DNA of 36,773 nt from an uncultured Pelagibacteraceae bacterium (GTDB taxonomy: Bacteria > Pseudomonadota > Alphaproteobacteria > Pelagibacterales > Pelagibacteraceae), in the NCBI GenBank assembly GCA_902634325.1, contig CACPJP010000008.1, forward strand, positions 1 to 36,773, written 5' to 3'. The notes below the pieces were generated by a model. It was given only the letters and a program-made list of their open reading frames with translations, was not told the origin of the DNA and searched no databases. Shown here piece by piece: positions 1 to 36,773 of this stretch; positions within the stretch are counted from its first letter, which is position 1; each line of letters starts with the position of its first letter. The translations under genes were made by a program, and so were the position numbers.

Positions 1-834
1 GGTGTAACCAATTACTTTATTGCCGGCTATAGCGGCTTCTATTGGAGGCATCCCAAGACCTTCAGACTGCGTAAAAGATAAAAAAATTTTAGATTTAAGC
101 AAATAATTAAAAACTTCTTTTTCTTTAAGTCTATGTATTTTTTTTATCTTCCATTTTTTTGAAATATGTTTTCTTAAAAAAAACATGACGGTTTCTGAAT
201 GTTGTGGCATTTTTCTTGGCATATAAGTTATCATGTTCTGCTTTTTAACTTTTGTATTGAATTTGTCTTTATCTACAGAAAGATTAACTTTCAAAATTTT
301 TTTTTCTATTTTCGGAAAAGAGACTTTAAGGCATTCAGTTATATCTCTGGAAACCGACATAATAAATTTAGCTTTATTATATGATTCTTCTAAGGTTTTA
401 TAATCGTTTGTGGGATTAAGAGCATATCCATTTAATGCAAAGATGGCATATGGAATTTTGTTATTTATAGCAATTTTTTTTGCTAAATGTGCAAATATCT
501 CTGGAAAAATCAAGAAATCTTTTTTTCTATCAAAAGTTAAATTTTTTTTAACTTTTATTTTGTTTTTAAACCAATTGGCTTTGTAAACTCTATCTACTGT
601 TAAATCTTCAAACTTCCATCCCGAATATTTATAATTATTTTTGATTTTAAAAACCTTATTTAATGAATTTTTCCACTTAGAAGATTTCTTTTTTTTTAAG
701 TGTAAAACTTGTGATGAAAAATTTTTTATTTTTAATTCATTAATTCTTTCACTGTGGTCGTATATAATTTTTACTCCTCCGGCTACTCCTTTTTCGGCAG
801 TGGCAATATAAATTATGTTTTTAAGTATTCTCAT
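1..834 (-). CDS. Glycosyltransferase, GT-B fold, C-terminus cut by window edge
   Basis: This reading frame is open from an ATG at 832-834 to the window edge, 278 codons with no stop. The N-terminus looks like the first beta strand of a GT-B glycosyltransferase (NIIYIATAEKG, then a GG turn at about residues 19-20). Near the edge is the donor-binding signature EGLGMPPIEAA (about 260-270), the E-G-x-G...E-A pattern typical of GT4-like enzymes. It probably transfers a sugar from an activated donor during surface polysaccharide or LPS assembly at the inner face of the membrane. The start codon lies only 4 nt after the CCA end of tRNA-Leu, so no conventional leader is possible if the tRNA is processed out. 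The neighbours are methyltransferases and two more glycosyltransferases. The family call is fairly safe; the sugar and acceptor are unknown. Confidence 0.75.
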   Translation of the reverse strand, partial: MRILKNIIYIATAEKGVAGGVKIIYDHSERINELKIKNFSSQVLHLKKKKSSKWKNSLNKVFKIKNNYKYSGWKFEDLTVDRVYKANWFKNKIKVKKNLTFDRKKDFLIFPEIFAHLAKKIAINNKIPYAIFALNGYALNPTNDYKTLEESYNKAKFIMSVSRDITECLKVSFPKIEKKILKVNLSVDKDKFNTKVKKQNMITYMPRKMPQHSETVMFFLRKHISKKWKIKKIHRLKEKEVFNYLLKSKIFLSFTQSEGLGMPPIEAAIAGNKVIGYT

Positions 835-838
835 ATCT

Positions 839-923
839 TGGTGCCCTCGGCCAGACTCGAACTGGCACTCCCTTGCGGGCAAGGATTTTAAGTCCTTTGT
901 GTCTACCATTTCACCACGAGGGC
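839..923 (-). tRNA. tRNA-Leu (anticodon UAA), CCA encoded
   Basis: Read on the minus strand, the 85-nt gene begins GCCCTCG (917-923 on the plus strand) and ends CGAGGGC-A-CCA, giving a perfect 7-bp acceptor stem with an encoded CCA. The anticodon arm is AAGGA-CTTAAAA-TCCTT, so the anticodon is TAA and it reads UUA. A long class II variable arm (CCC-GCAA-GGG) and a normal T arm (TTCGAGTC) confirm leucine. It sits inside a run of same-strand surface-polysaccharide genes: the FkbM methyltransferase stop is 48 bp upstream and a glycosyltransferase ATG is 4 nt downstream. Its 5' half is repeated at 1838-1880. I see no strong promoter in the 48-bp gap upstream. Confidence 0.97.
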
Positions 924-971
924 ATTAGTTGTTTTCTTAATGTTTATGTTAAGTTTTTATTTAAAACAAGA

Positions 972-1823
972 TCAATATTTAAAATATTTTTTATTATAAT
1001 AAATTTCATCAACGCCATACTTATCAAAATATGTAAATCCCTTATCTTTTAATAGATTGTTATAATTGTTTTGTTCTGGATAATTATTTTCAACAGATAA
1101 GACTTTGATATTAAAATAGTTGAAATCAATTGACTCTAAAATTCTCTTTTCTTCGCCCTCGACATCTATTGACAAATAATCAATAATTTTATTTTCTCCA
1201 ACGACTTCTTTAAATGTTGATGTTTTAATATCAAGCTTGTTCATTTTGGTTCTAGGATCTTTCATAATTATATCCAGGGTTTTTTTGTATTCATCCGTTA
1301 CTATTCCACTCATCTGAATGTATCCATTTATTACTTCAACAAATTCTTTATGATCATTTTTATTGCTAATTGCTCTATTAATGCAAATGCAGTTTCTGTT
1401 TTTTTTTAACTTTTCAAAATGAACGGGTGATGGTTCGATTGCTATGCCATTCCAGTCCATAAATTTTTCAAAATAAAAGCAATTGCTGCCATCAATTCCA
1501 TCAAAAGCTCCAATTTCAACAAAAAATCCTTTTTTTAAATTTTTAAAAAAATAATTTTTAATACATTTATCTTGTCCTGATTGAGAAAAAAAATCTTTAT
1601 TCAACTTAAAATATCTTTCAGCTTCCCATATTTTTCTTCTTAAAAACCCCCTGCCCTTTGTGTATTGATGTGAATAAACATTTGGAATTTTTTCCAAACA
1701 AGTATTGTAGATATAATGTGCTTTTTTTTTACCTTCTATATTTTCTTCGAAAAGTTTATTGGCAAAACTAATTACCTCACTGATGTCTTTACCTTCTAGA
1801 TATCGTAAATCTTCTTTTTTCAT
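972..1823 (-). CDS. FkbM-family SAM-dependent methyltransferase
   Basis: This 283-residue protein carries an FkbM/Methyltransf_21 domain. A YxSQxGQD-like lead-in (FFSQSGQD, about 79-85) precedes the SAM-binding motif FVEIGAFDGIDGSNC (101-115), then IAIEPSP (about 128-134) and YLSIDVEGEE (about 217-226). Members O-methylate sugars or other small groups on glycans and natural products. Here it probably decorates a surface polysaccharide, judging from the adjacent glycosyltransferases. The first 75 or so residues are a lysine-rich extension of no recognised fold. The start ATG is 14 nt downstream of an orphan tRNA-Leu 5' half, and the gene is flanked by direct repeats of that half, so recent acquisition is likely. 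A run of nine T at 1722-1730 encodes lysines. The family is clear; the substrate is unknown. Confidence 0.85.
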   Translation of the reverse strand: MKKEDLRYLEGKDISEVISFANKLFEENIEGKKKAHYIYNTCLEKIPNVYSHQYTKGRGFLRRKIWEAERYFKLNKDFFSQSGQDKCIKNYFFKNLKKGFFVEIGAFDGIDGSNCFYFEKFMDWNGIAIEPSPVHFEKLKKNRNCICINRAISNKNDHKEFVEVINGYIQMSGIVTDEYKKTLDIIMKDPRTKMNKLDIKTSTFKEVVGENKIIDYLSIDVEGEEKRILESIDFNYFNIKVLSVENNYPEQNNYNNLLKDKGFTYFDKYGVDEIYYNKKYFKY

Positions 1824-1837
1824 TTATTTTTACAGAA

Positions 1838-1880
1838 AAGGCTTTTAAGTCCTTTGTGTCTACCATTTCACCACGAGGGC
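1838..1880 (-). pseudogene. Orphan 5' half of tRNA-Leu
   Basis: On the minus strand this begins with the tRNA-Leu 5' acceptor strand (GCCCTCG, 1874-1880) and continues through the D arm into the anticodon loop. It is identical to the intact tRNA over 38 nt (1843-1880) and then matches 4 of 5 more. There is no T arm, variable arm or 3' acceptor strand, so it cannot make a tRNA. Past the break the sequence can still fold as AAAGG...CCTTT around the former anticodon loop, so a small stem-loop would sit just upstream of the methyltransferase ATG at 1823. It is a recombination scar and may act as the 5' leader of the downstream gene. Confidence 0.9.
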
Positions 1881-1891
1881 TTTTTTACGTA

Positions 1892-1897
1892 TTAATA
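1892..1897 (-). promoter_or_regulatory. Possible -10 element of the displaced tRNA-Leu promoter
   Basis: On the minus strand TATTAA lies 11 nt upstream of the first base of the orphan tRNA half. This is where a tRNA promoter would put its -10 to start transcription about 5 nt before the tRNA. The -35 is not convincing (CTTTTA or TTTTAT at 16-17 bp). If real, the old tRNA promoter now drives the FkbM gene. Confidence 0.3.
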
Positions 1898-1935
1898 CAC
1901 TAAATTTAAATTCATAAAAGAAAAAAATTTATAAT

Positions 1936-2730
1936 TTAAATTTTTTGAATAAAAATCAAACCGTTAGCATACGTGGGATGTATAAGTCTGTTTCCTGTTT
2001 TAAGTTCTTTAATAATTTTGAAATCGTTATTAAATTTATTTATAAAATCTAAAGTTGCCTGTTCAACCACTGGCATATTATAATCGTCTACCAGAATAAT
2101 AGCATCTTTTGCCAAATAATCTTTAACAATTACAAGATTGTCGTATTGATTTTTATAAGAATGTTCTCCGTCATAATAATAAAAATTAATTAATTTATTT
2201 TTCTTTTTCCAATTTTCAAAAAACATTTTATAATCCATATCAAAGAAAAAATGTTTTTCTTTATTTTTTATTTTATCAAAGTATTTAAAAAAATAGTTTT
2301 TGGCTCTAGAACTTTCGTATAAATTATCTAATTTTGGATTTCCTTCTTTGTAATCATGTGAGAAATTATCTACACCATAAACTTCACATTGTGTATTAAA
2401 CATTCCTGCAAACATACTAAAGCCCCTCCAAACGCCAACATTAATGTATACGCCATCATTTTTTAAATTTTTTGATATTTGGTTTATGATAAATCCAACT
2501 GAAATTCGCGACATTGTATCTACTAACAAAAGCTGTTGTATTGTATCAATATCTGTTTGAGAAATATTTTCAAATTTTGTATTAGAATCTATAAATTTTT
2601 TTTCATTTCCAATAAGCTTGAAAAGTCTTTTCTTGATTCTATAAATATAATCTTTACGTACATCTTGTCCTGGATGAATTTTAAAATTAATTTTTTTTAA
2701 GATTTCATTAATAAGTGTGCTTTTATTCAT
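1936..2730 (-). CDS. Class I SAM-dependent methyltransferase (Methyltransf_24/TylF-like)
   Basis: This 264-residue protein has a Rossmann methyltransferase core in its middle. The motif GVYINVGVWRGFSM (about 93-106) resembles the glycine-rich SAM loop, VYGVDNF follows as the acidic strand end, YYYDGEHSYKNQYDNL as the DG-H-Y motif, and AIILVDDYN as a late strand. The DGEHSY and VDDY pattern is typical of Methyltransf_24/TylF-type enzymes, which methylate sugars and related hydroxyls, often with a bound metal. It lies 26 bp downstream of a GT8-like glycosyltransferase in the same direction, so a role in modifying surface glycan is the simplest reading. The first 70 residues are lysine-rich and not recognised. 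The exact substrate cannot be told. Confidence 0.7.
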   Translation of the reverse strand: MNKSTLINEILKKINFKIHPGQDVRKDYIYRIKKRLFKLIGNEKKFIDSNTKFENISQTDIDTIQQLLLVDTMSRISVGFIINQISKNLKNDGVYINVGVWRGFSMFAGMFNTQCEVYGVDNFSHDYKEGNPKLDNLYESSRAKNYFFKYFDKIKNKEKHFFFDMDYKMFFENWKKKNKLINFYYYDGEHSYKNQYDNLVIVKDYLAKDAIILVDDYNMPVVEQATLDFINKFNNDFKIIKELKTGNRLIHPTYANGLIFIQKI

Positions 2731-2756
2731 GTTAACAATGAGACTAATATTATAAT

Positions 2757-3665
2757 CTACTTAAACCTTAAACTTTTTTGAATTTTTTTACCATCAAGTG
2801 TCTTTATTTCAATCTCAATATCTTTATTTAACCTCATGTCTTTATTATTTTTCCATATTCCTGCTGCTAGGTGTAAAATTCCTATTTTTTCATTGGGAAG
2901 AAAAGGTTCAACAAATGTATTTTTCTCTGTGTCATATTTTGGAAGTAGATGACTTGCTATCCAATTACATTTCAGTGGTAAAAATTCGACTTCAACATTA
3001 TCGTGATAAACTGCAATATTAATTGCTAAACCTTCTGAACCAAAAACTTTTCCTTTTGATAAAGTTTTTTTTAAGTTTTTTTGCCAAATCTCCCAACATT
3101 TAGAGTTTTTTTCTAATGAAAAAACACCAATATTGATGTGAGGTGCAAAAGCTAATTTTCTAGCAATATTGTCTTCGATGCCCGAGGATTTTGCGTGTTT
3201 GTAATTTTGAGATTTTATAACAGCAACCTTTCCTAACAACCATTTAACTTTTGACATGATCCTATATCCTGGTCCAATACTTTGAGTAATTCCAAGTTTT
3301 CCATTGTCACAAGCTTTAAAATATAAATCTACAGCTGACCAAGAATTTACCCATGCATCACAATCAATCCAAAGGTATTTGTCAAATTCAGGAAAATATT
3401 TAGGCAAGAATGCTCTTGAGACCTGACTTTTTAACCATTCTTTTTTTAAAACTTTATAACCGGGAACTTCTATATCCCATTGTGCTTTTTTTATTGAATG
3501 AACTTTGGGTTTTAAAATATCTACTTGATCTTTAGTTAACCCAGCATCTAAAACGCATATTGAAACATCTTTGTTTTCATCGTGAGCTTTTATTGAGTTA
3601 ATAAGTTCCTCAAGAAGTTTGAAGTAATTAAAATCTGCCAGAGTAACAATTGTTTTAGAGCTCAT
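2757..3665 (-). CDS. Glycosyltransferase, GT-A fold, GT8-like
   Basis: This 302-residue protein starts with a GT-A type strand (KTIVTLADFNYFKLLEELINSI), has SICVLDAGL at about 35-43, and carries the metal-binding DxD motif in YLWIDCDAWV (D101 and D103). A further conserved-looking patch is PHINIGVFSLEK (about 172-183), where GT8 enzymes have an acceptor-side N-x-G. It probably transfers a hexose or uronic-acid sugar from a nucleotide donor in the cytoplasm to a growing surface glycan. The stop of the preceding GT17-like gene is 3 bp upstream of the start, so the two are almost certainly cotranscribed. The DxD and fold are visible; the GT8 assignment is less certain, and the donor sugar is unknown. 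Confidence 0.65.
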   Translation of the reverse strand: MSSKTIVTLADFNYFKLLEELINSIKAHDENKDVSICVLDAGLTKDQVDILKPKVHSIKKAQWDIEVPGYKVLKKEWLKSQVSRAFLPKYFPEFDKYLWIDCDAWVNSWSAVDLYFKACDNGKLGITQSIGPGYRIMSKVKWLLGKVAVIKSQNYKHAKSSGIEDNIARKLAFAPHINIGVFSLEKNSKCWEIWQKNLKKTLSKGKVFGSEGLAINIAVYHDNVEVEFLPLKCNWIASHLLPKYDTEKNTFVEPFLPNEKIGILHLAAGIWKNNKDMRLNKDIEIEIKTLDGKKIQKSLRFK

Positions 3666-3668
3666 ATT

Positions 3669-4559
3669 TTATTCCAACCATTGTTTATATTTGTCTAAAT
3701 TATTTTTAATATAAGTTGGCAATTCATCTGTTGTTGTAACTGTAAGCTCGTCTCCCCCGCTAAATTTTGATTTTTTCATATCTGCTCTCAGATTATACAC
3801 TGGTTTTTTACTCATTATCATTTTTTGAATTTTATCTTCTCCTATCGGTTCAAGATCATATTCTCTGTGATGAAGGTATGAAGTTAATTTTTTTTCAATA
3901 TTTTTTGCTGTTTTCATATATGAAAAATGCCATCCACCATTCTCTATGAAGTAGATATCTTGGTATTTTGTTCTAGAAAATAACGAATCAACTCTCCAGA
4001 AAGGGTATTTTTTGTCTTTTATATTCCTTAACCATTGGGGTGATAAAAGATTAACTTTTCTACATGCTTTTGTTCCAAACCATTCAAAGGAATCGAGCTT
4101 CAGGTTAAATTTATAATAAAACAATTTTTGTTTAAAAAGTATTATTTTATTTTTAATATTTTTTAAACTATTTTTCTCTAAATTTGGAATTTCATCTAAA
4201 TCTGATATAAGAACAATGTCTATGGGATCGGCTTCTTTTAGCCCTTGTTGAATACAGTCTCTCTGAAAATTTTCTCTTTTTGCAGCATTAAGTATATATT
4301 TTGAATTCTTAGTATCCTCATCATCTTTATCAGAAATTTTAGAAATTCCTGGTGGTTCTTGGTCTACAACGATATAAGAGATTTTTTTCTCAAATTTTTT
4401 AAATTTATTAATATCAAATAATAATTTTCTTTTCTCTCCACTATGAGTATAGGAGCTTTCTACAACAACAAATTTATCAACATAGTCATTCAAGTAGTTT
4501 AGACGAAAATCTAATAACATTTCTTCGTCAAAAAACATAAAACAATCAAAAATTTTCAT
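3669..4559 (-). CDS. Glycosyltransferase family 17-like protein
   Basis: This 296-residue protein resembles GT17 (beta-1,4-N-acetylglucosaminyltransferase III-like). It opens KIFDCFMFFDEEMLLDFRL, followed by VDKFVVVESSYTHSGEKR (about 27-44), ENFQRDCIQQGL (about 96-107) and the acidic motif VLISDLDEIPN (about 116-126). A late GWHFSYM completes the pattern. Bacterial members sit in polysaccharide clusters. It is cytoplasmic, with no membrane segment. The ATG overlaps the stop of the upstream GGCT-like gene as ATGA (4 bp), so it is translationally coupled to a non-glycan gene; this is the seam between the island and the core. Family call fairly sure; sugar unknown. Confidence 0.8.
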   Translation of the reverse strand: MKIFDCFMFFDEEMLLDFRLNYLNDYVDKFVVVESSYTHSGEKRKLLFDINKFKKFEKKISYIVVDQEPPGISKISDKDDEDTKNSKYILNAAKRENFQRDCIQQGLKEADPIDIVLISDLDEIPNLEKNSLKNIKNKIILFKQKLFYYKFNLKLDSFEWFGTKACRKVNLLSPQWLRNIKDKKYPFWRVDSLFSRTKYQDIYFIENGGWHFSYMKTAKNIEKKLTSYLHHREYDLEPIGEDKIQKMIMSKKPVYNLRADMKKSKFSGGDELTVTTTDELPTYIKNNLDKYKQWLE

Positions 4560-4981
4560 CTAACTTTTATTTTTTTATTCCTTGAAATAACAATATAATT
4601 ATTTTTATAACCACAGTCTTTGTATCCTTGTATAATTTTATTCAAATATATTTTAGCAGGTGGATTAGGCTTTGTTTTTTTTGGCATATAATAAAACATC
4701 ACTTTTTTTCCAAAAAGTTTAAAATATTTCTTTATGTACATAATCGGAAAATCTTCATAAACATCTAATACTTTTTCATCATTTTTAGATATCTTGTATA
4801 TAGCTCCTAAAACGGTACTGTTTTTTTTTCTTTCTACATCAGCAACCCCTCCACCATAATACATATGCCTAAAAACAAGTTTATAACCTTTTAGTTTATG
4901 ACATCCTATGTACTTGGAATCTTTACATCGTTTTTTCATTTGTTTCTGATAAAGATTACTTCCAAAAGCAAAATACAGCAT
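4556..4981 (-). CDS. Gamma-glutamylcyclotransferase-like (GGCT/AIG2 fold) protein
   Basis: This small protein (141 residues) has the two marks of the GGCT/AIG2 fold: YFAFGSNL at residues 3-10, which forms the substrate-binding loop, and VLDVYEDFP, where E76 matches the general-base glutamate. Family members release 5-oxoproline from gamma-glutamyl amino acids or peptides such as glutathione; some act on other gamma-glutamyl amines. The closest type from sequence alone is the short bacterial single-domain form. It starts on the last base of the cinA stop (TAATG overlap) and ends inside the start of the GT17-like gene, so it is coupled on both sides. Function beyond the fold is an inference. 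Confidence 0.75.
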   Translation of the reverse strand: MLYFAFGSNLYQKQMKKRCKDSKYIGCHKLKGYKLVFRHMYYGGGVADVERKKNSTVLGAIYKISKNDEKVLDVYEDFPIMYIKKYFKLFGKKVMFYYMPKKTKPNPPAKIYLNKIIQGYKDCGYKNNYIVISRNKKIKVR

Positions 4982-5742
4982 TAAACTCCTCTAAAAATTT
5001 TTATTTTTTTATTTCTTAACATCTTAATAATAGCTTTGTGGCAAGATTGTAAACTAATTTTATTTGAAGATCTTATAACAATTGAAATGCCTATTTTTCC
5101 TAGCCTAAAAAAAGGATAGCTGCCTATCTCAACAAATTTTTTATATTTTTTTTGAACTGCCTCTAATCCTTTTGCAATATTACTTTCTATTGTTTCTACA
5201 GTTACTGTTAGACTGTAGATTTTTAATCCTAGTTTTAAATATTTTTTTAAGTTACCAATCATAGATCTTAGTATTGAAGGAACTCCAGGAAGACAGATAA
5301 CATTTTTAATTACAAACCCAGGGGCTGCACTAGAAGGGTTGAAAATTAACTTTGAACCTTCCGGCATTTTTGCCATTTTTTTTCTTGGATCATTAAAATT
5401 TTTTTTTCCATAATATTTTTTCAATATACTGTAAGCTTCTTTGTGGTAAGTATATTTTTTTTTGAAAGCTCTTGATATCGACTGAGAAGTAATATCGTCA
5501 TGCGTTGGTCCTATTCCGCCTGTTGTTAAAACGTAATTATAACTTTTGCTTAAAGCTAAAACGCTTTTTATTATTTTCTTTTCAAGATCTGGAATGATTC
5601 TAACTTCTACAACCTTGATTCCTAAACTGTTATTAAGCCATGAAGCTAAATAAGAAACATTTTGATCCGTCGTTCTTCCCGATAAAATCTCATTGCCAAT
5701 AACTAATATTGCAGCAGTAATTTTTTTATTTTTTCTTACCAT
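4981..5742 (-). CDS. CinA N-terminal-type (MoCF/COG1058) protein
   Basis: This 253-residue protein has the molybdopterin-binding (MoCF) fold seen in the N-terminal half of CinA. Visible are AAILVIGNEILSGRTTDQN (about 10-28), VLTTGGIGPTHDDITSQS (about 71-88) and a short FNPSSAAPGFVI plus CLPGVPSILRSM segment. The family includes ADP-ribose pyrophosphatases that act with a nicotinamide-nucleotide amidase. The C-terminal PncC amidase domain of full CinA is absent and there is no room for it, so this is the stand-alone form common in alphaproteobacteria. It is divergent to sfsA across 20 bp and heads a minus-strand run into the surface-polysaccharide genes. The competence name is historical and does not imply uptake of DNA. 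Confidence 0.85.
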   Translation of the reverse strand: MVRKNKKITAAILVIGNEILSGRTTDQNVSYLASWLNNSLGIKVVEVRIIPDLEKKIIKSVLALSKSYNYVLTTGGIGPTHDDITSQSISRAFKKKYTYHKEAYSILKKYYGKKNFNDPRKKMAKMPEGSKLIFNPSSAAPGFVIKNVICLPGVPSILRSMIGNLKKYLKLGLKIYSLTVTVETIESNIAKGLEAVQKKYKKFVEIGSYPFFRLGKIGISIVIRSSNKISLQSCHKAIIKMLRNKKIKIFRGV

Positions 5743-5762
5743 AATTTGATAATATTAAAAAA
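5743..5762. promoter_or_regulatory. 20-bp divergent start region between the cinA-type gene and sfsA
   Basis: Only 20 bp separate the two ATG codons. The sequence is pure A/T apart from one G, with GATAAT readable toward sfsA (about 9 nt before its ATG) and TATTAT readable toward the cinA-type gene (6 nt before its ATG). Neither gene has room for a ribosome binding site and a normal leader unless its promoter lies inside the other gene. Back-to-back -10 elements with very short leaders are possible. Confidence 0.35.
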
Positions 5763-6473
5763 ATGGATTTTGAGAACGAATTAATACTAGGAGTTTTAAT
5801 AAAAAGATACAAGCGATTTTTTGTGGATATTAAGTTGGAAAATAAAATTATTACTGCACACTGCCCAAACCCTGGATCAATGTTTAAGCTTTTAAAAAAA
5901 GGAAATCCTGTATGGATAACAAAATCTGACAATGAAAAAAGAAAACTTCAATATACTTTGCAAATTATAGAGGTTAATAAAATTAAATTTTGTGTAAACA
6001 CTCACATAACAAATAAAATAGTTCAGGAATCACTTGAAAAAAAACTAATAAATGAATTAAAGGAATATAATCTTGTTAGACCAGAAAAAAAATTTGGAAC
6101 TAATACTAGATTTGATTTTCTTCTTTACAACACCAGGAAAGACAAAAAGGCATTTCTAGAGGTAAAAAGTGTTTCCCTTAGTAGAAAAGATGGTCATGCT
6201 GAATTTCCGGATGCAGTAACAAGCAGAGGTAAAAAACATTTAGAAAGCCTTCTGTCTGCAAATAAACAGGGATATGAGAGTTATTTGATGTTTCTAATTC
6301 AAATAGAAAATTGCAAATCTTTTGGAATTGCATCAGATATAGATCCTGAATATTCTAAAGTTTTTAAGGATGCTTTAAAAAAAAATGTTAAGTTGCTTTG
6401 TTATGATTGTAAATTTTCTAACAAAGGAATAGAAATAAATAACAAAATAAAAACTTTATTAAATGACAGATAA
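5763..6473 (+). CDS. sfsA: SfsA family protein
   Basis: This 236-residue protein matches SfsA over its length. LILGVLIKRYKRFFVDI is the N-terminal OB-like part, AHCPNPGSMFKLL (about 38-50) is the hallmark N-P-G-S motif, and GTNTRFDFLL...AFLEVKSVSL (about 112-141) looks like a nuclease-fold D...E-x-K core. DGHAEFPDAVTSRGKKHL follows. SfsA is described as a DNA-binding protein affecting sugar fermentation in E. coli; its fold suggests a nuclease, and its true role is not settled. It opens a plus-strand run that continues into map and the purine genes, and overlaps map by 11 bp. Confidence 0.9.
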   Translation: MDFENELILGVLIKRYKRFFVDIKLENKIITAHCPNPGSMFKLLKKGNPVWITKSDNEKRKLQYTLQIIEVNKIKFCVNTHITNKIVQESLEKKLINELKEYNLVRPEKKFGTNTRFDFLLYNTRKDKKAFLEVKSVSLSRKDGHAEFPDAVTSRGKKHLESLLSANKQGYESYLMFLIQIENCKSFGIASDIDPEYSKVFKDALKKNVKLLCYDCKFSNKGIEINNKIKTLLNDR

Positions 6474-7239
6474 AATGCTTGAAGCTTTTGATGGAACAAG
6501 AAAAGCCGGATCTATAGCCTCTGGAGCTTTAGATGAAGTTGCAAAAATTATAAAACCAGGAATAAAAACCGACGATATTGATAAATTGTGTTTTGAATTT
6601 ATAAATGACAACCATGCATATTCTGCGCCATTATTTTATAGGGGTTATCCAAAATCTTGCTGTACTTCTACAAACCATATTGTTTGTCATGGGATACCTA
6701 GAAATAAATTTTTAAAAGAAGGAGATATAGTTAATGTTGATGTAACGGCACAAAAAAATGAGTGGCATGGCGATACTAGCAGGATGTATTTTATTGGAGA
6801 AGTTTCAACTAAAGCAAAAAAATTAGTAAGAACTACATACGAAGCAATGATTAAATCTATAAAAATTTTAAAAGATGGTATTCAGATTGGAGATATAGGA
6901 TATGTTATTCAAAACCATGTTGAAGCAGCAGGATTCTCGGTTGTTAGAGATTTTTGTGGACATGGAATAGGAAGAAATTTTCATGAGCCTCCAAATATAT
7001 TGCATTACGGAGAATCCAAGACAGGAGAGAAGTTAAAAACTGGTATGATTTTTACAATTGAACCAATGATAAATGAAGGAAATTATGAAACAAAGATATT
7101 AAATGATGGTTGGACAGCAGTTACTAAAGATAAAAAGTTATCCGCACAATTTGAACACACTATTGGTATAACTGATAATGGTTATGAAATATTTACTTCT
7201 TCAAAAAAAGAATTAGATTTTCCACCATATAAAATATGA
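6463..7239 (+). CDS. map: Methionine aminopeptidase type I
   Basis: This enzyme removes the initiator methionine from new proteins. All five metal ligands of the family are in place: D93 (VNVDVT), D104 (HGDTSR), H167 (CGHGIG), E200 (FTIEPM) and E231 (QFEHTIG). The length of 258 residues is normal for type I without a zinc-finger extension. The start overlaps sfsA by 11 bp and the end overlaps purB by 4 bp. The ATG giving MTDKMLEAF is used here; a second ATG four codons on would also serve. Confidence 0.97.
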   Translation: MTDKMLEAFDGTRKAGSIASGALDEVAKIIKPGIKTDDIDKLCFEFINDNHAYSAPLFYRGYPKSCCTSTNHIVCHGIPRNKFLKEGDIVNVDVTAQKNEWHGDTSRMYFIGEVSTKAKKLVRTTYEAMIKSIKILKDGIQIGDIGYVIQNHVEAAGFSVVRDFCGHGIGRNFHEPPNILHYGESKTGEKLKTGMIFTIEPMINEGNYETKILNDGWTAVTKDKKLSAQFEHTIGITDNGYEIFTSSKKELDFPPYKI

Positions 7240-8534
7240 TAGAGAGATATTCAAGAAAAGAGTTAAAACGAATATGGGAAGACCAGAATAAGTATAAAAT
7301 CTGGTTGGAAGTAGAACTTGCTGCAGCTGAAGCAATGGAAAAACTTAAAATAATTCCCAGGGGTGTTGTCAAAAAGGTAAAATCAAAATCAAAAATTAAT
7401 GTAAAAAAAATTGCATCAATAGAAAATAAAGTTAGACATGATGTAATTGCTTTTCTAACTTCAATAACTCAAAAAACGGGAAAAGAGGGAAGATTTTTAC
7501 ATAAAGGCATGACTTCTTCTGATGTCTTAGATACCACTTTTAATCTACAACTAAAACAATCAGGATTCATTTTATTAAATGATATTGAAAAATTATTAAA
7601 ATCTATAAAAAAACAATCTATTAAACATAAATACACTCTATGCATAGGTAGAAGTCACGGAATTCATGCAGAACCAACAACATTTGGTTTAAAAATGTTA
7701 ACTTTTTATGAAGAATTTTCTAGAAATTATGACCGTTTAGAAAATGCCATTAAAGAAATATCAACATGCGCAATATCAGGTGCGGTTGGAACTTTTGCCA
7801 ACGTTGATCCAAGAATTGAAAAATTTGTTGCAAAAAAATTAAAATTAAATGTGGAACCAGTATCTACACAAGTTGTTCCTAGAGATAGACATGCTTATTT
7901 TTTTTCTGTATTGGGAATTATTGCCAGTTCCATAGAAAGATTTGCTATAGAAATACGTCATTTACAAAGAACAGAAGTTTCAGAAGTTGAAGAATTTTTC
8001 AAAAATAAACAAATGGGCTCTTCGGCAATGCCTCATAAAAAGAATCCGGTACTCAGCGAAAACCTTACAGGTTTAGCTAGGCTTATAAGAGGAAATGTAA
8101 TGCCTGCTTTGGAAAACGTAGCGTTATGGCACGAGAGAGATATTTCTCATTCAAGTGTGGAAAGGAATATAGGACCAGATTCTACTATAACTTTGGATTT
8201 TGCATTAAACAGACTAAATGAAGTAGTGGAGTCAATGAAAATCAATTATAAAAACATGAAAAAAAATTTAGACTTAACTAAAGGTTTATTTTTTTCACAA
8301 AGAATTTTGTTAGAGTTGACTTCAAAAGGTATAAAGCGAGAAGTAGCCTACAGAATGGTTCAAAAATGTGCTCTCAAATCTCTTGAAAATAACACTTCTT
8401 TCCATGATACTTTGCTTAAAGATAAAACGATTATGGGGAAAATATCTGTTAGTAATTTGAAAAAATTATTTGATTTCAATTATCACACAAGAAAAATTGA
8501 TGTAATTTTCAAAAGAGTTTTGAGGAAAAAATGA
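7236..8534 (+). CDS. purB: Adenylosuccinate lyase
   Basis: PurB cleaves SAICAR to AICAR and adenylosuccinate to AMP, releasing fumarate each time. The 432-residue protein shows the family marks: TSSD at 93-96, the catalytic histidine region [13 protein letters not shown] (138-150), and the superfamily signature [11 protein letters not shown] (261-271) with its mobile loop. It belongs to the short PurB type. It overlaps map (ATGA, 4 bp) and purC (ATGA, 4 bp), so translation of three consecutive genes is coupled. The next gene, purC, makes its SAICAR substrate. Confidence 0.97.
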
Positions 8535-9316
8535 ATAAAGGGAAAAAACTTTACGAAGGAAAAGCAAAAATCATATATGAGACTAAGGAAAAAGGTTTAG
8601 CTATCCAGCATTTCAAAGATGATGCAACAGCTTTTAATAATAAAAAGCAGGCTACTGTTGAGGGCAAAGGAGTTCTCAATAACAGAATATCAGAACATAT
8701 TTTAAACAATTTAAATCAAGTTGGTATTAAAACTCACCTAATTAAAAGATTAAATATGAGAGAACAATTGATCAAGTTAGTCGAGATTATACCAATAGAA
8801 GTGATAGTAAGAAATATAGCTACAGGCTCCTTAACAAAAAGACTCGGTATAACTGATGGTACAATTTTAGAAAAACCTTTGTTGGAATTTTGTTATAAAA
8901 AAGATGAATTGGATGATCCGTTAATTGCAAAAGAACATATATTTGCTTTTAATTGGGCAACAGAAGATGAAATAAAAACTATTGAAGATATGACTTTTAG
9001 AGTAAATGACTTTATGTCTGGTATGTTCAGAGGTGTGGGGATTAAGCTTGTAGATTTTAAATTAGAGTTTGGAAGAATATGGCAAGGAGACAAAAAGGAA
9101 ATTATTCTTGCAGATGAAATAAGTCCTGACACTTGTAGACTTTGGGATGTTAAAAGTGAAAAAAAATTAGATAAAGATAGATTTAGAAAAGATCTTGGAA
9201 ATATTATTCAAGCATATCAAGAAGTTGCTAGAAGATTGGGTATAGTGCCTGAAACAACTAATGTTAGTGAAGTAAACTTCAAAAAACCTACATCAATAAA
9301 ATTCAAGAAAAAATAA
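8531..9316 (+). CDS. purC: SAICAR synthetase
   Basis: PurC joins CAIR and aspartate, using ATP, to make SAICAR. Clear motifs are [11 protein letters not shown] near the N-terminus, [36 protein letters not shown], and [10 protein letters not shown] followed by [14 protein letters not shown], which binds the nucleotide and CAIR. At 261 residues it is full length and not fused to another domain. It overlaps purB by 4 bp and is 1 bp from purS. Confidence 0.97.
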
Positions 9317-9317
9317 A

Positions 9318-9560
9318 TTGAAATTTGCAGTAACAGTCACTTTGAAAAAAGATGTGCTAGACCCTCAAGGTAAAGTTGTTGGTCAAACTTTAAAAAACAT
9401 GGGTATTAAAAATTTAAATCAAGTAAGACAAGGAAAATTCTTTGAAATAGATATGAACGAAAAAGATTCTGTTAAAGCCGAAGGTCAAGTTAAAGAAATG
9501 TGTGAAAAATTACTGGCAAATCAAATTATTGAGGATTTTAAAATTAACAAAACAGAATGA
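9318..9560 (+). CDS. purS: FGAM synthase subunit PurS (TTG start)
   Basis: PurS is the small bridging subunit of the three-part formylglycinamidine ribonucleotide synthase with PurQ and PurL. The 80-residue protein has the usual form: KFAVTVTLKKDVLDPQGKVVGQTL, then a VRQGKFFEIDM strand and a C-terminal VKEMCEKLLANQIIEDF helix-strand. The start is TTG at 9318, 1 bp after the purC stop; no in-frame ATG lies upstream, and the next ATG (Met28) would remove the first strand. A TTG start just behind purC may lower its output or tie it to purC translation. Confidence 0.95.
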   Translation: MKFAVTVTLKKDVLDPQGKVVGQTLKNMGIKNLNQVRQGKFFEIDMNEKDSVKAEGQVKEMCEKLLANQIIEDFKINKTE

Positions 9561-10234
9561 AGTCATCTGTCATAGTTTTTCCAGGATCAAATTGCGATAG
9601 AGATATTGCTGTAGCTCTAGAAAAATTGCAATTCAAAAATTCAATGGTTTGGCATAAAGAAACTGAACTACCAAAGTCAGATCTAATTGTAGTTCCCGGA
9701 GGTTTTTCATACGGAGATTATTTGAGATCAGGTGCAATAGCAGCAAAATCCAATATACTATCAGAAGTAATCAGAACTGGAAAAAAAGGTGCTTTAATTT
9801 TGGGAATCTGTAATGGATTTCAAATCTTGATTGAGTGTGGATTATTACAGGGTGCTTTATTAAGAAACTCTGGATTAAAATTTATTTCAAAAGATGTACT
9901 TGTAAGAGTCCAATCAAATAAAAATAAATTTTTTAATAAATATAAAGATGGTGAAATATTAAAATTAAATATTGCACATAATGAAGGGAACTATTTCACT
10001 AACAAAAAACATTTGGAAGAATTAGAAAGTAACGAATTGATACCACTTAAATATTGTGATGAAGAAGGAAATACCGATCTAAAATCAAATCCAAATGGAT
10101 CTATAAATAATATTGCTGGTGTTTTTAATAAAAATAAAAATATTCTGGGAATGATGCCTCATCCTGAAAGAATGGCTGATAAGATTTTATCGGGTGAAGA
10201 TGGTTTGGGTCTATTTCTGAGTCTAATGAATTAA
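9557..10234 (+). CDS. purQ: FGAM synthase glutaminase subunit PurQ
   Basis: PurQ is the class I glutamine amidotransferase that supplies ammonia to PurL. The nucleophile is C85 in [11 protein letters not shown], and the His-Glu pair is in MMPHPERM near residue 205. The N-terminus [12 protein letters not shown] and [13 protein letters not shown] (48-60) are typical. At 225 residues it is a normal stand-alone PurQ. It overlaps purS by 4 bp and is 1 bp from purL, matching the order purS-purQ-purL in which the subunits assemble. Confidence 0.97.
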
Positions 10235-10235
10235 T

Positions 10236-12428
10236 ATGACAATTACAAAAGAACAATTAGAATCTCACGGTTTAAAGACAGAAGAATACAAAAAAATAAA
10301 AGAACTTTTAGGCAGAGATTCAAATTTACTAGAACTTGGAATTTTTTCCGCAATGTGGAATGAACATTGTTCTTATAAATCTTCAAAAATTCATTTAAAA
10401 AAACTTCCAACAAAAAATAACATTGTAATTCAAGGTCCAGGTGAAAATGCAGGTGTTATCGATATAGGAGACGATGATGCAATAATTTTTAAAATAGAAA
10501 GTCACAATCACCCTTCTTTTATTGAACCTTATCAAGGTGCTGCGACTGGCGTTGGTGGAATATTGAGAGATGTTTTCACTATGGGAGCAAGACCTATTGC
10601 TCTAATGAACTCAATTCATTTTGGTTCACCTGAAAATAAAAAAACTCAAAACTTATTAAGCGGCGTTGTATCAGGAATTGGTGGTTATGGAAATTCAGTA
10701 GGTATACCTACTGTTGGTGGAGAAACTAAATTTAACAGTACATACAACGAAAATATTTTAGTAAATGCAATGGCAATTGGTCATGCAAATAAAAATAAAA
10801 TCTTTTATTCGAAAGCTAAAGGTTTGAACAAACCTGTGGTCTACGTTGGTTCTAAGACTGGAAGAGATGGTATTCATGGGGCCACGATGGCTTCGGCTGA
10901 ATTTGATGAAAATTCTGAAGAAAAAAAACCAACTGTTCAGGTTGGAGATCCTTTTGCAGAAAAATTACTTTTGGAAGCATGTCTAGAATTAATGAAAGAT
11001 AACTCTATTATATCCATACAAGATATGGGTGCAGCCGGACTAACATCATCCAGTATAGAAATGGCATCAAAAGGCAAACTTGGAATTCAACTAAATTTAA
11101 ATAAAGTGCCTTGCCGTGAAAGTAATATGAGTCCTTATGAGATCATGTTGTCCGAAAGTCAGGAACGAATGTTGATAATACTTGATGATAAAAAAGAAGA
11201 AGAGGCAAAAAAAATATTTGATAAATGGGATTTAGACTTTGTTGTGATAGGAAAAACAACTGATACCAATAGATTAATACTAAATTTTGATAATAAAAAA
11301 GTAGCAGATATTCCCATTTCAGCATTGGCCGATAAAGCTCCTTTATATGATAGAAAATATACTAAATCTAAATTGTATAAAAATAAGGTAAAAATAAAAG
11401 ATTTAAAAAAAGTTAAAATTGAGGATGCACTTATCAAAATACTATCTTCACCAAATCATTCAAATAAAAATTGGATTACTGATCAATATGATCAAGTTGT
11501 TATGTGTGATACTTTACAAAAATCTGGTGGGGACTCTGCTGTTGTTAGAATTCATGACAAAGACAAAGCTATAGCAATATCAGTGGACTCTTCAGCAAAC
11601 TATTGTAAGGCTGATCCCAAGTCTGGAGGTAAACAAATTGTTTGTGAGAATTGGAGAAATTTAATTTCAGTAGGAGCTAAACCACTAGCTATTACAAACT
11701 GTTTAAATTTTGGAAGCCCAGAAAAACCTGAAGTTATGGGAGAATTTGTTGAATGTATTGATGGAATCAAAGAATCATGTGAATTTTTAAATTTTCCTGT
11801 GGTATCTGGCAATGTATCTTTTTACAACGAAACAAATTCTAAAAGTATATTTCCCACGCCTGTAATTGGAGGTATAGGAGTAATAGATAATCTGAAAAGA
11901 ATAGTGAATATAAAAACAAAAAAACCCGGAAACCTAATTATGATTTTAGGAAAAACGATTGGACATATAGATCAAAGTACTTTTCTTCAAGAAAATTACT
12001 CAATAAATGATGGGCCTCCGCCAGAAATAAATCTTATTAACGAAAAAAACAATGGTTTAGCTGTTTTAAAATTAATTAAAGATAATTTAATACTCTCTGC
12101 ACATGATGTATCTTCCGGCGGTATGCTTGTCTCGTTGGCAGAGATGTCAATTTCATCAGGTCTGGGTTTAAAAATATTTAAGCCCAAAAAATTTAAAAAT
12201 TCTTTTGAATATTTTTTTGGCGAAGATCAGGGAAGATATTTGATCGAAATTTCTAAAAATAACCTAAAAAATATTGAAATATTTTTAAAAAAAAGGAATG
12301 TTTTTTTTGAAATCGTCGCTGAGGTACAAAATGACACATTCGAAATTGAAAAAATATTTAATTTAAAAATAAAAGATCTTCAAAATTATAATAATCAATG
12401 GTATACTAAATATAATGCCATTAACTAA
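10236..12428 (+). CDS. purL: FGAM synthase large subunit PurL (small type)
   Basis: PurL uses ATP and ammonia to convert FGAR to FGAM. At 730 residues it is the small PurL that needs PurS and PurQ, not the 1,300-residue fused form of gammaproteobacteria. Motifs seen include [12 protein letters not shown] (near 40-51), [52 protein letters not shown] and a second-half [14 protein letters not shown]. This shows the two-fold repeat of the AIRS/PurM fold. Its last 14 bp overlap the start of bolA in another frame. Confidence 0.98.
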
Positions 12429-12651
12429 AAATGAAATTTCAACAATGATTATGACTGCTTTCCCTGATGCAACTCTTGAATTAAAAGACATAGCTGGAGA
12501 TAACAATCACTATTCTGCTAAGATTATATCTAGAATTTTTAATGGTAAATCTAAAGTTGAACAACATAAAATGGTATATAAAGCTCTAGAAGGCAAAATG
12601 GGTAACGAACTACATGCTCTTGCATTAACTACGGAAGAAAAAAATGGATGA
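12415..12651 (+). CDS. bolA: BolA family protein
   Basis: This 78-residue BolA-like protein has the class II KH-like fold: helix [14 protein letters not shown], strands [20 protein letters not shown], and helix [11 protein letters not shown]. The histidine in [10 protein letters not shown] matches the ligand that BolA gives to a [2Fe-2S] cluster shared with a monothiol glutaredoxin. The very next gene is such a glutaredoxin, overlapping by 8 bp, so the pair very likely forms the BolA-Grx complex used in iron-sulfur cluster transfer or iron sensing. The ATG lies inside purL. It may be IbaG-like or BolA-like; this cannot be decided here. Confidence 0.92.
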
Positions 12652-12967
12652 TGTAAATAAAAAAATTAAAAGCATTATTGATTCGAATAACATTGTTCTT
12701 TTCATGAAAGGAACGCCTGATTCTCCTCAATGTGGATTCTCAATGGCAGTATCAAATATATTAAAACATTTAAAAGTAAATTTTGAGGGAATCAATGTTC
12801 TGGAAAGCGATGAGATAAGACAAGGAATAAAAGATTATACTGATTGGCCAACAATACCTCAGCTATATATTAAAGGAGAATTTGTTGGCGGTTGTGATAT
12901 CGTTAAAGAAATGTTCGAAAAAGGTGAATTAAAAAAACTTTTAGAAAGTAAATCTTTATTATCTTGA
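12644..12967 (+). CDS. grxD: Monothiol glutaredoxin, Grx4 type
   Basis: This 107-residue monothiol glutaredoxin has the active site CGFS at 30-33 within [14 protein letters not shown], and the glutathione-binding [20 protein letters not shown] (about 64-83). Such proteins hold and pass on [2Fe-2S] clusters with glutathione and a BolA partner, here encoded directly upstream. The gene ends convergently on rpsD with a 9-bp overlap of the two coding ends (12959-12967), leaving no space for a terminator. Confidence 0.96.
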
Positions 12968-13576
12968 GTAATACTCAATAACTAATTTTGGTTCCATAAC
13001 AGTTGGATAAGGAATGTCAGCAAATTTTGGAACTCTAACAAGTTTAGCTGTTTTATTTTTAGTATCCAATTGAATATATTCCGGCACATCTCTTTCTTTA
13101 CTGCTTAGACTCGTGTCAATTATTGTTAATCCTTTTGATTTGTCTTTAACTTCAATTAGATCTTCCTCTCTTACTAGGTAACTAGAAATATTAACTTTTT
13201 TCTTGTTTACTTTAAAATGTCCGTGATTAATTAATTGTCTTGCTGAAAAAACTGTGGGAGCTAGTTTAGCTCTATAAATTACTGTATCCAATCTTGTTTC
13301 TAAAATTCCAACTAAATTTTCTGTTGTATCACCTTTTTTCTTGATAGCTTTTCTATAAACATTTCTAAATTGTCTCTCATTAATGTTTCCATAATATGAT
13401 TTTAATTTTTGTTTCGCGTTAAGCTGAACACCATAATCTGTAGGCTTACCTTTTTTATTTTGACCATGTTGGCCAGGAGGATAATTACGTGTATTAAATG
13501 GACTCTTGGGCTTACCCCATAAATTAACTTTTAATCTTCTGTCTACTTTGTGTTTTGCCCTAATCCTTTTTGTCAT
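12959..13576 (-). CDS. rpsD: 30S ribosomal protein S4
   Basis: S4 nucleates assembly of the 30S body by binding the 5' domain of 16S rRNA. The 205-residue protein shows the usual N-terminal domain ([25 protein letters not shown]) with no zinc cysteines. Next is the S4 RNA-binding domain, [42 protein letters not shown] (about 88-130), and the C-terminal PEYIQLD...[15 protein letters not shown]. It stands apart from the main ribosomal operons, as is usual in alphaproteobacteria. It follows trmJ on the same strand with a 44-bp gap that holds a good promoter. Confidence 0.98.
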
Positions 13577-13586
13577 AAAAAAAACG

Positions 13587-13614
13587 TTTATAATCCTTAT
13601 AGTGTATTTGTCAA
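13587..13614 (-). promoter_or_regulatory. Sigma70-like promoter of rpsD, almost leaderless
   Basis: On the minus strand TTGACA (13609-13614, a perfect -35) is followed after 16 bp by TATAAA (13587-13592). Only 10 nt, including eight T, lie between the -10 and the rpsD ATG at 13576. Transcription would start within about 2-4 nt of the ATG, so the mRNA would have almost no leader. No Shine-Dalgarno sequence stands at normal distance. Confidence 0.65.
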
Positions 13615-13620
13615 TTGTTC

Positions 13621-14325
13621 TTATAATTTACTAAAAACACTGGATAATATCCTTAATTCTTTATTACTTAGCTCCATTCTACCAAAAATATTTCTGAGGT
13701 TAAGAAGCATTGTTTTTTTCTTTTCACTTGGAGAAAAAAATCCTTTTTTTTCTAAACGGCTTTCAACAAAATTAGTGAATGTGCTGAGTTTTTTCTTACT
13801 TATAACGTCAATTAATTTTTTCTCTTTTTTAAAATAACTTGGTCTAAAGTTCCTAAATATTTCATAACAGACCAGAATTATACTATGGGAAAGATTAATA
13901 GACTCAAATTCTTTATTTACTGGAATTTTAAAAATATAATTTGAATATGCTATATCATCGTTAGATAAGCCCGAAGCTTCTGGACCAAACATAATTCCAA
14001 TTTTCTTTTTTTTATTCTTTTTAATACTTTCAATAAATTGGTTAAAAGATAAATGTCTTTTATTTATATCTCTCCTTCTTGCTGAAGAAGCATAAATAAT
14101 ATCGTATTTATTTATAGCGTCTTTGATATTAGAATATACTTTTGTTTTTTTGAGAATATCTTTTGCGCCTACGGATGTTGCTATTGCCTTTTTGTTTGGC
14201 CATATTTCTTTAGGATTAACTAAATCTAAATTTTTAAAACCAAAATTTTTTAACCCTCTAGCAGAAAAACCTATATTTTCTGGTAACTGAGGTTTTACAA
14301 GAAGAAAACCAACTTTGTTAATCAT
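13621..14325 (-). CDS. trmJ: tRNA (cytidine/uridine-2'-O-)methyltransferase, TrmJ type
   Basis: This SPOUT-class (SpoU) RNA methyltransferase has the three knot motifs in order: motif 1 [22 protein letters not shown] (8-29), motif 2 [15 protein letters not shown] (about 119-133), and motif 3 [22 protein letters not shown] (about 141-162). The wording fits TrmJ, which 2'-O-methylates position 32 of tRNAs, better than TrmH or TrmL. It has a 234-residue length and a lysine-rich C-terminal tail. It overlaps the end of cimA by 8 bp and lies 44 bp upstream of rpsD. Confidence 0.88.
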
Positions 14326-15919
14326 TTGCCGGAGCTTTTTCTTTATACAACTTATAATCCAAGCTATCTATTAAAGCTTTAAATGATGCATCAATTATAT
14401 TTGGAGATACTCCTATCGTGAACCAGTTCTTTCCATCTTTGTCTGTGCTTTCTATAGAAACACGTGTTGTCGCATTTGTTCCGGTATTTAAAATTCTTAC
14501 TTTATAATCAACTAGTTTCAAATCTTTTAAATATTTTGAATATTTTCCAACTTTGTCAACATTAGATCTAATAGCATTATCTAATGCATTAACCGGTCCA
14601 TTACCCGAACCTTCACAAATAATTTCTTTTCCATCAACTACTATATGAGCTTTTGCAAAAGAATTTATTTTGTCTTTTGAATCTCTTTTTACCGAAACAT
14701 CGTATTTCGAAATAGTTAAATATTTTGGTATTTCTCCTAAAAGACGTCTTGCTAATAGTTCAAATGAAGCATCGGCACCATCATAGGAATAGCCGGCAAA
14801 CTCTCGATCTTTTACTTCATCAAGTAAACTTTGAACCTTTGGATCGTTTTTATCAATTTTAATTCCATACTTTTCTAGCCTAGACATGATGTTAGACTTT
14901 CCTGACTGATCAGAAACAACAATGTTTCTAAAGTTTCCAACTAAATTTGGATTTATATGTTCATAGGTTTTTGGATCTTTTGTAACCGCTGATACATGAA
15001 GACCTCCTTTGTGTGCAAAAGCTGATGCCCCTACATAAGCTGAGTGTCTGTTAGATTTTCTGTTCAATATCTCATCTAACAATCTAGAGCATTCTGTCAA
15101 TGTTTTCATTTTTTCTTTAGAAATGCCTATTGTAAAATTTTTAGCAAAACTGTCTTTTAAAACTAGTGAAGGAATTACTGACATTAAATTTGCATTGCCG
15201 CATCTTTCTCCTAATCCATTAATTGTGCCCTGAACCTGACGCACTCCTGATAGTACGGCTGCCAAAGAATTAGCAACTGCATTTTCTGTATCATTGTGTG
15301 CGTGTATTCCAAGATTTTTACCAGGAATAGCTTTTGTAACTTTTGAAACAATTTCTCCAACTTCATGCGGAAGTGTTCCTCCATTTGTGTCGCAAAGAAC
15401 AATCCAACGTGCTCCTTCGTTGTAAGCAGTTTTTATACAATCCAAGGCATACTTTGGATTATTTTTATAACCATCAAAAAAATGTTCAGCATCAAACATA
15501 AATTCTTTTTTCTTTTTAATAAATAATTTTGCTGACTCTTTGATATTCTCCAAATTTTCTTTGTTAGTTATACCCAGAGCTACATCAACATGGAAATCCC
15601 AGGATTTTCCTACTAAACATACTGCTGGAGTGTTTGAATTTAAAACTGCAGATAATCCAGGATCGTTTTGGGCACTTCTTCCAGCTTTTTTAGTCATCCC
15701 AAATGCTGTTAAGATAGTGCTTCCTAACTTAGGTGGTTTATTAAAAAAAGTTGTATCTAAAGTATTAGCTCCGGGCCACCCGCCTTCTAAATAATCAACA
15801 CCAAGATCTGATAGTGCTTTTGCTATTTTATTTTTATCATCAAGAGAAAAATTAACTCCTTCTGTCTGAGCTCCATCTCTCAAAGTAGTGTCAAAAATAT
15901 ATATTTTTTCTTTTCTCAT
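14318..15919 (-). CDS. cimA: (R)-citramalate synthase
   Basis: CimA condenses pyruvate and acetyl-CoA into citramalate, the first step of the threonine-independent route to 2-oxobutyrate and isoleucine. The 533-residue protein begins IYIFDTTLRDGAQTEG (the LeuA-superfamily catalytic motif), followed by LEGGWPGAN, which separates CimA from isopropylmalate synthase (GFP). The metal-binding NLGIHAHNDTENAVANSL and GTINGLGERCGNANL follow. The C-terminal regulatory LeuA-dimer domain (FAGYSYDGADASFELLARRLL onward) is complete, so feedback control by isoleucine is likely. It overlaps cysS by 4 bp and trmJ by 8 bp. Confidence 0.93.
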   Translation of the reverse strand: MRKEKIYIFDTTLRDGAQTEGVNFSLDDKNKIAKALSDLGVDYLEGGWPGANTLDTTFFNKPPKLGSTILTAFGMTKKAGRSAQNDPGLSAVLNSNTPAVCLVGKSWDFHVDVALGITNKENLENIKESAKLFIKKKKEFMFDAEHFFDGYKNNPKYALDCIKTAYNEGARWIVLCDTNGGTLPHEVGEIVSKVTKAIPGKNLGIHAHNDTENAVANSLAAVLSGVRQVQGTINGLGERCGNANLMSVIPSLVLKDSFAKNFTIGISKEKMKTLTECSRLLDEILNRKSNRHSAYVGASAFAHKGGLHVSAVTKDPKTYEHINPNLVGNFRNIVVSDQSGKSNIMSRLEKYGIKIDKNDPKVQSLLDEVKDREFAGYSYDGADASFELLARRLLGEIPKYLTISKYDVSVKRDSKDKINSFAKAHIVVDGKEIICEGSGNGPVNALDNAIRSNVDKVGKYSKYLKDLKLVDYKVRILNTGTNATTRVSIESTDKDGKNWFTIGVSPNIIDASFKALIDSLDYKLYKEKAPAND

Positions 15920-17277
15920 TTATATTTCCAAGTTGTCTTATTACCTTCGTCTTCAATAGTTACTCCGCTACTTTCTAACTCTTTTCTTATACTGTCTGCT
16001 AATTTATAATCGCCTTTTTTTCTAGCATTTTCTCGATCCTTGATTTTGCTTTTAATTGTTTTTTCATCAATTTTCGATTTTGTTTTTTTAAATTTTTTCC
16101 ATGTTTCTAAATCTTCCTCTAACAAGCCGATAAGTTTACATCCTGAAAGGAAAAGTTTTTTTGAAGACTTGTCCCCTTTAGAAGCTTTATCGTAAAGCAA
16201 ATGTAATTTTGATATATAACCCGGAGTATTTATATCTTCCAAAAGTGGTTTTAATAAATCATCATCTAAATCACTTTGGGTGATCTTTTCAAACTGAGTG
16301 TACCATTTATCAAGAGTGCTTTGGCTCTCCTTGATTAAATTCTCATTCCAATCTAGAGGTTGTTTGTAATGAGCACTTAACAATGCAAGTCTAATAACTT
16401 GTCCATTAATTGTTCCTTTCATTTTTTCAATAGTAACAACATTGCCTAAAGATTTTGACATTTTTTCTTTATTAAAAGTGACATAGCCATTGTGTAACCA
16501 GTAATTTGCAAATTTATCTGTTTTATTAGCACAACATGATTGTGCGATCTCATTTTCATGATGAGGAAAAACAAGATCTAATCCTCCGCCATGAATATCA
16601 AAATTTTTTCCAAGAAATTTCTCACTCATAACAGAACATTCTAAATGCCACCCTGGTCTTCCTCTCCCCCAAGGTGAATCCCAACCTGGATCTTCTGCTA
16701 TGGACGGTTTCCAAAGAACAAAATCAAGAGGATCTTTTTTTGATTTAGAAACTTCTACTCTTGCTCCAGCAACTAATTCTTCTGGATTTTTTTTTGATAA
16801 CTTACCATAATTTTTAAATGAACTTACAGAAAAATAGACATGTTTATCTTTTTCATAAGCATTTTTATTTTTTAATAGATTCTCAATCATAGCGATCATG
16901 CCTTTGATGTGTTCTGTCGCCTTTGGTTCGAAACTTGGTTTAAGACAATTTAAATATTTACAATCATCGTGGAAACTTTTAGTAGTACTTGTTGTAAGCA
17001 TATCTACAGGTACCCTATTCTTTTTTGATGATTCAATTATTTTGTCATCTATATCAGTTATATTTCTGACATAAGTTACTTTGTTTTTCTTAAAAATCTT
17101 TAATAGAACTCTATATAAAACATCAAAAACAACTAATGGTCTTGCATTTCCTATGTGTGGAAAATCATATACTGTGGGACCACAAACATACATTCCGACT
17201 TTGTCTTTGTTTATAGGAACAAATTTTTCTTTTTTTCCAGAAAAGGTATTAAAAATGTTTAATTCTTTACTCATCAT
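15916..17277 (-). CDS. cysS: Cysteinyl-tRNA synthetase
   Basis: CysS charges tRNA-Cys. This class I synthetase shows MYVCGPTVYDFPHIGNARPLV with the HIGH motif at 41-44 (HIGN), KMSKS at 272-276, and the zinc ligands C32, C214, H239 and E243. At 453 residues it is a normal length, with the anticodon-binding helical part at the end. The start overlaps nadE by 11 bp; two consecutive ATGs (17277 and 17274) could serve. It overlaps cimA by 4 bp. Confidence 0.98.
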   Translation of the reverse strand: MMSKELNIFNTFSGKKEKFVPINKDKVGMYVCGPTVYDFPHIGNARPLVVFDVLYRVLLKIFKKNKVTYVRNITDIDDKIIESSKKNRVPVDMLTTSTTKSFHDDCKYLNCLKPSFEPKATEHIKGMIAMIENLLKNKNAYEKDKHVYFSVSSFKNYGKLSKKNPEELVAGARVEVSKSKKDPLDFVLWKPSIAEDPGWDSPWGRGRPGWHLECSVMSEKFLGKNFDIHGGGLDLVFPHHENEIAQSCCANKTDKFANYWLHNGYVTFNKEKMSKSLGNVVTIEKMKGTINGQVIRLALLSAHYKQPLDWNENLIKESQSTLDKWYTQFEKITQSDLDDDLLKPLLEDINTPGYISKLHLLYDKASKGDKSSKKLFLSGCKLIGLLEEDLETWKKFKKTKSKIDEKTIKSKIKDRENARKKGDYKLADSIRKELESSGVTIEDEGNKTTWKYK

Positions 17278-18007
17278 CCATCACACAAACAGGTATGGGT
17301 TTCATTTTATGTAAATTTCTTTTTCTAATCTCAATATATTTATCATAACCTTTGCTTTTTTTATCCTTCATTGCTTTTTCTAATTCTTCGTAAGACATTC
17401 CCAATTGCTTAACATCCGTTCTTCCGTCATCCCAGAGTCCGTCTGTTGGTTCTGCGTCTAGTATTCCTTTTGTAATACCAAGTGATTTTCCCATCTCCCA
17501 AACCTGAGTTTTAGTGCAATCAGCTATAGGTGAAATATCAACTCCTCCATCCCCATATTTTGTATAAAAACCAACTCCAAAATCTTCTACTTTGTTACCT
17601 GTTCCCACAACTATTCCATTGTTAGCTGCAGCTACTTGATAAAGAGTTGTCATTCTTAATCTAGCCCTGGAATTCGCCATACCGTGTTCGTTTTCAAATT
17701 TTGATAAACTTTTCTTGAAAGATGAAAAAACTTCATCAAGTTGAACTGTATGACCTTCTACATTTTTAAATTTATTTTTTAACCATTCCTGATGTTTTAA
17801 ACTCAAATCATGTTGTTCTTTAATTTGTTTAATGGGCATTGAAAGAACAATGGTTTTTTTTCCAGTCAAAGCACAAAGTGTACTGGTCACGGAAGAATCT
17901 ATGCCTCCAGATATACCTATGACCAATGAACTTGCCTCTTTTGGCATTGACTTACAATATGAGTTTATCCAATTTTTAATTTTGTTTATTCTGTCTAAAG
18001 TTTGCAT
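17267..18007 (-). CDS. nadE: NH3-dependent NAD+ synthetase
   Basis: NadE makes NAD+ from nicotinic acid adenine dinucleotide. The 246-residue protein has only the synthetase domain: the PP-loop VIGISGGIDSSV (29-40), GTGNKVEDFGVGFYTKYGDGGVDISPIADCTKTQVW (about 135-170), and PTDGLWDDGRTD. There is no N-terminal glutaminase domain, so ammonia must be free or supplied by another protein. It overlaps cysS by 11 bp, and lies 49 bp downstream of aroG with a hairpin between. Confidence 0.95.
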   Translation of the reverse strand: MQTLDRINKIKNWINSYCKSMPKEASSLVIGISGGIDSSVTSTLCALTGKKTIVLSMPIKQIKEQHDLSLKHQEWLKNKFKNVEGHTVQLDEVFSSFKKSLSKFENEHGMANSRARLRMTTLYQVAAANNGIVVGTGNKVEDFGVGFYTKYGDGGVDISPIADCTKTQVWEMGKSLGITKGILDAEPTDGLWDDGRTDVKQLGMSYEELEKAMKDKKSKGYDKYIEIRKRNLHKMKPIPVCVMDDE

Positions 18008-18034
18008 AATTTTACTATCATCTAATTAATAGAC

Positions 18035-18061
18035 CTTAGTAATTGTTTTTCAATTACTAAG
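18035..18061. other. Perfect 11-bp inverted repeat over the aroG stop codon
   Basis: CTTAGTAATTG (18035-18045), a 5-nt loop, then CAATTACTAAG (18051-18061) forms a perfect 11-bp stem. The aroG TAG stop (18057-18059, minus strand) lies in one arm. No U-tract follows on either strand, so it is not a standard intrinsic terminator. It could mark an RNA end or separate aroG from nadE expression. Confidence 0.6.
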
Positions 18062-19436
18062 ATACTGCTTGAATAATGTTTTTGGAATATTGGGAATTTT
18101 TCTTAATTTCGTCGGAAATTAAGAAAGCAAGTTCTAGCGCCTGACTTGCATTAAGTCTTGGGTCACAATGAGTGTGGTATCTATGAGAAAGATCTTTTTC
18201 AGATATCTTTTGAGCACCACCTGTACATTCTGTTACATTCTGTCCTGTCATTTCTATATGTAAGCCGCCAGCATAAGTTCCTTCTGACTGATGAAGGGCA
18301 AAAACTTTTTTAACCTCTTTGACAATGTTGCTAAAGGGTCTTGTTTTAAAACCGGTTGTAGACTTAATAGTATTCCCATGCATTGGATCACATGACCAAA
18401 TAACATTTAGTCCTTCTTTTTTAACCGCTTTAATAAGTTTTGGCAAAAATTTATCAACATTCTCTGCACCAAATCTTGAAATTAAAGTTAATCTTCCCGG
18501 TTCGTTTTCAGGATTAAGAATATTACATAATTTTACAAGTTCTTCTGGTTTTAAAGACGGTCCACATTTAAGTCCTATTGGATTTTTTATTCCTCTGCAA
18601 AATTCAACATGACCTCCATCTGGTTGTCTAGTTCTATCTCCAATCCATACAAAGTGAGCTGAAGTGTCATGGTATTCTCCTGTTGTAGAATCAACTCTCG
18701 TCATAGCCTGTTCAAAAGGCAAAAGAAGTGCCTCATGAGAAGTGTAGAAGTTAACTGTTCTTAATCTTCTATTACTTTCAGGATTAATGCCACAAGCTTC
18801 CATGAAAGCTAGTGCATCACTAATCTTATCTTCTATCTCTTTATATTTTTTTCCTTGAGTACTACCTTTAACAAATCCAAGATTCCACAAATGAACTTGG
18901 CGAAGATCTGCAAAACCACCTTGGGAAAAAGCTCTTAATAAATTCAAAGTTGATGCTGCTTGAGAATAGGCTCTAAACATTCTTTTGGCATCAGGCTTTC
19001 TAGCTTTTTCAGAAAACTCAATTCCATTTATATTATCACCTAAATATGTAGGAAGTTCTTTTCCATTCTTAACTTCAACTGGAGAACTTCTTGGCTTAGA
19101 AAATTGTCCAGCTATTCTTCCCACTTTAACAACTGGTAAAGAAGCAGAAGAAGTTAAAACTAAAGCCATTTGCAATATAACTTTGAAAGTATCTCTTATA
19201 TTATCTGGATGAAACTCCGCAAAACTTTCTGCACAGTCTCCACCTTGTAAAAGAAAAGCTTTTCCTTGGCATACATCTCCTAAATTCTTTTTAAGTGAAC
19301 GTGTTTCACCAGCAAAGACCAAAGGAGGAAAACCTTGTATTTTTTTTAAAACAAGATCTAGTTCTTTCTGGTCCTCATACTTAGGAATATGTTTGACCGG
19401 ATAATTTTTCCAGTTATTTAATTTCCATTTTTTCAT
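18057..19436 (-). CDS. aroG: 3-deoxy-7-phosphoheptulonate synthase, class II
   Basis: This enzyme condenses phosphoenolpyruvate and erythrose 4-phosphate in the first step of aromatic amino acid synthesis. It is the class II (plant/Mycobacterium-like) type, shown by FLLQGGDCAESFAEF, STTGEYHDTSAHFVWIGDRTRQPDGGHVEF, GLKCGPSLKPEEL, IWSCDPMHGNT and a C-terminal ECTGGAQKISEKDLSHRYHTHCDPRLNASQ. A TTG six bases upstream is possible, but the ATG at 19434-19436 gives MKKWKLNNWKNYPVKH, which fits the family start and yields 459 residues. TATAAT (19453-19458, minus strand) lies 16 nt upstream of that ATG. Genes around it are unrelated single-copy core genes. Confidence 0.96.
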   Translation of the reverse strand: MKKWKLNNWKNYPVKHIPKYEDQKELDLVLKKIQGFPPLVFAGETRSLKKNLGDVCQGKAFLLQGGDCAESFAEFHPDNIRDTFKVILQMALVLTSSASLPVVKVGRIAGQFSKPRSSPVEVKNGKELPTYLGDNINGIEFSEKARKPDAKRMFRAYSQAASTLNLLRAFSQGGFADLRQVHLWNLGFVKGSTQGKKYKEIEDKISDALAFMEACGINPESNRRLRTVNFYTSHEALLLPFEQAMTRVDSTTGEYHDTSAHFVWIGDRTRQPDGGHVEFCRGIKNPIGLKCGPSLKPEELVKLCNILNPENEPGRLTLISRFGAENVDKFLPKLIKAVKKEGLNVIWSCDPMHGNTIKSTTGFKTRPFSNIVKEVKKVFALHQSEGTYAGGLHIEMTGQNVTECTGGAQKISEKDLSHRYHTHCDPRLNASQALELAFLISDEIKKNSQYSKNIIQAVS

Positions 19437-19452
19437 ATTCAACCTACAGTCT

Positions 19453-19458
19453 ATTATA
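19453..19458 (-). promoter_or_regulatory. Likely -10 of the aroG promoter
   Basis: A consensus TATAAT on the minus strand lies 16 nt before the aroG ATG. The best -35 is TTGGTT (19478-19483) at an overlong 19-bp spacing, so only the -10 is persuasive. GTAGG between it and the ATG may serve as a weak ribosome binding site. Confidence 0.45.
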
Positions 19459-19510
19459 TAATGTATATATTTAAAAAAACCAAGTTAGAATACAAATTAT
19501 AGGTAATATA

Positions 19511-20191
19511 ATGGCTAAATTTACGAAAATAATTCATAAAAATAATGAAAATCTTTTAATTAAAAAATTTATTCAACATTTTAAATACTGTGTGTCTAGA
19601 AAAAGAAAGAATAGATTTTCTTTCGTATTAACTGGAGGGGATAGCCCAATCAATCTTTATCGTAAACTTTCTAAGGAAAAAGGTATTCCTTGGAAAAAAA
19701 TTGATTTTTTTCTTTCTGATGAAAGATACATAAATGAAAAATCAAAATTCTCGAATATAAATATTTGTAAAAAAAATTTATTAGATAAGGTTAATATTTC
19801 GAAAAGACAAATTTATAAAGTTTCAACAAATAATAAATCTGTTAAAAAAGACTCTAAAATTTATGAAAATAAAATTAAAAATTATTTTCAAAATAAAAAA
19901 GCTATTTTTGATTTAAGCTTGATAGGAATGGGACCAGATGGTCATATTGCGGGTTTATTTAAAGAGAACATAATAAATAATTCAGAAAAAAATGTCGGCT
20001 TTGTTAAAAGAGAAGATTTTACTAGAATTGGACTTACATTAAAATGTATAAATAATAGTAAAGCAATTTTTTTATGGGCACCCAATAAAGAAAAGATAAA
20101 AATTGTAAATAAAATATTGAAGGATAAAAAATTTAAATATCCAGCTTCTTTTTTGAAAAAAAAAAATAGCCTTTTATTCTACTGTAACTGA
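19511..20191 (+). CDS. pgl: 6-phosphogluconolactonase
   Basis: Pgl hydrolyses 6-phosphogluconolactone to 6-phosphogluconate in the pentose-phosphate and Entner-Doudoroff entry. The 226-residue protein has the DevB/Pgl marks: FVLTGGDSPINLYRKL (about 38-53), WKKIDFFLSDERYI (about 60-73), and LIGMGPDGHIAGLF (about 138-151), which resembles the sugar-phosphate site of the related glucosamine-6-phosphate deaminase. No zwf or edd gene is nearby. Its 3' end overlaps glmS convergently by 18 bp (20174-20191). Confidence 0.92.
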   Translation: MAKFTKIIHKNNENLLIKKFIQHFKYCVSRKRKNRFSFVLTGGDSPINLYRKLSKEKGIPWKKIDFFLSDERYINEKSKFSNINICKKNLLDKVNISKRQIYKVSTNNKSVKKDSKIYENKIKNYFQNKKAIFDLSLIGMGPDGHIAGLFKENIINNSEKNVGFVKREDFTRIGLTLKCINNSKAIFLWAPNKEKIKIVNKILKDKKFKYPASFLKKKNSLLFYCN

Positions 20192-21991
20192 TTTTGCTAA
20201 GTTTCTTGGCTTGTCGATATCACATTTTTTAAATAATGCCACGTGATATGATAGAAGCTGAAGAGGAATAGTAAATAAAAAAGGTGTAAGTGCTAAATCA
20301 GAATCTGGTAAATCAATTTGAAATCTTATATTTTCGCTTATTACTTTTCCGGCTGAATTAGTTAGCAACAAAACCTTTCCTCCCCTTGCTATTACCTCTT
20401 GCATATTTGATAAAGTTTTTTCAAAATATTTATCTTTTGGTGCAATAACAACAACTGGCAAACCGTCTTCGATCAAGGCTAAAGGCCCATGCTTCATTTC
20501 TCCGGCCGGATAACCTTCCGCATGTAAATATGAAAGTTCTTTTAACTTTAAAGCACCTTCCAAAGCAATTGGGTATGAAGATCCTCTTCCTAGAAACATT
20601 GAACCCTTAGACCTGTATATATCTTTTGCAATTAGCTGTATTTTTTCTTCTTCTTTTAGAGATTCTGTTATTAATTCTGGTATTTTTTTTAATTCACTTA
20701 TTTTGTTTTTGTACTCCTTGTTATCAATATCTTTTCTTACTTCTGCAATTTTAAGAGACAGCAGATACAACACAAGCATTTGTCCTAAAAATGCTTTTGT
20801 AGACGCAACACCAATTTCTGGTCCTGCATGAATCGGTAAAACACAATCTGAATGTCTAGCTATTGAACTTTCCACAACATTTACAACCGAGCACGTTTTA
20901 ACACTTTCTTTTTTACAAAGATCTAAAGCTGCATAAGTGTCAGCTGTTTCGCCAGATTGAGACACGAATATATATAAATTATTTTTATTAAATCTATTTT
21001 TTCTATATCTGAATTCTGATGCTATATCGGTTTCTATACTCAAAGTTGTAAATTCTTCTAACCAATATTTTGCTACCAAACATGAATGGTAAGCTGTTCC
21101 GCATCCAATAAGAATTATTTTGTTTATTTTTTTAGGATCAATAGGAAGGTTATAAAAATTAATTTCTTCACGAATTTTATCAATATATTCCTTTAAACAA
21201 GTTTTTGTTGTAATGGGCTGTTCAAAGATCTCCTTGATCATAAAATTTTTATAGTTTCCTTTGCTTACAGAAGATTTGTCCTCGGACAGTGTAAAGATTT
21301 CCTTATTAATCTTATCTCTCTTTGAATTATAAAATTTTATATCATCTTTAGATAGAACACATACATCTCCATCGTCTAAATAAGAAATCTTATTTGTCAT
21401 AGATTTTAAAGCATAAGAGTCTGAGCCTAAATAGTTTTCACTATTTGAATATCCGACAGCAAGTGGACTCCCTCTTCTTGCCCCAATCACAAAATCTTTA
21501 TAATTTTTGAATATAATTCCTAGAGCAAAACTTCCTTTTAACATCTCTAAGGTCTGGAATACTGATTCCAAAGGTTCTAATTTTTTTAACTTTTCTGTAA
21601 GTAAGATTGTTATTACTTCAGTGTCAGTTTGAGATTTGAAAACTTTTCCAGATTTTTCTAAATCTTTTTTTAATTCATCAGAATTTTCTATTATTCCATT
21701 GTGAACTACAGAAACTATTTCGCTTGAATGAGGATGGGCATTTACTTCGTTTGGCACGCCATGGGTCGCCCATCTTACATGTCCTATTCCCAAATTTCCT
21801 TCACTTGGATTCTGAAATAAAATTTTTTCTAATTTTTCAACTCTACCTGGACACTTTTTTTCATTAATTGCTCCGTTACTAATCGTGGCTAAACCCGCTG
21901 AATCATAACCTCGATACTCTAATTTCTTTAAAGCATTAATTATGTTTATTGATACTGACTTATTGCTAGCTATACCTATAATTCCGCACAT
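20174..21991 (-). CDS. glmS: Glutamine:fructose-6-phosphate aminotransferase (isomerizing)
   Basis: GlmS makes glucosamine 6-phosphate, the entry to peptidoglycan and LPS amino sugars. The N-terminal glutaminase domain begins with the nucleophile C2 (MCGIIGIA), followed by RGYDSAGLA, GHVRWATHG and AHPHSSEIVSVVHNGII. Two SIS sugar-isomerase domains follow (GCGTAYHSCLVAKYW and SQSGETADT; then GRGSSYPIALEGALKLKE). The C-terminus DKPRNLAKSVTVE is the family ending that closes the active site. Length 605 is normal. The start touches the last base of the glmU-like stop, so the two are coupled. The 3' end overlaps pgl. Confidence 0.98.
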   Translation of the reverse strand: MCGIIGIASNKSVSINIINALKKLEYRGYDSAGLATISNGAINEKKCPGRVEKLEKILFQNPSEGNLGIGHVRWATHGVPNEVNAHPHSSEIVSVVHNGIIENSDELKKDLEKSGKVFKSQTDTEVITILLTEKLKKLEPLESVFQTLEMLKGSFALGIIFKNYKDFVIGARRGSPLAVGYSNSENYLGSDSYALKSMTNKISYLDDGDVCVLSKDDIKFYNSKRDKINKEIFTLSEDKSSVSKGNYKNFMIKEIFEQPITTKTCLKEYIDKIREEINFYNLPIDPKKINKIILIGCGTAYHSCLVAKYWLEEFTTLSIETDIASEFRYRKNRFNKNNLYIFVSQSGETADTYAALDLCKKESVKTCSVVNVVESSIARHSDCVLPIHAGPEIGVASTKAFLGQMLVLYLLSLKIAEVRKDIDNKEYKNKISELKKIPELITESLKEEEKIQLIAKDIYRSKGSMFLGRGSSYPIALEGALKLKELSYLHAEGYPAGEMKHGPLALIEDGLPVVVIAPKDKYFEKTLSNMQEVIARGGKVLLLTNSAGKVISENIRFQIDLPDSDLALTPFLFTIPLQLLSYHVALFKKCDIDKPRNLAKSVTVE

Positions 21992-22632
21992 TATTTTTTT
22001 CTCTTGTAATTTTCTATTTCCTCTTGATCAGATCTTTCTAGAGCTAAAGAGTTTTCTTTTACATCCTTAGTAATTACTGAACCAGCTCCAACAATCGATT
22101 TTTTATTAATTTTTACAGGAGCTACCAAAGATGAATTTGATCCAATAAAAACATTATCAGAAATAATTGTTTTATTTTTTTTAACACCATCATAATTACA
22201 TGTAATAGTTCCAGCTCCTACATTTGTATTTTTTCCAATCTCGCTATCACCAATGTAGGATAAATGATTTACTTTTGAGTTAGACTTAATTTTGGATTTT
22301 TTCGTCTCCACAAAATTTCCAATCCTAACTCCTGGCATTAAGTGGGTTCCAGATCTGATTCTTGCATAAGGTCCAATAGTAACTTTACTTTCTATTTTTG
22401 CTCCCTCGATATGACTGAAAGATAAAATTTCAACATTGTTTCCAATTTTCACTTTTTTGCCAATAACCACATAAGGATTGATTGTTACATTTTTTCCAAA
22501 CTTAGTGTCGTTGGATAAAAATATAGTCTCAGGCGCAATTAGATTTACACCAGATTTTATTGCTTTTTTTCGTAAATTTTCCTGATTTACTTTGTAAGCT
22601 TGAATCTTTTTAAATTTTGAATTTGTCTTCAT
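21991..22632 (-). CDS. Stand-alone GlmU C-terminal domain: glucosamine-1-phosphate N-acetyltransferase
   Basis: This 213-residue protein is a left-handed beta-helix acyltransferase that aligns with the C-terminal half of bifunctional GlmU. The linker-like N-terminus (VNQENLRKKAIKSGVNLIAPETIFL) matches the region after the GlmU uridylyltransferase. Then come hexapeptide repeats, GPYARIRSG, VRIGNFVET, NHLSYIGDSEIG with the catalytic histidine at 123 (H363 in E. coli), VGAGTITCNYDG and IGSNSSLVAPV. The N-terminal pyrophosphorylase domain and its GxGTRMxS loop are wholly absent; upstream is only 72 bp, then gph on the other strand. It probably acetylates glucosamine 1-phosphate with acetyl-CoA, with UDP transfer done by a separate protein. 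The glmS pairing supports this. Whether glmU should be its symbol is a matter of naming. Confidence 0.85.
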   Translation of the reverse strand: MKTNSKFKKIQAYKVNQENLRKKAIKSGVNLIAPETIFLSNDTKFGKNVTINPYVVIGKKVKIGNNVEILSFSHIEGAKIESKVTIGPYARIRSGTHLMPGVRIGNFVETKKSKIKSNSKVNHLSYIGDSEIGKNTNVGAGTITCNYDGVKKNKTIISDNVFIGSNSSLVAPVKINKKSIVGAGSVITKDVKENSLALERSDQEEIENYKRKK

Positions 22633-22654
22633 AAAAATTTCTCTTTACATTAGA

Positions 22655-22678
22655 TTTGTGATGGTAATAAGTCACAAA
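22655..22678. promoter_or_regulatory. Inverted repeat in the divergent spacer between the glmU-like gene and gph
   Basis: TTTGTGA (22655-22661), 10 nt, then TCACAAA (22672-22678) forms a perfect 7-bp inverted repeat in the centre of the 72-bp spacer between two divergent genes. The half-sites resemble operator halves, but the 10-bp gap is not the 6-bp gap of CRP/FNR sites. It could be an operator or just a weak hairpin. Confidence 0.35.
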
Positions 22679-22704
22679 ATGTTTCTTTTTAATACTTAAT
22701 AAAA

Positions 22705-23367
22705 ATGACTCAAAAATTAACAATTCTATTCGATTTGGATGGCACGCTAGTGGATACTGCGCCAGATCTGATGGTTGCACATAATCATGTTATGAAAAAA
22801 TTTGGTTTTCACCAAAAAAACCTTGGTGACATTAAACACCTTGCTAGTCGTGGTGCTTGGATCATGATGCAAAGGTCATTTAAAGAAGAGATAACAGACG
22901 AAAAAATAAAAAAAGAAATGGTAAAAGAATTTATAAATCATTATGCAAAAAATATTGATAAAGAGAGCAGGCCTATTATAGGTGTTGTTGATTTTTTAAA
23001 GTGGGCGAAGTCAAAAAAAATTTCAATGGCTGTATGCACTAATAAACAAGAAAAACTTGCTGTTGATTTATTAAAGAAAATAAAATTAGCAGAGTATTTT
23101 GATTATATAGCAGGCTGTGACACTTTTGATTTTAATAAACCAGACCCTAGACATCTAACGAACGTTGTTGAGATACTTGGTAGAGATATAAATAAAACTA
23201 TAATGGTTGGTGATAGCGAAGTAGACTCTCAATCAGCTTATAACGCTAAAGTACCATTTATATTGGTAGAAGATGGTTACACAGAAAAAAAAGCTGATCA
23301 AATTCCTCACGACATTGCTGTTAAAGATTTTTTAAATTTTGAAAAAATTATAAACAAATATTTATGA
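22705..23367 (+). CDS. gph: HAD-family phosphatase, probable phosphoglycolate phosphatase
   Basis: This 220-residue HAD hydrolase shows motif I LFDLDGTLVDTAPDL (nucleophile D10, acid D12), motif II AVCTNKQEKLA, and motifs III/IV NKPDPRHL...IMVGDSEVDSQSA. The cap is the alpha-helical C1 type. The TAPDL after motif I and the GDSEVD...A pattern match Gph, which recovers 2-phosphoglycolate from DNA repair and oxygenase side reactions. Other small phosphate esters remain possible. It begins a plus-strand run and overlaps the LysE-family gene by 4 bp. Confidence 0.8.
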   Translation: MTQKLTILFDLDGTLVDTAPDLMVAHNHVMKKFGFHQKNLGDIKHLASRGAWIMMQRSFKEEITDEKIKKEMVKEFINHYAKNIDKESRPIIGVVDFLKWAKSKKISMAVCTNKQEKLAVDLLKKIKLAEYFDYIAGCDTFDFNKPDPRHLTNVVEILGRDINKTIMVGDSEVDSQSAYNAKVPFILVEDGYTEKKADQIPHDIAVKDFLNFEKIINKYL

Positions 23368-23966
23368 TAGACCTTCAACTTTTTTCTGCGCTTGTAACCT
23401 ATTATTTTATAATGTTTGCAACTCCAGGACCTAACAACGCTATGTTAACTGCTTCTGGATTAAAATTTGGTTTTGCTAGAACTCTCCCACATTTGATCGG
23501 TATTCCTCTTGGTCATATTTTTCAAATAGGCTTGGTTTGCTACGGGTTGGGTAATTTGTTTTTAATTTTTCCTCAACTACAGTTTTATATGAAGATCTTA
23601 TGTTGTTTGTATTTACTATTTCTTGGTTGGAAAATGATTGGTTCCTTCAGCCTAGTTGAGAAAGATACCGGCGGAAGACCTTTAAAATTTTATGAAGCAT
23701 CATTATTTCAGTTCATTAACCCAAAAGCGTGGACGGTAGCCATTACTGTTGCGTCTGGCTTTTTTCCTGCTGAAGAAAATTTTATAATCGCAACTATATT
23801 TATAACTATTACGGCCGCAGTAGTTTGTTTTCCTTCAATATGTATTTGGGCTGTTTTTGGAAATAGTTTAAGAATCTTTATTAAAAACACAAAAATTAAA
23901 AAGATTACTGAGTATATTTTGGCAGCTTTATTAGTTTTAACTGCTGTTCTTATTGTAATAAAATAA
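23364..23966 (+). CDS. LysE/RhtB-family amino-acid exporter
   Basis: This 200-residue inner-membrane protein has about six hydrophobic segments. It carries the LysE-superfamily opening ATPGPNNAMLTASGLKFGFARTLPHLIGIPLGH (about 19-51), the internal LFLGWKMIGS, and FQFINPKAWTVAI (about 114-126). Such proteins export amino acids or related small molecules. It is coupled to gph by a 4-bp overlap and lies 8 bp upstream of an acyltransferase gene. The substrate cannot be read from sequence. Confidence 0.88.
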   Translation: MIDLQLFSALVTYYFIMFATPGPNNAMLTASGLKFGFARTLPHLIGIPLGHIFQIGLVCYGLGNLFLIFPQLQFYMKILCCLYLLFLGWKMIGSFSLVEKDTGGRPLKFYEASLFQFINPKAWTVAITVASGFFPAEENFIIATIFITITAAVVCFPSICIWAVFGNSLRIFIKNTKIKKITEYILAALLVLTAVLIVIK

Positions 23967-23974
23967 ACGTCATA

Positions 23975-25021
23975 ATGAAAAGATATTTTGGAATAGAATT
24001 TTTGAGATTGCTAACATCAGTGTCTGTTCTTCTATACCACTATAGACACTTTTTTGGCCCATATAATTCTTACTCAGCTAGTAATTTTTTTGATGATAAA
24101 ACAGAATTGCCTTTTTTTTCATTTTTGGAAGTTTTTTATGTAAATGGTTTTTATGGTGTTCATGTATTTTATGCAATATCCGGTTTTGTTTTTGCTCACG
24201 TATATCTATCGATTGATAGAAAAATTACTAGTAAAGAGTTTTTTTTAAATAGATTTGCCAGACTTTATCCGCTTCATTTTGCAACTTTAATAATTGTTGC
24301 ACTTCTTCAGTTTTTGCATTTAGCAACAGCCAACTCTTTTCAAATAATAATGATCAATGATGTCTATCATTTTATCTTAAATTTATTTTTTATTTCGTCA
24401 TGGGGCTTTGAAAATGGACATTCTTTTAATGGGCCCATTTGGAGTGTCTCAATTGAAGTAGCTATATACTTCTTGTTCTTTTTATTAATAATATATTTAA
24501 GAAAATTTAAATTATCACTAGTGATACTTTTATCTATAATTTTTTTATCAATAAATAAACTTAATTTGAATGACTCATTGTTTCTTGAATGTGCCAGATT
24601 ATTTTTCTCTGGTGTTTTAGTTTATCAAATTGTATCAAGGTTTAAAAATATTTATGCTCTGTCTATAGTTTCTCTAATTTTAATTGCCATATCTCTTATT
24701 GGAAATTTCAAAACCCATTTATTCTGTCCAAGTTTACTTTTGTTATTTGCTTCCTGTGAGGAATTAATAAAAAATGACAAAATTAAAACTTTGTTTAAAA
24801 TGAGTGGAAATTTAACTTATGCTCTCTACCTTCTTCACATTCCCACTCAATTATTAATTTTATTTATTGTAAATTCTTTTAACTTTTCTACATCCGTCTA
24901 TCTTGAAACTTATTTCTTCTTTATATTCTTTGGTGTAATGGCGTTTCTTGCACATTTTTGTTTCAAATTTTATGAAAATCCTTTAAATAAAAAAATAAGA
25001 AATTTTTTAATGAAAAATTGA
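23975..25021 (+). CDS. Acyltransferase-3 (OafA/YrhL-type) membrane protein
   Basis: This 348-residue polytopic membrane protein has roughly ten hydrophobic segments. It has the acyltransferase-3 hallmarks: GIEFLRLLTSVSVLLYHYRHFF with the conserved histidine at about residue 22, GVHVFYAISGFVFA, FLNRFARLYPLHFATL (the R/YP motif), and GPIWSVSIEVAIYF. Relatives O-acetylate surface sugars or lipids. There is no C-terminal SGNH domain. It sits between a LysE exporter and prpB, away from the polysaccharide genes at the left end, so its target is uncertain. It may be an accessory insertion in a core stretch. Confidence 0.85.
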   Translation: MKRYFGIEFLRLLTSVSVLLYHYRHFFGPYNSYSASNFFDDKTELPFFSFLEVFYVNGFYGVHVFYAISGFVFAHVYLSIDRKITSKEFFLNRFARLYPLHFATLIIVALLQFLHLATANSFQIIMINDVYHFILNLFFISSWGFENGHSFNGPIWSVSIEVAIYFLFFLLIIYLRKFKLSLVILLSIIFLSINKLNLNDSLFLECARLFFSGVLVYQIVSRFKNIYALSIVSLILIAISLIGNFKTHLFCPSLLLLFASCEELIKNDKIKTLFKMSGNLTYALYLLHIPTQLLILFIVNSFNFSTSVYLETYFFFIFFGVMAFLAHFCFKFYENPLNKKIRNFLMKN

Positions 25022-25049
25022 ACTTATGGGAAATATATAAATTATAAAT

Positions 25050-25946
25050 ATGCATTTTACTAAAAAAACTATAAGTGAAAAAAGAAAAGATTTTTTAAAA
25101 AAACTTAGAGAAAATAAGCTGCTTAGGTTTCCTGGCGCTTACAATCCTCTATGCGCAAAATTAATTGCAGAGATTGGTTTTGATGGTGTTTATATTTCTG
25201 GTGGTGTTATGTCTAACGACCTAGGAATTCCAGACATAGGTCTAACTACACTCAAACATGTTAGTTATAGAGCAAATCAAATTGCTAAAGCAACTGATCT
25301 ACCTTCAATAGTTGATGCTGATACTGGTTTCTCTGATTGTAAGAAAACAATAGAAACTTTTGAAAGCATAGGTTTGGCTAGTTGCCATATAGAAGATCAA
25401 ATAGCTGAAAAAAGATGTGGCCACCTAGAGAATAAGGAACTGATTTCAACAAATGAAATGGTAAAAAAAATAAAAACCTCTGTTCATTCAAGAAAAGACA
25501 AGAATTTTTTAATAATCGTTAGAACAGACGCTAATCTTGTAGAAGGGCTTGAAAAAACTATTGAAAGAATAAAAGCTTACGAGGCTGCAGGTGCGGACAT
25601 AATATTTCCGGAATCTATGAAAGATGAAAAAGAATTTGAAAATGTAAGAAAAAACTCAAAGGTTTACTTATTGGCTAATATGACTGAATTTGGCAAATCA
25701 AAATTACTTTCTACAAAAGAGTTAAAAAACCTAGGATATAATATTGTTATTTATCCTGTAACAACCCAAAGATTAGCGATGAAAAATGTAGAAGATGGGC
25801 TAAAGACCATCTTTAAAGATGGACATCAAAATAATATTATAGATAAAATGCAAACAAGAAAAAGACTGTATGAACTCGTAGAGTATGAAAAATATAATGC
25901 TCCTGATAAGAAAATCACAGATTTTAAGACAGATGGGCATGAATAA
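25050..25946 (+). CDS. prpB: 2-methylisocitrate lyase
   Basis: PrpB cleaves 2-methylisocitrate into pyruvate and succinate, the last step of the 2-methylcitrate cycle for propionyl-CoA. The 298-residue protein belongs to the isocitrate lyase/PEP mutase superfamily. It has the lyase signature KRCGH (121-125), the metal-binding VDADTGF (88-94), CHIEDQ, RTDA, ILxNxTEFG as LLANMTEFG, and an ending MQTRKRLYELVEYEKYN that is typical of PrpB. The length and the prpC neighbour (3-bp gap) separate it from the larger AceA-type isocitrate lyase. Confidence 0.93.
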   Translation: MHFTKKTISEKRKDFLKKLRENKLLRFPGAYNPLCAKLIAEIGFDGVYISGGVMSNDLGIPDIGLTTLKHVSYRANQIAKATDLPSIVDADTGFSDCKKTIETFESIGLASCHIEDQIAEKRCGHLENKELISTNEMVKKIKTSVHSRKDKNFLIIVRTDANLVEGLEKTIERIKAYEAAGADIIFPESMKDEKEFENVRKNSKVYLLANMTEFGKSKLLSTKELKNLGYNIVIYPVTTQRLAMKNVEDGLKTIFKDGHQNNIIDKMQTRKRLYELVEYEKYNAPDKKITDFKTDGHE

Positions 25947-25949
25947 TTT

Positions 25950-27074
25950 ATGAGTGATGATATAAAAAAAGGATTATTAGGCATAGTTGTGGATGAAACA
26001 ACTATTTCACAGGTAATGCCCAATATAAATTCGCTAACTTATAGAGGATATGCAGTACAAGATCTCTGCGAGAAATGTAGTTTTGAAGAAGTAGCTTACC
26101 TAATACTTAATAAAGAACTGCCAAATAAAGCCAAACTAAAAAAATTCAAAAAAGAATTAGAAAAAAACAGAAATATTACAATAAATCTTAGAGAAATTGT
26201 AAAACATATGCCTAAAAAAGCACATCCAATGGATGTTGCTAGGACAGTAGTTAGCGTTATGGGCCTTGAAGATAAAGATACAAATAATAATTCTTCTGCG
26301 GCCAATATGAGAAAAGCAATAAGAATATTTGCAAAAACACCAACTGCTATGGCTGCATTCTTTAGAGCAAGAAAAGGTAAAAATGTAATACCTCCAAAAA
26401 AAGGTTTGGGGTTTTCTGAAAATTTTTTTCATATGTGCTTTGGAAAAATTCCTAGCAAAGAAATTATTAAGGCTTTCGATGTATCTTTAATTCTTTATGC
26501 AGAACATAGCTTTAATGTTTCAACTTTCACTGCAAGAACCATTACAAGCAGTTTGTCGGATATTCATAGTGCAATCACTGGTGCAATAGGAAGTTTAAAA
26601 GGTCCTTTACATGGTGGGGCTAACGAAGAGGTGATGAATATGATGAATAAAATTAAAAAACCCGAAAATGCCTTAGAGTGGATTAATAAAGCTCTTGATA
26701 ATAAAGATGTAGTAATGGGTTTTGGTCATAGGGTTTATAAAAAAGGAGATTCAAGAGTACCTACTATGGAAAAATACTTTAAAAAAGTTTCTAAAATTAA
26801 AAATGATAAAAAACTTCATAAAATTTATGACGTAGTTAAAAGTGTGATGATTGAAAGAAAAAATATCCATCCAAATGTTGACTACCCTACTGGCCCAACT
26901 TATCATTTAATGGGATTCGATACTGAATTTTTTACCCCCATTTTTGTTCTATCTAGAATAACAGGTTGGTCTGCTCACGTTATGGAACAACATGCGGCTA
27001 ATAAATTAATTAGACCGCTTTCTAAATACAGTGGTGAACAGCATCGTAAAGTGATGCTTCTCAATCAAAGATAG
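25950..27074 (+). CDS. prpC: 2-methylcitrate synthase (citrate synthase family)
   Basis: PrpC condenses propionyl-CoA with oxaloacetate. The 374-residue protein shows SLTYRGYAVQDL, AHPMDVARTVVSVMG, LILYAEHSFNVSTFTAR (catalytic-type H), GALxGPLHGGANE as GSLKGPLHGGANEEV, VMGFGHRVY and a late GPTYHLMGFDTEFFTPIFVLSRITGW. The short N-terminus, HPMDV and the MG...TEMFTP-like end match PrpC more than GltA. It is 3 bp behind prpB. Some citrate synthase activity is expected. No prpD follows; the next gene is convergent nrdB, 4 bp away. Confidence 0.9.
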   Translation: MSDDIKKGLLGIVVDETTISQVMPNINSLTYRGYAVQDLCEKCSFEEVAYLILNKELPNKAKLKKFKKELEKNRNITINLREIVKHMPKKAHPMDVARTVVSVMGLEDKDTNNNSSAANMRKAIRIFAKTPTAMAAFFRARKGKNVIPPKKGLGFSENFFHMCFGKIPSKEIIKAFDVSLILYAEHSFNVSTFTARTITSSLSDIHSAITGAIGSLKGPLHGGANEEVMNMMNKIKKPENALEWINKALDNKDVVMGFGHRVYKKGDSRVPTMEKYFKKVSKIKNDKKLHKIYDVVKSVMIERKNIHPNVDYPTGPTYHLMGFDTEFFTPIFVLSRITGWSAHVMEQHAANKLIRPLSKYSGEQHRKVMLLNQR

Positions 27075-27078
27075 TTTT

Positions 27079-28089
27079 TTAAGAAAAAGCTTCTGCCCAA
27101 GAGCCTTTTGTAGAAGCTTTAGAATATTCGGTAGCTCTTCCCTCAAAGAAGTTCATGTGTTCTACGGCATTAAGCATTGTGTCAAGCCAAGTAAGTGGGT
27201 TCTCCTTAACTTTGTAAATTGGATTTAATCCTAATTGCTGCAATCTTCTGTCCCCTATCCATCTGATATATTTTTTTACCTGGTCTGCTGTCAAACCTTC
27301 TAATGGTCCCATTTGAAATGCTAGATCAATAAATGCATCTTCGTGGGAAACTATCTTTTCACATGCATCATAAATTTCTCTTTGTAATTTTTCATTCCAA
27401 ATTTCAGGATTTTCTTTAATGAATGCTTTAAAGAGTCTGATCATAGAATTACAGTGAAGTGTTTCATCTCTTACCGACCAAGTAACAATCTGGCCCATGC
27501 CTTTCATTTTGTTATGTCTTGGAAAGTTAAGAAGAATTGCAAAACTTGCAAAAAGCTGAAGTCCTTCTGTAAATGCACTGAACACAGCAACTGTTTTAGC
27601 AATATCTGCTTTTGAATTAACATTAAACCCTTGCATGTAATCATATTTATCTTTCATTTCTTTATATTTCATGAAAGCTGAGTACTCTGACTCTGGCATT
27701 CCTATTGTATCAAGTAGATGGGAGTATGCTGCAATATGAACTGTTTCCATAGCTGCGAACGCTGTCATCATCATTAAAACTTCTGTGGGTTTAAAAACAG
27801 TTGTGTAGTGTCTTAGATAACAATTGTTAACTTCAACATCTGCTTGAGTAAAAAATCTAAAAATTTGAGTTAGTAAATTCTTTTCTGCTAGAGATAAATT
27901 CTTTTGCCAGTCTCTGACATCATCTCCTAGTGGCACTTCTTCTGGCAACCAGTGTATCCTTTGCTGTGTAAGCCACGCATCGTAACACCACGGATACCTA
28001 AAGGGTTTATAAACAGGGTTTTCTACTAAGAGACCACCTTTTGCTATTTCTTTGTTTTTCTTTAATTTTACTACTGACATGACAGGCAC
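27079..28089 (-). CDS. nrdB: Ribonucleotide reductase class I, beta (radical) subunit
   Basis: NrdB holds the di-iron/tyrosyl-radical centre that starts reduction of ribonucleotides in NrdA. Ferritin-like ligands are all visible: D84, E115, H118, E175, E209 and H212. Tyr122 follows H118 in METVHIAAYSHLL, where the radical tyrosine of E. coli NrdB lies, even with the same number. So a normal tyrosyl-radical type is expected. At 336 residues it is slightly short, with a charged N-terminus. Its start overlaps the nrdA stop by 19 bp. Confidence 0.97.
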   Translation of the reverse strand: MPVMSVVKLKKNKEIAKGGLLVENPVYKPFRYPWCYDAWLTQQRIHWLPEEVPLGDDVRDWQKNLSLAEKNLLTQIFRFFTQADVEVNNCYLRHYTTVFKPTEVLMMMTAFAAMETVHIAAYSHLLDTIGMPESEYSAFMKYKEMKDKYDYMQGFNVNSKADIAKTVAVFSAFTEGLQLFASFAILLNFPRHNKMKGMGQIVTWSVRDETLHCNSMIRLFKAFIKENPEIWNEKLQREIYDACEKIVSHEDAFIDLAFQMGPLEGLTADQVKKYIRWIGDRRLQQLGLNPIYKVKENPLTWLDTMLNAVEHMNFFEGRATEYSKASTKGSWAEAFS

Positions 28090-30020
28090 TCTTCGTAATT
28101 ATCTTCTTTTTTATTTGAATCTTCCTTTCCTGAATAAACATTTTTTGTCACGTCTGTTGATGAACCTGCATTAATATTTTCGGCTCTTTGAATTGATTTA
28201 GATCTACAATAGTAAAGGCTTTTCAAACCCTTTTTCCATGCTTGAAAGTGAATTTGATGAAGTTCTTTCTTGTGAACATCGGCTGGAATAAAAATATTTA
28301 CTGATTGGGCTTGTGAAATATTAGGTGTTCTGTCTGCTCCTAATTCCACAATCCATTTTTGGTCAATTTCAAAAGCTGTTTTGAATACTTCTTTTTCTTC
28401 TTTGGTCAAAAAATCTAAATGTGAAACTGATCCTTGATTAGTAGTAATACCAGACCAAACTTCATTATTATTTTTTCCATGTTTTTCTAAAATTTTAGTA
28501 AGATACTTGTTTCTTACATTATATGAGCCTGATAAAGTTTTATGAGTATAACTATTTGCTGCTATCGGTTCAATACCAGGTGATGCACCTCCACAAATAA
28601 TTGATATAGAAGCTGTTGGGGCAATCGCTGTTTTATTAGAAAATCTTTCTTTTATTCCAAATTCTTCAGCATCTGGGCATGCTCCCCTTTCTTCTGCAAG
28701 ATCGCTTGAAGCATTATCAACTTTTTTTTGTATATTAGAAAATATTTTTTTATTCCAAACTTTGCTCATAACAGATCCAAATGGAATATTTTTTTTCTGG
28801 AAATAAGAATGTAAACCCATGACGCCAAGCCCTACGCTTCTCTCTCTTTTAGCTGAATACTTTGCGTTAGAAAAACTATTTGGTGCTTTGTTAATGAAAT
28901 CTGTAAGAACGTTATCTAAAAATCTCATCACATCTTCAACAAAATGTTTGTCTTCTTTCCACTCATCATATTTTTCAATATTTAAAGAGGATAGACAACA
29001 CACTGCTGTTCTTTCGTTTCCATCTCTATCTTTGCCTGTTGGAAGAGTAATTTCACTACAAAGGTTTGAAGTCTTTACATTTAGTCCTGCTAATTTATGG
29101 TGTTGTGGTATCTGACGATTAACTGTATCAATATAAATTATATAAGGCTCTCCAGTTTCAACTCTTGCTGTTAAAAGTCTTATCCATAAGTTTCTAGCTG
29201 AAAGAGTTCCTTGGACTGACCCATCTTTTGGACTTCTTAATCCCCACTGAGAGTCTGTTTCAACAGCTCTCATAAATGCGTCAGAAATTAAAACACCATG
29301 ATGTAAATTTAACGATCTTCTATTGGTATCACCACCAGTTGGTCTTCTCATTTCAATAAATTCTTCTATCTCTGGATGATCAATGGGAAGATAACAAGCT
29401 GCTGAACCTCTCCTTAAAGAACCTTGGCTAATTGCAAGTGTTAAAGAATCCATAACTTTTATAAAAGGTATAATCCCAGAAGTTTTACCAACTTTTCCGA
29501 TTTTTTCTCCTATAGACCTCAAATTTCCCCAGTAACTTCCTATGCCTCCTCCTCTGGCAGCTAACCAAACATTTTCACTCCACAGATCTAAAATTCCTTC
29601 TAAACTGTCACCTGCTTCATTTAAAAAACATGAAATAGGTAAACCTCTTTCGGTTCCCCCGTTAGACAAAATTGGCGTTGCTGGCATAAACCAAAGATTG
29701 CTTATATAATTGTAAATTCTTTGCGCGTGAAGATTGTTATCAGCGTACGTACTAGCAACCCTTGCAAATAAATCTTGATATGACTCGTTCTGGCCCAAAT
29801 ATCTATCGCTTAAAGTTGCCCTACCAAAATCAGTTAAATTTTTATCCCTTGATCTATCAATTTTGATTATTATACCTTTGTCATTTTGGAATAATTCGGT
29901 TTCATGGTTTAGAGAGAATAAATCAGGTTTTTTATTGTTTAGGTCTTTTAAGTCCTTATTTTCAATTTTGTTTAAATTCGAGACAGCTTTTTCTATCGCC
30001 AAAGACACATTTTTATTCAT
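28071..30020 (-). CDS. nrdA: Ribonucleotide reductase class I, alpha subunit, without ATP-cone
   Basis: NrdA reduces ribonucleoside diphosphates. Redox cysteines are seen at C131 (PISCFL) and C342 (VCCLSSL), with the radical cysteine C321 in NLCSEI beside N319 and E323. Radical-transfer tyrosines are Y603-Y604 (LYYCRS), and the C-terminal pair C645/C648 (CLSC) passes electrons in. The protein is 649 residues, about 110 shorter than the E. coli enzyme; the shortage is at the N-terminus, where no ATP-cone sequence can be found. It therefore probably lacks the dATP on/off switch but keeps specificity control. NrdR-like boxes lie upstream. Confidence 0.97.
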   Translation of the reverse strand: MNKNVSLAIEKAVSNLNKIENKDLKDLNNKKPDLFSLNHETELFQNDKGIIIKIDRSRDKNLTDFGRATLSDRYLGQNESYQDLFARVASTYADNNLHAQRIYNYISNLWFMPATPILSNGGTERGLPISCFLNEAGDSLEGILDLWSENVWLAARGGGIGSYWGNLRSIGEKIGKVGKTSGIIPFIKVMDSLTLAISQGSLRRGSAACYLPIDHPEIEEFIEMRRPTGGDTNRRSLNLHHGVLISDAFMRAVETDSQWGLRSPKDGSVQGTLSARNLWIRLLTARVETGEPYIIYIDTVNRQIPQHHKLAGLNVKTSNLCSEITLPTGKDRDGNERTAVCCLSSLNIEKYDEWKEDKHFVEDVMRFLDNVLTDFINKAPNSFSNAKYSAKRERSVGLGVMGLHSYFQKKNIPFGSVMSKVWNKKIFSNIQKKVDNASSDLAEERGACPDAEEFGIKERFSNKTAIAPTASISIICGGASPGIEPIAANSYTHKTLSGSYNVRNKYLTKILEKHGKNNNEVWSGITTNQGSVSHLDFLTKEEKEVFKTAFEIDQKWIVELGADRTPNISQAQSVNIFIPADVHKKELHQIHFQAWKKGLKSLYYCRSKSIQRAENINAGSSTDVTKNVYSGKEDSNKKEDNYEECLSCQ

Positions 30021-30054
30021 AATTCCCTTATTTTACCTGACTTATAGAGTAAAA

Positions 30055-30070
30055 CAACTATATGTTGTGT
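30055..30070. promoter_or_regulatory. NrdR-like box 1 upstream of nrdA
   Basis: CAACTATATGTTGTGT agrees at 13 of 16 positions with the NrdR consensus as I know it (acaCwAtATaTwGtgt). It is nearly palindromic. It lies 34 bp before the nrdA ATG, just past the expected transcription start. NrdR is a nucleotide-sensing repressor of ribonucleotide reductase genes. Confidence 0.6.
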
Positions 30071-30080
30071 TACAGATATA

Positions 30081-30108
30081 TTAATATACTAAATAACATG
30101 TATTTCAA
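30081..30108 (-). promoter_or_regulatory. Probable nrdAB promoter
   Basis: On the minus strand TTGAAA (30103-30108), 16 bp, then TATTAA (30081-30086) is a fair sigma70-like pair. Start of transcription would fall near 30074, about 54 nt before the nrdA ATG at 30020. The two NrdR-like boxes lie in its spacer and just downstream, as expected for repression. Confidence 0.45.
30086..30101. promoter_or_regulatory. Weaker NrdR-like box 2 upstream of nrdA
   Basis: ATACTAAATAACATGT agrees at 11 of 16 positions with the NrdR consensus. Its centre is 31 bp (three helical turns) from that of box 1, with 15 bp between the boxes, the pairing seen in known NrdR sites. Taken alone the match would be weak in such AT-rich DNA; the spacing adds support. 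Confidence 0.45.
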
Positions 30109-30189
30109 GAGAACATTACATGAACACAAATGTTTTTTCAAGTTTAAATTAATTCTGTTAAATCTTCTGTTAGTAAACCTATAGAAACA

Positions 30190-31632
30190 ATGAAAATCAA
30201 ACAGAGTGGTTTTAGAGAATATGATGCTAGGTGGATATACCCTGATGACGTTGATCTGGATGGAATTGAAGAATTAGGAAAAGGTCTTGGTTCACAGATA
30301 ATAAATAAAACAAAAAAAACGAATCCAAAAATTATTGTTGGTCATGATTATAGATCTTATAGTGAAGAAGTAAAAACTGCTTTAAAAAAAGGATTAGTTT
30401 CTACGGGATGCGATATTGAAGATATAGGTTTATCACTAACACCTACAGTTTATTTTGCACAATTCAAATTAAATACCGATGCAATAGCGATGGTAACAGC
30501 TAGTCATAATGAAAATGGTTGGACAGGTGTTAAAATGGGGATTGAGAAAGGTTTAACTCATGCTCCTGAAGAAATGAATGAATTAAAAGAAATAACTTTA
30601 AATAAAAAATTTGTTAGGGGTAAAGGAAGTAGCAAAGACATAAAAGATTTCAAAAAAATTTATATTAAAGATCTAATTGAAAAAAATAGATTGAAAAAAA
30701 AAATAAGAGCCATAGTAGCTTGTGGTAATGGAACAGCCGGTGTATTCGCTCCAGAAATTTTAAAAGGAATAGGCTGTGAAGTAATTGAGTTAGATTGCAA
30801 ATTAGATTTTACATTTCCTAAATATAATCCTAATCCTGAGGATTTAAAAATGCTTCATGCTATTTCAGAGTGCGTTAAAAAAAATAATGCCGATATTGGT
30901 TTTGGTTTTGATGGAGATGGAGATCGGGTTGGTGTTATTGACGACAAAGGTAATGAGATTTTTGCAGATAAAATTGGTCTGCTCATTGCAAGAAACCTTT
31001 CTGATAAGTATAAAAAATCAAAATTTATTGTAGATGTAAAGTCTACTGCTTTGTATTTAAAAGATGATATTCTTTTAAAGAATAGTTGTGAAACAATATA
31101 TTGGAAGACAGGACATTCACATATAAAAAGAAAAGTTAATAAGGAAAAAGCTTTAGCTGGATTTGAAAAAAGTGGTCATTTCTTTTTTAACAAACCTATT
31201 GGTTATGGTTATGACGATGGTATAAATTCTGCAATACAGATCTGTCACTTACTAAATAACCAAAACAAAAAAATGAGTTCTATAATAGATAGTCTTCCAG
31301 AAACATTTCAGTCTCCTACGATGGCTCCTTTTTGTAAAGATGAAGAAAAGTATAAAGTTGTAAAAGATCTAGTAAAACAAGTTCAAGAAATAAAAAATAA
31401 AAATGTTAAGATAGATAGTCAATTAATTAAAGAAATTTTAACAGTCAACGGTGTAAGGTTTGTTCTGGAAGATGGATCGTGGGGACTAATAAGAGCTTCT
31501 TCCAACAAACCATCTTTGGTTGTTGTTACAGAAAGCACCTCGTCGAATGATGGGAAGAAAAAAATATTCAATTTCATAGATGATTTACTTCAGAAGACTG
31601 GAAAAATTGGAAAGTATGATCAAAAAATTTAA
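30190..31632 (+). CDS. Phosphomannomutase/phosphoglucomutase
   Basis: This 480-residue alpha-D-phosphohexomutase moves a phosphate between C1 and C6 of hexoses. The phosphoserine loop is MVTASHNENGW (TASHN at 103-107, Ser105), the metal loop is GFGFDGDGDRVGVID (DGDGDR at 241-246), and the sugar-specificity region includes AGFEKSGHFFF. The E-x-S-G-H pattern (here EKSGH) fits bifunctional PMM/PGM enzymes (AlgC/ManB type) feeding GDP-mannose or UDP-glucose. Such sugars could supply the surface-polysaccharide genes at the far left of the window. Its stop shares the palindrome TTAA with the convergent tauE-like stop. Confidence 0.9.
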   Translation: MKIKQSGFREYDARWIYPDDVDLDGIEELGKGLGSQIINKTKKTNPKIIVGHDYRSYSEEVKTALKKGLVSTGCDIEDIGLSLTPTVYFAQFKLNTDAIAMVTASHNENGWTGVKMGIEKGLTHAPEEMNELKEITLNKKFVRGKGSSKDIKDFKKIYIKDLIEKNRLKKKIRAIVACGNGTAGVFAPEILKGIGCEVIELDCKLDFTFPKYNPNPEDLKMLHAISECVKKNNADIGFGFDGDGDRVGVIDDKGNEIFADKIGLLIARNLSDKYKKSKFIVDVKSTALYLKDDILLKNSCETIYWKTGHSHIKRKVNKEKALAGFEKSGHFFFNKPIGYGYDDGINSAIQICHLLNNQNKKMSSIIDSLPETFQSPTMAPFCKDEEKYKVVKDLVKQVQEIKNKNVKIDSQLIKEILTVNGVRFVLEDGSWGLIRASSNKPSLVVVTESTSSNDGKKKIFNFIDDLLQKTGKIGKYDQKI

Positions 31633-32459
31633 ATATTGAAGTATTCGTATAAAAATCTGCTAGCTATTATTATTAAAAAAAATCCAAATAACTTTGCTAT
31701 AATTTTCCTCTCTATTTTGTGAACTGTGGTTGCCCCAACCTTTGCCATCATGATTGTTATTGGTATAAATATTAAAAAAGCAGGTATATTTATAAAGCCA
31801 GTACTTAAAGGTATATTGGTTTTAATTAATATTCCTGAGACTAAAAATCCCAAGCATCCGAATACTGATATCAAAAAACCAATGGAAGCAGCACTTCCTA
31901 TTGCCTTATTGATTGTATAACCAACAAATTTTAATATTGGTACATTCATAATCGCGCCCCCTATACCCATTAGTGAGGATACAAAACCAACGATAAAACC
32001 AAGAACTGTTCTTTGTAATAAACTAAATTTCAATTTAATTTTTGTTTTATCTTTAAGAAAGATCAAATTAAGAGCCAATAAATACATAACTATACTAAAA
32101 AAAAGAACTAAGGATTTTGTGTGCATAGATGCTGCGAAAAAAGAACCAATGATGACACCTATTACAACAAATATTCCGTAGGTTTTTACAACGCTGAAAT
32201 CCACTGCCTGGTGTTTATAATGTGTAAAAACAGACATCATTGCCGTGGGAACAATGATAGCAAATGAAGTTCCAACAGCTAAATGCATAATGAAAGATTT
32301 ATCAATTCCAATAGCTCCAAATATATAAAATAGACAAGGAACGGTAATTATCCCACCTCCAATTCCAAAAAAGCCCGCGAAGAATCCTGCAAATATTGCA
32401 GTCACTGCCATTATTAATAAAAAAAATAAAATTTGATTTGTTCCAAAAGTTTCAATCAT
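31629..32459 (-). CDS. TauE/SafE-family anion exporter
   Basis: This 276-residue inner-membrane protein has about eight transmembrane segments in two related halves. Each half carries the family loop: FFGIGGGIITVPCL (near 30-43) and SLMGIGGAIMNVP (near 160-173). TauE/SafE proteins export sulfite, sulfoacetate or other small organic acids; a few import. The substrate is not evident. It overlaps dusA by 4 bp (ATGA) at the end of a minus-strand run, and converges on the phosphohexomutase gene. Confidence 0.88.
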   Translation of the reverse strand: MIETFGTNQILFFLLIMAVTAIFAGFFAGFFGIGGGIITVPCLFYIFGAIGIDKSFIMHLAVGTSFAIIVPTAMMSVFTHYKHQAVDFSVVKTYGIFVVIGVIIGSFFAASMHTKSLVLFFSIVMYLLALNLIFLKDKTKIKLKFSLLQRTVLGFIVGFVSSLMGIGGAIMNVPILKFVGYTINKAIGSAASIGFLISVFGCLGFLVSGILIKTNIPLSTGFINIPAFLIFIPITIMMAKVGATTVHKIERKIIAKLFGFFLIIIASRFLYEYFNI

Positions 32460-33448
32460 GAAGAAATTTGATTGGCCTTTTCATTATTCTGAGCAATTTT
32501 CATTATGTGATTTACTTTTTGAAAGTCAGAATCTCGTGCCATCATATTGTCACTCAAATATCTTTTCCACTTATTTGCTCCATTTTGACCATGATATAAA
32601 CCAACAGTGTGTCTCATAATTTGATTTACTCTTGTTCCTTTTTTTACTTCTTCTTGAACATATTCAACTAACTTTTCCGCTATCTCAGATCTTGAAGGAA
32701 CATCTGTATTGTTAAATATTTTATTTTCTATCTCTGCTAAAAAATAAGGATTTTGATAAATAGCCCTTCCTATCATAACACCATCACAATTTTTTAAATG
32801 TTCATTAATTTGTTCTGTATTTGTAATACCTCCATTAATTATAATTTCTAAATTTTTATTTTTGTTTTTAATTTCATAAACTAAAGGATAATTTAATTTT
32901 GGTACTTTCAAATTTTCTTTTGGTGTAAGTCCTTTTAAAATGGCCTTTCGAGCATGTAATATTATGGTTTTGCATCCGGCATCTGAAATTTTATTAACAA
33001 AAGAATTTAGATAGTCATAACTTTCTATACTATCAAATCCTATTCTAGTTTTAGCTGTTACTGGAATTTTGCAAGAATTTATCATCTCGTTTATACATTC
33101 GGCTACTAAATCAGGTTCTTTGATTAAACATGCACCAAATTTATTTTTTTGAACTTTTTTGCTAGGACATCCAAGATTTATGTTTATCTCGTCATAACCC
33201 ATTTCTTCGGCTATCTTGCTTACTTCTGACAGTTCCTTTTTGTCAGAACCTCCTACTTGAAGAGACAAAGGTTTTTCGATTTTATTAAATCCTAAAATTT
33301 TTTTTCTATCGCCATGAATCGCTGATTTAGTAGCGACCATTTCTGTGTAAAGCATTACATTTTTACTCAATAAACGTAAAAAATATCTTTCGTGTCGATC
33401 CGTACAATCCATCATCGGAGCAACGCAAATCTTTCTATTAATTCTCAA
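32456..33448 (-). CDS. dusA: tRNA-dihydrouridine synthase A
   Basis: DusA uses FMN and NADPH to reduce uridines in the tRNA D-loop (U20/U20a in E. coli). The 330-residue protein has RKICVAPMMDCTDRHERYFLRLL at the start, the catalytic cysteine in ININLGCPSKKVQKNKFGACL, FMN-phosphate loops INGGI and GVMIGRAIYQNP, and a C-terminal helical RNA-binding domain with RQIMRH-like VNQIMRHTVGLYHG. The MMDCTDRH and YTEM patterns indicate the A class. Its start is directly next to the rpoZ stop. Confidence 0.95.
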   Translation of the reverse strand: MRINRKICVAPMMDCTDRHERYFLRLLSKNVMLYTEMVATKSAIHGDRKKILGFNKIEKPLSLQVGGSDKKELSEVSKIAEEMGYDEININLGCPSKKVQKNKFGACLIKEPDLVAECINEMINSCKIPVTAKTRIGFDSIESYDYLNSFVNKISDAGCKTIILHARKAILKGLTPKENLKVPKLNYPLVYEIKNKNKNLEIIINGGITNTEQINEHLKNCDGVMIGRAIYQNPYFLAEIENKIFNNTDVPSRSEIAEKLVEYVQEEVKKGTRVNQIMRHTVGLYHGQNGANKWKRYLSDNMMARDSDFQKVNHIMKIAQNNEKANQISS

Positions 33449-33904
33449 TTATTTTTTTTCTTCTTGTTTTATTTCTTCGGTTAATTCTAGCGGAGGACTA
33501 TCTTCTTTCTGTACTTCTTCTTTTTTTTCTTCTTTAAAGATATTTGTTTGCGCAGGTGCTCTTCTCATTCGTTTTGAAGGTAATATAGCTACACCAGTTT
33601 TAGAAACTTCACCTTTGTATAATTGATCAAAATCATCTGACGAGACCTCTTCTGTCTCTTCTTCTACAAAAGATTCGTCTGGTTCTTTTCTCAATCTAAG
33701 AACGGCACTTTGTTTAAGATCTTCAGTTTTTAATTTGCCCGAAGCTATTTCTCTTAAAGATATGACTGTATTTTTATCATCATCTTTTTCAACAAACATT
33801 TCTGAACCAGAATTTAATTGTGAAGTTCTTTCCTTTGCTAATAAAACCAAATCGTATTGATTTTCAACTTTGTCTAAACAATCTTCTACGGTAATTCTTG
33901 CCAT
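33449..33904 (-). CDS. rpoZ: RNA polymerase omega subunit with long charged tail
   Basis: The N-terminal 60 or so residues are omega: [33 protein letters not shown], then [14 protein letters not shown]. Omega helps fold and hold the beta' subunit. The protein is 151 residues, longer than the 91 of E. coli, because of a low-complexity acidic/lysine tail (about 70-151). In that tail a conserved-looking [18 protein letters not shown] is set between glutamate-rich stretches. In many alphaproteobacteria rpoZ precedes spoT/rel; here it is followed by dusA instead. It lies 40 bp downstream of an MFS transporter. Confidence 0.93.
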
Positions 33905-33944
33905 GATGATGGTTATTTATTCAAATAATGTTAAGAAATCAAGC

Positions 33945-35162
33945 TTATTTTGATAATTTCACTGGCTCTAAAGTATGTCTAAAAATTATTAATAAAACCC
34001 AAGATATAATAACGTAAGCTCCACTAACAAAAGCTATCTTTTCAATTGTAAACCCATAATCTATTAAAATTCCAAACACAGCCGTACCAAAAGCAGTTGC
34101 AAAAACCATAAAGGCAACAGTAAGAGCTTTAATACTACCGATGTGTTTTACTCCATAAATTTCAGCCCAAGTTGAGGATCCCAGAACGTTAGCCAAACCA
34201 TTAGATACACCGATTAATCCCATAAAAAAATAAGCATAAATCTCATTTTGGAAATAAAACAAAACGATCATTGCAAACAACAAAGGAATATTCATTATTG
34301 GAATTAATTTTCGGCTTGTAAATTTATCAACTAAAAATCCTGAAGAAAAAAGAGTTATAATTGAGGTAATTGAATATGCCATAAAGGCTTTAGGTATTGT
34401 GTAAGTACTCCATAATTTTGAGTCGGCAATGTATGACTGATAAACAAAAATACCGGTTGCTATCCAGGGCATAGCTAGCATGTTCAATGAGATAATATAA
34501 AATCTATAGTCTTTGATTACTTCTTTTCTCTTCCAGTTTTTGATTTTTATTTTCTTTTTTAAATTCGTTTTTTCATCTTCTCTTGAATCTAAATCTATAG
34601 ATTTGATGGTATTTAAAATTACTAGAGGTAAAAATAATATAACCAGTATTGCTATGCCTTGCCATACTGTTCTCCAAGAATAAATAATAAATAGATAAGT
34701 TACCAAAACTGGTAAAATAAATTCTGCAGAGGATAACCCAAACCATATGGTGCTAAGTGCTTTGCCTCTTGATTTTTCAAAAAATCTTGTGATTGCGGTT
34801 GCTGAGGCATGACTCATTAAACCTTGGCCAGAAAACCTCATCAGAAAAATTCCTATTGCTAGAAAATAAATGCTGTTAATAAAAGAAAAGAATAATGAAG
34901 ATAAGAATAATAAAATTATTACAAATAATGAATAATGAATTAATTTGTAATCATCTATCTTTTTTCCTACCCATATAAGCAGTAAGCTAGAGCAAATCGT
35001 TGCTGTTGCATATAAATTGCCAAATTGACCGTGGGTAATACCTAATTCATTTCTTATTGGTGCATTAAACAACCCGAGAAAAAAGCTCTGTCCAAAACTT
35101 GAAAAAAATGTAAAAATAAATCCAAATATTATTATTTTTTTATTTAATGAAAGATTAATCAT
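33945..35162 (-). CDS. MFS transporter
   Basis: This 405-residue major-facilitator protein has about twelve hydrophobic segments and a charged central loop (SIDLDSREDEKTNLKKKIKIKNWKR, about 187-211). The loop after segment 2 reads WVGKKIDDYK, a weak form of the MFS motif. The N-terminal GITHGQFGNLYATATICSSLLL and the overall layout recall monocarboxylate/oxalate-formate type carriers, but the substrate cannot be fixed. Its ATG is 2 bp from the ATG of a divergent hydroxyacid dehydrogenase gene, which may handle the same compound. Confidence 0.82.
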   Translation of the reverse strand: MINLSLNKKIIIFGFIFTFFSSFGQSFFLGLFNAPIRNELGITHGQFGNLYATATICSSLLLIWVGKKIDDYKLIHYSLFVIILLFLSSLFFSFINSIYFLAIGIFLMRFSGQGLMSHASATAITRFFEKSRGKALSTIWFGLSSAEFILPVLVTYLFIIYSWRTVWQGIAILVILFLPLVILNTIKSIDLDSREDEKTNLKKKIKIKNWKRKEVIKDYRFYIISLNMLAMPWIATGIFVYQSYIADSKLWSTYTIPKAFMAYSITSIITLFSSGFLVDKFTSRKLIPIMNIPLLFAMIVLFYFQNEIYAYFFMGLIGVSNGLANVLGSSTWAEIYGVKHIGSIKALTVAFMVFATAFGTAVFGILIDYGFTIEKIAFVSGAYVIISWVLLIIFRHTLEPVKLSK

Positions 35163-35164
35163 TT

Positions 35165-36034
35165 ATGAGCTACAAAGTTTCGTTCATAGGCTTGGGTGTA
35201 ATGGGTTACCCTATGGCTGGTTATATATCAAAAGCTGGTCACAATGTAACTGTTTATAATAGAACAAAATCAAAAGCTGAAAAGTGGACTAAAGAACATA
35301 AGGGTAAGTTAGCTGAAACACCGGTGGATGCAGCTAAAGAAAGTGATTTTATTTTTACATGCGTAGGAAACGACAATGATCTTAGAGAAGTCACTTTAGG
35401 AGATAAAGGTTTATTCAAATCTGCAAAAAAAGGTTCGGTCTATATTGATAATACAACTGCCTCAGCAAACATTGCAAGAGAGCTTTATAAAGAATCTAAG
35501 ACTAAAGGATTTGATTTTTTAGATGCTCCTATTTCTGGTGGACAAGCTGGAGCAGAAGGTGGAACTTTAACTGTAATGGTTGGTGGAGATGAAGCTCCAT
35601 TTAAAAAAGCAGAGCCTGTAATCGATTGTTATAGTAAAAAAATTAAATTACTTGGACCATCAGGAAGCGGTCAGTTGACAAAGATGGTTAATCAAATTTG
35701 TATTGCTGGTCTTGTTCAAGGATTGTCTGAAGCTATTAATTTTGGAATGAATGCAGGCCTAAACATGCATGATGTTATTGAAGTAATATCAAAAGGTGCA
35801 GCTCAATCATGGCAGATGGATAACAGACATAAAACAATGATTGAAGATAAATTTGATTACGGTTTTGCAGTTGACTGGATGAGAAAAGATTTAAAGATAG
35901 CAATGGATGAAGCAAAGAAAAATAATTCGCCACTTCCTATTACAAAATTAATAGATGAGTACTACGCTGAAGTTCAAAAGATGGGTGGTCAAAGATGGGA
36001 TACTTCAAGCTTAATCAAAAGATTTAGAAAGTAA
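35165..36034 (+). CDS. 3-hydroxyisobutyrate dehydrogenase-family oxidoreductase
   Basis: This 289-residue beta-hydroxyacid dehydrogenase has an N-terminal NAD(P) fold (FIGLGVMGYPMAGYI, 7-21; then VYNRTKSKAE, where Asn-Arg-Thr favours NADP). The substrate loop is FLDAPISGGQAGAEGGTLTVMVGG (118-141), and the catalytic lysine K173 is in GQLTKMVNQI with N176. The family covers 3-hydroxyisobutyrate dehydrogenase, tartronate-semialdehyde reductase and succinic-semialdehyde reductases; which one cannot be told. Its start is 2 bp from a divergent MFS transporter, and a PNPOx-family gene follows 3 bp behind. Confidence 0.9.
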   Translation: MSYKVSFIGLGVMGYPMAGYISKAGHNVTVYNRTKSKAEKWTKEHKGKLAETPVDAAKESDFIFTCVGNDNDLREVTLGDKGLFKSAKKGSVYIDNTTASANIARELYKESKTKGFDFLDAPISGGQAGAEGGTLTVMVGGDEAPFKKAEPVIDCYSKKIKLLGPSGSGQLTKMVNQICIAGLVQGLSEAINFGMNAGLNMHDVIEVISKGAAQSWQMDNRHKTMIEDKFDYGFAVDWMRKDLKIAMDEAKKNNSPLPITKLIDEYYAEVQKMGGQRWDTSSLIKRFRK

Positions 36035-36037
36035 ATT

Positions 36038-36649
36038 GTGTCACAAAAAGTTGTAAGTTATTACGAAAATTCAAATGAAATTGAAAAAAAGATCTGGGAT
36101 CTTTTAACTAATGCTGTAACTGATAGATCTTCAGAATTCAGAACCCCAGTATTTATTTGCGGAAATGACAAAGATCTAGATGGAAGAGTAGTTGTTTTAA
36201 GAAAAGCAGATCAAAAGAATAATTTTATTCAATACCACAGCGATATTAGATCCTCAAAAATTGAAAAAATAAAAAAAAATCCAAATTGCTCAGTGTTGTT
36301 TTATGGAAAAAAAGAAAAGATACAGCTTAGATTAAAAACTGAATGCGAAGTAAATTTTAACAATCAAATTACAAAAGAGTCTTGGAAAAAAACTGGTCAT
36401 GTTAGTAGAAAATGTTATCTAGTAACTAATGGACCAGGAACAGTTTCTGAGAAGCCTACTTCCGGATTAAATGGTAAATTTGATAATTTTGATTTTACCA
36501 AAGAGGAAAGTGAGGAAGGATATAAGAATTTTAGCGTAATAAAATGTAAAATTAAAAGTATTGAATGGCTCTATTTAACCGCTAAAGGACATCGTAGGGC
36601 GCTTATTAATTTTGAAGGATCAAAAAAGTTTGCTTGGTTAGTTCCTTGA
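36038..36649 (+). CDS. Pyridoxamine-phosphate-oxidase-family flavoprotein (GTG start)
   Basis: This 203-residue protein has the split-barrel FMN-binding fold: GRVVVLRKADQKNNFIQYHSDIRSSKIEKIKKNPNCSVLFYG (about 49-91) matches the FMN-binding part of PNPOx. KIQLRLKTECEV follows, and the C-terminus is IEWLYLTAKGHRRALI, where PdxH ends in E-x-W...R-L-h-d-R. The middle lacks the canonical PdxH substrate segment, so it looks more like the Alr4036-type branch (Pyridox_oxase_2) than true PdxH. The GTG at 36038 is 3 bp after the upstream stop. A role in vitamin B6 salvage is possible, not shown. Confidence 0.8.
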   Translation: MSQKVVSYYENSNEIEKKIWDLLTNAVTDRSSEFRTPVFICGNDKDLDGRVVVLRKADQKNNFIQYHSDIRSSKIEKIKKNPNCSVLFYGKKEKIQLRLKTECEVNFNNQITKESWKKTGHVSRKCYLVTNGPGTVSEKPTSGLNGKFDNFDFTKEESEEGYKNFSVIKCKIKSIEWLYLTAKGHRRALINFEGSKKFAWLVP

Positions 36650-36773
36650 TTATTTTTTATATTTTTTAGAAAAATCGACATAATGCTTCCCATTTTCTAA
36701 AACATCTTTAATTTCTTTGTCTGTTACCTTACGAAGAACTCTACCAGGACTACCTACTACAAGAGAATTATCT
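36650..36773 (-). CDS. Gamma-carbonic-anhydrase-like hexapeptide protein, C-terminus only
   Basis: The last 40 codons and TAA stop (36650-36652) of a minus-strand gene enter from the right edge. The visible part reads DNSLVVGSPGRVLRKVTDKE, then a helix ending FSKKYKK. The V-x-G-S-P-[AG]-[KR]-V-[LV]-R phrase followed by a D/E-rich helix is the usual ending of the YrdA/gamma-carbonic-anhydrase family of left-handed beta-helix proteins. The catalytic histidines lie outside the window, so activity cannot be judged. It sits tail to tail with the PNPOx-family gene with no spacer. Confidence 0.7.
   Translation of the reverse strand, partial: DNSLVVGSPGRVLRKVTDKEIKDVLENGKHYVDFSKKYKK

Follow-up and report, generated by a model that had tools for sequence, protein, structure and literature searches.

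When the 36,773-nt window, which is one entire contig of an uncultured Pelagibacteraceae (SAR11) draft genome (61% complete, 25 contigs), was analysed, a 957-bp unit was found between an intact tRNA-Leu(TAA) and a displaced copy of its 5' half. We consider it probable, at roughly three chances in four, that this unit is an integrase-less cassette which was inserted by site-specific recombination at a core in the anticodon loop, with the recombinase acting in trans. The tRNA-Leu(TAA) site is a family-wide hotspot for small cassettes, most of them without an integrase of their own.

The half-tRNA repeat and the FkbM unit

ARAGORN identified one tRNA in the window, the tRNA-Leu(TAA) on the minus strand (839-923), which is also present in the relatives examined and forms the attR-like right end of the unit. 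Using the repeat finder, 881-926 was matched to 1838-1883 (46 bp, 96% identity, two mismatches, spacing 957). Within this alignment 886-923 and 1843-1880 are identical over 38 bp, which correspond to tRNA positions 1-38 and stop where the anticodon loop ends; 881-884 matches too, and the mismatches lie at 885/1842 and 924/1881. The displaced 5' half (1838-1880, minus strand; positions 1-38 identical, 39-43 with one mismatch) forms the attL-like left end. The first-pass annotation had described this exact 38-bp repeat, reaching 1838 with one mismatch, and the description was confirmed. A chance origin of such a match within 36.8 kb is negligible. Because the half copies of the family match the tRNA as far as position 38 and diverge right afterwards, the putative strand-exchange core was placed at the anticodon stem-loop, which reads AAGGA-CTTAAAA-TCCTT in the intact tRNA (881-897, minus strand) and AAGGA-CTTAAAA-GCCTT in the half copy (1838-1854, minus strand).

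The cargo is a gene for an FkbM-type methyltransferase of 283 aa (972-1823, minus strand; Pfam Methyltransf_21/FkbM, E = 8e-13), whose start codon lies 19 bp after the crossover point. It is the sole ORF of at least 80 aa between the repeats, and the PF00589 profile detected no integrase over the 61%-complete assembly; the earlier statement that the 957-bp period holds only FkbM and no integrase therefore stands for this ORF list and the assembled genome. The assembled genome has one half copy only, and stacking of several cassettes was observed in relatives. An FkbM homologue at E ≤ 1e-20 was missing from 29 of 30 congeners, and the single exception (G006) is a weak match (39%) on another contig. 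The closest homologues (48-55%) are in genomes of another genus of the family, and no tRNA was found in the stretches that hold them. Viral contigs contained no FkbM relatives, and among phage records distant partial matches in three records were all that was obtained. The FkbM unit itself was observed in one genome.

The 48 bp between the FkbM gene and the intact tRNA (924-971, minus strand) presumably include the tRNA promoter and were presumably imported with the unit. This flank and the one 5' of the half copy are unlike each other (ungapped extension 0), and comparison of the former with other loci gave no clear donor. Upstream of the half copy, 1881-1920 (minus strand) is the probable original tRNA 5' flank with its promoter region; its best matches are mostly congeneric tRNA-Leu flanks (22-25 of 35 bases). 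The half-copy flank resembles congener flanks and the intact-copy flank does not, on scores that are modest and not decisive. The orphaned promoter would point into FkbM and may drive its expression. A promoter scan of the locus remained at chance level, and a terminator search returned a single terminator-like match, inside the tRNA itself.

On the far side of the half copy lies a Methyltransf_24 gene (1936-2730, minus strand), which, like FkbM, is present only in the window genome among the 81 loci described below and is probably an earlier insertion with no recognisable half copy. It is followed by a glycosyltransferase family 8 (GT8) gene (2757-3665, minus strand; 71-84% identity in the congeners compared), which is the last gene common to congeners and marks the left edge of the variable stretch.

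The tRNA-Leu(TAA) site across the family

In the genus of the window, the tRNA was found in 20 of 31 genomes, six of which (the window and five others) have a 5'-half copy. These copies are always upstream of the intact tRNA, as the geometry of the proposed insertion requires, and lie 1.8-6.9 kb away in the five others. Across the family, 304 of 397 genomes gave a match and about 109 gave a second one, a few of these being 3' halves or second full copies. A set of 81 loci was analysed, consisting of the window, 19 congeneric loci and one other unselected for a half copy, and 60 selected for a second match; 63 of the 81 are occupied, which is not a frequency given this selection. The 91 units in these loci measure 0.94-15 kb (median about 2.3 kb). 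The retrieved stretches show as many as three half copies at one locus, and some genomes have more. Of the cargo genes, 219 are co-directional with the tRNA versus 49 in the opposite orientation. In many loci the repeat reaches 60-120 bp upstream of the tRNA, compared with less than 50 bp in the window. Thirty-seven further tRNA genes (Thr, Tyr, Gly, Val) of these loci served as the control, and none had an extra half copy. Loci L064, L074 and L101 have a 3'-half copy of tRNA-Leu downstream of the tRNA, the mark of a different integrase class.

The site is bordered by cinA-side core genes on one side and, in relatives, by a gene that we take to be nadK on the other (named from its sequence, without a profile search). 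Left-flank genes (purine genes, M24 peptidase, sfsA, cinA and GGACT) are common to 39-56 loci, and GT17 and GT8 in the left flank are essentially genus-wide. Between the repeats, the cargo of congeners differs: a DUF4910 gene with a formyltransferase-like gene in G015, a trypsin-like protein in G006 and G016, a pair that we take to be pfk and pyk in G005, and presumably an ABC-transporter set with an amylase-like enzyme in G026 (pfk, pyk and the ABC genes were likewise named from sequence, without a profile search). One congener (G003) is nearly empty, as its GT8 gene ends about 22 bp before the tRNA. The comparison with relatives that had been proposed to detect exchange thus gave the expected picture of different genes, or almost none, between the repeats. 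The opposite outcome, with the same FkbM gene across all relatives, was excluded, and with FkbM missing from congeners and one site almost empty, an ancient fixed rearrangement was rejected.

Cargo classes across the hotspot include defence, sugar transport, glycolysis and secreted proteins. Cassettes at L060, L065, L081, L082, L087 and L111 encode restriction-modification or other PADLOC-matched proteins, which suggests that the hotspot serves partly in defence. G181 has a row of six closely similar pilin-like genes (FTLIELLVVVAIIGILAAVGVVAYN) beside stacked half copies (L118, 528-4184). The unit had also been placed at the edge of a surface-polysaccharide island. Glycosyltransferases do flank the tRNA-Leu site in the window genus, but the site is a general cassette hotspot and not specifically an island edge. 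Nor is the neighbourhood the canonical SAR11 O-chain island, which is located between the rRNA genes according to the available text of PMC11898729.

When the sequences following the half copies were compared, two kinds of units were observed. The motif AGT(C/T)N6AGT(C/T) was found within 40-100 bp after the half copy in 65 of 91 cases, and elsewhere in the 1.41 Mb there were 99 motifs. An AGTC motif lies within 45 bp of the core in 60 of the 91 half copies (23 bp off in 44 and 13 bp in 13), and the AGTC repeats are phased with a period of 10. Using a stricter motif, at least 120 stretches were found in the genome contig collection; all 80 listed are from Pelagibacteraceae, Pelagibacterales or Pelagibacter, and among the matches listed the gap between core and motif is 23 bp in 126 of 127. 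In addition, 42 cargo types align to a common leader of about 175 bp, most with the AGTC repeats, and at its 3' end the leader has two co-varying 11-bp repeats and then the start codon. In L038, L060-L094 and others, the 11-bp direct repeats vary between cassettes and agree within one, while the cargo is unrelated. In leader cassettes a promoter-like stretch also comes after the 11-bp repeats, and the start is frequently of an MKK, signal-peptide-like type.

The window unit belongs to the other, leaderless kind, as its half copy is followed neither by AGTC repeats about 23 bp past the core nor by the leader of about 175 bp. Thus, no recombinase is assignable to it. Several leaderless units, each with its own cargo, start no more than 25 bp from the crossover. 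To judge from protein identities, leaderless units cross genera. Pyk of the glycolysis unit in G005 shares 97% identity with that of G344, a member of another genus, compared with 53% for NadK, 65% for CinA and 61% for SfsA. The sugar-transport unit of G026 shares 89-99% with G344 (NadK 58%) and 79-94% with G351 (NadK 57%). NadK may evolve faster than Pyk and exaggerate the gap, but CinA and SfsA (57-66%) agree with it. In addition, the window-genus tRNA allele is found in a half copy of G344. By analogy with these leaderless units, mobility of the window FkbM unit appears to be supported.

Candidate helper elements and competing explanations

In the proposed insertion, an incoming circle would carry a tRNA 5'-half copy (attP) at the right end of the unit, and strands would be exchanged with tRNA-Leu(TAA) at its anticodon-loop core. 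The 5' half of the host would remain upstream at 1838-1880, and the intact tRNA at 839-923 would be rebuilt by joining the imported 5' half to the resident 3' half, so that its promoter would have to come from the imported part. The recombinase would be provided in trans by a Pelagivirus-type phage or by a satellite-like element with the same tRNA-half attP; neither is present in the assembled part of the window genome. For later transfer from lineage to lineage, homologous recombination across the tRNA could also serve and may account for some of it.

As far as the accessible portions of the two reports go, the attP of T7-like cyanophages (P-SSP7/S-TIP37) matches the first half of tRNA-Leu (PMC8776855), and a tRNA-Leu fragment was found in a pelagiphage (PMC3861242). 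When the window half was compared with the phage collection, the best informative matches were HTVC105P, HTVC109P and phage S35-C6 (Pelagivirus). In all three, an unannotated tRNA half of 45-50 bp lies directly after the integrase gene and before the RNA polymerase gene. Further integrase-like ORFs (221-297 aa) were found at the attP position in viral contigs. Viral contigs with the exact tRNA allele of the window as a candidate attP were rejected, as whole tRNA genes are present in them.

In a second attP type, the tRNA half is followed by a recombinase of 515-545 aa. One example, L119 (IMGVR_UViG_3300025897_001356, 1-7799), is 7,799 bp long with a direct terminal repeat, which indicates a circle of about 7.7 kb, and contains a tRNA half followed by a large tyrosine recombinase gene, together with a primase-helicase-like protein. 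The Pfam integrase match of the recombinase is below the curated cut-off (E = 5e-5), and R373, K400, R485, H508 and Y518 do not vary among nine relatives. Its AlphaFold model (pLDDT 72.6, pTM 0.42) gave Foldseek matches to Tn1549, lambda and XerH (E about 1e-6 to 1e-5, TM about 0.3 by query). No relatives of this recombinase were found in the annotated phage collection. A syntenic 7.8-kb element lies exactly between the half copy and the intact tRNA in G247 (L161, 9766-17542 on the reverse complement), and a more distant 10.2-kb element is integrated at the tRNA-Leu site in G181. Elements of the L119/G247 type may be phage satellites. The integrase-less unit at L087 is the same as the autonomous G247 element after the core, over the 45 bp shown, and this sequence match suggests that one recombinase serves both.

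These elements also bear on how the repeat was first read. Duplication of the 5' half had been called the less common kind, and this was borne out by the share of 5'-fragment islands among mapped tRNA islands, 159 of 3,919 or about 4%, in the available part of PMC4383910. That view of the signature was incomplete, since such halves are what integrases of marine T7-like phages and of a SAR11 satellite-like element leave behind, their attP containing the tRNA 5' half.

The existence of integrated elements such as those in G247 and G181 raises the alternative that a larger phage or satellite integrated here was stripped by deletion of its integrase and most other genes, with the unit as what remained; decay would also predict the lack of PF00589 integrases in the loci of the genomes checked. 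We regard this as rather unlikely, as the units are small, recurrent and neatly bounded, the same leaderless units occur in different genera, and FkbM is unlike phage remains; furthermore, random deletion would not place several distinct leaderless cargos within 25 bp of the crossover. It is quite improbable that homologous recombination acted by itself, through a double crossover of donor half tRNA, cargo and tRNA with no site-specific recombinase in the event. The upstream repeats of 60-120 bp in many loci offer enough homology for such an exchange, leaderless units have no recognisable recombinase arm sites, and the half copy with the window-genus allele inside G344 is consistent with it. 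However, the origin of the unit boundary at tRNA position 38 would be left unexplained, and in the window the repeat does not reach 50 bp and the 5' flanks of its two copies are dissimilar. The incomplete and fragmented draft invites suspicion of an assembly or amplification artefact, but this is hardly credible, as the same architecture is found in many independent genomes, including the single-contig G032, G061 and G068, as well as in numerous named records from the family.

Insertion of a cassette by a recombinase in trans is therefore preferred, and the first-pass idea of a minimal cargo unit moved at tRNA-Leu was largely right, as congener cargo differs or is nearly absent. Against it we count that the window half is without the AGTC repeats and leader seen in most family cassettes, that its position 39 differs from the tRNA (GCCTT versus TCCTT), that viral contigs gave no FkbM relative and phage records only distant ones, that the unit is known from a single genome and that the imported flank has no clear donor.

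Relation to known systems and significance

tRNA cassettes with partial tRNA repeats are already known. In the available text of the respective papers, additive flexible genomic islands with tRNA-fragment repeats are described in Ca. Actinomarinales (PMC7771536), with exchange between genera, and in Ca. Methylopumilus as fGI-2 (PMC10872708). The window unit shares with them the insertion at a tRNA, the direct repeat of part of this tRNA at the opposite end and the other content or nearly empty site in relatives. It differs in holding a single gene, and the repeat is the 5' half of tRNA-Leu(TAA) in SAR11, whereas that of fGI-2 is the last 20 bp of tRNA-Lys (PMC10872708, same portion). Moreover, most SAR11-family units share the AGTC repeats and leader, and candidate helpers with the same attP were identified. 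The window unit is a leaderless member of this SAR11 system.

T7-like marine podoviruses likewise leave a 5'-half copy, as their attP is the first tRNA-Leu half adjoining the integrase gene. Pelagiviruses, however, are phages of about 41-43 kb, and instead of the integrase, RNA polymerase and structural genes of a prophage, the att-like sites of the window enclose a single FkbM gene, with no phage gene and no integrase. Tycheposons of Prochlorococcus are also tRNA-bordered cargo elements of streamlined marine bacteria, but measure 4-200 kb and have a tyrosine recombinase, as summarised in the accessible part of a paper that cites them (PMC10872708); the window unit has 957 bp and no recombinase. 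Islander, in the available description, defines islands by an integrase gene in the interval and a length of 2-200 kb (PMC4383910), and the window unit has neither. This unit and many similar ones would be discarded by Islander, which requires an integrase and a length of 2 kb or more.

Integron cassettes are similarly integrase-less, hold one to few genes, are stacked at one site and possibly use an external promoter. The site repeated in SAR11 is a tRNA core, with no integrase at the array. We see even odds that SAR11 has an integron-like system without an integron, in which tRNA-Leu(TAA) cassettes are swapped in trans by phage or satellite-like recombinases between species and genera. No published account of the SAR11 tRNA-Leu(TAA) system, its leader or the satellite-like element was found in the literature searched, which lies largely outside subscription journals and was partly available as excerpts, and the satellite-like element is apparently undescribed.

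Few mobile elements are recognised in the streamlined SAR11 genomes, although these differ strongly in gene content. A fixed tRNA-Leu hotspot, with units mostly of 1-5 kb that are largely without integrases and in some cases nearly unchanged across genera, would give a concrete route for this variation and link it to pelagiphages and to the satellite-like element. If the integron-like reading is true, the cargo would comprise surface, defence, sugar-uptake and glycolysis genes, most cassettes would bring an attachment-and-promoter leader, and the displaced tRNA promoter would be able to express the newest gene.
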